This document shows positions 1-64,000 of a DNA stretch of 64,000 bases, piece by piece. The notes beneath the pieces are model-generated. The model saw only the letters and a list, made by a program, of their open reading frames with translations. It was not told the DNA's origin and ran no database searches. Location: contig LWTM01000071.1 in NCBI GenBank assembly GCA_002101205.1, positions 27,203 through 91,202 of the forward strand. The letters run 5' to 3'. The translations under genes were made by a program, and so were the position numbers. The DNA is from Cycloclasticus sp. symbiont of Poecilosclerida sp. N (GTDB lineage Bacteria > Pseudomonadota > Gammaproteobacteria > Methylococcales > Cycloclasticaceae). Numbering within the stretch: position 1 is the first letter of the stretch; every line of letters starts with the position of its first letter.

Positions 1-1
1 C

Positions 2-1309
2 GTGCTTGTTGAGAAAAATAGCGATGCCGTTGTTAATGTCAGCACCACCCAGAAGGTCAACCAGCAACTGAGCGCATTAGCTCCGGGTTTTGAGTTTCCT
101 GAAAACTCACCCTATGGTGATTTACTGAAGCATTTTTTTGGTCAACAAGGGCAAATGCCAAGACAGCGTGAAGCGCGTTCATTAGGATCTGGCTTTATTA
201 TTTCTTCCGATGGCTATTTACTGACAAATCATCACGTTGTTAATAACGCAGATGAGATCATCGTTAGGTTGCAGGACCGTCGTGAATTAAAAGCGCAGTT
301 GGTGGGAAGTGATGAGCGAACAGATGTTGCTTTACTTAAAATAGAAGCTGATCACTTACCTGTTGTTAAATTTGGCTCATCCAAAAACCTTAAAGTAGGT
401 GAATGGGTCTTTGCCATCGGCTCGCCTTTTGGTTTTGATAGTTCTGTGACGGCCGGTATTGTTAGTGCGAAAAGAAGAAATCTTCCACAAGAAAACTACG
501 TGCCTTTTATCCAGACCGATGTTGCTATTAACCCGGGTAACTCAGGCGGGCCATTATTTAATTTGGAAGGTGAAGTAGTGGGTATTAACTCTCAAATATA
601 CAGTCGCTCAGGTGGCTTTATGGGCTTATCGTTTGCTATACCTATTGATGTGGCTTTGAATGTTAGCAAACAACTAAAAAACTCTGGACATGTCGTGCGT
701 GGTTGGCTTGGCGTGCGCATTCAGAACGTTACACGCGAATTGGCCGAGTCTTTCGATATGGAAAAGCCATATGGAGCATTGGTTTCACAGGTGATAGTTG
801 ACAGTCCAGCTGAAAAAGCGGGTCTTAAAGTTGGAGATATTATCGTGGCATTTAATGGGGAAATCGTTAACCGTTCCTCTTCGTTGCCTCCTTTGGTCGG
901 TTCTGCTGATATTAAAAGAGTAGCGAAACTTGAAATAATTCGTAATAAAAAGAATAAAACAGTGACGGTTAAGTTAGAGAAGCTTCCTGAAGATGAATTG
1001 GCAAATTCGAAGGTTATTGCTAAACCAAAAGCTAATAGTGCTCTTGGCATAACAGTGATAAACCTCACGAAGAAAATGCGCGAAAAGCTGGAAATTCAAC
1101 AAGATGGTGTCGTCGTTAAAGCTGTTGGAAATGGTGTCGCGCTAAGAGCGGGTATTCGTGTCGGAGATATTGTTATGCAGTTTGCAGGAAAGGATATTAA
1201 GAATACGGAGCACTTTAAAAAACTAGTTGATGGAATGAGTGAAGGTAAGTATTTTTCAGCACTTATTAATCGACAAGGGAATCCGATTTTTTTCGCTTTA
1301 AAAAAATAG
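2..1309 (+). CDS. Do-like periplasmic serine endoprotease (DegP/MucD family), 5' end truncated by window
   Basis: Trypsin-like motifs (HHVV, TDVALLKI, GNSGGPLFN), two PDZ-like regions; sits upstream of lepA as mucD does in many gammaproteobacteria; no signal peptide because the 5' end is cut. Confidence 0.9.
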   Translation: MLVEKNSDAVVNVSTTQKVNQQLSALAPGFEFPENSPYGDLLKHFFGQQGQMPRQREARSLGSGFIISSDGYLLTNHHVVNNADEIIVRLQDRRELKAQLVGSDERTDVALLKIEADHLPVVKFGSSKNLKVGEWVFAIGSPFGFDSSVTAGIVSAKRRNLPQENYVPFIQTDVAINPGNSGGPLFNLEGEVVGINSQIYSRSGGFMGLSFAIPIDVALNVSKQLKNSGHVVRGWLGVRIQNVTRELAESFDMEKPYGALVSQVIVDSPAEKAGLKVGDIIVAFNGEIVNRSSSLPPLVGSADIKRVAKLEIIRNKKNKTVTVKLEKLPEDELANSKVIAKPKANSALGITVINLTKKMREKLEIQQDGVVVKAVGNGVALRAGIRVGDIVMQFAGKDIKNTEHFKKLVDGMSEGKYFSALINRQGNPIFFALKK

Positions 1310-1335
1310 CAGGTACAATACCATTCTTGCAAGAG

Positions 1336-1359
1336 AACGCTTTATTTGAGGCGTTTTTT
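1336..1359 (+). terminator. Rho-independent terminator candidate downstream of the DegP-like gene
   Basis: AACGC...GCGTT stem followed by a run of T (gcgtttttta). Confidence 0.55.
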
Positions 1360-1466
1360 AGTGCATAAATATTTATACCCAAAGGATATAAGTTTGACCC
1401 AAGGCACTCAGCATTGAAACGGAATATGAAGCTATTGTGTTATGTCAGCTTTAATGAGAAGAAGGC

Positions 1467-3269
1467 GTGTTTGATACTAATTTAACTAGAAATTTTTCAA
1501 TTATTGCCCATATCGACCACGGCAAGTCGACACTTGCTGATCGTTTGATTCATATATGCGGTGGCTTGAGCGATCGTGAAATGGAAGAGCAAGTTCTAGA
1601 CTCAATGGATATTGAGCGTGAGCGTGGTATTACCATCAAGGCTCAAAGCGTCACGCTTCATTACACAGCTAATGATGGGAAAACCTATAAATTAAACTTT
1701 ATTGATACCCCAGGACATGTGGATTTTTCATACGAAGTTTCTCGCTCTTTAGCGGCGTGTGAAGGCGCTTTATTGGTTGTTGATGCTGCGCAAGGTGTTG
1801 AAGCGCAAAGCGTTGCAAACTGCTACACAGCGATAGAGCTTGGTTTGGAAGTGCTGCCAGTTTTAAATAAAATTGATTTGCCAGCAGCAGAGCCTGAGCG
1901 CGTTGCTGAAGAAATAGAAGAAATTATCGGTATTGAAGCCATTAAAGCGCCACATATTAGCGCCAAAACAGGCGTGGGTGTGGACCTGGTGCTGGAGCAA
2001 ATTGTTAAAGGCGTACCTGCCCCAAAAGGCGACCTTGACGCACCACTTCAAGCGCTAATTATTGATTCGTGGTTTGATAATTATTTAGGTGTGGTTTCTT
2101 TAATCCGTGTAGTGAATGGCTCAATTAAAAAAAGGCAACGTATTAAAATGATGTCTTCAAACGACGTTCATTCGGTTGATCAGGTCGGCGTCTTTAACCC
2201 GAAAAGGGAAGTGCTCGACGAACTGTTTCCAGGCGATGTAGGCTTTATGGTCGCTGGCATTAAAAATATTTATGGTGCGCCAGTGGGTGATACGATAACC
2301 TCTGCGAAATTACCAGCAGAAAATTCCTTACCCGGGTTTAAAACTGTGCAGGCGTGTGTATTTGCTGGCTTATTCCCATCCGGCTCGAATGATTATGAAA
2401 ACCTTCGAGAGGCACTGAATAAATTAAAGCTTAATGATGCCTCGTTGAACTATGAGCCAGAAACATCCGATGCGCTTGGTTTTGGCTTTCGTTGTGGTTT
2501 CTTAGGTATGTTGCATATGGAAATCATCCAAGAGCGGCTTGAGCGAGAGTATGACCTAGATCTAATTACAACGGCCCCAACGGTAGTTTATGAAGTGCTG
2601 CTGCATAACGGTGATGTGATTGAAGTCGATAACCCTACAAAATTGCCTAATATTTCAACCGTGGATGAAATTCGTGAGCCCATTATTGAAGCGCATATTT
2701 TAGTGCCTCAAGAATACCTAGGTAACGTCATTACTTTGTGTATTGATAAGCGTGGAGTACAAACGAAAATGCAGTATATGGGTCAGCAGGTATCGCTGAG
2801 TTATGAAATGCCCATGAGCGAAGTAGTGCTAGACTTCTTTGATCGCTTGAAGTCAGTCAGTAGAGGTTACGCTTCGTTTGAATATGAATTTAAACGCTTT
2901 CAAGCGGAACCATTGGTTAAACTAGATGTGTTAATTAACGGCGACAGGGTAGATGCGTTGTCACTGATCGTTCACCGAGATATCAGCCAAGGAAGAGGAC
3001 GTGAATTAGTTGAAAAAATGAAAGAGCTTATTCCACGTCAAATGTTCGAAATAGCTATTCAGGCCGCTATTGGTGCAAAAATTATTGCACGCTCATCAGT
3101 CAAGGCACTAAGAAAGAATGTAACAGCAAAATGTTATGGCGGTGATATTTCACGTAAACGTAAATTGTTAGAAAAACAAAAAGCGGGTAAAAAGCGTATG
3201 AAGCAAGTCGGAAATGTTGATATTCCACAAGATGCTTTTTTGGCGGTCTTAAAATTAGGGAGTGATTAA
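1467..3269 (+). CDS. lepA: Elongation factor 4 (LepA)
   Basis: GTPase motifs [29 protein letters not shown]-terminal LepA domain ([20 protein letters not shown]). Confidence 0.97.
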
Positions 3270-4039
3270 TGCATTTTGATTTTACAGCGGCGCTGACACT
3301 TGTAACGCTTTTAGCAGGACTAATCGCTGGTATTTATTGGTTAACGCAGGTGCAGGGTGAAAAAAAAGATATTGTTGATCAAAAAGAGCCGCTGATTGTT
3401 GAGTACGCGAAATCTTTTTTCCCCGTTCTATTGTTCGTGCTGGTTTTGCGCTCATTTATTTTTGAGCCGTTTAAAATCCCATCGAGTTCTATGATGCCAA
3501 CTTTATTGATCGGCGATTTCATTTTGGTGAATAAATTTGCTTACGGTGTCCGTTTACCGGTGGTTAATACAAAAATAATTGATATTGGGAAACCTGAACG
3601 CGGTGATGTGATGGTCTTTCGTTACCCAAAGAACCCATCGCTAGATTACATCAAACGTGTGCTTGGCTTGCCGGGCGATAAGGTCGGCTATTTCGATAAG
3701 CACGTGTACATTAATGGCGAGAAAATCACTCAAGAACCCTTAGGGCTCTATACAGGGTATGGCCAAGGATCTGATATGACAGGCGCTTTGTTACAGCATG
3801 AATTAGTACCGTCGCAAGAACACGATATTCTTATTGTGCAAGACCGTGCCTCCATTGAAGGTACGTTAACCGTACCTCTAGGGCATTACTTTATGGTGGG
3901 TGATAACCGCGATAACAGCAATGACAGCCGCTACTGGGGCACCGTGCCTGAAGAGAATATTGTTGGCAAAGCCTTTATGACGTGGATGAACTGGGATGGC
4001 GGTATTGATTGGGAGCGTTTAGGCGCTGAAATTCGTTAA
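3269..4039 (+). CDS. lepB: Signal peptidase I
   Basis: PSSSMMPTL catalytic Ser motif, YIKRVLGLPGD Lys motif, GDNRDNSNDSRYWG; overlaps the lepA stop. Confidence 0.96.
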   Translation: MHFDFTAALTLVTLLAGLIAGIYWLTQVQGEKKDIVDQKEPLIVEYAKSFFPVLLFVLVLRSFIFEPFKIPSSSMMPTLLIGDFILVNKFAYGVRLPVVNTKIIDIGKPERGDVMVFRYPKNPSLDYIKRVLGLPGDKVGYFDKHVYINGEKITQEPLGLYTGYGQGSDMTGALLQHELVPSQEHDILIVQDRASIEGTLTVPLGHYFMVGDNRDNSNDSRYWGTVPEENIVGKAFMTWMNWDGGIDWERLGAEIR

Positions 4040-4207
4040 GCTGGCTGAACGGCGGTTATCAAAGGACGGATAAACCGTTCAATTAATGGCGTAACATTCA
4101 AATTAGCCTATCAAGTACGCAAATAATACATTGCTAATATTGATATAGTGATTCCGTTTGACGATGAATTTAACACGTCACTTTAAGCTTAAAAGGGGAA
4201 TAAAGAT

Positions 4208-4888
4208 TTGAGTTTTGATCTGCATAGATTACAAAATAAAATAAAGGCCCAATTCGATAGTGAGGCGCTGCTAGAACAGGCGGTAACGCACCGAAGTGTT
4301 GGGAAAAACAATAATGAGCGCCTAGAGTTTTTGGGTGATTCTATTTTGGGCTTTATTATTGCGGATGAACTTCATACACGCTTTCCAGAAGCGGATGAAG
4401 GCGTAATGAGTCGCTTAAAAGCGCACTTGGTAAATAAAGAGGCGTTGGCAGAGATTGGTAAAGATTTGAATTTAAGTGATGAATTGGTATTGGGCCCCGG
4501 CGAAATGAAAAGTGGTGGCAAGCACCGCGCATCTATTTTGTCAGATGCGGTAGAGGCCCTGATAGGTGCTATGTACCTTGATAAAGGTTTAGATGCAGCA
4601 AGAGCGTGGGTTTTTGTCGTTTTAAAAAAGCGTTTAAGCAGCTTAACTCTAGAAACGGCGTCTAAAGACCCGAAAACACAATTACAAGAATACCTGCAGG
4701 CAAGAGGCGTTAAAGTGCCGAAGTACACGATTGCATCTATAACAGGCTTAGCTCATAACCAGCAATTTAAGGTTGAATGTGATGTGTTTGGTGTAGACGA
4801 AAAGGTTTATTCGGTCGCCAGTTCAAGAAAAAAAGCAGAACAAATGTCAGCCGCTAAAATCCTAAATATATTGCAATCACATGATTAA
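4208..4888 (+). CDS. rnc: Ribonuclease III
   Basis: NERLEFLGDSIL signature, DAVEALIGA, C-terminal dsRBD; between lepB and era. Confidence 0.97.
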   Translation: MSFDLHRLQNKIKAQFDSEALLEQAVTHRSVGKNNNERLEFLGDSILGFIIADELHTRFPEADEGVMSRLKAHLVNKEALAEIGKDLNLSDELVLGPGEMKSGGKHRASILSDAVEALIGAMYLDKGLDAARAWVFVVLKKRLSSLTLETASKDPKTQLQEYLQARGVKVPKYTIASITGLAHNQQFKVECDVFGVDEKVYSVASSRKKAEQMSAAKILNILQSHD

Positions 4889-5783
4889 ACCCTCTTTTAA
4901 AGCAGGCTTTGTTGCGCTTATCGGCACACCGAATGCAGGCAAATCGACGTTGCTTAATAACTTGCTTGGGCAAAAAATAAGTATCACATCCAGACGTCCG
5001 CAAACGACGCGTCACCGCATTTTAGGGATTAAAACAACGGATGCATCGCAGGTTGTGTATGTGGATACGCCGGGTATGCATTTAGGCGGTAAAAAAGCAC
5101 TGAATAAATATCTGAATAAAACAGCGGACACCAGCCTAATGGGCGTGGATGTGATTGTTTGGGTGAAAGATGACATGGCGTGGGACGATATTGATATCTC
5201 TATCCTTGAAAAGCTTAAAGAAGAAGGCGCGCCCGTCGTTTTAGCAATCAATAAAATAGATAAAATTGATAATAAAGAAGTTTTATTACCGTTTATTCAA
5301 AAAATAAGCTTGCAACACGATTTCAAATCAATCATCCCTATCTCAGCGCTCACCGGCAAACAGCTAGATGCGTTTGAAGAACTGTTATTAGGCTTATTGC
5401 CAGAAGGCGATTTGATGTTCCCGAAAGATCAGGTGACCGATAGTTCAGAACGCTTTATGACGACAGAAATAATCCGCGAAAAGCTTATCCGCAGCTTAGG
5501 GCAAGAAATACCGCATTCACTGAGCATCAGTATTGACCAATTTAAGGTAGAAGAAAAAATAACCCGCATTTATGCCATCATTTGGGTGGAGCGTGATGGG
5601 CAAAAAAATATTGTAATTGGCGATAAAGGCGCTGGGCTTAAAAATATCGGTACACAAGCACGCTTAGATATAGAGAAAATGCTCGGATGTAAGGTCTATT
5701 TGAACCTATGGGTGAAAGTGAAGAAGAACTGGTCAGATAATGAGCGTGACCTGATGGGCTTGGGCTACGGCGGCATAGAGTAG
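4881..5783 (+). CDS. era: GTPase Era
   Basis: GTPNAGKSTLLN, DTPGMH, NKID, C-terminal KH domain. Confidence 0.97.
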   Translation: MIKPSFKAGFVALIGTPNAGKSTLLNNLLGQKISITSRRPQTTRHRILGIKTTDASQVVYVDTPGMHLGGKKALNKYLNKTADTSLMGVDVIVWVKDDMAWDDIDISILEKLKEEGAPVVLAINKIDKIDNKEVLLPFIQKISLQHDFKSIIPISALTGKQLDAFEELLLGLLPEGDLMFPKDQVTDSSERFMTTEIIREKLIRSLGQEIPHSLSISIDQFKVEEKITRIYAIIWVERDGQKNIVIGDKGAGLKNIGTQARLDIEKMLGCKVYLNLWVKVKKNWSDNERDLMGLGYGGIE

Positions 5784-5821
5784 TTTTATCGCTGTGGCTA
5801 AATACCCTGAACGAAAACAAA

Positions 5822-6517
5822 ATGAATAAGGTTCACCAGCAACCGGGGTTTATCCTCAAAAGCCAAGCTTTCAAAGAAAGCAGCTTTATACATCAGGTAT
5901 TTACTCAAGATTATGGGCTTTTGTCCGTAATCTCAAAAGGCTCAAGGGGTAAGAATTCAAAGCATGGCAGTTTGCTTCAAGCCTTCCGGCCGCTGTCTAT
6001 TTCATGGGTAGGTAAAAGCGAACTAAAAACACTCACCAGCGTTGATGAAACTTATCATTTTAAGCAGTTAAAGGGCAACGCCTTATATTGCGGCTTGTAT
6101 GTTAACGAACTAATTCTGAATTTAATCCATAAGCACGACGCGCATCCACGTCTATTTCAAGTTTATATGGATGTGATTGGAAAGCTATCGGTGGTTAAAA
6201 ACGTGGAGCCTTCTCTTCGACAATTTGAGAAATGCCTTTTCGATGAAATTGGCTATGGATTATCTTTGCAACATGAAGCAGAAAGCGGAAAACCGATAGA
6301 ACCAGACGCTTATTATGTGTATAGAATGGGCTTAGGTGCGGTTGCTCAGGAAAAAACACACCATGCAGATGTAATGTTAGGCAGTACACTGATTAATTTA
6401 GCTTCTAATAAATTAAACGATAAAACAGAACTCGCACAGGCAAAGAGAATGATGCGACGGTTAATTGATGCGCAATTGGATGGTAAAATACTAAAAAGTC
6501 GCGGTTTATTCGTTTAA
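5822..6517 (+). CDS. recO: DNA repair protein RecO
   Basis: RecO N-terminal OB fold pattern (GFILKSQAFKESS...), immediately after era. Confidence 0.9.
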   Translation: MNKVHQQPGFILKSQAFKESSFIHQVFTQDYGLLSVISKGSRGKNSKHGSLLQAFRPLSISWVGKSELKTLTSVDETYHFKQLKGNALYCGLYVNELILNLIHKHDAHPRLFQVYMDVIGKLSVVKNVEPSLRQFEKCLFDEIGYGLSLQHEAESGKPIEPDAYYVYRMGLGAVAQEKTHHADVMLGSTLINLASNKLNDKTELAQAKRMMRRLIDAQLDGKILKSRGLFV

Positions 6518-6645
6518 AGCAGCACCAAGTGGAAGTGCTTTGCACGGTAAATTGGCGATGATATACACCAATATAAGCTTTATTGGCTACAGAAAAGTAA
6601 CCGTAACCAATGCAGCTTTAACGTCAACACAGGGCGCTCTAGAGT

Positions 6646-7422
6646 ATGCCCGTGGGCATCATCTCAAATACTATGCATAACACACAAGAAAACAGAATTT
6701 TACTCGGCGTTAACGTCGACCATGTGGCGACGTTAAGAAATGCCCGTGGCACCGATTACCCGTCACCACTTGAAGCAGCGTTTATTGCAGAGCGAGCGGG
6801 CGCCGATGGTATTACCATTCACCTGAGAGAAGACAGAAGGCACATCAACGATAACGACACGGTCCTAATTGCCTCAAATATTCATACCCGACTAAATTTA
6901 GAACTCGCCGTGACCGATGAAATGATTGATATTGCCTGCCGCGTAAAACCGGCCTCTTGCTGTTTAGTGCCAGAGAAAAGGCAGGAGCTAACAACCGAAG
7001 GCGGTTTAGACGTTGCGGGTAACTTTAATCGGCTTAAAGCAGCTTGTTTGAGTTTAGCATCAGAAAACATCTTAATTTCACCGTTTATTGACCCCGATAA
7101 AGAACAAATCGATGCGGTTAAAGAAGCCGGAGCAACCATGCTTGAACTACACACCGGCTGTTACGCAGATGCCGTTAATGAGCGGCAACAATTACGTGAG
7201 TTAGAACGACTACAAATTTCCGCCAAGTACGCACACGCAAAAGGCCTGCAAGTGAATGCCGGACATGGCTTACATTTTCACAACGTAGAAAGCATTGCCA
7301 AGATTCCTGAAATAATAGAACTTAATATCGGACATTCGTTGATAGCACGAGCGGTTTTAACAGGGTTAGGTGACGCCGTGCGTGATATGAAAGAACTGAT
7401 GAGAAAAGCGCGTAATAATTAG
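6646..7422 (+). CDS. pdxJ: Pyridoxine 5'-phosphate synthase
   Basis: [35 protein letters not shown]; start may be at the internal ATG ~6673. Confidence 0.95.
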
Positions 7423-7506
7423 TTAAACTCTCGGCTATAACTCAGATATTAGTTTTCCATATTTATTGGTTTTTCGTCGTTCTTTGATATTAAAGGAGAA
7501 GTAACA

Positions 7507-7545
7507 ATGGCAAGATGGGTAGACACAAGCATTCACACGTTTTAA
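7507..7545 (+). other. Possible 12-aa ORF (MARWVDTSIHTF) with strong Shine-Dalgarno upstream of truA
   Basis: AAAGGAG ~6 nt before ATG, short in-frame ORF ending TAA; no homology known. Confidence 0.25.
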
Positions 7546-7557
7546 TTTACAGGCGCT

Positions 7558-8367
7558 ATGAAATTTGCATTAGGTATTGAATACGATGGCACACGTTATC
7601 ACGGTTGGCAGCGTCAAAAAAACACGCCTTTAACGGTTCAGCAGAAGGTTGAAAAAGCACTGAGTGTTTTGGCAGACCATCCTGTTAGCGTTATATGCGC
7701 TGGGCGTACAGACGCCGGTGTTCATGCGTTTGAGCAAGTTGTTCATTTTGAAACCAACAAGCAAAGGCAAGAGCATCACTGGGTATTGGGTACTAATGCT
7801 AATTTACCGGCAGATATCCGTATTGTTTGGGTTAAACCCGTTAGTGAGGACTTTCACGCAAGGTACTCGGCTGCAGCGCGTTATTATCGTTATAAAATAC
7901 TAAATCGTTGGGTCAAGTCTGCGTTATATCAAAGCCATGTGTCGAGCACATTTCAGCCGCTAAACGAAGATCTGATGCAACAAGGTGCCAATCACTTATT
8001 GGGCACGCATGATTTTTCTTCCTTTCGGGCGGGTGGTTGCCAAGCTAAATCGCCAATTAAGCATATTCATTCGATATCAATCAAGCGCACTGATGATAAA
8101 ATAAGCATTGATATTATCGCGAGTGCTTTTTTACACCATATGGTGAGAAACATTGTCGGCACACTAACCCCGGTGGGTTTAGGTGAGAAGCCTACGCAAT
8201 GGGTTGCTGATGTTTTAGCTGCAAAAGACAGGAAGGTGGCCGGCGTTACAGCCGCGCCAAACGGGCTGTATTTTAAAGGGGTTTATTACCCTAAGAAATT
8301 CGGCATTAGCACCTTAAAGGCGTTTGAACCTTATTGCGATGTGATTGAAATGAAATCGACAGTTTAA
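7558..8367 (+). CDS. truA: tRNA pseudouridine(38-40) synthase
   Basis: GIEYDGTRYHGWQRQ, CAGRTDAGVHA, FLHHMVRNIVG. Confidence 0.97.
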   Translation: MKFALGIEYDGTRYHGWQRQKNTPLTVQQKVEKALSVLADHPVSVICAGRTDAGVHAFEQVVHFETNKQRQEHHWVLGTNANLPADIRIVWVKPVSEDFHARYSAAARYYRYKILNRWVKSALYQSHVSSTFQPLNEDLMQQGANHLLGTHDFSSFRAGGCQAKSPIKHIHSISIKRTDDKISIDIIASAFLHHMVRNIVGTLTPVGLGEKPTQWVADVLAAKDRKVAGVTAAPNGLYFKGVYYPKKFGISTLKAFEPYCDVIEMKSTV

Positions 8368-8379
8368 TAGGAAATAACA

Positions 8380-9003
8380 TTGAGAACACGTGCCAAAATT
8401 TGCGGAATCACCCAAACAAGCGATGCGATGGCAGCGGTTGAGGCAGGTGCGGATGCCTTGGGTTTTGTGTTTTATGAACCCAGCCCACGCTTTGTTGATA
8501 TCAATAGAGCGAAATTAATATGCGGTGAAATAGCACCATTTATCAATACAGTAGCACTATTTTTGAATGCAAATTCTAGTTACGTAGAAGAGGTTTTAGC
8601 AAAGGTTAGAATTGACATTATTCAGTTTCATGGCGATGAAGATGAGGCGTATTGCCGCTCGTTTAATAGACCTTATTTGAAAGCGCTTAGGGTAAAAGAA
8701 ACGACGGATTTAACACAGCTGGCTGAAACATATGCGTCAGCGTCAGGTCTATTATTAGACGCTTTTGATAGCTCACAATACGGCGGCACCGGTAAAACAT
8801 TCGATTGGGATTTGTTACCTAAAACGTCTGCTTTACCGCTGATTTTAGCCGGTGGGTTAAACCCGTCCAATGTTTGTGATGCGATAAAAAAAACATCCGT
8901 GTATGCGGTTGACGTGAGCAGCGGCGTGGAAAAGACTAAAGGTGTGAAAGATCATCAACTCATACAACAATTTATGCAGGAGGTGAAACGTGGCAACCAG
9001 TAA
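8380..9003 (+). CDS. trpF: Phosphoribosylanthranilate isomerase
   Basis: [27 protein letters not shown]. Confidence 0.96.
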
Positions 9004-10225
9004 TAATAAACGGGCACAAGCAACAGTACACGGCTATAACTTACCCGATGAAGCTGGGCATTTTGGCCCCTATGGTGGGCTATTTGTCGCTGAAACACTG
9101 ATGGAATCGATTGAGGAACTCAATGAAGCGTATGTGAAATTTATGCAGGACCCTGAGTTTTTAGCAGAGCTTGATGCGGATTTGCAAGACTACGTAGGTC
9201 GCCCATCGCCTATTTATCATGCGCAGCGCTTGAGTAAAGAAATCGGTGGCGCACAAGTCTATCTGAAAAGAGAGGATCTAAATCACACGGGCGCACATAA
9301 AATTAACAACACGGTTGGTCAGGCATTGTTAGCTAAACGCATGGGTAAAACGCGCATCATCGCTGAAACCGGCGCGGGGCAACACGGCGTTGCAACGGCA
9401 ACGGTAGCTGCTCGTCTTGGCTTAGAGTGTGTTGTTTATATGGGCGCAGAAGATATTCAGCGCCAATCACCCAATGTGTACAGAATGCGCTTACTGGGCG
9501 CAACGGTTGTGCCGGTGGTCTCTGGTTCACAAACGCTTAAAGATGCGCTTAGTGAGGCGTTACGAGATTGGGTTACGAATATAGATAATACCTATTACAT
9601 TATCGGTACCGTAGCCGGACCACACCCATACCCCGCAATGGTGAGAGATTTTCAAACGATTATTGGGCGAGAAGGGCGCGAGCAAATGTTAAATAAAACG
9701 GGCGCGTTACCAAATGCACTAGTTGCTTGCGTGGGCGGTGGCTCTAATGCGATTGGGCTTTTTCACCCCTTTATTGAAGATGACGGGGTGAAAATTTATG
9801 GTGTTGAAGCCGCTGGTTTAGGCGTTGAAACGGGTAAGCATTCAGCGCCGTTATGCGCCGGTAAGCCGGGTGTTTTACACGGCAATAGGACCTATTTGAT
9901 GGCGGATGAAGATGGTGCGATTATTGAAACGCACTCAATCTCAGCCGGTCTAGATTACCCAGCTGTGGGCCCTGAGCATTCATGGCTTAAAGATATTGGC
10001 CGGGCGCAGTACGTGAATATTACCGATGATGAGGCATTAGCGGCCTTCCACCAACTAACACGGGTAGAAGGCATTATTCCCGCTTTGGAATCTAGTCACG
10101 CCGTTGCCTACGCAACAAAGTTAGCGAAAACCATGGATAAAGAAGAAACCATTCTGGTTTGTTTGTCGGGACGCGGCGATAAAGATATTTTCACCATTGC
10201 AAAAATAGAAGGGATTGAGCTGTGA
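8990..10225 (+). CDS. trpB: Tryptophan synthase beta chain
   Basis: [18 protein letters not shown] Lys motif, [14 protein letters not shown]; overlaps trpF. Confidence 0.98.
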
Positions 10226-11037
10226 GCCGTTTAGACGATTGCTTTGCTGCGCTTGATGCGGCAAATAAAAAAGCCTTAATACCGTTTGTTACAGCGGGTG
10301 ACCCGAATGCAGATTTCACGCTAACGTGTATGCACGAGATGGTTCAAGCGGGCGCGAATATTATTGAATTAGGCGTGCCTTTTTCAGACCCAATGTCGGA
10401 TGGCCCAGTTATTCAAAAGGCAAGCGAAAGGGCTTTAGCGGCAGGTATGTCGCTAAAAGGCGTGATAGCGCTGGTCAAGCAGTTCAGAAAAACAGACCAG
10501 AAAACACCTCTTATTCTGATGGGTTATCTCAACCCGATTGAGTTTATGGGCTATGAACGCTTTGCTGAAAAAGCCTCACAAGCAGGTGTTGATGGGGTCT
10601 TGACCGTTGATATTCCGCCAGAAGAAAGCGCAGACTTAATAGCGGCTTATGAAAAGCACGCGCTGGCGCCCATTTTTTTATTGTCGCCGACCAGTAATGA
10701 AACACGAATTAAAAAGATTGCGGCTGTTGCGAAAGGGTATATTTATTATGTGTCGCTGAAAGGTGTCACGGGCGCAGGGCACCTTGAACTAGGTGACGTG
10801 GAACAGAAGGTGCGGCAGATTAAACAACATACGGCGTTGCCGATTGCGGTTGGTTTTGGTGTTAAAAATTCCGACATCGCTGCGAATATTGCTAAAATAA
10901 GCGACGCTGTGGTGGTAGGTAGCGCGCTGATTAACTGTATTACCGACCATGCCGGCAACGAACAACACGGCCGAGAGGCTATTGATGACTTACTGGTTGG
11001 GATGCGAACAGCGATGGACGCAGTCCCTCGTGATTGA
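10222..11037 (+). CDS. trpA: Tryptophan synthase alpha chain
   Basis: [36 protein letters not shown]-type overlap with trpB. Confidence 0.97.
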
Positions 11038-11070
11038 ATTAATAGGTATTGTGGTTGAAACAGGTGATGC

Positions 11071-11973
11071 ATGAATTGGTTTGAAAAATTAATTCCAAAC
11101 GGTATAAAACTTTCAAGTAAGTCCAAAAGCTCGGTGCCAGAGGGTTTATGGTGCAAATGTGACGGTTGCCAAAGCGTATTGTATAAAACAGATTTAGAAA
11201 GTAATTTCTATGTCTGTCCTAAGTGTGCTTTTCATCAGCGCATTGGTGGACGACTTCGCCTTAGCTCATTTTTAGATGAAGCCGGTAGAGAAGAAATCGG
11301 TGCGTCAGTTAGAGCACAAGACCCGCTAAAATTTAAAGACAGTAAAAAGTATAAAGACCGTCATTCTGCGGCGGTTAAGCAGACCGGCGAGACAGATGCG
11401 TTGGTTGTTATGAAAGGCAAAGTTCTGGAAATGGAATTGGTTGCAGCGGCGTTTGATTTCTTTTTTATGGGTGGCTCAATGGGTTCAGTGGTTGGCGAGC
11501 GATTTGTTCGTGCAGTGAATGCATCTATCGAACATAATATTCCGCTTATCTGCTTTTCATCTAGTGGCGGGGCGCGTATGCAAGAATCTCTGTTTTCATT
11601 GTTTCAAATGGCGAAAACAAGCGCGGCATTGGCCATCTTGTCAGAAAAGAAAATCCCTTTTATATCTGTGCTTACGGACCCCACAATGGGCGGTGTTTCG
11701 GCCAGTTTAGCGATGCTTGGCGATATCAATATTGCAGAACCTAATGCCTTGATTGGCTTTGCTGGGCAACGGGTTATTGAGCAAACAGTGAGCGAGAGGC
11801 TCCCTGAAGGTTTCCAGCGTAGCGAGTTCTTGCTTGAACACGGCGCTATCGATATGATCGTTGACCGTAGAGAAATGCGAACAACGGTTACGGAGATTTT
11901 GTCTTTATTGCACGCTGGACACCATTTGTTGGAAAAGGCACCCGCAGTAGACGTTAAATCCGAAGAGAAATAA
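11071..11973 (+). CDS. accD: Acetyl-CoA carboxylase carboxyltransferase beta subunit
   Basis: Zn ribbon CDGCQ...[21 protein letters not shown]. Confidence 0.97.
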
Positions 11974-12015
11974 GAGATCAACAAGCTCACCAATGTCTAT
12001 TCTTTAAATGAGTGG

Positions 12016-13248
12016 TTGGCGTGGCAGGAAAACTGTCACGTTAAAAAAATCGACTTAGGTTTACAGCGAGTCTCTAGCGTTTACAAACGTTTAAAAACCA
12101 GTACATCGAAAAAACCCTATACCATCACTGTTGCAGGCACCAATGGCAAGGGTTCTTGTGTCGCATTTTTAGAATCTATATTACTTGCTGAAGGCTATCG
12201 AGTAGGGGTTTATAGCACGCCGCACCTCCTTTGCTATAACGAAAGAGTCAGAGTTAATGGAGAAGCTGTCTCTGATGCGTCTCTTACAGAGGCGTTTTCC
12301 CGTATAGATAAAGCCCGTGAAAAAGTTAGCCTAAGTTATTTTGAGTTTGGCACATTAGCTGCGTTAACTATTTTTGAAAAACAAGACGTAGATATCCAGA
12401 TTCTTGAAGTGGGCCTTGGCGGTCGGCTAGATGCGGTTAATATTATAGACGCTAACGCAGCGTTAATTACCAGTATTGATATTGACCATGTCGCTTGGCT
12501 TGGCAACGACCGCTCAGTGATCGCTGTAGAAAAAGCGGGTGTTTTCAGGAAAAATCAAAAGGCAATATGTGCAGACAAAACAGTCCCCAACAGCCTGCCT
12601 GAATTTGCAGCTCAATTGAAAACAGATTTGAAACTGTCGGGTGTTGATTATAAGGTTGAAAAAGACGGTGATATTTGGCGACTGCTGATTGACCATGAGT
12701 TAGCAGGTGATTTCCCCATTCCCTCGCTCAAGGGTGAGCATCAAATTCAAAACGCAGCGGGTGTTGTCGCGTTGTTAGCACATGTTTCGGATGATATTCC
12801 TGTGCAAAAAACAAGTGTGCTGGACGGGTTACAAAATACATTTTTACCAGGTCGTTTACAGCTAGTTGGCACTGCGCCCGATATATATTTAGATGTGGCT
12901 CACAATCGACAATCAGCTGTTGCATTAGCTAAGTTCATTAAATGCAAAGAGTATAAGGGCGATATTCATGCGGTTTTTTCAATTCTTGACGATAAAGATT
13001 TAAGCAAAGTAACGGAGCCCTTTCTTGAATTTGTTAATTTCTGGTATATTGCACCTTTGAATATCGATCGCTCCGAGAAAATTGAATGCTTAAGTGAGTT
13101 TTTTAACCGTCATTCAAAGTATCAGTGTTCTGAACACAAATCGATTGAAAGTGCTTTTGCTAAAACAAGACAGTTGGCTAAAAAAGAAGATTTAGTTATA
13201 TGTTTTGGTTCTTTTTATGTAGTCGAAGCTTGTTTAGAAGGGCTATAA
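12016..13248 (+). CDS. folC: Bifunctional folylpolyglutamate/dihydrofolate synthase; true start uncertain
   Basis: GTNGKGSC P-loop, YSTPHL, DVAHN; family-like N-terminus (NVYSLNEWLAWQEN) extends upstream of the called TTG start. Confidence 0.93.
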   Translation: MAWQENCHVKKIDLGLQRVSSVYKRLKTSTSKKPYTITVAGTNGKGSCVAFLESILLAEGYRVGVYSTPHLLCYNERVRVNGEAVSDASLTEAFSRIDKAREKVSLSYFEFGTLAALTIFEKQDVDIQILEVGLGGRLDAVNIIDANAALITSIDIDHVAWLGNDRSVIAVEKAGVFRKNQKAICADKTVPNSLPEFAAQLKTDLKLSGVDYKVEKDGDIWRLLIDHELAGDFPIPSLKGEHQIQNAAGVVALLAHVSDDIPVQKTSVLDGLQNTFLPGRLQLVGTAPDIYLDVAHNRQSAVALAKFIKCKEYKGDIHAVFSILDDKDLSKVTEPFLEFVNFWYIAPLNIDRSEKIECLSEFFNRHSKYQCSEHKSIESAFAKTRQLAKKEDLVICFGSFYVVEACLEGL

Positions 13249-13280
13249 TGTTTTCTAGAAATTTTCCGACAACAGTTTAA

Positions 13281-13805
13281 TTGCTTTTTATGGAACAACC
13301 TCTCAAACAACGTTTAATTGGCGCGATCATTCTTGTCTCCTTGGCCATCATCTTTGTTCCAATGTTAATTGGGCAAAAACCGGTGAAGTCGGATATTGTT
13401 TCGATTGAAATACCCGAACCCCCAGAACATTTAAACCCACGTATTTTTGCTTTGCCTGAGCAAAAAGCAAAAACATTCGCCGAAGTTTCAATTTCTAAAA
13501 AAGGGGGTGTTAGCACTATAAAAACAACGATTCCAGGGCCACCTAAAGCGAAAGCAGTAGAAGCTATCACGGCTTGGGTTGTTCAAGTAGGCAGTTTTTC
13601 AGACCAAAAAAATGCAGATGCTTTGTCAGCTAAATTAAAAAAAGCTGGTTTTACCAATTTTATTGAAGATTCATCAGGAAAACAGGGCGAAACGTATCGA
13701 GTTCGAGTAGGGCCTGAACTAAACAAAGAAAAAGCAGACGAGATGAAAATGGCTCTTCAAAAAGAACAAAAGCTAAGTAATGCGATTGTTGTTGAGTATC
13801 CTTAG
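13281..13805 (+). CDS. SPOR-domain (DedD-like) protein
   Basis: N-terminal TM segment followed by C-terminal SPOR repeat (WVVQVGSFSDQKNADAL...YRVRVGP); between folC and cvpA. Confidence 0.85.
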   Translation: MLFMEQPLKQRLIGAIILVSLAIIFVPMLIGQKPVKSDIVSIEIPEPPEHLNPRIFALPEQKAKTFAEVSISKKGGVSTIKTTIPGPPKAKAVEAITAWVVQVGSFSDQKNADALSAKLKKAGFTNFIEDSSGKQGETYRVRVGPELNKEKADEMKMALQKEQKLSNAIVVEYP

Positions 13806-13817
13806 GTGGCTATATAA

Positions 13818-14330
13818 ATGAATGCCAGCGTAGTGAGTGGTTTAGTTTGGGTCGACTATATCATTGTTGGTATCGTCTTAATTTCTGCGCTGATTGGCCT
13901 GTTCCGTGGTCTGGTTAAAGAAGCGTTTTCATTAAGCACTTGGATAGCATCTATTGTTATAGGTATACGGTTCAGCGAACAGTTTGCTGTTTTTTTTAAT
14001 GGTTATATTGAAATGCCGTCAGTGAGAATAGCCGTGGCCTTTATTATTCTTCTATTGCTCACTTTAATTTTGGGCACAATGTTGTCTCACCTGCTTAGTC
14101 AGCTCGTTGATAGAACCGGTCTCTCTGGCACGGACCGTTTTGCAGGCTTTGTTTTTGGAATAGGCCGTGGCATGGTAGTGATGGCTGTGTTGGTGCTATT
14201 GGCGGGTTTAACGCCATTACCACAAGACCCGTGGTGGGCACAGTCGGTATTAATTGGCCATTTCCAAGATTTATCTGTGTGGTTGACAGAGCAAATACCT
14301 GAGGACGTATCAGGGTATTTTTCATATTAA
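13818..14330 (+). CDS. cvpA: CvpA family colicin V production protein
   Basis: Four TM segments, VDYIIVGIVLISALIGLFRGLVKE; directly upstream of purF. Confidence 0.93.
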   Translation: MNASVVSGLVWVDYIIVGIVLISALIGLFRGLVKEAFSLSTWIASIVIGIRFSEQFAVFFNGYIEMPSVRIAVAFIILLLLTLILGTMLSHLLSQLVDRTGLSGTDRFAGFVFGIGRGMVVMAVLVLLAGLTPLPQDPWWAQSVLIGHFQDLSVWLTEQIPEDVSGYFSY

Positions 14331-14349
14331 ACTTGATTAAAAGGTAGAA

Positions 14350-15864
14350 TTGATTATGTGCGGAATTGCTGGTGTTGTAGCCCATCAAAATGTTAATCAG
14401 GAACTGTATGAAGCGTTAATTGTGTTGCAACACCGTGGGCAAGACGCTGCGGGTATTGTAACTTGTGAAGGTAGCCAATTACATCTTCGCAAAGCTAATG
14501 GCTTGGTCCGCGACGTATTTAGAACCAGGCACATGCTTGAGCTAACGGGGAACATGGGTATTGCCCATGTCCGTTATCCTACTGCGGGCTGTTCAAGCTC
14601 TGCTGAAGCACAGCCATTTTATGTGAACTCCCCGTTTGGTATCACCTTGGCGCACAATGGGAACTTAACCAACGCAGCGGCTCTTAAACAAGAACTTTTT
14701 ACCGAAGATCAACGACACATCAATACGAGTTCAGACTCTGAAATTTTGTTGAACATTTTCGCCCATGAGTTACAGCGTTTGGGGAAACTTAAATTGGACG
14801 AAAATGATGTGTTTAAAGCAGTGTCTGCATTGCACAGGCGTTGCGAAGGCGCCTATGCCGTTGTTGCAATGATTACAGGTTTCGGCGTTGTTGGGTTTCG
14901 TGACCCTAACGGTATTCGCCCCATTTGTTTTGGCGTACGTGAAAGCAAATTGGGTCGCGACTATATGATTGCCTCAGAATCGGTTGCTATGGATGCGCAA
15001 GGTTTTAAATTGACGCGTGATATAGCACCAGGTGAAGCACTATTTATTAAAAAAAATGGCGTTATTCATACTAAGCAATGCGCATTGAACCCTCGCTTGA
15101 CACCGTGTATTTTTGAATACGTTTACCTCGCACGCCCAGACTCTATTGTTGATGAGGTATCTGTTTATAAATCGCGCTTACGTATGGGTGAAAAACTGGC
15201 AGAGAAAATTATGCGTCTTAGACCCCAGCACGATATAGATGTTGTTATTCCGATTCCAGATACGAGTAGAACATCAGCTTTACAGTTGGCGAATAGGCTA
15301 GATGTTAAGTACAGAGAAGGGTTCATTAAAAACAGATACATCGGTCGAACATTTATTATGCCAGGGCAACAAGAACGTAAAAAGTCGGTGAGGCGTAAGC
15401 TAAATGCTATCGATCTTGAGTTTAAAAGCAAAAATGTTTTATTGGTTGATGACTCAATCGTACGCGGTACAACATCAAGTCAGATTATTAAACTGGCGCG
15501 TGAAGCGGGCGCTAACAAAGTGTATTTTGCATCAGCGGCGCCGCCTGTCCGTTATTCAAATGTTTACGGTATTGATATGCCAGCGGTTGAAGAGCTTGTA
15601 GCTCACGATAAAACAATAAGCGAGATCGAACAAGCGGTTGGGGCGGATTGGTTAATTTACCAAGATTTAGAAGACCTATTTGAGTCCGTAAGAAAACATA
15701 ACCCTAAAATTAAAGATTTTGACGCCGCTTGCTTTAACCAGCGTTATGTTACGGGCACAGTTAAAGATGAATACCTTAAAGAACAAGGTTTGAATCGTTC
15801 AGACGAGCAAAAAGTCCAAAATGACCTTGATCAAGCGGTTATTGAGCTTCACAACACAAATTAA
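14350..15864 (+). CDS. purF: Amidophosphoribosyltransferase
   Basis: MCGIAGV N-terminal nucleophile, [26 protein letters not shown] loop. Confidence 0.97.
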
Positions 15865-15882
15865 ACCTTAAAAGGCGCAAGA

Positions 15883-17079
15883 ATGTCGGATAAAGATTGG
15901 CAGGGTTACTCCATAGAGACACAAGGCATCCGTGCCGGTCAGCAAAGAACGCCAGAAGGTGAACATAGCGATGCTATTTTCCCCACTTCAAGCTATGTTT
16001 TTACTAACGCGAATGAAGCGTATGAACGTTTTTCTGGTAAATCAGAAGGCAATATTTATTCACGCTTTACCAACCCAACTGTCCGCGCCTTTGAAAAGCG
16101 CCTTGCAACAATGGAAGGCGCTGAACGAGCAATGGCGACGTCATCTGGTATGGCTGCCATTAACACGGTTTGCTTAGGTTTGCTCAGCGCTGGTGACCAT
16201 GTCGTATGTTCGCGCAGTGTGTTTGGTAATACCGCGTTGATGTTTAAAAACATCATGAGTAAATTCAGCATAACTACGACGTTTGTTGATTTAGACGATA
16301 TTAATGCTTGGCGAACGGCTATTCAAAACAACACAAGGTTTTTGTTTATAGAAACGCCTTCAAACCCGCTAGGTACTTTAGCGGATATAAAAGAACTTGC
16401 AGACTTAGCGCATGGCCGAGACGCTTTGTTAATCGTCGATAATGTTTATTGCACCCCGGCGTTACAAAAACCATTGAGCTTAGGTGCAGATCTAGTCGTT
16501 CATTCGGCAACAAAGTACTTAGATGGGCAAGGCCGATGTGTCGGCGGTGCGATAGTTGGCGAGCACGCATTGATCGAAGAAAAGCTGTATCCAATCTTAA
16601 GAACCGCCGGGCCCACTATGAGCCCATTTAATGCGTGGGTTTTCCACAAAGGGTTGGAAACACTATCGTTACGCATGGATAAACATTGTGCTAATGCCCT
16701 AGCTGTTGCGCAATGGTTAGAGCAACAAGCGGCGGTAGAAAAAGTGCACTATACGGGGCTATCAAGTCACCGTCAGCATGAGCTGGCAAAACAACAGCAA
16801 TCGGGCTTTGGTGGCATTGTTAGCTTTGAAGTGAAGGGTGGACAGGGAAATGCGTGGAAAGTCATTGACGCAACGCAGCTAATCTCAATTACTGCTAATT
16901 TAGGTGATGTAAAAAGCATGATTACGCACCCATCAACAACAACGCATGGCCGTTTAACAGATGAAGAACGAGTTGAAGCTGGGATCACGGGCTCATTAGT
17001 GCGCGTAGGTGTAGGACTCGAAAATGTTGATGATATAATAGCAGACTTAAACACAGCGCTGGCGAGCCTTAAGGTTTAG
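15883..17079 (+). CDS. metZ: O-succinylhomoserine sulfhydrylase
   Basis: Cys/Met metabolism PLP enzyme; SATKYLDGQGRCVGGA PLP motif; follows purF. Confidence 0.92.
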   Translation: MSDKDWQGYSIETQGIRAGQQRTPEGEHSDAIFPTSSYVFTNANEAYERFSGKSEGNIYSRFTNPTVRAFEKRLATMEGAERAMATSSGMAAINTVCLGLLSAGDHVVCSRSVFGNTALMFKNIMSKFSITTTFVDLDDINAWRTAIQNNTRFLFIETPSNPLGTLADIKELADLAHGRDALLIVDNVYCTPALQKPLSLGADLVVHSATKYLDGQGRCVGGAIVGEHALIEEKLYPILRTAGPTMSPFNAWVFHKGLETLSLRMDKHCANALAVAQWLEQQAAVEKVHYTGLSSHRQHELAKQQQSGFGGIVSFEVKGGQGNAWKVIDATQLISITANLGDVKSMITHPSTTTHGRLTDEERVEAGITGSLVRVGVGLENVDDIIADLNTALASLKV

Positions 17080-17112
17080 CAAAATTTAATCAAGGTTAGA
17101 TAGGACAAAAAG

Positions 17113-17832
17113 GTGGGAAGAGCATACCAAAATCGTAAAGATTCGATGGCAAAAACATCGGATATGAAAGCCAAAGTTTATAGTCGTTACGGCCGAGAAA
17201 TTTATGTTTGTGCAAAATCTGGTGGCTTCGATCCAGCCGGTAATCTAGCCTTGCGCAGCTTAATAGATAAAGCCAAAAAAGACCAAGTGCCCGTGCACGT
17301 CATCGACAAAGCGATTGAAAAAGCAAAAGGTGGCGGCGATGAAGATTATTCGCCTGCACGCTATGAAGGTTACGGTCCTGGTGGGGTTATGGCGATTATT
17401 GAGTGCTTAACCGACAATCCAAATCGGACCTTTGGTGATGTGCGCCAGGCGTTCACTAAAACAAAATGCAAAATAGGCACCGAAGGCAGCGTTAGTCATC
17501 TGTTCGACCACGTGGCTATTTTTGCCTTCGCACACGACGACGAAGACACCGTGCTCGAAGTTTTAATGGACGCAGATGTTGATGTCAGCGACGTTGAAAG
17601 CGAAGACGGAAAAGTTACGGTGTTTGCCCTGCATACCGATTACTCTAAAGCCAAACAAGCCTTGCTCGCAAGCGTGGGCGAAATAGACTTTGATGTGGAT
17701 GAAATACAATTTATTCCCCATGCGTTCATAAACGTCAGCGGCGATGACGTTGAATTGTTTGAAAAATTCCTAGCTATGCTGGACGACTTAGATGACGTTC
17801 AGCAGGTTTATCATAATGCTGAGGTGGTTTAA
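17113..17832 (+). CDS. yebC: YebC/PmpR family protein
   Basis: [48 protein letters not shown]-like motif. Confidence 0.93.
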
Positions 17833-18006
17833 TTTTTGTCAAAATACAAATGAAGAGAAACCATGAAAAAATAGCGCACGGTTAGAATGAATCAATCATT
17901 TGCAAAGCACCTGGCTTTGGTTGATGTTGATAATCTAAAAATATTCAGATAATTAAACGCTCGTATATTTATTTTTTTCCATGTGTCATTGTTTTATAAT
18001 GCCGAC

Positions 18007-18237
18007 ATGAGTATTTCAGAATTACTAGAACAAGGTGTCAACTTGATGATGTTTGGGATGGGAATGGTGTTTTTCATCTTAGGCTTGCTCGTTGTTCTTA
18101 TCAAGTCGGCTTCGACGTTACTTTTAAAGTACGAGCCGGCCGTCGAACAATCGCATAAAGTACCTGGTACTGCTTCCATTAATGAAGATATCGTTGCGGC
18201 AATTACTATTGCTGTAAAACGCTATCGTTGCAAATAA
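18007..18237 (+). CDS. oadG: Oxaloacetate decarboxylase gamma chain (OadG)
   Basis: Single TM (MMFGMGMVFFILGLLVVLIK), immediately upstream of oadA; ORF track start 17983, ATG at 18007 preferred. Confidence 0.8.
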   Translation: MSISELLEQGVNLMMFGMGMVFFILGLLVVLIKSASTLLLKYEPAVEQSHKVPGTASINEDIVAAITIAVKRYRCK

Positions 18238-18246
18238 AAAACACTT

Positions 18247-20031
18247 ATGACTAAGCCATTAAAAATCACCGACGTCGTTTTACGCGACGCGCACCAGTCG
18301 CTTTTTGCAACACGTTTACGTATTGAAGACATGCTGCCGATCGCCGAGAAACTGGATAAAATTGGCTACTGGTCGCTTGAAACATGGGGCGGAGCGACAT
18401 TTGATGCCTGTATTCGTTACTTAGGTGAGGACCCTTGGGAGCGTTTGCGATTATTGAAAGCAGCGATGCCAAACACACCACAGCAAATGTTATTGCGCGG
18501 TCAAAACTTGCTGGGTTACAGACATTACGCCGATGATGTTGTGCATAAGTTTGTCGAGCGTGCGGCAGAAAATGGCATGGATATTTTCCGCATCTTTGAT
18601 GCGATGAATGATGTACGTAACCTTGAAACCGCGATAAAAGCCACAGTTGAAGTAGGCAAGCACGCACAAGGTACAATCTCTTATACCCAAAGCCCCGTGC
18701 ATACGCTTGAAGGTTGGGTGGATATGGGTAAGAAACTAGAAGATGCCGGTTGCCATTCTATCGCCATTAAAGACATGGCCGGCTTATTAAGGCCATACGA
18801 TGCAGCTGAGCTTGTTAAGCGTTTAAAGGTTCAATGTGATGTGCCTATTGCGCTGCACAGTCACGCGACGACAGGTATGAGTGTAGCCACGTGCCTAAAA
18901 GCTGTGGATGCAGGTTTGGATATGTTGGATACAGCTATTTCATCGATGAGTATGACCTATGGGCATTCACCGACCGAAACGTTTATTGCCATGCTGGAGG
19001 GCACTGATCGTGCGACGGGTTTAGATATTGAGAAAGTTGAAGAAGTCGCCGCTTACTTTAGAGACGTACGTCCTAAATACGCAGAGTTTGAGGGTTCGCT
19101 GAAAGGCGTTGACTCAAGGATTTTAATTGCTCAAGTACCTGGTGGAATGTTAACCAACCTTGAAAGCCAATTAAAACAACAAAACGCGGGTGATAAAATT
19201 GACGACGTATTGACTGAAATCCCAGCGGTTCGCAAAGACTTAGGTTATTTGCCGCTGGTAACGCCAACGTCGCAAATAGTTGGCACGCAGGCTGTGATGA
19301 ACGTGCTGATGGGCGAACGTTATAAATCGATTAGCAAAGAAACAGCCGGCGTTTTAAAAGGCGAATACGGTGCGACACCAGCGCCGGTTGATGCCGAACT
19401 TCAAGCACGTGTGTTAGAAGGTGCACAAGCCATTACTTGCCGCCCTGCGGACCTAATTGACGATGAGCTAGATGTGCTTAGCGCTGATTTAGATGCAAAA
19501 GCGAAAGAAGATGGCCTACAATTAGCTGATGAGACCATTGATGATGTTTTAACGTATGCATTATTTCCACAAGTTGGCTTGGATTTCATTAAAAATAGAA
19601 ATAACCCCGATGCATTCGAACCCGTGCCAACGGGTGTACAGGTAAGCGCCGCAGCAACGGGGAAAGAAACTTACGATGTATCTGTTAACGGAAAACTTTA
19701 CCAAGTTGAAGTAGGCGCATCTGGTTCAATTGAAAATCTTGAGGTGGTGAAAGCGCAAAGTGCGCCAACTCCCTCTGTAGCACCTGCTCAGATGGAACCT
19801 TCGGGAGCTTTTTGCCAAAATGAACCTTTATTGTCCCCCATGGCCGGTAATATTATACGAATCGGTGTAGCCGCAGGAGATGATGTGCATGAAGGCGATG
19901 TAGTGATTATCCTTGAAGCGATGAAAATGGAAACAGAAGTTAGAGCGCATATCGAAGGTCAAATTTCGGATGTTTTCGTTAAAGAAGGGGAGTCCATACC
20001 AGCGGGCGCACCTTTAATTCTAATTTGTTAG
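18247..20031 (+). CDS. oadA: Oxaloacetate decarboxylase alpha subunit
   Basis: [13 protein letters not shown]-terminal biotinyl motif EAMKMET. Confidence 0.95.
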
Positions 20032-20041
20032 GTTTGAAATA

Positions 20042-21175
20042 ATGGAAAACGGTATTTTACAAATTTGGCAATCAACAGGCATTGCTAATCTCGAGTGGGG
20101 AAATTTATTGATGATAGGTATTGGCTTATTGTTGATTTATTTAGCCATAGCAAAGAACTTCGAACCTTTATTATTACTGCCAATTGGTTTTGGTGGCGTG
20201 TTAGCTAACATTCCTTTGGCAGGTATAGGTGGGCCTGATGGTTTGCTCGGCATTTTGTACCACATGGGGGTAGATACTGGTTTATTCCCCTTATTAATCT
20301 TTATGGGTGTTGGTGCGTTGACTGATTTTGGTGCGCTTATTGCCATGCCGAGTTTGTTAGTGTTAGGCGCTGCCGCCCAATTTGGCATTTTTGCTACGTT
20401 GATTGGCGCATTAGCCATGAATATGATTCCCGGTATGGAGTTCAGTTTGGCGGACGCCTCAGCCATTGCGATTATTGGCGGGGCAGATGGACCTACCGCT
20501 ATTTTCTTGGCATCAAAACTTGCGCCAGATCTGTTGGGGGCCATTGCGGTAGCAGCATATTCTTATATGGCATTGGTGCCACTTATTCAGCCCCCTATTA
20601 TGCGTGCGCTAACAACAGAGACAGAAAGAAAAGTTCAAATGAAGCATCTTCGGCACGTAACTAAACGAGAAAGAATCATTTTCCCGCTCATCATTTTGAC
20701 CGTCGTTATTTTATTTTTACCTGCCTCTGCACCGCTTGTCGGTATGTTAGCGTTTGGTAATTTGATGAGAGAAAGTGGTGTGGTCGATCGCCTTAGTTCA
20801 ACGGCACAGAATGAGTTGATTAATATAGTGACTATTTTCCTTGGTTTGGCGGTGGGCTCTAAGCTGTCAGCAGATAAATTCCTAACCGCTGAAACACTCG
20901 GTATTTTAGTTTTGGGTATGGGCGCTTTTTCTATTGGCACCGCAGGTGGTGTGTTAATGGGTAAGCTGATGTACAAAATTACGGGCGGGAAAGTAAACCC
21001 ACTGATCGGTGCGGCAGGTGTGTCAGCAGTACCTATGGCGGCTCGAGTCGTAAACAAAGTGGGCCAAGAGGCGGACCCGCATAATTTCTTGTTAATGCAC
21101 GCGATGGGCCCGAATGTGGCTGGTGTTATTGGCTCTGCGGTGGCAGCGGGTGTGCTGCTGGCTATTGTAGGATAA
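20042..21175 (+). CDS. oadB: Na+-translocating oxaloacetate decarboxylase beta subunit
   Basis: Polytopic; [19 protein letters not shown] conserved motif, order oadG-A-B. Confidence 0.95.
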
Positions 21176-21232
21176 TGCCCTTGTCGGAAAATCAATTTGG
21201 TCGAAAAGTAAAATAGAAACTTTAAGCGCCAT

Positions 21233-22204
21233 ATGAATAGAAAGCTTTCCGTAGCACCCATGATGGCTTGGACTGATAAGCATTGTCGCTATTTGCACCG
21301 TTTATTGTCCCCCCATGCCTTGCTGTATACAGAAATGCTGACTACAGGCGCTTTATTGCGCGGAAATAAACAGCGATTATTAGCGTTTAATGCCGCAGAG
21401 CAGCCTCTTGCGTTGCAACTAGGTGGCAGTCAGCCTTCTGAAATGGCTCAGTGCGCTGTGTTTGCGCAAGACGCAGGCTATCAAGAAGTAAATATTAATG
21501 TCGGTTGTCCAAGTGACCGTGTTCAAAATGGACGAATTGGCGCGTGTTTAATGTCGGAACCTAGTTTAGTTGCGCAATGTGTTAGCGAGATGCGAGCGAG
21601 AGTTGATATACCTATAACGGTTAAAACACGCACAGGCATTGATGATTCCGACACCCTGGAGTTCTTATTGAAGTTTGTTGAAACGGTGTCTGAAGCGGGG
21701 TGTGAAACGTTTATTATTCATGCGCGTAAGGCGATATTAAAAGGTCTGTCGCCAAAAGAGAATAGAACAGTTCCACCGTTAAATTATGATAGAGTTTACT
21801 CGATTAAACGTGAATTCCCGCAGTTGTCGATCGTGGTTAATGGCGGCATTAAAAACATCACCGATATTCAACAGCATTGGGCTAAACTCGATGGTGTGAT
21901 GATTGGTCGGGAGGCCTATCACAATCCGTTTTTTTTGACAGAAATTGAGCATCAATTATTTTCTGGACAAATGCGTGACCGAGTCGATATGCTGTACCAA
22001 TTTATACCTCACGTTAAGGAACAATTAACGCAAGGGGTGGCGCTGCAAAGTATGACGCGACATATTTTAGGTTTATTTACAGGCCAACCAGGCGGCAAAC
22101 ATTGGCGGCGCTATTTAAGTGAAAACGCTCGACATAAAAATGCAGGCCCAGAGGTTTTGCATGCAGCATTAGATGAAATGACATCCTATGCTCACAGAGC
22201 ATAA
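21233..22204 (+). CDS. dusA: tRNA-dihydrouridine synthase A
   Basis: LSVAPMMAWTDKHCRY, NINVGCPSDRVQNGRIGACLM, VMIGREAYHNPF. Confidence 0.95.
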   Translation: MNRKLSVAPMMAWTDKHCRYLHRLLSPHALLYTEMLTTGALLRGNKQRLLAFNAAEQPLALQLGGSQPSEMAQCAVFAQDAGYQEVNINVGCPSDRVQNGRIGACLMSEPSLVAQCVSEMRARVDIPITVKTRTGIDDSDTLEFLLKFVETVSEAGCETFIIHARKAILKGLSPKENRTVPPLNYDRVYSIKREFPQLSIVVNGGIKNITDIQQHWAKLDGVMIGREAYHNPFFLTEIEHQLFSGQMRDRVDMLYQFIPHVKEQLTQGVALQSMTRHILGLFTGQPGGKHWRRYLSENARHKNAGPEVLHAALDEMTSYAHRA

Positions 22205-22312
22205 GTAGTAGCATTGAGCCGGGTGAAAAATTATCAGGCACACCGGGGTTATCAAACAAACTAGTGAACTGAAAAACGGTATACTTAACTAAATTTTTAG
22301 CAGCTTAAAATA

Positions 22313-22858
22313 ATGGAAGAATTCTACAAAAAAATAATAGAAGGCATCGGCGAAGATACTGAGCGTCAAGGTTTGGTTGACACACCAAAACGTGCGGCGA
22401 AAGCAATGGCTTTTTTAACCAGCGGGTACCAAAAATCACTGGATGAAATCGTTAATCACGCGCTTTTCGACTCAGATGCAGATGATATGGTCATTGTGAA
22501 AAACATTGAATTGTATTCAATGTGTGAGCATCACTTGTTACCCTTTATTGGCAAGTGCCATGTGGCGTACTTACCAGCAGGTAAGGTTTTGGGTTTGTCT
22601 AAAGTGACGAGGATAGTTGATATGTTTGCGCGTCGCCTACAAATTCAAGAGCAGTTGACCACGCAAATTGCAGATTCGATATGTCAAGTAACAGGAGCGA
22701 AAGGGGTGGCAGTCGTTGTTGAGGCAAAACACCTGTGCATGATGATGCGCGGCGTTGAAAAGCAAAATTCCCTAATGACGACATCGAGTATGCTAGGCCA
22801 GTTCCGTAAAAACGCTGAAACTCGCGCCGAGTTCTTAAGCTTGCTGAAAATGGTTTAA
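22313..22858 (+). CDS. folE: GTP cyclohydrolase I
   Basis: [33 protein letters not shown]. Confidence 0.97.
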
Positions 22859-22878
22859 AGAAGCGGCATTAATTTCAA

Positions 22879-23874
22879 ATGGAGAGAACAGCAGTATTAC
22901 TGCTTAATTTAGGAACCCCAGAGGAACCGACCGAAGAAGCGGTTCGTGAATACTTGCGTGAGTTTTTATGGGACCCACGGGTCGTTCAAATACCGCGTTT
23001 TATTTGGTGGTTCATGCTTAATTTTTCAGTGTTAAAGAAGCGCCCAGTAGAGTCAGCTAAAGCCTACCAGAGAATTTGGACGGATGAGGGTTCGCCATTG
23101 ATGGTGTTTTCTGAACGCATTAAGCAAGGTCTGCAATCACACGCGAATGCTCAGCAGCAGGGGCGGTATAAATTCATGTTGGGTATGCGTTATGGCCAAC
23201 CCTCCATCCCCTCAGCCATGCAAGAGATAAAGGATTACTCACCCGATAACATCGTGCTATTGCCTCTGTATCCGCAGTTTGCCACCTCAAGCACAGGCAC
23301 GGCTTGGCACGCCTTTAGGCGTGAATATGCGAGATGGGAAGGTGCGCCAGATAGCAAAACCATTATGGATTACCATGATAGTGAAAGCTATATTGAAGCG
23401 TTAGCGAACAGCGTGAATAAGCATTGGTCTGATAAGGGTAAAGCGAGTTGTTTGGTCATTTCGTTTCATGGTGTGCCTGAAAGAACAATTCGACAAGGTG
23501 ACCCGTATTTAAATCACTGTACTAAAACAGCAGAATTGTTGGTTGAAAAACTAGGTTTAGAACCACTAGAGTGGCGGCTTGTTTTTCAGTCACGTTTTGG
23601 CAAAGAGGAATGGATACAACCTTATTGCATGGATGTGCTTCAACGGCTGGCCGAAGAAGGGGTTGAACAAGTAGATGTTATTTGCCCAGGTTTTGCTGCA
23701 GATTGCTTAGAAACACTTGAAGAAATGGCACTTCAAAATCGAGATGTATTCCTCGGCGCGGGCGGTGTAAGTTACCGTTATATTCCAGCTTTAAACGACG
23801 CTAAAGATCATATTGATGCGCTTTACTCGTTGGTTGAAGGGAAAAGCGGTGAGTTTTTTTTGAAAAGCACATAA
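22879..23874 (+). CDS. hemH: Ferrochelatase
   Basis: LLLNLGTPEEPT, VISFHGVPER, CPGFAADCLETLEE. Confidence 0.97.
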   Translation: MERTAVLLLNLGTPEEPTEEAVREYLREFLWDPRVVQIPRFIWWFMLNFSVLKKRPVESAKAYQRIWTDEGSPLMVFSERIKQGLQSHANAQQQGRYKFMLGMRYGQPSIPSAMQEIKDYSPDNIVLLPLYPQFATSSTGTAWHAFRREYARWEGAPDSKTIMDYHDSESYIEALANSVNKHWSDKGKASCLVISFHGVPERTIRQGDPYLNHCTKTAELLVEKLGLEPLEWRLVFQSRFGKEEWIQPYCMDVLQRLAEEGVEQVDVICPGFAADCLETLEEMALQNRDVFLGAGGVSYRYIPALNDAKDHIDALYSLVEGKSGEFFLKST

Positions 23875-24019
23875 GAAACAATGGACAGTAAGGGACAGCC
23901 AAGTCACTTCAGACCCTCAAAAAGGCTATTACTGCTTTTGGGTGAAAGTAGAGGGTCAAAAGAAGCACGTGCAACCGCCTATTGCTCGTACGATTATAGA
24001 GGAGTTATAACGAAACGTT

Positions 24020-24799
24020 ATGTGTGAACTGTTAGGTATGAGCGCAAATGTTCCGACAGATATTCGCTTTAGTTTCAGCGGTCTTGTGAAACGAGGTGGC
24101 GAAACAGGTTCGCATGAAGACGGTTGGGGCATCGCTTTTTATGAAGGTAAGGGCTATCGATCATTTCATGACCCGAAGGCCAGCGTAGATTCGGAAGTTG
24201 CTAAATTCATCCAGCAATACTCAATAAAAAGCAAACAGGTTATTTGTCATATCCGCAAGGCTAACAAAGGGCGTGTTTGCCTTGAAAATACACACCCCTT
24301 TTCACGTGAATTATGGGGCCAAATATGGTCTTTTGCACACAATGGGCAATTAAAAGGGATTAAAAACAAACTGCTCAGTGGCTATTTACCGATAGGGACG
24401 ACAGACAGTGAATACGCTTTTTGCTGGGTTTTAAGTCAACTACGTGAAACGTTTCCACAGAAGCCAAAAAGCAAAGTCAAAGTTAGAAAATTAATTGAAC
24501 GTTTGTGTCGAGAAGTAGCGGAACACGGAATATTCAATGTGCTGATGAGTGATGCTGATAATTTATATACATATTGCAATACCAAACTGTCTTGGTTGAC
24601 GCGTCAGGCACCATTTGCGGAGGCGCAGTTACTCGACACCGATGTATGCGTGGACTTTAAAGAAGAAACGTCAAGCACAGATGTAGTCACGGTAATAGCT
24701 ACTGAGCCTCTAACGTCTAATGAGCAGTGGACGAAAATGGTGAAAGGCGAGTTTAGTGTTTTTAGCTCAGGTAAGAAAATGTATACGGGGATTCGTTAG
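24020..24799 (+). CDS. Class II glutamine amidotransferase (YafJ-like)
   Basis: MCELLGMSAN N-terminal Cys, HIRKANKG, FAHNGQL. Confidence 0.88.
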   Translation: MCELLGMSANVPTDIRFSFSGLVKRGGETGSHEDGWGIAFYEGKGYRSFHDPKASVDSEVAKFIQQYSIKSKQVICHIRKANKGRVCLENTHPFSRELWGQIWSFAHNGQLKGIKNKLLSGYLPIGTTDSEYAFCWVLSQLRETFPQKPKSKVKVRKLIERLCREVAEHGIFNVLMSDADNLYTYCNTKLSWLTRQAPFAEAQLLDTDVCVDFKEETSSTDVVTVIATEPLTSNEQWTKMVKGEFSVFSSGKKMYTGIR

Positions 24800-25116
24800 A
24801 GATAAAAAATATCTTATATGCAGAATTAAACGGTTATTCTACTTGCACGCAAACAGGAATAAGAGTGCCGTAAGGTGGGTCGCTATTTTTACCAAAACCG
24901 AGTCTTCTAGCGATGTAGCTTCGCTAATACCTCATCAGATGGCTCGCCAACACATGTTAGCAGCTAGTCTAGAGAGACAATAGACTTTGTTAGGTGAACT
25001 AATGAATAAACCTTTAGATATCGAGAAATTAATTACTATGCAAACCCAGTCTATGACATGATTATAAGGTGAGCTTAAACACTGTTATGTGACCGTGTTA
25101 ATCAGTTAAATCGATT

Positions 25117-27474
25117 ATGGCTAAGTCTAAAAGCAAAGCAAAAACATCCAAAAAGAGATCTTCACGGCGTACTAAAAAACAACAACCTAGTGGATTCCTA
25201 AAAAGAAGCGCCATTAAGCTCTGTTTAGTCTTTTTGGTGCTGTTTTCGGGTTATGTTTTTTATCTCGACTATGTCGTGCGTGAACAGTTTGAAGGTAAAC
25301 GTTGGGCGTTGCCCGCGCATGTTTTTGCAAACCCCGTAGAAATCTATCAAGGCTTGTCCTTGGGGGTCGGTCAGTTTGAATCACTGCTAACAGACTTACG
25401 CTATAAGCGAACAGCTAGTTTAAGTTCGGGCGGTCAATATTATCGGTCAGGGGACGTGTTTACAGTGAAAACACGTGGTTTCGACTTTTTTGATGGACGT
25501 GAGCTGTCTCAAACGGTCAAAATATATTTTAACAATGGTTTTATTTCCGCAATCAAGCAAGCAAGCTCGAAGGTGAACGTCGCCTTACTCCGTTTTGATC
25601 CCGTTCAAGTAGGAAGTTTTTACCCTAGTCATAAAGAAGATCGTATTTTAGTTAAAATAGACGATGTCCCTCGCACATTGATTGATGGATTAATTGCGAT
25701 AGAGGACCGCGATTTCTATACGCATTATGGTGTGTCACCGAAGTCAATTTTACGTGCGTTATGGGCAAACATACAGGCTGGCGGTGTCGTACAAGGCGGA
25801 AGCACATTAACGCAGCAACTGATTAAAAATTTCTATTTGACCCCACAAAGGAGCCTTTGGAGGAAGGTTAAAGAAGCTTTGATGGCGCTTATTATTGAGG
25901 CTCATTATCATAAGGATGAAATTCTAGAGGCGTATTTGAATGAGGTTTTTCTTGGACAAGATGATGAGCGCTCAATCAACGGCTTTGGTATGGCAAGTGT
26001 GTTCTATTTTAATAAACCATTAAAAGAATTAAAGCCGCATCAAACAGCGTTATTGGTAGGTCTGGTTAAGGGCCCTTCTTATTACAATCCTAGACGCCAC
26101 CCTAAGCGTTCAATAAGCAGAAGAAACCTCGTGCTAGATGAAATGGCGCGTTTAGGTTTCCTACCAGACGAGCAACGAATAATAGCGAAGCGTTTTGCTG
26201 TTGATATTTCGCCGTTTAAACAAGTAAAAAGCTCGCGCTTCCCGGCTTTTTTGAATTTGGTGAAGCGCCAATTAAGCCGTGACTATAAAGATGAAGACCT
26301 GCGCTCAGAAGGCTTGAATATATTCTCAACGTTAGATTACAACATCCAAACAAGCGCCGAGCGGATATTCAAACAAAAGTTAAAAATGCTTAATAAACAA
26401 CATGGCATTGAGAAGGGAAAGCTACAGGGTTCAATGGTTATTACGCGCCGTGAAGGCGGTGAAATAGTCGCTGTAATAGGTGACCGAAATCCTACTTTTA
26501 ATGGCTTTAATAGAGCACTTGATGCGATTAGACCGATTGGTTCTTTGGTGAAACCGGCGGTGTATTTAACCGCACTTTCTCAACCCGAAAAATATACGTT
26601 AACGACGCGTATTGAAGATGCGGCGATTAGCTTGAAACAGCAATCAGGTGAGCTGTGGGAACCACAAAATTATGACAAGGTAGAACACGGTGCAGTGCCG
26701 TTGCATACGGCATTATCGCGTTCATATAACCTTGCAACGGTCAGGTTAGGCATGGAACTGAAGGTTCAGAATGTAAAAAGAACATTGGAAAAACTAGGGA
26801 TTAGACGAGCGATAAAACCTTATCCATCGTTATTACTTGGCTCGTTAGCGTTGTCGCCAATAGAGGTGGCGCAAATGTATCAAACATTAGCGGGTGAAGG
26901 ATTCTTTACTCATTTACGCTCTATTCAATCTGTAACGTCAAGAGATCACTCTGCGCTGCAACGTTACGCTCTAACGGTGCAGCAAGTCGCGGATCCGTCG
27001 GCTATTTATCTTGTCAATACGGTATTACAAGAGGTGATGGCGGAGGGAACAGGCCGTTCTGCTTATAAACACATGTCGGCTGATTATAAATTGGCAGGTA
27101 AAACAGGAACAACAGATGAACTAAGGGATAGTTGGTTTGCGGGCTTTAGCGGGGATTATCTGGCCGTTGTGTGGCTCGGGCGAGATGATAATAAGCCGTC
27201 TAGGCTTACGGGTGCAAGTGGTGCGCTTCAAGTGTGGTCGAGCGTGATGGCGAGTATTTCAAAAGAACCTGTACGGTTAACGCAGCCGGATGATGTGGAA
27301 TTCATTTGGGTTGACCCACAGGGTTTACGCGCTAATGAATTCTGCAAAAATGCTATACAATATCCATTTATAAAAGGCTCGTCTCCTGCTGTGTTTTCGC
27401 CTTGCGTTGGTATCGTTGGCAGAACGTTGGACGGAGCGGGTCAGTGGTTTAATGGGTTGTTTGATGATAGATAA
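25117..27474 (+). CDS. mrcB: Penicillin-binding protein 1B
   Basis: Glycosyltransferase EDRDFYTHYGVSP / QGGSTLTQQLIKNFYLT; transpeptidase SLVKPAVYL, SRSYN, KTGTT. Confidence 0.95.
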   Translation: MAKSKSKAKTSKKRSSRRTKKQQPSGFLKRSAIKLCLVFLVLFSGYVFYLDYVVREQFEGKRWALPAHVFANPVEIYQGLSLGVGQFESLLTDLRYKRTASLSSGGQYYRSGDVFTVKTRGFDFFDGRELSQTVKIYFNNGFISAIKQASSKVNVALLRFDPVQVGSFYPSHKEDRILVKIDDVPRTLIDGLIAIEDRDFYTHYGVSPKSILRALWANIQAGGVVQGGSTLTQQLIKNFYLTPQRSLWRKVKEALMALIIEAHYHKDEILEAYLNEVFLGQDDERSINGFGMASVFYFNKPLKELKPHQTALLVGLVKGPSYYNPRRHPKRSISRRNLVLDEMARLGFLPDEQRIIAKRFAVDISPFKQVKSSRFPAFLNLVKRQLSRDYKDEDLRSEGLNIFSTLDYNIQTSAERIFKQKLKMLNKQHGIEKGKLQGSMVITRREGGEIVAVIGDRNPTFNGFNRALDAIRPIGSLVKPAVYLTALSQPEKYTLTTRIEDAAISLKQQSGELWEPQNYDKVEHGAVPLHTALSRSYNLATVRLGMELKVQNVKRTLEKLGIRRAIKPYPSLLLGSLALSPIEVAQMYQTLAGEGFFTHLRSIQSVTSRDHSALQRYALTVQQVADPSAIYLVNTVLQEVMAEGTGRSAYKHMSADYKLAGKTGTTDELRDSWFAGFSGDYLAVVWLGRDDNKPSRLTGASGALQVWSSVMASISKEPVRLTQPDDVEFIWVDPQGLRANEFCKNAIQYPFIKGSSPAVFSPCVGIVGRTLDGAGQWFNGLFDDR

Positions 27475-27480
27475 AAAAAT

Positions 27481-28017
27481 ATGAAATTAATTGTTGTTAT
27501 TGTGACGCTCTTAACGCTTTCAGCGTGTGCAGGTCTATCTATGTATAATCAAGAACCAGCGCCTATTGGAGGAGCTGGTGAGGCAATAAATCATCCATCA
27601 AAAGGCGTGAAAACGTACCCCCTTGATGAGCACCCGACTCAAGAAAGTTTGATGCATGAGTACAGTCCTCAAAGAATTGAAACATTAAGAAATCAAAACC
27701 CAGCAGTGCTTGCGTTACTAGGCAGTGCGCACCAGCAAAGTGAAAGTGGCCAGTTAGATTTGGCTGCCTCGAAACTGGAGCGTGCGCTACGGATTGCACC
27801 GAGAGACGCACAAGTTTGGTTCGCGTTAGCTAAGGTTCGCTACCAACAAGGAAAATATCTATTGGCGATTAGCTTAACGAAAAAGTCCAATTTGTTATCA
27901 CGGCGTAACACGAGCTTGCAGCGTAACAATTGGCTGTTGATGGCGGACAGTTATGATCGCTTAGGTAACGTGAATGCAGCAAGAAAAGCACGCGCTAAGG
28001 TCGATAGGTTGCTTTAA
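27481..28017 (+). CDS. TPR-containing lipoprotein
   Basis: Lipobox LTLSACAG; TPR-like QSGQLDLAASKLERALRIAPRDAQVWFALAKV. Confidence 0.75.
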   Translation: MKLIVVIVTLLTLSACAGLSMYNQEPAPIGGAGEAINHPSKGVKTYPLDEHPTQESLMHEYSPQRIETLRNQNPAVLALLGSAHQQSESGQLDLAASKLERALRIAPRDAQVWFALAKVRYQQGKYLLAISLTKKSNLLSRRNTSLQRNNWLLMADSYDRLGNVNAARKARAKVDRLL

Positions 28018-28018
28018 A

Positions 28019-28279
28019 ATGACAGGCAAGCCTTCATCTGGTGTAAGCCATGAAATCACTGAGCACGATGCAGCTAAGTTCTTAGTTCTTGAGCTGTCTG
28101 AATATTGTTCGCAAGGATTTAAAAGATTTGAAGCTAAGCGAGCGGATGTTTTTGATCATCTGAATGATAACGAAAACACAAAGAAGCGTGGTGCAATCCC
28201 TGTTACCAAATTTCGCCATATTGCTGAGTTGCTTTGGATTAAAGACGGTAGCTTAGATAGAGCCGTGTGGCACAAATAA
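28019..28279 (+). CDS. Small hypothetical protein
   Basis: ATG at 28019 right after the lipoprotein stop; ORF to 28279 between two conserved genes; family not recognised. Confidence 0.6.
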   Translation: MTGKPSSGVSHEITEHDAAKFLVLELSEYCSQGFKRFEAKRADVFDHLNDNENTKKRGAIPVTKFRHIAELLWIKDGSLDRAVWHK

Positions 28280-28306
28280 CATAAAATAACGATAACGGAT
28301 ACTTTC

Positions 28307-30235
28307 TTGCACGATCTTGATTCCATTTTTGGCTCCAGCGGCCAATTAGTTAAACATATTGAAGGCTTTCAACCGCGTGAGGGGCAGCGACTTATGGCGC
28401 AGGCTGTTGAGCGTGCAATTGATAAAAACACTCACCTTGTAGCCGAAGCTGGAACGGGAACGGGTAAAACATTTGCATACCTTATTCCAGCTATTTTATC
28501 CGGCAAAAAAACCATTATTTCTACTGGCACACGCAACCTTCAAGATCAAATTTTTGAAAAAGATTTCCCTTTGATACGCGATGCGCTGAACGTGCCTGTG
28601 CAGGGAGCTGTTTTAAAAGGGCGCTCTAACTATTTGTGTGTATACCGCTTCGGTCAGGCGCAAATGCAAACGGCCGGCTTTGATAAAGAACTAGCGGCTG
28701 ACTTGGATGAGATAGGCCGGTGGTCGAAACAAACAACCGACGGTGATGTTGCCGAAGTAACAAGCGTTGCAGAAGACTCGTTCGTTTGGCAGCAGGTGAC
28801 CTCAACAGCGGACAACTGTCTAGGGCAAGAATGCCCGATGGTAGCGGAATGTTTCCCCTTATTAGCTAGAAAGAAGGCGCAAGAAGTGGATGTGCTGATT
28901 GTTAATCATCATCTGTTGTGCGCCGATTGGTCATTAAGAGATGATGGCTTTGGGCAGTTATTACCTACTGCTGAATTGATTATCATCGACGAAGCACATC
29001 AATTGATTGATACCGCATCAAGATTTTTGGGGGTGTCGGTCAGCGCCCAGCAAATCTTATCTTTATTGACCGATGTGCGAACAGAGCAGTTGAATGTGGC
29101 CGCTGATATGCCAGTTTTAATTGACTTAACGAAAGTCATTGCCGACGACATACGCGAAATGCGTAAGCTCTTTGCGGACAAACCCGCTAAAGGGGCTTGG
29201 GATGATTTAGAACAGCAAAACGATTTTATCTGTGCATTGGATTGTCTGCTTGACAGAATGGAGCAGCTTTTTAATATGCTAACCGATGCTGCAGTACGTT
29301 CTAAAGGTTTGGAATCCTGCTGGAAACGATGTGAGGATATTCTGTTACGTTTGAAGTTATTCACCTCTCAAGACAGCAATGATTGGATTCAGTGGTTTGA
29401 AACATTCCATCGAACATTTATTTTTTATAGAACGCCGTTGGATATTTCAAAAGCATTTTCGAGCTTTGCTTTTGCTAGCGAAGCCACTTGGGTATTCACA
29501 TCCGCTACTTTGTCTGTTGACAATAAATTTGATTTCTTTACACAACGCCTCGGCTTGCAGGAAGCCGAAACAGGCATGTGGGAAAGCCCGTTTGACTTCG
29601 TACGTCAATCTTTAATGTATGTGCCTAAGGGCTTACCCGCACCGCGTGATCACAATTACACCGAGGTGATGATAGAGAAAATCACCCCTGTATTAGAGGC
29701 GAGCGAGGGGCGGGCGTTTGTTTTATTTACCAGTCACCGTGCGTTAAAGGAAGCCGCCAGTATTTTGTCGGCAGAAACCGATTTCACATTATTGGTGCAA
29801 GGCGACCTACCAAAGCATCAAATGCTCGATGTCTTTAGGCGCACTGAACGCGCCGTACTGCTGGGAACAGCGAGCTTTTGGGAAGGTGTTGATGTGCGAG
29901 GTGAGGCATTATCTTGCGTGATTATTGATAAGCTGCCTTTTGCCTCACCAGGTGACCCTGTCACAAAAGCTCGGCTTAATTATATGACCGCGAATGGGCA
30001 ATCGCCATTTTTTGAATTCCAACTACCATCAGCGGCATTAACGCTAAAACAGGGCGCAGGCCGCCTGATTCGCGATATTGAAGATACAGGTGTGCTGGTT
30101 TTATGCGACCCGCGCTTATCGAGTAAAGGCTATGGAAAAACCTTTGTGAAATCATTACCTGCCATGCCAATTACGCAGGAATTGTCGGAGGTGACCCGAT
30201 TCTTTCAACGTATTAAAAAGCAAAAAAAGACATGA
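28307..30235 (+). CDS. DinG/YoaA-like ATP-dependent DNA helicase
   Basis: EAGTGTGKT Walker A, DEAH box, Fe-S-type Cys spacing (C..YRF..C.....C.......CFP), GAGRLIRD. Confidence 0.92.
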   Translation: MHDLDSIFGSSGQLVKHIEGFQPREGQRLMAQAVERAIDKNTHLVAEAGTGTGKTFAYLIPAILSGKKTIISTGTRNLQDQIFEKDFPLIRDALNVPVQGAVLKGRSNYLCVYRFGQAQMQTAGFDKELAADLDEIGRWSKQTTDGDVAEVTSVAEDSFVWQQVTSTADNCLGQECPMVAECFPLLARKKAQEVDVLIVNHHLLCADWSLRDDGFGQLLPTAELIIIDEAHQLIDTASRFLGVSVSAQQILSLLTDVRTEQLNVAADMPVLIDLTKVIADDIREMRKLFADKPAKGAWDDLEQQNDFICALDCLLDRMEQLFNMLTDAAVRSKGLESCWKRCEDILLRLKLFTSQDSNDWIQWFETFHRTFIFYRTPLDISKAFSSFAFASEATWVFTSATLSVDNKFDFFTQRLGLQEAETGMWESPFDFVRQSLMYVPKGLPAPRDHNYTEVMIEKITPVLEASEGRAFVLFTSHRALKEAASILSAETDFTLLVQGDLPKHQMLDVFRRTERAVLLGTASFWEGVDVRGEALSCVIIDKLPFASPGDPVTKARLNYMTANGQSPFFEFQLPSAALTLKQGAGRLIRDIEDTGVLVLCDPRLSSKGYGKTFVKSLPAMPITQELSEVTRFFQRIKKQKKT

Positions 30236-30915
30236 ATGTTTTAGCCATTGAAACAGCCACAGAAGCTTGTTCAGCCGCTTTGTTGGTAGGCAGTGAAGTT
30301 ATAGACGTTTTTCAAATAGCACCGCGTGAGCACGGTAATTTAATTCTAACAATGGTGGACGGTTTACTGAACGAAGCGGGCATGACTTTGCAACAGTTAG
30401 ATGCTTTAGCGTTTGGCCGTGGCCCCGGCTCTTTTACTGGCGTAAGAATGGCAACGGGCGTAATACAAGGTTTAGCGTTTTCTGCTGACCTGCCCGTCGC
30501 CCCTGTTTCAACCTTAACGGCGTTGGCGCAAAAAGAGGTCAATAGCGGAGAAGGACAAACAATTTATGCTGCGCTTGATGCCAGAATGGGCGAGGTTTAT
30601 TGGTGTGAATACGTGGTTGAGAAGGGTCGTCTTAAAGCGATATCAGAGGAAGTGGTCATCAACCCGAATGAGATTATTGTTGAGCAAGGGAAAAACGCGA
30701 TAGGCATCGGACACGGCTGGCGTGCGTATAAAGAGGTCATATTGAACAAGGTTGCTGCACAGTCTATTGAGCTACAAGCAGATCAACTCCCACGGGCGAA
30801 AGAAGTCGCGCATCTGGCGATTGCAATGATTGAAAGTAAGCAAACAGTCAGCGCTGAAAATGCATTACCCGTGTATTTACGCGATAATGTCGCTAAGAAA
30901 AAAGCACAGCAATAG
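30232..30915 (+). CDS. tsaB: tRNA threonylcarbamoyladenosine biosynthesis protein TsaB
   Basis: LAIETATEACSAAL, GRGPGSFTGVRMATGVIQGLA; ATGA overlap with upstream gene. Confidence 0.95.
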   Translation: MNVLAIETATEACSAALLVGSEVIDVFQIAPREHGNLILTMVDGLLNEAGMTLQQLDALAFGRGPGSFTGVRMATGVIQGLAFSADLPVAPVSTLTALAQKEVNSGEGQTIYAALDARMGEVYWCEYVVEKGRLKAISEEVVINPNEIIVEQGKNAIGIGHGWRAYKEVILNKVAAQSIELQADQLPRAKEVAHLAIAMIESKQTVSAENALPVYLRDNVAKKKAQQ

Positions 30916-30917
30916 AA

Positions 30918-31553
30918 ATGGTTCAGTATTTAAATATTCACCCAGAAAATCCACAGCAACGGCTGATAAAACAAGTCGTTGATATTGTGCGCAGGCGAGG
31001 CGTTATTGCCTATCCAACAGACTCTTCTTATGCTTTAGCTTGCCATGTCGGCGATAAACAAGCGCAGGACCGTATTCGGCAAATTCGCCAAATTGACAAT
31101 AAACATAATTTCACTTTGGTTTGCCGCGACTTAACTGAAATCGCATCCTATGCACAGGTTAATAATGATACTTATCGTTTATTAAAATCGTTAACGCCAG
31201 GCGCATTTACTTTTGTTTTAAAGGCAACCAAAGAAGTGCCACGCAGCTTGCAACATCCAAAAAGAAAGACAGTAGGTATTCGCGTACCTAATAATGTCGT
31301 GGTGCAGAGAATTCTACAAGAGCTCGGTGAGCCGATGTTAACTAGCACGCTAATCTTGCCGGATGAGTCTGAAGCGATAGCTGACCCTTACTATATTAAC
31401 GAACGGTTGGGCCCCGTGCTCGATGCGATTGTAGACAGTGGTGTCATACCGTACCAGCCGACCACCGTGATTGTTTGGGACAATGATTTTCCTGAAATTG
31501 TGCGCCAAGGTAAAGGAAAGGCGGACTTTATTGCACAAAAGGGTGCGAAGTGA
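30918..31553 (+). CDS. L-threonylcarbamoyladenylate synthase family (YciO-like)
   Basis: GVIAYPTDSSYAL...KHNFTLVCRDL, TPGAFTFVL, RVPNN. Confidence 0.88.
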   Translation: MVQYLNIHPENPQQRLIKQVVDIVRRRGVIAYPTDSSYALACHVGDKQAQDRIRQIRQIDNKHNFTLVCRDLTEIASYAQVNNDTYRLLKSLTPGAFTFVLKATKEVPRSLQHPKRKTVGIRVPNNVVVQRILQELGEPMLTSTLILPDESEAIADPYYINERLGPVLDAIVDSGVIPYQPTTVIVWDNDFPEIVRQGKGKADFIAQKGAK

Positions 31554-32212
31554 TGCCGATGGACGAGTTGACCTTAGTGGGTCGAATAGCGATTTGGGTA
31601 TTACCGGTTATTTTTGCTATCACTGTTCACGAGGTGGCGCACGGCTGGGTGGCAAGTAAACTGGGCGACAATACCGCTAAAAACCTAGGGCGTTTAACGC
31701 TTAACCCCATAAGCCATATCGATGTAGTGGGTACGCTTATTGTCCCTGCTGTATTGCTTTTTTTAGGTGGATTTATGTTTGGTTGGGCAAAGCCGGTCCC
31801 TGTGAACTGGATAAACCTCAAAAGACCTAAGCGCGATATGATTTATGTGGCAATAGCCGGGCCGTTGGCTAATTTGTTGATGGCGATCGCTTGGGGTATT
31901 TTGATGAAAATAGGGTTCATGTTAGGTAGCGGCAATGAGTTCATTTCTATGCTCTTAATTTACATGGGCTATGCAGGCATATTTATTAACGCCGTGTTAA
32001 TGATGCTGAATTTACTGCCCATCTTGCCACTCGATGGCGGGCGTGTATTGGCGGGGCTGTTGCCCAATGAAATCAGCTATCAGTATAGTAAATTAGAGAG
32101 ATTAGGTTTTCCAATATTAATCGTTATAATCGCCATGGGTTGGTTGTCTAAAATATTAGGACCGCCCATCTATTTTTTACAAACGAGTATTTTTAAAATA
32201 CTCGGTATTTAG
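31550..32212 (+). CDS. Site-2 protease family (M50) membrane metalloprotease
   Basis: ITVHEVAHGWVA (HExxH), LLPILPLDGGRV. Confidence 0.92.
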   Translation: MMPMDELTLVGRIAIWVLPVIFAITVHEVAHGWVASKLGDNTAKNLGRLTLNPISHIDVVGTLIVPAVLLFLGGFMFGWAKPVPVNWINLKRPKRDMIYVAIAGPLANLLMAIAWGILMKIGFMLGSGNEFISMLLIYMGYAGIFINAVLMMLNLLPILPLDGGRVLAGLLPNEISYQYSKLERLGFPILIVIIAMGWLSKILGPPIYFLQTSIFKILGI

Positions 32213-32220
32213 GAGGCCGT

Positions 32221-33441
32221 GTGAGTTCAGAAGTTCCAGCGCAGTACCGTCGCGTACTTTCAGGTATGAGACCTACTGGTAATCTGCATTTAGGACATTA
32301 TCATGGGGTGTTGAAAAATTGGCTTGAGTTGCAACAAGAATACAAATGTTATTTCTTTGTCGCGGATTGGCACGCGCTAACAACGCACTACGACAATCCA
32401 TCCATCATTGCCGACAGCACATTGAATATGGTCATTGATTGGCTGGCGGCTGGCGTGGATCATGGTTTGGCAGATTTGTTTATTCAATCCAGCATTCCAG
32501 AACACGCTGAACTGCATTTATTGCTCTCCATGATGACACCCTTAGGCTGGCTAGAACGCGTGCCGAGTTATAAGGACCAGCAAGAAAGACTAAAAGAAAA
32601 AGACTTAGCGACGTACGGGTTTTTAGGTTACCCCTTATTGCAAAGCGCGGATATTTTGATGTACAAAGCCGGTCTAGTGCCCGTGGGCGCAGACCAAGTA
32701 GCTCACGTTGAGTTAACACGAGAAGTAGCTAGGCGCTTTAACCATTTATACGGGGGTGAACCTGATTTTGAAGAAAAAGCAGAAATAGCCATTAAAAAAA
32801 TGGGTAAAAAGAATGCAAAAATGTTCAATAAGCTGCGTAACGCTTATCAGGAAAATGGCGACCAAGAAGCCCTGGCCGTGGCGCGCGCCTTGTTGGAGGC
32901 ACAGCAAAACATTACTGTGGGCGATAAAGAACGTTTGTTTGGTTACCTTGAAGGCAGTGGCCGAGTTATCTTGCCAGAGCCGAAAGCATTGCTGACAAAG
33001 GCATCAAAAATGCCAGGGTTAGACGGGCAGAAAATGTCTAAGTCCTACGGTAATACTATTGCCTTACGTGATAAAGTAGAAGATGTAGAAAAGAAACTTC
33101 GTACGATGCCAACCGATCCCGCAAGAGTACGTCTTACAGACGTGGGTGACCCGGCTAAATGCCCCGTATGGCAGTTCCATGAAGTTTATTCGAACGAAGA
33201 AGTTTGCGAATGGGTGCAAAATGGCTGTAAAACAGCGTGCATCGGTTGTTTAGATTGTAAGGCACCGGTCATAGAGGCGGTATTGCGCGAATTAAAACCG
33301 ATGCAAGAAAGAGCGGCGGAGTATACGCAACAGCCCGACTTAGTGCGTTCAATTATTAACGAAGGTACCGAAAAGGCGCGTGATGTGGCGAAAGAAACCT
33401 TGGACGAAGTGAAAGAAGCTATGAGTATGAAGCTTTTGTAA
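32221..33441 (+). CDS. trpS: Tryptophanyl-tRNA synthetase
   Basis: GMRPTGNLHLGHYHG (HIGH), KMSKSYGN (KMSKS). Confidence 0.97.
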   Translation: MSSEVPAQYRRVLSGMRPTGNLHLGHYHGVLKNWLELQQEYKCYFFVADWHALTTHYDNPSIIADSTLNMVIDWLAAGVDHGLADLFIQSSIPEHAELHLLLSMMTPLGWLERVPSYKDQQERLKEKDLATYGFLGYPLLQSADILMYKAGLVPVGADQVAHVELTREVARRFNHLYGGEPDFEEKAEIAIKKMGKKNAKMFNKLRNAYQENGDQEALAVARALLEAQQNITVGDKERLFGYLEGSGRVILPEPKALLTKASKMPGLDGQKMSKSYGNTIALRDKVEDVEKKLRTMPTDPARVRLTDVGDPAKCPVWQFHEVYSNEEVCEWVQNGCKTACIGCLDCKAPVIEAVLRELKPMQERAAEYTQQPDLVRSIINEGTEKARDVAKETLDEVKEAMSMKLL

Positions 33442-33476
33442 GTCGGATTCACCAGTTATGAAATAAGGGGAAAAGA

Positions 33477-33791
33477 ATGTCAGAGTTTAAAAATGTAACG
33501 ATTGTTAAAAAAGCCAATGTGTACTTCGATGGGAAAGTGGTTAGCCGCACTATAAAATTTGACGACGGAACAAGCAAAACACTGGGCTTTATGGTGCCAG
33601 GTGACTATAGCTTTGATACGCAAGCAGCTGAGGTAGTAGAAATATTAGCAGGCAAGCTAGATGTGCTATTGCCAGGCTCAAGTGAATGGAAAACGGTGAA
33701 TTGTGGAGAATCTTTTGCTGTGCCAGCCAATTCAAGTTTCGAGCTGAAAGTTGATCAAGCGACAGATTATTGTTGTTCATTTATCGGCTAG
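33477..33791 (+). CDS. ppnP: Pyrimidine/purine nucleoside phosphorylase (YaiE/DUF1255)
   Basis: [50 protein letters not shown]. Confidence 0.9.
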
Positions 33792-33822
33792 AACTAGCTA
33801 TAAATGAATCGCCGTGAGACTA

Positions 33823-34391
33823 TTAGGCACCTCTCAGCTCCTTAAAATACCTTTCCTCATACTTCATTGACGACAACATATCATTGTTACCATGTTTTCG
33901 AACTGGATTATAAAACATCTCGATATAATCAAAAGCGTCCTGTTTGTGATTTAAGTTTGTTCTGATACATCAATCGTTCAACGCGGCTAATGCCGCAGGT
34001 CTGACCCAATTCTCGTAAATCGTGGCAAACCTTCCGATAACCATAAACGCAGCCACTTTCTAGCCACGACTGTTTAATAACGCCTAATAAACGCTGATCT
34101 TCGATCATACGTTTAGATTTTGGTCGCTTTAACCAAGCGTAATAGAACCGTTACGGCGCACATTGGCTGCCCGACACAATAACTTAGCACCATCTTGCGT
34201 TTGATGAGCGTTGATAAACGCATACCTCACCCAGACTCTCTGGCAAAATATGCTACGGCCCTCTTTAGTATGTCTCGTTCTTCTTCAGTACGCCTAAGCT
34301 GTGCCTTTAGACCTCGGATTTCTTTTTGTTGATCTGTTATTTGGTTGTTCTGTGAACTGCCATCACCATAACGCGCCACCCAGAAGTAAAG
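33823..34391 (-). pseudogene. IS3-family transposase remnant (OrfA C-term plus OrfB with internal deletion)
   Basis: Reverse strand encodes WVARYGDGSSQNNQITDQQKEIRGLKAQLRRTEEERDILKRAVAYFARESG* then YAWLKRPKSKRMIEDQRLLGVIKQSWLESGCVYGYRKVCHDLRELGQTCGISRVERLMYQNKLKSQTG, then out of frame DAFDYIEMFYNPVRKHGNNDMLSSMKYEERYFKELRGA*; central DDE region absent. Confidence 0.88.
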
Positions 34392-34491
34392 TCCCTTGCT
34401 TTACAATGTCAAGGCATGTATAGTGCGTTGCATTATGATAGTAAATGAACAGGTATCATTAATTTTAAATAACCTTTAAGTGGAGCAGGCT

Positions 34492-34683
34492 ATGGGAACA
34501 GAAACTAAAGAGTTCTCTAAATGGTATGACAGAGAAGTAGACGGCGGACTAGTAGATATGAAATTTGTTCCTGGTGATGGTATTGGTAAAGATACTACCA
34601 GAGAAGATTTTGCAGCAGAAAATAATCGTGTCAATAGGATTATAAGATCAAAAGTAACTGTCAATAGACCTGACGTATTCTAA
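34492..34683 (+). CDS. Small hypothetical protein (63-67 aa)
   Basis: ORF with AAGTGGAG-type RBS before ATG (ORF track start 34480); no recognised family; followed directly by the ImmA-like frame. Confidence 0.45.
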   Translation: MGTETKEFSKWYDREVDGGLVDMKFVPGDGIGKDTTREDFAAENNRVNRIIRSKVTVNRPDVF

Positions 34684-35013
34684 ATGAAGTTAGTTGAAGT
34701 ATTATTAGCCGCAAGATCAGCTTCAACTAATTAGCAAGGCATTTATAATCACGATTGTCCTGTTAGAATATTTGACAATGGGATTCAGTCAATTGTTGAA
34801 GAACAAGCTAACCAAAAAATTTCTATAAAATGCCTAGCTTGGCCTGGGAGTCTGTTTGCAGCCAGATTGGATCGCTATGGCTCAGAATCTCATATTTGGT
34901 ATTCAGCGCAACTTAATAGTTGCTGGTCGAGATTCTATATTGCAAAGGAGCTAGTTCATGTTCTTTGTGGAGATACAGAAAACTTCACTAAAAAGCCACT
35001 ACATGCCGACTGA
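34684..35013 (+). pseudogene. Decayed ImmA/IrrE-like (M78) domain ORF with in-frame TAG
   Basis: Frame from ATG 34684 has TAG at 34732-34734 then reads ...HIWYSAQLNSCWSRFYIAKELVHVLCGD..., resembling the RFxxAHExxH signature; ends TGA 35011-35013. Confidence 0.4.
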
Positions 35014-35275
35014 TGATTTCACAAAGGAGCAAGTTAGACACACGGATGATGTAGACCTTATTATCCATGTAGTGAATTACCCATCGTATTTAACACTAAA
35101 ACAAGAATTATCTGAGCGCGGATTTAAAGAGGTGATGGAGCATAATGACCCCATTTGCGCTATGCGATTGGGCGAGTTGCACGTCGATTTCATGTCAGAC
35201 AATGAAGATAGCCTAAACTTCGGCAATTGTTGGTACAAAATGGCCTGGGAAACAGCAGATGATTACCTTATATTT
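34958..35275 (+). pseudogene. Truncated nucleotidyltransferase (AbiEii/MNT-like) fragment, 3' side cut by transposon
   Basis: VRHTDDVDLIIHVVNYPSYLTLKQELSERGFKEV...LGELHVDFMSDNEDSLNFGNCWYKMAWETADDYLIF; residues after ...LIF in the ORF track are translated from the transposon end. Confidence 0.6.
35268..35275. repeat. 8-bp target site duplication, left copy (TTATATTT)
   Basis: Identical to 39284-39291 immediately outside the right inverted repeat. Confidence 0.93.
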
Positions 35276-35302
35276 GGGAATTATATACTTAAATCTACAA
35301 AA
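35276..35302 (+). repeat. Terminal inverted repeat, left (IRL)
   Basis: gggaattatatacttaaatctacaaaa; exact reverse complement of 39257-39283. Confidence 0.96.
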
Positions 35303-35306
35303 CACA

Positions 35307-35444
35307 TTAAACCCTTTCCTTTAATCGCCACTTCTGATTTTTCTCGGTCTTTGTAGGTTTCTTATTTTCGTATTTGACTTTGGTTTTTGGCTTGGATAGT
35401 AAAACTTCTTTTAGGGCTTTTTCCATTTGATTTAGGGTCGTCAT
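35307..35444 (-). CDS. 45-aa basic protein, last gene of transposon operon
   Basis: MTTLNQMEKALKEVLLSKPKTKVKYENKKPTKTEKNQKWRLKERV*; ATG overlaps the S-subunit stop (ATGA); stop lies 4 bp from IRL. Not in the supplied ORF track. Confidence 0.6.
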   Translation of the reverse strand: MTTLNQMEKALKEVLLSKPKTKVKYENKKPTKTEKNQKWRLKERV

Positions 35445-36418
35445 AGTGATTTAGAATAAGGCAGTGATTTAATGTAGTCTTCCATAAATTGCCAATCAGG
35501 CTGGTTGTTTTTTGTTGGTAATTTAATAATTTCTTTTTCAAGTCTATGTATTCTTGCTTGCCTGCCGTATGAATATTTATTAGTAGTTTTTTTTAAAACT
35601 GAAACAATAAATAAAGAGGCATAATTGTTTATTTTTAGTTTAGGAATAAGTGTGTGAACATTATCATCGCTAAAATATTGATAATCATGATAAAAAACAT
35701 TACAAAACATATCAATCGTTATTTTGTTTTTGAAAATATTTTTTTCAAATTGAAAATCTGAATAAGATATAAAATCAATAACCCCATTATTTTCACTTGA
35801 AGCCGTGATTAGTGGAATGTTTTTATCACTTTTTATTCTATCGTAAGTCGTTAGTCTTTCTCCTTTTTTAATATCAAAAATATCTGTCAATTTAAAATCA
35901 GCCCAATTATCAATTCTTAAGTTTTGATTAGAATTATTTACTGATTTATTAGATATATTGATTAAGGATTTTTGATAAAAATTAGTTAAATTAACTTTGA
36001 TATTTTTTGATATTTTTGCTGGAATTAAAACGTCTTTTAAAGTTTTATTAGCCTGTCTACCATAACTGTATTTATATTTATTACTGCTGATACACTTTGC
36101 GTAATAAAGCATTTCAATAATGCTAAGTTGCTTTCTAGGTGTTAAAACAAATATATGAAACCCTGTGTAATATTCAATCGGTTGATAAAAAGTTGATAAT
36201 ACCGAACCACCTAATGCAACTGATAAGGTGTGTTTTGAATTTAACTTTATGTCTAACTCTTTTTCCACAAAGGCAGACGCTCCATTATTATTTTCAGTTC
36301 TTGAAATAAACGGAATAGCGTTGTGGTTTGTGCTTTTAGTTTCTAATAGACTGATTAACTCTAGGCTATTTCCGTATTCAATATCAAAAATATCCGATAT
36401 TTTTACTAACTCACTCAT
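35441..36418 (-). CDS. R-M specificity (S) subunit, BcgI-B / HsdS-like
   Basis: Two TRD-like halves each starting F(D)IFDI..G and ending YSYGRQA...; overlaps upstream RM gene by 8 nt. Confidence 0.88.
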   Translation of the reverse strand: MSELVKISDIFDIEYGNSLELISLLETKSTNHNAIPFISRTENNNGASAFVEKELDIKLNSKHTLSVALGGSVLSTFYQPIEYYTGFHIFVLTPRKQLSIIEMLYYAKCISSNKYKYSYGRQANKTLKDVLIPAKISKNIKVNLTNFYQKSLINISNKSVNNSNQNLRIDNWADFKLTDIFDIKKGERLTTYDRIKSDKNIPLITASSENNGVIDFISYSDFQFEKNIFKNKITIDMFCNVFYHDYQYFSDDNVHTLIPKLKINNYASLFIVSVLKKTTNKYSYGRQARIHRLEKEIIKLPTKNNQPDWQFMEDYIKSLPYSKSL

Positions 36419-38240
36419 CGCAAAGCACTTGAGTGAAAATTTTATTTTTATGCAAAAAGGTTACATAATTTAAAATATCATTTTCAAAATCACGGTCAAA
36501 CAGACCAGAATAATCAGTATTCATATAAGCCTCCGCAACCCACTCATTATCGGCTGTAACGCACTTAGTAACACTAAATCCAGCCTCATTTTTTTTATTG
36601 TTATAGTTGGTAAGCCATTTTTGTTTTATATCTTTCCACGCACCGTAACCATCATACCTGCCTTGTATTTTTCGTTTAATAAACCCATCGTCTTTATAGT
36701 AGCCAAAATAAGTTTCTTTGGACTTTGGGTGTGGCTTGTGAGCCGTAAATAACATAATGCACGAAACTACGCCTACTTTAGAGTTATGAAACAACTCATC
36801 AGGCATTGAAAAAACAGCCTCTAAAGAATGTTTTTCAAGTAACTTTTTCTTAAAACCATAAACCTTTCCTTTTGTAGCTAAAGCACTCTGCATTGGAACA
36901 ATAGCAACACAAGTTCCACCATCTACTAAGCATTCTAAATTATTTAAGATAAATTCCAGTTCGTCATCATCGTGTTTTTTATCGGATTTATAAGGAGGGT
37001 TTAAAAATCCAACAGTTGGATTTTTAACCTTAACTTCTTTAATAATAGCATCGTCAAAACAACTCCCCTTAATAATACTAGTCTTGCCGTCTTGATGGAT
37101 GTACATATTGGAAACTGCCAAAGCAAAAATTTTAGATTGAAATTCCACCCCTATTAACTGTTTTGATTTAATTTCTTTTATTTTTGTTTCATCGCCTTTT
37201 GCATCTTCTATCATCTTGCTCATTGCACTTATTAGAAACCCACCTGTGCCTGTGCAGTTGTCATAAATAATAGAGTTTTTATTAACTTGTGCCAAATCAG
37301 AAAATAACTCGGTAATATGTGGTGGAGTTAGAACAATGCCTAAACTTTTATCGCTATTAGCATATCTTAAAAACTCAATATATAACTGACCTAAAACATC
37401 AAAATATTGATGGCTTTTAATAAAGGTGTTGATATTGCCATCAATATCATCAATGGTTTCTTTTAAAACTTTATCTTTTTGAGACAAAGAAGTATCAGTA
37501 TTTATAAAACTAAACTGTGTGTTGAGATTTTTTAGTTTTTTATCGCCAATGTCGGAACTTTCCAATTCATCTGACACAGTTTGAGTGAGTGCTTTGGCTA
37601 AATTTTCAGGGGTTTTATGAGAGGCATAAGATTTTTGAAAAGCGTCATTTTCCAAGGCAATTAGAATAGCACTGATTAAAAGACTTCTTTCACTTCCTAA
37701 AATTTTATTTGAATGTAATTTGGAGTTTAGGATTTTCGTAAAATCCAGTAAAATGTTGTAATCTTGTCTAAATTTTTCAGGACTTTTTAAATAATTTTGT
37801 AAATAGTCATCAACATTTAATAATTTATCACCAACAAAAGAAGCTGCTTTTTTTTCACCTTTTAAATGTAGAAAGTGCGAAATCTTTAATTCTTGTTTTG
37901 TTTCACCACTAATGGCAATCGCCAAAACATCAAACTCTTTAGACAGGTAAGAAGCGTAGAGTAAAGCACCATCAACAGCAAAATCTTTATATTTATCTCT
38001 ATTCTTGCTTTCATGATATTTTGTTTTCGCTTTACACTCAATAACAATCAATAAATCAGAGTTTGTTTTATAGGTGATTATAAATTCAGGATAGCCTTTT
38101 CCAAATCCGCCTTTTGATGCAGTTTTTAGCAGTTTATCTATTTTTGGATTATCGGAACGTTGCTCTTCAATTTCAATCTCTTTTAAAAACTGATTAAAAT
38201 GATTGCGTGTAATAATTTCTGTTTTTCTTTCATTCGCCAT
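36411..38240 (-). CDS. Fused restriction endonuclease-N6-adenine methyltransferase (Type IIB/IIG BcgI-A-like RM subunit)
   Basis: N-terminal PD-(D/E)xK-like YPEFIITYKTNSDLLIVIECKAK; HsdM-like core with YDNCTGTGGFL (SAM motif) and NPPY catalytic motif. Confidence 0.88.
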   Translation of the reverse strand: MANERKTEIITRNHFNQFLKEIEIEEQRSDNPKIDKLLKTASKGGFGKGYPEFIITYKTNSDLLIVIECKAKTKYHESKNRDKYKDFAVDGALLYASYLSKEFDVLAIAISGETKQELKISHFLHLKGEKKAASFVGDKLLNVDDYLQNYLKSPEKFRQDYNILLDFTKILNSKLHSNKILGSERSLLISAILIALENDAFQKSYASHKTPENLAKALTQTVSDELESSDIGDKKLKNLNTQFSFINTDTSLSQKDKVLKETIDDIDGNINTFIKSHQYFDVLGQLYIEFLRYANSDKSLGIVLTPPHITELFSDLAQVNKNSIIYDNCTGTGGFLISAMSKMIEDAKGDETKIKEIKSKQLIGVEFQSKIFALAVSNMYIHQDGKTSIIKGSCFDDAIIKEVKVKNPTVGFLNPPYKSDKKHDDDELEFILNNLECLVDGGTCVAIVPMQSALATKGKVYGFKKKLLEKHSLEAVFSMPDELFHNSKVGVVSCIMLFTAHKPHPKSKETYFGYYKDDGFIKRKIQGRYDGYGAWKDIKQKWLTNYNNKKNEAGFSVTKCVTADNEWVAEAYMNTDYSGLFDRDFENDILNYVTFLHKNKIFTQVLCDE

Positions 38241-38242
38241 AA

Positions 38243-39163
38243 TTACCCCGTCAATTCCTTGTAACTAATCCTATTATTGCCAATCCCTTTAAATAGCGAT
38301 ACCATTCTATCCTTGGTATCAATTTGACAATTACCCTCATTTAATCTAAATACAAACTCATCTATATAGCGGTTTAAATGTTTAGTGCTGATATTATGAA
38401 ATGTGCCGTTATATCCTCGTTTTAAAACTGCCCAAACACTCTCAATGCCGTTGGTGTGTGCCATACCATTTACATACTCTTTAGCACTATGATTAACCGT
38501 TTTATGGTTAAAACCACTCAATCCTAAATACCCTCTAAAGTCATCAGTATATACCGTGCTTTTTGCTTTAATATTATTATGTATGTTACCCTGTAAAGTT
38601 GCTTTGTTAGTTCTGTCTATGACCATTGCCTTAACTTTACCGCCTCGCTCTTTCATTCCAAATACGGCAGTTTTACCCACAGCACCACGCCCAGCGTTAA
38701 GTTTCTTGTGTGCGTGTTTATTTGCCTCTTTACCACCAACATAGGTCTCATCAACTTCAACAACATTAGACAGTTTAAACGAACCTTGTTTACAGGCTTG
38801 CCTAATTCTTTGCAACATAAACCAAGATGATTTTTGTGTAATACCCAATTCTTTACTGAGTTGTAGGCTTGATACACCTTTTCTTGAGGTTAGCATAGTG
38901 TAGATAGCAACTACCCATTTTTGAGTGGGTATTTTTGATGAGTGCATAATAGTATTTGTTTTTACCGTAAAGGCTTTTCTACAATCTTTATGCCAGTAAG
39001 TGTGCTTTTTAGATTTGTATTTACCTATATTATCAATGCCACCGCAATGATGACATACTGGCTCTTTATCCCATCTTATTTTTTCTAGCCACTTGATGGA
39101 TTTGTGTTCAGTTGAAAACTCTTTTAATAGTTCTATTATGCTAATTGTTTTTGCTTGTTTCAT
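38243..39163 (-). CDS. IS1595-family (ISXO2-like) transposase
   Basis: N-terminal zinc ribbon CHHCGG...; DDE-type motifs VVEVDETYVGGKE, VYTDDFRGY, NGIESVWAVLKRGYNGTFHNIS. Confidence 0.95.
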   Translation of the reverse strand: MKQAKTISIIELLKEFSTEHKSIKWLEKIRWDKEPVCHHCGGIDNIGKYKSKKHTYWHKDCRKAFTVKTNTIMHSSKIPTQKWVVAIYTMLTSRKGVSSLQLSKELGITQKSSWFMLQRIRQACKQGSFKLSNVVEVDETYVGGKEANKHAHKKLNAGRGAVGKTAVFGMKERGGKVKAMVIDRTNKATLQGNIHNNIKAKSTVYTDDFRGYLGLSGFNHKTVNHSAKEYVNGMAHTNGIESVWAVLKRGYNGTFHNISTKHLNRYIDEFVFRLNEGNCQIDTKDRMVSLFKGIGNNRISYKELTG

Positions 39164-39191
39164 ATTTGTGTTTTAAAGTTATTTGTAGATT

Positions 39192-39219
39192 ATTATACCA
39201 CTTTTAAATTAAAATACAA
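39192..39219 (-). promoter_or_regulatory. Candidate sigma70 promoter for the transposon operon
   Basis: Minus strand TTGTAT-16 nt-TATAAT (perfect -10) between the right IR and the transposase ATG. Confidence 0.6.
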
Positions 39220-39256
39220 TAGCATTTTTTACTTTCACTGTAAGGTTTTTTGGATA

Positions 39257-39283
39257 TTTTGTAGATTTAAGTATATAATTCCC
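39257..39283 (-). repeat. Terminal inverted repeat, right (IRR)
   Basis: ttttgtagatttaagtatataattccc; exact reverse complement of IRL. Confidence 0.96.
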
Positions 39284-39291
39284 TTATATTT
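39284..39291. repeat. 8-bp target site duplication, right copy (TTATATTT)
   Basis: Identical to 35268-35275. Confidence 0.93.
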
Positions 39292-39460
39292 GGTTGTGTT
39301 TTGAGCTGTCACCAGCATAACGTGCACCTAGACATAAAGGCTTTTGGTGGCACCACCCAATCGTTTTGCAACTTCATAAACAGAATAGTTGCGTTCGGCC
39401 ATTTGTTTAACCGCTCCCATCTGAAATTCTTCGGTGTATCTCTTGCTCGTCCTAAACTTA
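39292..39460 (-). pseudogene. IS3-family OrfA 5' fragment (second, distinct IS3 remnant)
   Basis: Reverse strand reads SKRYTEEFQMGAVKQMAERNYSVYEVAKRLGGATKSLYV*, then frameshifted homology to the OrfA segment at 34330-34390. Confidence 0.8.
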
Positions 39461-39609
39461 TTCAATATTGCTATCATCATATAGCTGTTAGAGTGTCTAC
39501 AGTTCTCATGGCGATTCAGGTGGAAGTTCCTGGTTATTGCACGAACGCGGATGTCGTACGAAAAAATTATTTCGCTCGGTGATGTTACTACAAAAGTTTT
39601 AGACGAAGC

Positions 39610-39638
39610 CTTGAAAACATAGAAGTAGCCACCATTTA
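39610..39638 (+). promoter_or_regulatory. Candidate sigma32 (heat-shock) promoter of grpE
   Basis: CTTGAAA - 14/15 nt - (A)CCATTTA, ~75 bp upstream of grpE ATG. Confidence 0.6.
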
Positions 39639-39714
39639 AGTTGTTCAGTCGTTTTGCGCGCTAAAAGCGATGCTGGTGATAATCGTAAGTTGTGAAAATT
39701 AATGAGGAAATATT

Positions 39715-40473
39715 ATGGAATCTGAAGATCAAACAGGTCAAAAAGATCAAACAGGTCAAAAAGATCAAACAGGTCAAAAAGATCAAACAGGCCAAAAGGA
39801 GCAAACAAGCCAAAAGGATCAAACAGGCCAAAAGGATCAAACAGGCCAAAAGGATCAAACAGGTCAAAAGGAGCAAAGCGATGCGCAAGAGCCGCCTGTT
39901 GATACTGAAGAAAGTCTAGTCGAAGATGGTCTTGAAGAGCCTAAAACAGAGGAATCTGAGAAAAGCGCTAACCTAGAAGCAGAGCTTGAAGCCGCAAATA
40001 TTAAGGCCAGTGACAATTGGGATCAGTTTTTATTGGCTAAAGCAGATGTGGAAAATATTCGCCGACGGACTAACAAAGATATAGAAAAAGCACATCGTTA
40101 TGCAATTGAAAAGTTTGCAAAAGACATGCTCCCTGTCGTGGATAGCTTAGAGATGGGACTTACTGTAACGGATGATGCAAAAACAGATATAACAGCCTTA
40201 AAAGAAGGTATGGAATTAACGTATAAACAGTTGATTGCTTCGTTGGAAAAATCAGGTGTTGTACAGGTAAGCCCAGAGGGTGAAGTATTTAACCCAGAAT
40301 TGCATCAGGCGATTTCTGTTGTGCCTAGCCCTGACCATAAGCCCAATACGGTGTTGGAGGTTTTCCAAAAGGGTTACACATTAAATGGACGCTTGTTACG
40401 CCCGGCGATGGTTATTGTAACGCCGGCAGGTGCCGTGCGAACCAGCACAAAGGAAATAGATGAACAGGCTTGA
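39715..40473 (+). CDS. grpE: Nucleotide exchange factor GrpE with repeat-expanded N-terminus
   Basis: WDQFLLAKADVENIRRRTNKDIEKAHRYAIEKFAKDMLPVVDSLE, GFQKGYTLNGRLLRPAMV-like C-term; directly upstream of dnaK. Confidence 0.95.
   Translation: MESEDQTGQKDQTGQKDQTGQKDQTGQKEQTSQKDQTGQKDQTGQKDQTGQKEQSDAQEPPVDTEESLVEDGLEEPKTEESEKSANLEAELEAANIKASDNWDQFLLAKADVENIRRRTNKDIEKAHRYAIEKFAKDMLPVVDSLEMGLTVTDDAKTDITALKEGMELTYKQLIASLEKSGVVQVSPEGEVFNPELHQAISVVPSPDHKPNTVLEVFQKGYTLNGRLLRPAMVIVTPAGAVRTSTKEIDEQA
39727..39870 (+). repeat. 18-bp in-frame tandem repeat (8 units, DQTGQK) in grpE
   Basis: gatcaaacaggtcaaaaa and near-identical units x8, then partial unit gagcaa. Confidence 0.96.
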
Positions 40474-40541
40474 AATAAGGATTCAAAGCCCCATATCTAA
40501 ACCAATCAATAAATTAATAGTTAAATTTCGGAGATTTTCAG

Positions 40542-42485
40542 ATGGCTAAAATTATAGGTATTGACTTAGGAACGACGAACTCGTGTGTTGCTGTTTTAGA
40601 GGGCGGTAGCGCGAAAGTGATTGAGAACAGCGAGGGCGCAAGAACAACGCCTTCTATCGTTGCTTTCACAGCAGATGGTGAAGTGCTCGTTGGCCAGTCA
40701 GCTAAGCGTCAAGCGGTTACTAATCCTACAAACACTGTGTTTGCGTCTAAACGTTTAATTGGGCGCAAATTTTCTGACGACGTAGTTCAAAAAGACGTCA
40801 GCATGGTGCCGTATGACATCGTCAAAGCAGACAATGGCGATGCATGGATTGAAGCGCAAGGAAAAAAACTAGCGCCACCTGAAATTGCATCACGCATCTT
40901 AATGAAACTTAAAAAAGATGCAGCCGCTTATTTAGGTGAAGAGGTAACAGAAGCGGTTATTACCGTGCCCGCTTACTTCAATGATTCACAGCGTCAAGCG
41001 ACTAAAGATGCAGGTAAAATTGCTGGCTTAGAGGTTAAGCGTATTATTAACGAGCCAACAGCTGCGGCACTTGCCTACGGTATGGATAAGAAAGCAGGCG
41101 ACCGTACGATTGCTGTGTATGACTTAGGTGGTGGCACATTCGATGTATCTATCATTGAAATTGCAGAAATTGATGGCGAGCATCAGTTTGAAGTGCTTTC
41201 TACAAATGGCGATACATTCTTAGGTGGTGAGGATTTCGATTTACGTATTATCGACTTTCTTTCCGATGAATTTAAGAAAGAAAACTCTGTCGATTTGCAT
41301 AACGACCCTTTAGCGCTACAGCGCTTAAAAGAAGCCGCTGAAAAAGCAAAAATCGAGTTGTCTTCAAACCAGCAAACAGACATTAACTTGCCTTACATTA
41401 CTGCGGATGCAAGTGGTCCTAAGCATTTAAACGTTAAGCTAACACGCGCAAAACTAGAGTCACTAGTCGGTGAACTTGTAGAGCGTACTATAGCGCCATG
41501 TAAAACGGCCGTGAAAGATGCTGGCTTGTCTATTTCAGACATTGACGACGTCATCTTGGTGGGCGGTCAAACACGCATGCCTAAGGTTCAAGAACTAGTG
41601 GCTGAATACTTCGGTAAAGACCCTCGTAAAGATGTAAACCCAGATGAAGCGGTTGCTTCAGGTGCTGCCATTCAAGCAGGTGTTTTAGCAGGTGATGTGA
41701 AAGATGTTCTTTTATTAGACGTAACACCGCTATCACTCGGTATTGAAACAATGGGCGGGGTTATGACCAAGCTTATTGAGAAAAACACAACGATTCCAAG
41801 TAAAGCAGGGCAAACATTCTCAACTGCTGAAGACAATCAAACAGCCGTCACTGTTCACGTATTACAAGGTGAACGTGAAATGGCCTCAGGGAATAAATCT
41901 TTAGGTCGCTTTGATCTTCAAGACATTCCGCCAGCACGTCGCGGCACGCCACAAATTGAAGTGTCTTTTGACATCGATGCGAATGGTATTTTGAACGTAT
42001 CAGCTAAAGACAAAGCAACAGGTAAAGAGCAATCGGTTGTTATTACAGCATCTAGTGGCTTGTCTGGTGAAGAAGTAGACAGCATGATTAATGATGCAAA
42101 GCTTCATGCTGAGGAAGATAAAAAATTGCACGAGTTGGTCACAGTAAAAAATACGGCTGACGGCATGATTCACGCAACTGAGCAGTCTATTGAAGAAATG
42201 GGCGATAAGGTTGACGACGCTGAAAAAACTGATATTGAAGCGGCGATTAAAGAGCTTCAAGAAGTGATTAAAGGCGACGATAAGGGCGCTATTGAAACGA
42301 AAACGGAAGCGTTAACAGCATTGTCTGGCAAACTGGCTGAAAAAATGTACGCAGATGCAGGCGCAGCAGATGCGACGGCGGCACAAGGCGAAACAAATGC
42401 GAGTGCAGATGATGTCGTAGATGCTGAGTTTGAAGAAGTTAATGACGATAAAGACGATAAAGACGATAAAGGTGATAAAAAGTAA
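40542..42485 (+). CDS. dnaK: Chaperone DnaK
   Basis: [46 protein letters not shown]. Confidence 0.98.
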
Positions 42486-42541
42486 TCGTTTAGTTCGTCT
42501 TAACTAAAACGAAATACAGCCTGTTTTTAGAGCTGCGATAT

Positions 42542-42563
42542 AGCCGCCGATTTATCGGTGGCT
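42542..42563 (+). terminator. Hairpin between dnaK and dnaJ
   Basis: agccgccgat-tt-atcggtggct stem followed by short T-rich stretch; could be attenuating or mRNA-stabilising. Confidence 0.45.
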
Positions 42564-42666
42564 TTGTCGTATAAAAAAGTTGAGTTAAACGGAGAGTCTT
42601 TCGTTTAAGTGTAAAAACCCTGCGGGGAGAAACTGATGTCTTACGGACATTCAAGATGTGAGAATG

Positions 42667-43779
42667 ATGGCAAAAGAAGATTTTTACAAAATACTAGAAG
42701 TTTCGCGTGACGCCAGTGATCGTGAAATCAAGAAAGCCTATCGACGTCTAGCGATGAAGCATCATCCTGATAGGAATACGGATAACGCTGATGCGGAAGA
42801 AAAGTTTAAAGTTATCCAAGAAGCGTACGCGGTATTAAGTGACGAACAAAAACGCGCTGGGTATGATCAGTTTGGCCATGCAGGGGTCGACCAATCTATG
42901 GGCGGTGGGCAGCGTTCCGGTGACCCGTTTGGCGATATGTTTGGTGATATTTTCGGTCGAAGCGGAGGCGGACATCGCAGTCAAGCAACACGCGGGGCCG
43001 ACCTAGGCTACAATCTAAACCTTTCTCTAGAAGACGCTGTTTCCGGAATGGAAACTAAAGTAAAAGTACCCACCTCTGTTAGCTGTGATGGGTGTAAGGG
43101 TAGCGGTTCAAAAAGCGGAAAATCAGGCGTTTGTAGTTCTTGTGGCGGACATGGACAAGTACGTATGCAACAAGGCCTGTTTTCGGTCCAACAAACTTGC
43201 CCAGCGTGTCGCGGCTCTGGGTCCATTATTAAAGACCCTTGTGGAAAGTGTCGTGGTACAGGTAAAACTAAAGATCAAAAAACCTTATCCGTTAAAATCC
43301 CGCCTGGTGTCGATACAGGCGACCGTATTCGTTTAGGTGGCGAGGGTGAAGCCGGTGCCCTTGGCGGCCCCTCTGGTGATTTGTACGTACAAGTCAACGT
43401 TCTAGAGCATGCGATTTTTAGCCGTGACGGCTCTAATTTACATTGTGATATGCCGATAAGTTTTGTGACGGCAACATTAGGCGGTGAGCTTGCAGTGCCG
43501 ACATTATCAGGGAAAGTTAAGCTTAAAGTTCCAATAGGAACGCAAACAGGGAAACAATTCAGACTGCGTGGCAAAGGTGTTAAACAAGTAAGAGGTGGGC
43601 CTGTTGGTGATTTAATGTGTCGCGTAAACGTTGAAACACCTGTTAACTTAACAGCAGAGCAAAAAAATCTCGTGACACAACTTGAAACATCTTTTAAAAC
43701 AGGTGGTACACGACACAGCCCCCGAGAACATTCATGGGTGGGCGGTGTTAAAAGCTTTTTTGATAAAATGAAGTCTTAA
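42667..43779 (+). CDS. dnaJ: Chaperone DnaJ
   Basis: [37 protein letters not shown] (HPD), four CxxCxGxG zinc motifs; ORF track start 42658. Confidence 0.97.
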
Positions 43780-43858
43780 TATTTAGAAATAGAAAGAGTA
43801 GTTTAATTCTGTGTAATGTAGCATGGCTCTTTTAGGGCATTCAAAGTAAGGAGATGAC

Positions 43859-44665
43859 GTGGCTAACATAGCAATATCCGGTGCCAGTGGGCGTATGGGC
43901 CTTAACTTAATTAAAGCCTGTCAGCAAAATGAATTAGCAGCACTGAGTGTTGCGATTGAACGAGAAGGTTCGTCAGCAATTGGCAAAGATGCGGGGGAAA
44001 TAGCTGGACTTGAAAGTCAACAAGTTCAGGTGGTGTCGGAATATCAAGGCAGCGCAGCTGATTTTGAGGTGCTAGTTGACTTTACACGCCCAGAAGCCTG
44101 TCTTGAAAAAATAGCTTTTTGTAAAGCAAATAAAAAAGCTATCGTGATCGGCACAACGGGATTCACCGAAGAACAAAAAATACAAATAACGTCAGCTTCT
44201 AAAGCAATACCGGTTGTTTTTGCGCCGAATATGGGTGTCGGCGTTAATGTAATGCTGAAACTCTTGGAATTAGCAGCAAAAGCCATTGGTGAGTTCGTCG
44301 ATATTGAAGTTATCGAAGCGCACCATAAGCACAAGGTAGATGCGCCGTCCGGCACAGCACTTAAAATGGCTGAGGTGGTAGCTGATGCGATGGGAAAAAG
44401 CCTCGATGACTGTGCTGTGTACTCACGTGAGGGTATAACGGGCGAGCGCGAAACAGGAACAATTGGTTTTGCTACAATACGGGCAGGCGACATTGTTGGT
44501 GAGCATACTGTTATGTTTGCTGATGAGGGCGAACGTATTGAAATCAGCCATAAAGCGACCAGCCGTATGACCTTTGCGACAGGGGCCATAAGGGCGGCTT
44601 GTTGGGCTACGCAACAAGCCGCAGGCTTGTATGATATGCAAGACGTTCTCGGCTTAAAAGATTAA
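43859..44665 (+). CDS. dapB: 4-hydroxy-tetrahydrodipicolinate reductase
   Basis: [27 protein letters not shown]. Confidence 0.97.
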
Positions 44666-44806
44666 GTAATGATTTGAATGGACGCCATCTTTGCTGTGGG
44701 CAAAGATTGTTTTTAGCCCGCATGGTTTTCTGTTAGTATCAAGTTCATTACAGTGAGTGTTGTCGACTCATAGCTAAAAATAATTTAAAAATTGGGGAGA
44801 TTAAAA

Positions 44807-46183
44807 ATGGGTTTATTTTGCAAAATAGCAGCCAAGTTCGGCTTTGGTTGTTCAAAAAAAGAACAAACTCCAGTAGCAAAGCCAGCCAGTACAGTCGCTT
44901 CGTCTGAGGTTAAAAAAACAGCTCCAGCAGCATCAAAGGCTAATAAATATGTACTTATTGGTGCAGGCCCAGCGTCAGTTAGAGCGGCAGAAACGTTACG
45001 CAAAGCTGACTCTGCTTGCTCCATTATAATGATTGGCTTAGAGACTGAATCACCTTATTCTCGCATGGCGTTGCCGTACTACTTAAGCGGTATGATTGAA
45101 GAGCAGGGCACCCATCTTAGGAAATCAGAAAGCCACTTCGACGAACAGAATATTAATCATGTGCACGCTAAGGTTGAAAAAATTGAACCCGAACAAAAGC
45201 GTGTAGTGTTAGATAATGGCGATGTTGTTGATTACGATAAATTAATGATTGCCACGGGTTCTCGCCCAGCGAACTGCCCTTTCCCGGGCTCTGAAAATGA
45301 CGGCGTTGTTAATTGCTGGACATTAGCTGATGGCAGAAAAATACTCGACACCATCAAGCCAGGATCAAAAGTGGCGTTATTAGGTGCAGGCTTCGTTGCA
45401 TCGATTATTATTGAAGCGATGCTTAAAAGAGGCGCTGATTTAACGGTCATGATGGGTCGTACAGGCAAAATGGTTAGTCGAATGATGGACGAAACGGCGG
45501 GCGGGATGATTAAATCATGGTGTGAAGCAAAAGGCGTAACAACCATCCTTCCTGCAACTATTAAATCTATCGAACCCGGGCCTGCGCTAAGACGCGATGA
45601 TGATAGCCTGACACAATACGACCTCATCATCGTTGCAACGGGTGTTCGTTCAAATATTGAGTTTTTAGAAGGCAGCGGCATTGAAACTGATAACGGCATT
45701 CTTGTTGACTCAGGCTTGCGCACAAATGTAGATGATATTTACGCCGCTGGCGATGTTGCTCAAGGCGTAGACTTCTCAACAGGAGGCCAATCTGTTCATG
45801 CTATTCAACCAACAGCGGTTGATCATGGACGAATTGCGGCAACTAATATGATGGGCGGTTCGGCTAGCTACAAAGGCAGTTTAAGCATGAATGTCCTAGA
45901 CACATCTGGTTTGGTATCGACCTCATTTGGTAGCTGGGGCGGTGTAGAAGGTGGCGAAACAGCAACGTTGTTAGATATTGATAACTACAAATATGTGCGT
46001 TTAAACTTTAAAGATGACTTGCTGGTCGGTGCGATAACAGTTGGGCGCACTGATTATATTGGTGTTATGAGAGGCTTGATACAATCTGAAGTTCGACTAG
46101 GCGAATGGAAAGAAAAGCTAATAGAAGACCCAACATTATTAATGAATGCTTACTTAGCTCAGTCTTTAGACGTGGCTAGATAG
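44807..46183 (+). CDS. NAD(P)/FAD-dependent oxidoreductase with N-terminal extension
   Basis: GAGPASVRAAE and LLGAGFVASIIIEAM dinucleotide-binding motifs, IYAAGDVAQ; N-term MGLFCKIAAKFGFGCSKKEQTPVAKPA... Ala/Pro/Lys-rich linker; ORF track start 44792. Confidence 0.85.
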   Translation: MGLFCKIAAKFGFGCSKKEQTPVAKPASTVASSEVKKTAPAASKANKYVLIGAGPASVRAAETLRKADSACSIIMIGLETESPYSRMALPYYLSGMIEEQGTHLRKSESHFDEQNINHVHAKVEKIEPEQKRVVLDNGDVVDYDKLMIATGSRPANCPFPGSENDGVVNCWTLADGRKILDTIKPGSKVALLGAGFVASIIIEAMLKRGADLTVMMGRTGKMVSRMMDETAGGMIKSWCEAKGVTTILPATIKSIEPGPALRRDDDSLTQYDLIIVATGVRSNIEFLEGSGIETDNGILVDSGLRTNVDDIYAAGDVAQGVDFSTGGQSVHAIQPTAVDHGRIAATNMMGGSASYKGSLSMNVLDTSGLVSTSFGSWGGVEGGETATLLDIDNYKYVRLNFKDDLLVGAITVGRTDYIGVMRGLIQSEVRLGEWKEKLIEDPTLLMNAYLAQSLDVAR

Positions 46184-46284
46184 GCAGTATTTTACCGACA
46201 GTATTAGCGAAAGCGCTATTGAGATAGATTGGACAGTTAGATACTAAATCCAGTAAAATCCGCGCTCATACATGTTAACAATCG

Positions 46285-46320
46285 AAACGGGTAGGCCAAC
46301 AATGGTTCTTCCCGTTTTGC
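46285..46320 (+). terminator. Extended hairpin upstream of carA
   Basis: AAACGGG-ta-GGCCA-acaa-TGGTT-ctt-CCCGTTTT; terminator or leader structure. Confidence 0.45.
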
Positions 46321-46340
46321 ATATCTAAAGGTGGTGTAAT

Positions 46341-47477
46341 TTGTCTGATACAGCGATACTGGTCCTCGAAGACGGTAGTGTTTTTTACGGTCAATCAATA
46401 GGCGCTGAAGGCATTACGACAGGCGAAGTCGTTTTTAATACATCGATGACTGGCTACCAAGAAATCCTTACAGATCCTTCTTACTCACATCAAATCGTCA
46501 CACTAACTTATCCGCATATTGGTAATGTTGGCGTCAATGCGCAAGACGAGGAGTCTGCAGCCATTCATGCGCGCGGTTTAGTTATTAGAGATTTACCGCT
46601 AACGCACAGTAATTGGCGTTCTGAAGAGTCGTTAGCTGATTATTTAAAACGCAACAGCCTTGTTGCGATTGCAGATATTGATACGCGCAAACTGACTCGA
46701 ATGCTCAGAAAAAAAGGCGCACAACGCGGTTGCATCATTGCTGGTGAATCCGTTGACGAAGCATTAGCTTTGAAATATGCTAAAGAAGTTACTTCATTGA
46801 AAGGCCTAGATTTAACGCAAGTAGTCACTTGTGAAAAGCCCTATGATTGGAAAGATTCAGTGTGGCAACTTGAGTCTGTTGCAAACGAGACACCAGCAAA
46901 GCCAATCTTTAAAGTAGTGGCCTACGACTTTGGTGTTAAGCGTAATATTTTACGCCTATTAGTCGCGTCAGGTTGTGACGTGCATGTGGTGCCGGCAAAA
47001 ACACCCGTTGATGAAGTGTTAGCCATGTCACCAGACGGGGTGTTCTTATCCAATGGCCCAGGCGACCCAGAACCTTGTGATTACGCCATTGAGGCGATCA
47101 AAGTTATCTTAGCGAAAAAGATCCCAACCTTTGGCATCTGTTTGGGTCATCAGTTGTTAGCTTTAGCCAGCGGTGCGTCTACAGTAAAAATGAAGTTTGG
47201 GCATCACGGTGCAAACCACCCTGTGCAGGACTTATCGACACAAGGCGTCATGATTACCAGTCAAAATCACGGTTTTGCTGTAGACGGCGATTCATTACCG
47301 GATAATTTAAAAGCAACACACGTGTCGTTGTTTGACCAAAGCCTTCAAGGCATTGAGCGGACGGATTGTCCTGCATTTGGTTTCCAAGGCCATCCAGAAG
47401 CAAGCCCAGGCCCACAGGATATTGTTTATTTATTCGAACGATTCACAGCGATGATGCAATCGCATAAACAGTCATAA
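46341..47477 (+). CDS. carA: Carbamoyl-phosphate synthase small subunit
   Basis: [31 protein letters not shown] glutaminase motif; TTG start. Confidence 0.97.
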
Positions 47478-47486
47478 AAGAGCGTT

Positions 47487-50400
47487 ATGCCAAAAAGAAC
47501 CGACATACAATCAGTTTTACTTCTAGGCGCAGGCCCTATCGTTATTGGGCAGGCTTGTGAATTTGACTATTCTGGAACGCAAGCCTGTAAAGCGTTAAGA
47601 GAAGAGGGTTACCGCGTCATTTTGGTGAACTCTAATCCGGCAACGATTATGACAGACCCAGAAACGGCCGATGCGATTTACATCGAACCAGTCGATTGGC
47701 AAACAGTTGAGAAAATCATCGAGAAAGAAAAGCCAGATGTTTTATTGCCAACGATGGGCGGACAAACGGCGCTGAACTGTGCCTTAGACCTTGACCGACA
47801 TGGCGTGTTAGCCAAGCATAATATTGAAATGATTGGCGCATCTAAAGAAGCAATCGATAAAGCAGAAGACAGAGATTTATTTAAAAAAGCGATGGCAAAA
47901 ATAGGCTTGTCTACACCACGCTCTTTTGTTGCACATAATATGGAAGAAGCGTTTAGAGCACTTGATGATATTGGCTTTCCAACGATTATCCGTCCTTCCT
48001 TTACGATGGGTGGTAGCGGTGGAGGTATTTCATACAACCGCGAAGAATTTATTGAAATTTGTACGCGTGGACTAGACCTTTCTCCGACTAATGAACTGCT
48101 GATTGAAGAATCAGTTTTGGGCTGGAAAGAGTATGAAATGGAAGTGGTGCGCGATCACAAAGACAATTGCATTATCGTCTGTTCGATCGAAAACGTTGAT
48201 CCAATGGGCGTACACACCGGCGACTCAATAACCGTCGCGCCAGCGCAAACGCTTACTGATAAAGAACATCAAATTTTACGCAACGCCTCGATTGATGTAT
48301 TGCGTGAAATTGGTGTTGATACCGGTGGTTCAAACGTACAGTTTGCGATTAACCCTGATAATGGCGCCATGATTGTGATTGAAATGAATCCACGTGTTTC
48401 GCGCTCATCAGCACTAGCATCTAAAGCGACAGGTTTCCCCATCGCTAAAGTAGCTGCGAAATTAGCGATAGGTTACACGCTAGATGAGTTGAGTAACGAA
48501 ATCACAGGCGGCTCAACACCTGCGTCGTTTGAACCCTCTATTGATTATGTAGTGACTAAAGTGCCGCGTTTTACTTTTGAAAAATTCCCAACAGCGAACG
48601 ATCGTTTAACGACGCAAATGAAGTCAGTGGGCGAAGTGATGGCTGTAGGCAGAACCTTCCAAGAATCATTACAAAAGGCATTACGCGGTCTTGAAACGGG
48701 TATGACAGGTTTAGACCCGATTGTGGATTTAGAAGAAGAAAACGTTGATGCGGTTTTGCGGCATGAAATTCAACAACCTGGCGCCGACCGTATCTGGTAT
48801 TTAGCCGATGCGTTTAGAAAAGGTTTTTCTTTAGAAAGTATAGTTGAACAAACAAAAATTGATCGTTGGTTCTTAGTGCAAATTGAAGACCTGATAAATG
48901 AAGAGGCGGCATTAGTAGGACAAACGCTCAGCTCAGTTGATAAGAAAACAATGTTCCGCCTCAAACGTAAAGGCTTTTCTGATCAACGTCTAGCAACGTT
49001 ATTGAACGCTGAAGAAAACGCAGTGAGACAGGTGCGCCATTGTCAAGGTATTCGCCCTGTTTATAAGCGTATTGACTCATGCGCGGGTGAGTTTGCATCG
49101 TCAACAGCGTATATGTACTCAACCTATGAAGAAGAATGTGAATCACAACCGAGTCAGCGTGAAAAAATAATGGTGTTAGGTGGCGGGCCAAATCGTATCG
49201 GTCAAGGCATAGAATTTGATTACTGTTGCGTTCACGCAGCATTAGCGATGCGTGAAGACGGTTACGAAACCATTATGGTTAACTGTAATCCTGAAACGGT
49301 CTCTACAGACTTCGACACATCGGACCGTTTGTACTTTGAACCGTTAACCCTAGAAGACGTGCTTGAAGTTGTTGCGGTTGAAAAACCAAAAGGCGTAATT
49401 GTGCAGTACGGCGGACAAACACCACTTAAATTAGCCGAAGATTTAGAAGCGGCAGGGGTGCCTATTATTGGCACATCACCTGAAGCGATTGATTTAGCTG
49501 AAGATCGTGAGCGTTTTCAGCAGTTAGTAGAAAAATTAGGTTTATTACAGCCGCCTAACAGAACAGCCAGAGAGCCAGAACAAGCGGTGTTGTTGGCAGA
49601 AGAAATTGGTTATCCATTAGTCGTTCGTCCATCTTATGTGTTGGGTGGACGGGCAATGGAAATTGTTTATAACGAATCTGAGTTACGGACTTACATGCGT
49701 GAAGCAGTCAGTGTTTCTAATAATTCGCCTGTTCTACTGGACCGTTTCTTAGATGATGCGGTGGAAGTGGATGTGGATGCTATTTTTGATGGCGAAGAGC
49801 TATTGATTGGCGGCATTATGGAGCATATTGAGCAAGCCGGTGTGCACTCAGGTGATTCAGCGTGTTCATTACCGCCGTTCGATTTAAGCGAAGACGTACA
49901 AGATAGAATGCGCGTGCAATCCAAAGCGTTGGCACGTGAATTAGGTGTGCTGGGTTTAATGAACATTCAATTCGCGATTAAAGGCGATGATATTTATATT
50001 TTAGAAGTAAACCCGCGTGCTTCACGTTCGGTGCCTTTCGTGTCAAAAGTAACCGGCTACCCGTTGGCTAAAATTGCTGCACGCTGTATGGTGGGGCAAT
50101 CATTAGCGCAGCAAGGTACAACAAAAGAAATTATTCCCGATTACTTCTGTGTAAAAGAGTCCGTTTTTCCGTTTGTTAAATTCTCTAATGTTGACCCTAT
50201 TTTAGGTCCAGAGATGAAGTCAACTGGCGAAGTGATGGGTGTCGGCGATACTTTTGGTGAAGCATTTGGGAAATCGCAAAGAGCGGCCGGTATTGAGTTA
50301 TCTAATGAGGACAAAGTGTTGTTCAGCGTTAGAGAAGCGGATAAATTGAAAATGCTAGAGCTTGCGAAAACACTGGTTTCTCGTGGCAAAAAAATTCTAG

Positions 50401-50702
50401 CAACGCGTGGAACGGCAGACGCCTTAAAAGCCGCCGGTATAGAGTGTGAAGTGGTTAATAAAGTTAGCGAAGGGCGGCCGCATATCGTTGATGTTATTAA
50501 GAACGAGAGTATTCAATTGGTTGTTAATACAACAGAAGGAAAACAAGCCATTACAGATTCATTTTCCATACGACGCGAGTCTCTGCAAAACAAGGCGACT
50601 TATTGCACGACGATAGCCGGCGCGAAAGCAACGATTGATGCGTTGGCTGATATTACAGTTAAAGAAGTCAGAGAGCTTCATGAATTACAGGCACGTCACT
50701 AA
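47487..50702 (+). CDS. carB: Carbamoyl-phosphate synthase large subunit
   Basis: 1071 aa, duplicated ATP-grasp halves, [29 protein letters not shown]. Confidence 0.98.
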
Positions 50703-50725
50703 ACCGTAGAACGTAGGATTATTTT

Positions 50726-51202
50726 ATGAGCAAGACACCGTTAACAAAAAAAGGCGCACAAAGTTTAAAGGACGAATTGGATGACTTAAGAAACGTAAAG
50801 CGCCCAAAAATAACCGAAGCCATTGCCGACGCAAGAGCGCATGGTGATTTAAAAGAAAATGCCGAATATCATGCGGCGCGTGAAGAGCAAGGCCTTGTTG
50901 AAGCAAGAGTCAGGGATATTGAAGCTAAGTTGAGTAACGCCCAAGTGGTTGATGTTTCAAACCTTGATGCTAATGGGAAAGTTGTATTTGGCTGCACTGT
51001 GGAGCTTGAAAATATCGCAACACAAGAGCATATATGCTACACAATTGTCGGTGAAGATGAGGCGGATATCAAAAATAATTTAATATCGTATGCCTCACCA
51101 TTTGCTAAAGCATTAATTGGTAAGGAAGAGGGCGATATTGCTGAAGTTAGAGCACCTGCAGGTGTTAGTGAATACGAAATTACAGAAGTTCGCTACGAAT
51201 AA
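50726..51202 (+). CDS. greA: Transcription elongation factor GreA
   Basis: [50 protein letters not shown]. Confidence 0.97.
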
Positions 51203-51207
51203 TATTC

Positions 51208-51495
51208 TTAGGAATAAGCTTTCTTATCGTTGTTTTCGCGGTAAAAAACGGCGGTAAAACCAATCGTTTGAACAATCTCTGAGCTAGTTTGTTCAGCGAT
51301 ACGCTGGATGATAAGCTTTTTATCGTCACGGTCTGCGGCAGAAACTTTTACTTTGATGAGTTCATGATGCTCAATCGCCAGTTCAATCTCATCTAATACA
51401 GTACTTGTTAAACCAGATTGCCCCACTCGAACAACAGGCTTTAGCCGATGCGCGTGAAATTTTAATTTCTTCTTTTGCAGGTTTGATATGGTCAT
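51208..51495 (-). CDS. yhbY: YhbY family RNA-binding protein
   Basis: LQKKKLKFHAHRLKPVVRVGQSGLTSTVLDEIELAIEHHELIKVKV CRM domain. Confidence 0.94.
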   Translation of the reverse strand: MTISNLQKKKLKFHAHRLKPVVRVGQSGLTSTVLDEIELAIEHHELIKVKVSAADRDDKKLIIQRIAEQTSSEIVQTIGFTAVFYRENNDKKAYS

Positions 51496-51542
51496 AATGA
51501 ATCGATAAATGAATATTTATTTAGGATGCGCATTTTACACGA

Positions 51543-52163
51543 ATGAGAAAACATAAAAATAAACAAAAGTGGCTTGATGAGCACTTTAATGATGAATACG
51601 TAAAAAAAGCGCAACAAATGGGCTTGCGTTCGCGAGCAGTTTTTAAATTAGAAGAGATTAATAAAAAAGACAACTTATTTCGTCCTGAGCAAATTGTTGT
51701 TGATTTAGGCGCAGCACCAGGTGGTTGGTCGGAATATGCCGTTAAGAAAATAGCAGGTAAAGGCCAGGTTATCGCTTTAGATCTATTGGATATTGAGCCT
51801 ATTGAAGGCGTGGATTTTATCAAAGGTGACTTTAGTGATGATGCGGTACTTGAAGAGCTTCTAGCTCTTACAGACCAACAGCCAATAGATATTATATTGT
51901 CAGATATAGCGCCTAACATGAGTGGAAACAATGCCATTGACCAACCCAAGGCTATGTATTTGGCGGAGTTAGCGTTAGATTTTGCAAAAAACAGCTTGTC
52001 AAAAAAAGGGATGTTTTTAATTAAACTTTTCCAAGGCGAAGGTTTTGACCCGTTCGTTCAAGATACGAAAACAGCGTTTGTGAATGTTGTTATACGAAAG
52101 CCGAAGGCATCACGCTCACGCAGTAGGGAGGTCTACCTTTTGGCAAAGGGCTTGAAGTTGTAG
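51543..52163 (+). CDS. rlmE: 23S rRNA (uridine 2'-O) methyltransferase RlmE (FtsJ)
   Basis: SRAVFKLEEI, DLGAAPGGWSEY, SDIAPNMSG; divergent from yhbY. Confidence 0.96.
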   Translation: MRKHKNKQKWLDEHFNDEYVKKAQQMGLRSRAVFKLEEINKKDNLFRPEQIVVDLGAAPGGWSEYAVKKIAGKGQVIALDLLDIEPIEGVDFIKGDFSDDAVLEELLALTDQQPIDIILSDIAPNMSGNNAIDQPKAMYLAELALDFAKNSLSKKGMFLIKLFQGEGFDPFVQDTKTAFVNVVIRKPKASRSRSREVYLLAKGLKL

Positions 52164-52259
52164 TAACCTACCCCCATATCATTGAACGAATCAGACGAAT
52201 AATAGTCGGAATTCAAAGATTGCTATTATTTTAGTAAAAATTTAAAGAGGAGTGCTACT

Positions 52260-54188
52260 TTGAACGAAATGCTTAAAAATATTGTTATGTGGGTTGTTAT
52301 TGCCGTCGTATTAATGTCCGTATTTAGTAACTTTGGTAGCAAGCAGCGAGTATCAAGTAGCGTTTTAAGCTACTCTCAGTTCATTAACACGGTTAACGCA
52401 GGACAGGTGAGCAAAGTGTCCATTGATGGGCCTAATATTAGCGGTCAAACCACGTCGGGCGAAGCCTTTACAACACGCAGCCCAGGCGACATACACCTGA
52501 TTGATGACTTATTGAAAAATGGCGTAGAAATTGTTGCTAAGCCGCCTGAAGAGACGTCAGCTATTATGTCGATTCTTATTTCCTGGTTCCCCATGTTACT
52601 TTTGATAGGCGTGTGGATTTTCTTTATGCGTCAGATGCAAGGTGGCGGTGCAGGTGGTCGTGGTGCGATGTCATTCGGTAAAAGCAAAGCTAAACTTCTT
52701 AGTGAAGATGAAATTAAAGTAACGTTTGCTGATGTTGCTGGAGTTCAAGAGGCAAAAGAAGAGGTTGAAGAAGTTGTTGATTTCTTAAAAGAGCCAAGTA
52801 AGTTCCAAAAGCTAGGTGGCTCAATTCCACGAGGCATTTTAATGTCAGGCTCACCTGGTACAGGTAAAACATTGTTAGCCAAAGCGATTGCTGGCGAAGC
52901 GCAAGTGCCTTTTTTCAGCATTTCAGGTTCTGATTTTGTAGAGATGTTTGTCGGTGTCGGTGCGTCGCGTGTACGCGACATGTTTGAGCAAGCAAAGAAA
53001 AGTGCGCCGTGCATTATCTTTATTGATGAGATTGACGCGGTAGGCCGTGCACGTGGTATTGGCATAGGTGGCGGTAACGATGAGCGTGAGCAAACATTGA
53101 ATCAGCTGCTGGTTGAAATGGACGGTTTTTCAGGTAATGAAGGCGTGATCGTTATTGCGGCAACTAACCGCCCAGACGTATTGGACCCGGCTTTATTGCG
53201 GCCCGGTCGTTTTGATCGTCAAGTTGAAGTGCCGTTACCTGATATTAGAGGCCGTGAGCAAATTTTAAAGGTTCATCTCAAAAAGGTACCCGCTGATGAC
53301 AGCGTTAACTCGAATGTTATAGCGCGCGGCACACCTGGCTTCTCTGGCGCTGATTTAGCGAACCTCGTGAATGAAGCCGCTTTATTTGCGGCCAGAGCAG
53401 ATAAAAAACTTGTCGATATGAACGACATGGAGAACGCTAAAGATAAAGTGCTGATGGGGGCTGAACGTCGTTCAATGGTGATGAGTGACGAGGAAAAGAA
53501 ATGCACAGCCTATCACGAGTCAGGCCATGCGATTGTTGGGCGATTAGTGCCCGAACACGACCCCGTGTATAAAGTCACCATTATCCCCCGTGGACGCGCA
53601 CTAGGCGTAACGATGTTTTTACCAGAACGCGACCAAATCAGCATCAGTAAACAAAAACTAGAAAGCCAGTTATCAAGTTTATATGGCGGACGTTTAGCTG
53701 AAGAAATTATTTTTGGTGAAGAAGCGGTCACAACGGGTGCGTCAAACGATATCGAACGAGCATCCGTTATTGCTCGTAATATGGTCACGCAATGGGGTTT
53801 TTCAGAAAAACTGGGCGCTTTAAATTACGCTGAAGACGAAAATGTGATGGGTCACTCTGGTGGCAGTGCAAAAACGATTTCAGAAGAGACGGCTGAACTG
53901 ATTAATCAAGAAGTTCGTGTTTTTATCGATAGAAACTATCGCCGCGCAAAAGAATTATTACGCGAGAATCTTGATATCTTGCACTCAATGAGTGGCGCAT
54001 TAATGAAATACGAGACGCTTGATAGTGATCAACTTGACCAGTTGATGGCGCGTACAACGGTGAGTCCGCCTAAAGACTGGGAAGATACTGGCGGTGATTC
54101 GAGCTCTAATCATGCGTCAGAGGTTGAAGACGTCGAGGAAAGCGAAATAACCAAGCCTACTGTCGGTGGAAAGGCTGAACAACCCTGA
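52260..54188 (+). CDS. ftsH: ATP-dependent zinc metalloprotease FtsH
   Basis: [27 protein letters not shown] (HExGH), SRH region of AAA. Confidence 0.98.
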
Positions 54189-55020
54189 TTTAGGACTGGA
54201 TTTATCTAGTTCATTGTTGCAACAAAAGAACCCCCAGATCATGGGGGTTCTTAACGTTACGCCTGACTCTTTTTCCGACGGTGGGCACTTCAACCAAGTA
54301 GATAAAGCAATAAGCCAAGCTCAATCGATGATAGATGCTGGAGCCAGCATTATTGATGTGGGTGGTGAGTCAACGCGACCAAACGCGGCCCCTGTTTCTG
54401 TTGATGAAGAACTTGCACGGGTTATCCCTGTTATTCGGGGTATTCGCGAAAACGCTAATATCGCTATTTCAGTTGATACAAGTAAAGCTGAGGTGATGCA
54501 ATTAGCCGTTGAAGCAGGTGCAAACATTATCAATGACGTTTACGCGCTAAGGCAGCCTGGGGCGCTTGAAATGGCGGCAGAACTGAGAGTTCCTGTGTGC
54601 CTAGTGCATATGCAAGCTAAACCAGAAACAATGCAAAATGCACCGTGTTATGGCAATGTGGTCGATGAGGTCAATGCCTTTTTTATGGAACGCCTAAAAT
54701 CCTGCGAAAAGATAGGAATTGCAGTAGATAGTATTATATTGGACCCGGGGTTTGGGTTTGGTAAAACCCTACAACATAACCTCAGTTTATTAGCTCATCT
54801 TCGTGCATTTAAAGCGCATGGTTGCCCTATATTGGTTGGATTATCAAGAAAGTCTATGTTGGGCGAGTTATTGGATAAAAAAGCTGACGGGCGCGTTGTA
54901 GGGAGCGTTACAGCCGCGTTAATTGCAGTGATAAATGGCGCATCAATTGTTCGAGTGCATGATGTGGCGCAAACATCAGATGCATTTAAAATATATAATG
55001 CAGTTCAATACGGAATTTGA
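54166..55020 (+). CDS. folP: Dihydropteroate synthase
   Basis: [35 protein letters not shown]. Confidence 0.96.
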
Positions 55021-55027
55021 GAGCAGT

Positions 55028-56371
55028 ATGACAAAAAAATATTTTGGTACAGATGGTATCCGGGGCCCCGTTGGGGTTGGCTCGGTTACACCTGAATTTA
55101 TTTTGAAATTGGGCTGGGCAACGGGCAAAGTGTTTGAAGAGCAGGGGCATTGCAAGATTGTTATTGGTAAAGATACACGTATTTCTGGCTATATGTTTGA
55201 ATCTGCGCTTGAGGCAGGTCTGGTAGCGGCGGGGGCGGATGTTCAGTTATTAGGACCTATGCCTACCCCAGGTATCGCTTATATAACAAGAACACTCCGT
55301 GCTAATGCAGGCATTGTTATCAGTGCATCGCATAATCCGCATTATGATAACGGTATTAAGTTCTTTTCAAACGAAGGTGAAAAACTAGCGGACGAGATAG
55401 AACATGCTATTGAGCAAAAAATGGATGAACCACTGGTTGTGGTTGAATCTTCCAAATTAGGTAAAGCAAGCCGTGTTGACGATGCGGCAGGTCGTTATAT
55501 AGAGTTTTGCAAAAGCACATTGCCGCCGATGATGGACTTTTCGGGGCTAAAAATGGTCGTTGATTGCGCGCACGGTTCAACGTATCACATCGCACCACAC
55601 GTGTTTTCTGAGTTGGGCGCGCAAGTGATAAAAATAGGAGCCGAGCCGAATGGTATCAATATCAATGATGGCTGCGGCGCAACCAACCCAGCGGCATTAA
55701 AAGAAGCGGTGTTATTAAACTCAGCTGACCTAGGTGTAGCATTAGATGGCGATGGTGACCGGCTGATTATGGTTGACCATTTAGGTGAGGTGTTAGATGG
55801 GGATGAAATACTTTATATTTTAGCTAAAACACGCCTTGATGAGGGCCGCCTTGGAAAGCCTTCTGTTGTAGGGACTCAAATGACTAATTTAGGTGTGGAA
55901 CACGCACTGAAGCGATTGGGCATTGATTTATTGAGGTCAGACGTCGGTGACAGACACGTCTTTCAGTTGATGAAACAATCGGGTTCAATTTTAGGCGGCG
56001 AAGGTTCGGGGCATATTATTTGTGCAGATAGAACCACTACGGGTGATGGTATTATTTCTGCTTTGCAAGTACTTGAAATGATGTCACGTAAGTCAAAACG
56101 ATTGCATGAGTTAAAAAGCGATATTCAGAAGTATCCGCAGTGCATGATTAACGTAAAACTTAAAAGTGGCGAAAAGTTTGCGCTGACCGATGAGATGTCT
56201 TCCGCTGTTAAGGCAGTTGAGAAAACGCTAAATGGTAGCGGCCGAGTGCTTTTAAGGCCATCTGGAACGGAACCCGTAGTACGTGTTATGGTTGAAGGCG
56301 AAGATTTATCTCTAGTTAAAACGTTGGCGCTAGATCTCAGTAAAACAGTGGAACGCTTACTTGAAAGATAA
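55028..56371 (+). CDS. glmM: Phosphoglucosamine mutase
   Basis: [27 protein letters not shown] catalytic Ser, DGDGDR; ORF track start 54935 overlaps folP, ATG 55028 preferred. Confidence 0.97.
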
Positions 56372-56517
56372 GCTCGTATCATTAAGTGAGTTTTATACCT
56401 AGGTGAAGAACCTACAGAGACTTCAGATTGAAACAAGAAATAAAGCGTTTTTTGTGATGTCAGCTTAATAACATTGATTTATTGCTCAATACTCGCTAAC
56501 CTTCCCCATTTTTTAGC

Positions 56518-57279
56518 ATGAGAAGCATGATGCCTCAACCGTTGGTAATAGGTAATTGGAAGATGAATGGCTCGCTCAGCTTAACAAGTGATATTTTGCG
56601 TGCGATTGAAAGCGGAATTGATGATAAAATAAAGTGTGAAGTAGGTGTTTGCGTACCCTATGTTTACATCGCACAAGCACATAGTACAATCGCTTGTGAT
56701 TCTAGGATTACAGTGGGTGCACAAACTGTTTCTGAGTATAAATCGGGAGCTTATACGGGCGAAGTTTCGGCCGATATGTTGGCTGAAATTAATTGTCACT
56801 GGGTTCTCGTTGGGCATTCAGAAAGGCGGGTGCTGTTTAATGAAAAAGACACGGCGTTAGTTTTAAAGGTCTTAGCAGCACAACGTGCGGGTTTAGTGCC
56901 TGTGTATTGCGTCGGTGAGACGGAAGCGGATTACAAAGCCGGCAATACATTTCAAACTATTGAGAACCAAATAAGTGCATTGCTGGATAATAAAGCAGTA
57001 GATTTAAAGCAAATAGTTCTAGCCTATGAGCCGGTTTGGGCAATAGGAACGGGGTTGACGGCAACACCGGATGAAGCGCAAAAAGTGCACGACTTCATCA
57101 GACAGCTTATTAAAAAACAAAACAAAGAAGCCGCAATAAAAGTTAGAATTTTATACGGTGGAAGTGTGAAACCCGACAGTGCAGAGTCATTGTTTGCACA
57201 AAAAGATATTGATGGTGGGTTGATTGGCGGTGCGTCTCTAGATGTAGAAGCGTTTTTGTCAATTTGCCAAAAAGCGTAG
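56518..57279 (+). CDS. tpiA: Triosephosphate isomerase
   Basis: VIGNWKMNG, WVLVGHSERR, AYEPVWAIGTG. Confidence 0.97.
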   Translation: MRSMMPQPLVIGNWKMNGSLSLTSDILRAIESGIDDKIKCEVGVCVPYVYIAQAHSTIACDSRITVGAQTVSEYKSGAYTGEVSADMLAEINCHWVLVGHSERRVLFNEKDTALVLKVLAAQRAGLVPVYCVGETEADYKAGNTFQTIENQISALLDNKAVDLKQIVLAYEPVWAIGTGLTATPDEAQKVHDFIRQLIKKQNKEAAIKVRILYGGSVKPDSAESLFAQKDIDGGLIGGASLDVEAFLSICQKA

Positions 57280-57326
57280 AAATAATCTTGCAGGCATATA
57301 CCTGTATTAACAGATAAGGAAAAGTT

Positions 57327-57716
57327 ATGAGTTTGTTTGCGATTGTTTTATCAGTGCACGTTATTATTGCTGCATTGATGATAGGTTTAATTTTAGTTCA
57401 ACACGGTAAGGGTGCAGAAGCGGGTGCCGCCTTTGGTAGCGGTGCTTCTGGAACCGTGTTTGGTTCAAAAGGTTCGGGTTCATTTTTAACGCGTTCCACT
57501 GCGATTTTAGCAACGTTGTTTTTTGCAACTAGTTTGACGTTAGCCTACCTAGGCGGTGATAGATCGCAGCCTGATGACTTGATAGATAAACTTTCAGATA
57601 TGCCAGCAGCGCAGATAAGTGAAACGACACCAGCAGACTTAATTAATAAATCATCGCTGCAAGCTGAAACTGGTGGCATGAAGCCATCTGATGGTGACGT
57701 TACTATTCCAGAATAA
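57327..57716 (+). CDS. secG: Preprotein translocase subunit SecG
   Basis: VQHGKGAEAGAAFGSGASGTVFGSKGSGSFLTRSTAILA. Confidence 0.95.
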   Translation: MSLFAIVLSVHVIIAALMIGLILVQHGKGAEAGAAFGSGASGTVFGSKGSGSFLTRSTAILATLFFATSLTLAYLGGDRSQPDDLIDKLSDMPAAQISETTPADLINKSSLQAETGGMKPSDGDVTIPE

Positions 57717-57722
57717 TTGTTT

Positions 57723-57809
57723 GCCGAGGTGGTGGAATTGGTAGACACGCTATCTTGAGGGGGTAGTGTCCTTATGGACGTGCGGGTTCAAGTCCCGCTC
57801 TCGGCACCA
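57723..57809 (+). tRNA. tRNA-Leu (anticodon GAG)
   Basis: 87-nt cloverleaf with long variable arm; anticodon loop TTGAGGG; GGTTCAAGTCC T-loop; encoded CCA. Confidence 0.93.
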
Positions 57810-57952
57810 ATACAATTATTGTAAAGCATGCTCCTTAAATCCTACCCCTTGCTAACTAGTGGCTGTGGTTAAAAGGATTCTTCGCAAGGTCCAGGCCCGC
57901 AGCCTACAATGACGCGGTTAGGTAGCGCTATCGGCCCGACCTTGATTGCTTT

Positions 57953-58147
57953 TTGTTTTTGGATGACATTACAGCAACTATTCGCAAAGCCTGTATTCGT
58001 GGGGCTAAATCAACAAATTTAGAACGATCTAAATTTTATTTTGAGTTTCAGATTCGAGAAGCACTGCTGATGTTTTATGAGCAAAATAACATTTCGACTT
58101 TTAAGCAGATCTTTATCGATCAGTTTGAATTTGCTGTAAATACCTAA
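57953..58147 (+). CDS. Hypothetical protein or gene remnant downstream of tRNA-Leu
   Basis: 64-aa ORF (MFLDDITATIRKACIRGAKSTNLERSKFYFEFQIREALLMFYEQNN...) with TTG start; no recognised family. Confidence 0.35.
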   Translation: MFLDDITATIRKACIRGAKSTNLERSKFYFEFQIREALLMFYEQNNISTFKQIFIDQFEFAVNT

Positions 58148-58189
58148 TGCTTTTAGACGCTTTAGATTACAGGAATTAAGAAAATGGTA

Positions 58190-59896
58190 TTACAGCTTAT
58201 AAAGTGGGTCTAATCCATCATCTGTCTTTATTGATACCTTTTCGCGTACCTTGTTTTCGCTATAAAATTGAAATAGTTTTTTACCTTCCCAGCTTGTTGT
58301 TTGCTCTGCATAAAGGTTTTTATTTAAGCAATTAATTTCATCTCTTAATTGAGCTTGGCAATGGGAAGAAATTTCAGACAGACTATTACTGTTAAATTTA
58401 ATTTTACCCCAAACTAATAAGGCATTTTTAGCGGCCAGCTGATCATTGTCAGCACAGGCGTGTTTTAACTTTTTAATAGTTTCTTGTAATGACATTTCTT
58501 TAGCATCAGCTGAACTTTCTATTTTCTGAGGTTTCTGTTTTCTGAATAAAAACACCAAAGTTATTAGCCAGCATAAGCTTAGAAACAATGATAACCCCAT
58601 CCACAATTTCTTTTCTTTTTTTTGCGTATCGAGTGCTTCGACAATGACAGGACTTGTCTTTGCCACGGTAGTATTATTTGCCGCTACATTCTCAACCGAG
58701 GCTATTGCGCCAATGGTCGTCACTGTTGTTTCAGGGATTCGTGCTATTTCCATCCGTTGTGTGCGGCTATTAAACCAAGGAATCTCTATAGCAGGCAAAG
58801 TATAGTTGCCTGGTTTTGAAGGAATGTAGGCTACTTTTTCTTCTCTAAAAGCAATAATACCATCCGCTTCTTTTTCTTCCTTTAATAGGGGTTGGTCTGG
58901 ATAGCTTTTTAAGCCATTTGATAGTGTAACGCCCAGCAATTCAGGTAATTGGGCTGCTGTGGTGCCTTTGACATGCAATGTTATGGTCCGTGTTAGAGGT
59001 TCTCCCAGCTTCATCTTGGCAATATCTCCTGACCATTTTTCTTTGATACGAACTCGCTCTGCTGGAAGCCAGTGACTTGCTTTGAAACTATCGGGAGGCG
59101 GTAATATATCTAGGGTAATTGCTTTAGATGATATGCGTTTTGTTTTAGTCGTGGGTCGATTAAAGAAACCATTAAGGTGTTGCCTGGCGTTTGGCATCAC
59201 AATATCAGCGGTTAACACCAACGGTTCGATGGTTGATACGCCACTTTTTTGAGGGAAAAAGGCATATTTACGTTCAGTAACTACATAAGCTACGCCATTA
59301 ATGACAGTATTATAGGTGCTATCTTCAGTTAATTTTTCAATCACTGCATCGGACATTTTAGGTTCAGTTAAACGGGCCTGAGTAACTTGTACCCTTCGAT
59401 ACAAACGAAGTGTGTATAAAACTTGTGATTGCACATATATTGTTTTTGGGGATACTTCAACTTCAAAAAACAAGTCTTCAGCATTATTCTGCTTGGCGAC
59501 CACTTTGTTACTCACTTCAATTGAAATGGGTTTGCTAACGTCATCACCAAAAGCAATGGCGGGTATAAGGAGGTGGCCTGTTTGCTTTGCCATGACATTT
59601 AAAATCCATTGGATGGTTTTAGTTGACTGACCATTTATCCAGGATGAATTACTACGGCGACTTTGCTTTAATATTTCAAAATTATTTTTTAAAGGACTAA
59701 AATCAGGATCATCATCAGGGGATTGCGTTGCTGTATAGGTCAGTTGAAAAGACGTGTTGATATTGACCGGGTTTCGGTCTAGGGTGGCTGTGATTTCTAC
59801 CGCAAACACAGCTTGATTAAACAGTAGAAACACAGGAAACCACAATAGGATTAGCTGAAATTTTAAGATATTTATTTTGGGGCGGGAAAAAGTCAT
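58190..59896 (-). CDS. BatD-like protein (oxygen/aerotolerance)
   Basis: N-terminal signal/TM, ITATLDRNPVNINTSFQLTYT BatD-type repeat, C-terminal TM; followed by VWA/TPR genes. Confidence 0.88.
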   Translation of the reverse strand: MTFSRPKINILKFQLILLWFPVFLLFNQAVFAVEITATLDRNPVNINTSFQLTYTATQSPDDDPDFSPLKNNFEILKQSRRSNSSWINGQSTKTIQWILNVMAKQTGHLLIPAIAFGDDVSKPISIEVSNKVVAKQNNAEDLFFEVEVSPKTIYVQSQVLYTLRLYRRVQVTQARLTEPKMSDAVIEKLTEDSTYNTVINGVAYVVTERKYAFFPQKSGVSTIEPLVLTADIVMPNARQHLNGFFNRPTTKTKRISSKAITLDILPPPDSFKASHWLPAERVRIKEKWSGDIAKMKLGEPLTRTITLHVKGTTAAQLPELLGVTLSNGLKSYPDQPLLKEEKEADGIIAFREEKVAYIPSKPGNYTLPAIEIPWFNSRTQRMEIARIPETTVTTIGAIASVENVAANNTTVAKTSPVIVEALDTQKKEKKLWMGLSLFLSLCWLITLVFLFRKQKPQKIESSADAKEMSLQETIKKLKHACADNDQLAAKNALLVWGKIKFNSNSLSEISSHCQAQLRDEINCLNKNLYAEQTTSWEGKKLFQFYSENKVREKVSIKTDDGLDPLYKL

Positions 59897-59911
59897 TGCT
59901 CAGCTTTGTGA

Positions 59912-61711
59912 TTACCAGTTTTTTTGATTCGTATTTTTTTGGTCACGCTGACCATATTGGTATTTAAATTTACGTTTTAATAATCCAGCAGGATCATCAG
60001 GAATACTTTTAAGCCATTGTTCATTGGCTTGTTCTGATTCGTCATAATCTGATGGGGCGAGTTTTTCTTCTTTGCCTTGCTCTTGTTCTGCTTGCTGTTC
60101 ACCTTCAGTTTTCTCAGCTGCTGCCTGCTCTGCGTCGGTATCTTTCTCGGATTGTTCTTGATTTGCTGATTGTTCCGAATTTTCGCCATCTTCATTTTGC
60201 TCGGCATTATCTTTATTATCAGATTGTTTACTATTATCGCCTTGCTCATCCTTATTTTGTTGTTCCGAGTCTTGCTGCTTTGATTGATCTTTTTCGGATT
60301 GATCCGAATCAGAATTTTTCTGATCCTTTTGTTGTTGCTTTTGCTTTTCTATTGCTTTTTCAACTTGCTCTTTATTGTATCGGGCATCTTCATCGTCTGG
60401 CTTAATCGCCAAAGATTCTTTATAAGCATTCAGCGCTTCCGGCAGTTTTCCCGTTTGTGCTAATGCATTGCCTTTATTATACAAACCGTTAGCAGATTTA
60501 TCATCATGTAGGGTTTCAATACTTTGCTCAAATTGACCTGCTTTATATTGTGCTGTCGCTTTCCACAGTGGATTATCATATTGTTTGGCTGCTTGCTGAA
60601 AATTATCTTGTTTAAATGCCTGTGCAGCTTGCTGGTTTTGAGTGTGCCATAAATCTTTCCATTCCAGCGCATAAACGGGTTCAGGAAAAGGCATTAAGCA
60701 GATGAACGCGAAACACAATAATCCCCGTCTAAAACTTAATGCAGCTAATGGCAAAACAAGCATCAACAGCCAAGGTCCTTTTTCATTCCATTGGTCTAGG
60801 AACAAATTATTATTTTTTGTGCTTTTTTCATCTTGTGTCTCAACAGTATTATCAAAGTGTGCCATTAAAGCGTTTATATCACTATCGTCATTGCTAATTT
60901 TGAGATAAAGCCCATTGCCTTTATTGGCAAGTTGAGATAATTCTTGCGCATTCAATCGGGGGATTACGATATTTCCTGCTCCATCTTTAACAAAACCACC
61001 TCGAATCTTTTTAATGGGTGCGCCGTCTTTTGTGCCTACAGCTAATATGGATAAACGATAAGCATCAAGTGCTTGAACTGCATCGGCTACATTATCTAAA
61101 TCTACTTCATCCGTTACCAATAGAATTTCGCCTTTTTGTAAGCCTGCCTGTTTTAACAGTTCAACTGCTTTGTCTATTGCCAACTGGGTGTTACTACCTT
61201 GACTTGGCATAATGTCTGTCGTCAATGCTGATATTTGGCTAATGATAGTTTCATTATCTTCCGTTAATGGCGTGACGGTGAAAACGTCAGCCGCATAAAC
61301 AATTAAAGCCGTTTGCCCGTCTTTACGTTGTCGCAAAATATCAGCCACTTTGAAACGTGCTCGGCTTAATCGACTAGGTGTTATATCCGCAGCATCCATT
61401 GAACGAGATAAATCCAAAGCAATCACTAATCCAGCATCATTTCTGAACACAGGGGAGGGTACACGTTCCCAAGTGGGACCCGCTAAGGAAATAATGAGTA
61501 AAAATGTAGCTAAGGGGGCAGCAGTTAAAGACAAAATACTACGCTTTACAACGCTATCTTGTAACACAAAAGGAGCCAATTGAGGGTCACAAATCAAAGA
61601 CCAATTCGCTCTATTTAATTTGTTATTTACAAGACTGATAAAAAGCTGTGTTGCTGGTAAAAGAGCCAGTAACCAGTAAGGTCTAATAAAATGAAAGTCA
61701 GCAATGTTCAT
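59912..61711 (-). CDS. VWA + TPR protein (BatB/BatC fusion) with disordered Q/D/E/K-rich C-terminus
   Basis: LVIALDLSRSMDAADITPSRLSRAR VWA MIDAS; TPR YNKGNALAQTGKLPEALNAYKESLAIKPDDEDARYN. Confidence 0.9.
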   Translation of the reverse strand: MNIADFHFIRPYWLLALLPATQLFISLVNNKLNRANWSLICDPQLAPFVLQDSVVKRSILSLTAAPLATFLLIISLAGPTWERVPSPVFRNDAGLVIALDLSRSMDAADITPSRLSRARFKVADILRQRKDGQTALIVYAADVFTVTPLTEDNETIISQISALTTDIMPSQGSNTQLAIDKAVELLKQAGLQKGEILLVTDEVDLDNVADAVQALDAYRLSILAVGTKDGAPIKKIRGGFVKDGAGNIVIPRLNAQELSQLANKGNGLYLKISNDDSDINALMAHFDNTVETQDEKSTKNNNLFLDQWNEKGPWLLMLVLPLAALSFRRGLLCFAFICLMPFPEPVYALEWKDLWHTQNQQAAQAFKQDNFQQAAKQYDNPLWKATAQYKAGQFEQSIETLHDDKSANGLYNKGNALAQTGKLPEALNAYKESLAIKPDDEDARYNKEQVEKAIEKQKQQQKDQKNSDSDQSEKDQSKQQDSEQQNKDEQGDNSKQSDNKDNAEQNEDGENSEQSANQEQSEKDTDAEQAAAEKTEGEQQAEQEQGKEEKLAPSDYDESEQANEQWLKSIPDDPAGLLKRKFKYQYGQRDQKNTNQKNW

Positions 61712-62694
61712 TTATATTTCCATTTCATCCGGCTAAGACTTACAAAGAAGCCTAACAATAGAGCAAAAGCTAATGGCCAGAAATACAGTTCAATTTTAGG
61801 TCGAAAATACTGCTTCTCTTTTTCTACCGGTTCTAACGCATCCAATAATTGATAAATAGCTTCCAGTTCCTGTGTGTTTCTGGCTCTAAAATATCGCCCA
61901 CCAGTTTTTTCTGCAATGGCTGTTAAGGTTTTTTCGTCCAAATCTCGAGATGGATTGATTTTGCGGGAACCAAAAAAATTACGCACGATCATCTCATCAG
62001 CACCTATGCCTATGGTATAAATTTTCAAGTCATTTGCTGCGGCTAATTCTGCTGCTTTTAAAGGTGTTACTTTGCCCGCTGTATTAGCACCATCGGTTAA
62101 TAAAACCAATACCCGACTATTGACGTGTTGTTTTCTTAATCGTTTAACCGCCAAGCCAATGGCATCACCTATTGCGGTCTTTTCACCTGCCAAGCCTATG
62201 GCGGATTCATGTAGTAAGGTAATCACCGTAGTTCTGTCAAAAGTTAAAGGGGTTTGAAGGTAGGCGTTGGTACCAAATAAAATGAGGCCTAAACGATCAC
62301 CTTGCCGTCGAGTAATAAATTGCCCTGCGATATATTTAGTTGCTGTTAAACGGTCAACTCTCTTTTTTTCGACAATAAAGTCCTCTTCTTTCATGCTGCC
62401 AGATAAATCCACTGCCAGCATTAAATCTCGTCCACTGATTGCCTGTTCAATAGGGTCACCTAACCATTGCGGTCTCGCGCTGGCAAGCACCAAAAATATC
62501 CAGGCCAGCAGGGCCAACAATAAAGGCCATTGCTTGTTTTGAGAAAGCGCTTGCGTCTCTCCCAGACTAAAGTCTTCAATAAAGGGGACCTTTAGTGCAA
62601 CTTGTTCTGCAACCACATCAGCAGGGAGCCAGTAGCGAGCAAAAAAGGGCAGAGGCAGCGCCAGTAATAACCACGGCCATTCTAAATGGATCAT
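61708..62694 (-). CDS. VWA-domain membrane protein (BatA-like)
   Basis: LMLAVDLSGSMKEEDF MIDAS, N- and C-terminal TMs; ATGA overlap with the next gene. Confidence 0.92.
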   Translation of the reverse strand: MIHLEWPWLLLALPLPFFARYWLPADVVAEQVALKVPFIEDFSLGETQALSQNKQWPLLLALLAWIFLVLASARPQWLGDPIEQAISGRDLMLAVDLSGSMKEEDFIVEKKRVDRLTATKYIAGQFITRRQGDRLGLILFGTNAYLQTPLTFDRTTVITLLHESAIGLAGEKTAIGDAIGLAVKRLRKQHVNSRVLVLLTDGANTAGKVTPLKAAELAAANDLKIYTIGIGADEMIVRNFFGSRKINPSRDLDEKTLTAIAEKTGGRYFRARNTQELEAIYQLLDALEPVEKEKQYFRPKIELYFWPLAFALLLGFFVSLSRMKWKYK

Positions 62695-63167
62695 TTTTTA
62701 CCCTCTTTCTGGGCCTTAAGCCAGTCTTCACAAAGCTGTATTAGTTGGCTTATTTCAGCATCGCTAGGTGCTGTTTTTTGGTAATGAGAGGCCGCTAACA
62801 AAGTACCTGTTGACTGTGTGAAAGGGGAGCCTAGTACGGTATTATCGAGATAGTCTAACCAAGCCTTCCCAGCCAGACTCGCCGTTTGATCTCTAGGCGA
62901 AACACTCATGGCAACGCGGCGCAATAATGCAGACAATGCTATGAGTATGCCCATATTATCCAAAGCTTTATCTTGTTTGATGCCTTGTAAATGCTTCTTA
63001 GCCGTTTTAAGGGCTGTTTTTCGAGTTATACCTTGGTATAGCCAGAAAAGAAAAAAACAACATAATGGAATTAAAGCCGCCAGTATCCACCAACCTATTG
63101 CAGGGGGCCACCATCCAATGTCATCCGGCAGATGTATGTCTCTTAATTTCAGTTGCTGACCACCCAT
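62691..63167 (-). CDS. DUF4381 family protein
   Basis: LKLRDIHLPDDIGWWPPAIGWWILAALI typical N-term; between the DUF58 and VWA genes. Confidence 0.88.
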   Translation of the reverse strand: MGGQQLKLRDIHLPDDIGWWPPAIGWWILAALIPLCCFFLFWLYQGITRKTALKTAKKHLQGIKQDKALDNMGILIALSALLRRVAMSVSPRDQTASLAGKAWLDYLDNTVLGSPFTQSTGTLLAASHYQKTAPSDAEISQLIQLCEDWLKAQKEGKK

Positions 63168-63997
63168 TACCGTAATACCTCTACAGGGTCATCATCTGTA
63201 CTACAATGAATAATGCCAATACCGCATTTTTTCACTACTTTTAACAAATACTCAAGTCGCTGTTGGTAGCGTTTCTGGTATTTATCAATACGCCTGGTAT
63301 CTGCCGTATCAATGACAGTGTCTCTATTTTCATCAGTGAAGCGATAACGTCCTTTTTTCGGCAACTGACTTTCAATGGGGTCATATACTTGAATTAATAC
63401 CACTTCACAATGGCTGGATAATTTTGCCAAATGGCTTTCAGTCGCTTGATTGAAGCCACGAAAATCACTAATAATATAGACTAGACTACCTGGGCGAGCA
63501 TGCTGGACTAAGCGAGCGATGGCTTGATCCAAAGTAAACTGTTTAGCAGCTAACTTGTTTTTTTTAACTAGGGTATTAAAAAATCGTAAGACTCCATGTT
63601 TTCCATTTTGCGGTTTTATCTCCTGACAAGAAAATTCAGTTAATAGTTGACCACCCAATCTATCCCCTTGAAGCTGTGCCTTCCAGGCTAATAAAGCCGC
63701 AATTTTAGCCGCCTGTACCGACTTAAATACGCCGCGTGTGGCAAAAAACATGGCGGGGCGATTATCGACTGAAATAAAAACGGGGCGCTCTCTTTCTTCC
63801 CGAAATATTTTGCTATGCGTTTTCCCTGTACGTGCAGTGACTCGCCAGTCAATGCAACGGATGTCATCCCCTGCTTGATATGGCCTGGATTGGTCAAACT
63901 CCATACCTCGCCCCTTAAAGCGAGATACAAAACCTCCGTTTTGTTTTGAACGGATACTTGATTGCTGTAACTTAATTATTGAAGCCGATTTTGCCAA
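63167..63997 (-). CDS. DUF58 domain protein, 5' end beyond window
   Basis: GRGMEFDQSRPYQAGDDIRCIDWRVTARTGKTHSKIFREERERPV. Confidence 0.92.
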   Translation of the reverse strand: MAKSASIIKLQQSSIRSKQNGGFVSRFKGRGMEFDQSRPYQAGDDIRCIDWRVTARTGKTHSKIFREERERPVFISVDNRPAMFFATRGVFKSVQAAKIAALLAWKAQLQGDRLGGQLLTEFSCQEIKPQNGKHGVLRFFNTLVKKNKLAAKQFTLDQAIARLVQHARPGSLVYIISDFRGFNQATESHLAKLSSHCEVVLIQVYDPIESQLPKKGRYRFTDENRDTVIDTADTRRIDKYQKRYQQRLEYLLKVVKKCGIGIIHCSTDDDPVEVLR

Positions 63998-64000
63998 GCC

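Follow-up and report, generated by a model that had tools for sequence, protein, structure and literature searches.

Architecture of the unit

The window analyzed here, a 64,000-nucleotide stretch within a 91-kb contig of the Cycloclasticus symbiont of a Poecilosclerida sponge, contains a mobile unit of 4,008 bp at 35276-39283. The unit is delimited by a perfect pair of 27-bp inverted repeats (IRs), with GGGAATTATATACTTAAATCTACAAAA, which starts with GGG, at 35276-35302 on the plus strand and its exact reverse complement at 39257-39283 on the minus strand. Immediately outside lie two copies of the 8-bp sequence TTATATTT, at 35268-35275 and 39284-39291, which form an exact target site duplication (TSD). 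Repeats, duplication, and length had all been given by a sequence-only reading of the window, and all were reproduced. The frequency with which a random pair of 8-mers in the window matches by chance is ~7e-5, and chance is ruled out for a perfect 27-bp inverted pair 4 kb apart.

Four genes, all on the minus strand, fill the unit. The transposase gene (38243-39163; 306 aa, intact) is followed 2 nt after its stop by the start codon of a fused nuclease-methylase gene of BcgI-A-like type (36411-38240; 609 aa), which overlaps by 8 nt the gene for a specificity subunit, S (35441-36418; 325 aa). Last comes a basic 45-aa ORF beginning with MTTLNQMEKALKEVLLSKPKTKVKYENKKPTK (35307-35444), which aligns with homologues from seven other elements; it is joined to S by a 4-nt ATGA overlap, and 4 bp separate its stop from the IR on the inner side. 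Junctions this tight suggest that the four genes are read as one translationally coupled operon.

The IS1595/ISXO2-type assignment of the transposase made in the earlier reading is borne out by matches to PF12762 (DDE_Tnp_IS1595; 1.3e-42) and to NCBIfam transpos_IS1595 (NF033547; 204 bits, cut-off 75). The motifs DETYVGG, VYTDDFRGY, HTNGIESVWAVLK, and YIDEFVFRLN agree with the published ISApl4 pattern. A composite transposon, defined by two flanking IS copies, was considered and rejected, as the unit has a single transposase gene and one IR pair.

For the restriction-modification (R-M) protein, the PADLOC model REase_MTase_IIG matches residues 28-599 (555 bits, 6e-167), a second IIG model, 637 positions long, also matches, and Pfam recognizes the N6 methylase alone (PF02384). 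Alignment with seven relatives shows no variation at P51, E68, or K70 and either E or D at position 52, which gives a PD-(D/E)xK-like motif, P51-[E/D]52...E68-x-K70; of the methylase motifs, NPPY is fully conserved and CTGTGGF almost fully. The S protein (PF01420, Methylase_S; PADLOC Specificity_II) consists of two half-repeats, with PF01420 matching in two stretches and an internal direct repeat 510 bp apart. A fused nuclease-methylase with a two-domain S is the arrangement typical of BcgI-like enzymes, and profile and motif support a complete-looking, BcgI-like type IIB/IIG pair that is predicted to restrict DNA. An AlphaFold model of the R-M protein built from eight sequences had a mean pLDDT of 59.5, falling below 50 at 66-155 and unusable over the nuclease region, so the nuclease assignment rests on motif and profile.

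Related elements in the same and other genomes

The earlier reading had taken the whole unit for a single R-M-bearing transposon, and the cargo does occur between such IRs in another genome. In the methanotrophic symbiont of Bathymodiolus brooksi, a unit at 8135-12052 (L040) has 27-bp IRs, its own exact TSD, ATTTAAAA, and the same order of transposase, R-M, S, and 45-aa ORF. With 29 aa deleted from within its transposase, this copy is probably dead. The two R-M proteins are 96% identical in amino acids, and the hosts belong to different GTDB families of the same order. As the window R-M is absent from 17 of 17 congeners, among which dnaK DNA identity is only 79 to 85%, the R-M has moved horizontally.

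Further elements with R-M cargo differ in what they carry. A second element in the window genome (C55) has IRs, an exact TSD, TAAATAAT, and a frameshifted transposase; its cargo is an N6/N4-methylase-HNH REase fusion, followed by a 49-aa small ORF 53% identical to that of the window. In a member of the Thioglobaceae, the family in which GTDB places the B. azoricus thiotroph, one element (L107) has IRs of a second sequence type and the TSD TAAAAAAA, exact once one end base is read as mutated; a transposase with a stop precedes a 797-aa one-chain R-M-S protein and a 48-aa small ORF. Another element in that genome (L137) has a degraded transposase, a 724-aa Eco57I/N6 methylase, and a 496-aa S, ending with a 45-aa ORF with one stop and then an IR. 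With TSDs of their own, C55 and L107 are, like L040, independent insertions.

Other copies are decayed or partial. The transposase is decayed and a fused 782-aa R-M-S open in Ca. Ruthturnera (L041) and in the methanotroph symbiont of an Iophon sponge (L055); dN/dS for R-M-S between the two is 0.08, so R-M-S was retained after transposase death. In the B. azoricus thiotroph, R-M, S, 45-aa ORF, and one end of a transposase fill a 3.2-kb contig (L050). Decayed copies on three further contigs of the window genome (C68, C73, and C74) retain S ends, small ORFs, and one end. Among the related copies in that genome, the window copy is the sole one with an intact transposase frame, and an identical second copy was not found there. 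Insertion of the window element was suggested earlier to be recent and the element perhaps still functional, both of which its exact ends and intact frame make plausible.

Most genomes compared are metagenome-assembled genomes (MAGs). For the empty-site comparison we used the dnaK locus, which was located in 17 of the 18 genomes; six of the congener loci were examined, and none held an empty insertion site or a match to the DNA upstream of 39532. Megablast of the whole element against plasmids returned no match. Plasmid-borne relatives of the transposase (Rhodobacteraceae, Entomospira, Methylocystis, and Sulfitobacter), which served as controls, have no R-M beside the transposase inside the element, and a phage collection yielded only two transposase relatives, 37 to 40% identical and unannotated.

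A DarTG module adjoins an IS1595 remnant on another contig (C63), an observation that we leave as a lead. DarT and DarG are clear and IRs stand on both sides, but the flanks hold no TSD and the right end resembles that of another element, and we rejected DarTG as proven cargo.

Exchange of cargo

A transposase tree groups all R-M-bearing transposases into a single clade (support, 0.97), separate from the simple copies and from those members that have P63C, RhuM, or Bro-N neighbors. For this tree, decayed genes were assembled from tblastn fragments and rooting was at the midpoint, so it is indicative.

Within this clade, the parts of an element have diverged unequally. Between the window element and the B. 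brooksi symbiont copy, the R-M gene has a dS of 0.165 and a dN of 0.018, against a dS of 0.93 for the transposase and 0.73 for the small ORF. Identity is 73 to 84% over most of the transposase end and 95 to 99% over most of R-M and the first half of S, with the ends, like the transposase, having diverged far more than the R-M core. The second target-recognition domain of S, at ~50 to 60% identity, has been replaced. The elements are thus mosaics in which R-M core, backbone, and half of S have separate histories, pointing to exchange of cargo and of specificity by recombination.

The small basic ORF

The sequence-only reading had counted three cargo ORFs. S, R-M, and the 45-aa ORF are all present, but the last of these looks like the transposon's own, as it stands beside unrelated R-M cargo elsewhere. 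Eight homologues align with seven invariant positions, and dN/dS of the 45-aa ORF against other copies is 0.05 to 0.34, indicating coding constraint. The small ORF accompanies unrelated or fused R-M cargo and adjoins three unrelated R-M types, which argues that it is part of the transposon and not of one R-M. Searches against Pfam and PHROGs gave no convincing family.

Similar genes occur more widely in the group. In IS1595 copies on four viral contigs (L145, L175, L176, and L178) and in Rhodothermales (L043 and L044), an ORF of 42 to 63 aa follows the transposase via an ATGA overlap; for the most part, these ORFs are strongly basic and contain a stretch that is KPK or resembles KPKxK. A pair of imperfect IRs on a Roseomonas plasmid encloses an IS1595 transposase, an unknown gene, a PIN-domain gene, and a 61-aa KPK ORF, and TATCTTTA flanks the pair on each side as an exact TSD. 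The small KPK ORF seems to be a second gene of the element that had gone unnoticed, and the ancestor may have been an IS1595 transposon with two genes and a cargo slot at their junction. For the most distant small ORFs, homology is supported by position, charge, and the KPK stretch only.

Discussion

Together, these observations make it very probable that the window holds an intact, single-unit IS1595 transposon, with ends movable by its own transposase and a BcgI-like R-M operon as cargo, belonging to a clade in deep-sea, mostly invertebrate-symbiont, gammaproteobacteria with exchangeable R-M modules. The transposase would make staggered insertions at 8-bp AT-rich sites, and the cargo would be cotranslated from the operon that encodes it. 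The R-M would guard the carrier against foreign DNA, punish its own loss, or both, so that the element is kept in the population. Recombination between copies would swap the R-M core and single target-recognition domains. That the element can transpose is predicted from its intact frame and ends.

Stand-alone relatives of the window R-M without a transposase do exist, and an IS might have landed beside a resident R-M with the second end incidental. We give this reading almost no credence, as the perfect IR pair and TSD enclose the whole unit, the B. brooksi symbiont has that unit with a different TSD, and the layout recurs in three more elements with R-M cargo, two of which have exact TSDs.

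Why the R-M is kept is a more even question. It may be retained purely as defense against phages and other mobile elements, with the transposon a mere vehicle and no addiction, and this could well be correct, at slightly under an even chance. The fused R-M-S remained open and constrained in L041 and L055 after the transposase decayed, replacement of recognition domains is what phage arms races favor, and related R-Ms are found on viral contigs and, in other Methylococcales, standing alone. However, the decayed copies on C73 and C74 lost the R-M gene while keeping pieces of S, of the small ORF, and, in C74, of the transposase, and the PIN cargo on the Roseomonas plasmid, like DarTG next to an IS1595 remnant, suggests that the wider group carries cargo of the addiction type. 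Alternatively, the R-M may be selfish addiction cargo, with loss of the element leading to cleavage of undermethylated host sites and the transposon stabilized as a result, a reading we regard as possible but rather doubtful. Such postsegregational killing is established for several type II R-Ms (Kobayashi, as cited in PMC4612132). The wider IS1595 group has the PIN-domain module with its exact TSD and, less securely, DarTG. Against this, decayed copies without R-M exist, and a BcgI-like enzyme is one bifunctional protein in which cleavage and methylation are linked, so that its loss would not, as a rule, be expected to kill strongly. The earlier suggestion of postsegregational killing is compatible with the data, as is plain antiphage defense. 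Most likely, the R-M of the transposon defends its carrier and perhaps also makes loss of the element costly.

The sponge host of the Cycloclasticus symbiont comes from a Gulf of Mexico asphalt seep (PMC11409719), and in Campeche sponges methanotrophs and SUP05 occur together with Cycloclasticus (PMC6474228). The window genome carries a pmoA-type gene and lacks a ring-hydroxylating dioxygenase, in which it differs from 14 of 17 congeners. Bathymodiolus thiotrophs have 10 to 22 R-M genes, compared with 1 in SUP05 and 0 in clam symbionts, for a cause left unexplained (PMC4612132), and a figure of expanded gene families in symbionts of the Gigantopelta vent snail lists both N-6 DNA methylase and IS1595 transposase (PMC7895826). 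Published work describes mussel symbionts as rich in R-M genes and transposases and leaves unsaid how the R-Ms arrived (PMC4612132). The element unites R-M and transposase physically; its ends are exact, insertions are independent, and R-M types are exchanged, by which a vague correlation becomes testable. It is a concrete candidate vehicle for R-M spread among symbionts, an example of small IS-like elements, not plasmids or phages, moving R-M between bacteria of the same kinds of animal or the same seeps.

We tentatively propose, at odds a shade below even, that the group consists of two-gene transposons, a transposase with a coupled KPK protein, whose junction slot was in one clade filled repeatedly with unrelated R-Ms that shuttle among co-occurring deep-sea symbionts. 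If so, some of the unexplained abundance of R-Ms in deep-sea symbionts would be due to this slot-filling clade.

Passenger genes are known among members of the IS1595 family. Among the papers that we searched, none describing an IS1595 element with R-M cargo was found, and the novelty of such cargo is provisional; the reference for the family is Siguier 2009, as cited in PMC12561309. The window element shares its transposase profile with that family (ISXO2/ISSod11-like group). ISApl4, another IS1595 element, makes 8-bp AT-rich repeats such as TTAAAAAT, and the TSD of the window element is likewise 8 bp and AT-rich; the ISApl4 IR, GGGGCTGTACTAGA, and those of the window both start with GGG. What sets the window unit apart is a full R-M operon, placed between the transposase and a conserved small basic ORF. 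With BcgI-like type IIB/IIG systems, the window R-M has in common domain order, sizes (609 + 325 aa), N6-methylase, PD-(D/E)xK-like motif, and two-domain S. Those systems are usually stand-alone or borne by phages or plasmids, whereas this one lies inside a transposon and its operon, and relatives of the window R-M include one-chain R-M-S fusions in contrast to the separate S of BcgI-like systems. As in Kobayashi's concept of mobile R-Ms and in composite transposons, the R-M is here cargo of moving DNA. Compared with IS-flanked R-Ms, however, the window unit has one transposase and one IR pair, and its clade swaps R-M types in a single slot.

The element in the window occupies a region without counterpart in the six congeners whose dnaK-locus DNA was compared. 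Apparent IS3-type transposase fragments flank it (33929-34379 and 39328-39480, translations judged by eye), and at 39727-39877 a tandem repeat (18-bp unit, 8.4 copies) lengthens the GrpE N terminus with DQTGQK repeats.

Relatives of the R-M proteins occur without an IS1595 transposase on two phage-like contigs, L065 and L066, with 77% and 70% identity, respectively, to those of the window. One IS1595 element (L135 1624-3773; perfect 24-bp IRs; TSD TTAAAAAT) has a passenger gene with a P63C domain, coupled to the transposase by ATGA. Neighboring genes were also seen: a gene for a C5 DNA methylase (L110 467-1513; B. heckerae thiotroph) starts just beyond the point where the remnant of an R-M element ends, and in the window's own genome, an ORF resembling a TIR-domain protein by eye (L011 5656-6303) lies just beyond the end of a decayed copy on contig C73, with a subtilase and a Bro-N IS1595 member in the vicinity.

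On contig C63 of that genome, intact-looking DarT/DarG toxin-antitoxin genes (L009 542-3992) are flanked by a broken copy of the window element's transposase and an exact IR, with no TSD; DarTG is thus only a possible cargo of an IS1595 element. Two different IS1595 transposase copies, at L009:1615 and L012:4445, share a 16-bp insert, CCCTGTCAGGACTTTG, at the identical codon, and both are frameshifted by it. A similar insert follows downstream at L009:1683, and the window contains no CCCTGTCAGGACTTTG. On a Roseomonas marmotae plasmid, an IS1595 transposon with 8-bp flanks TATCTTTA (L181 1685-4288) contains a PIN-domain module and a 61-aa KPK ORF. This module may be toxin-antitoxin cargo, possibly in the same slot as the R-M genes, the junction between the transposase gene and the distal small basic KPK ORF.
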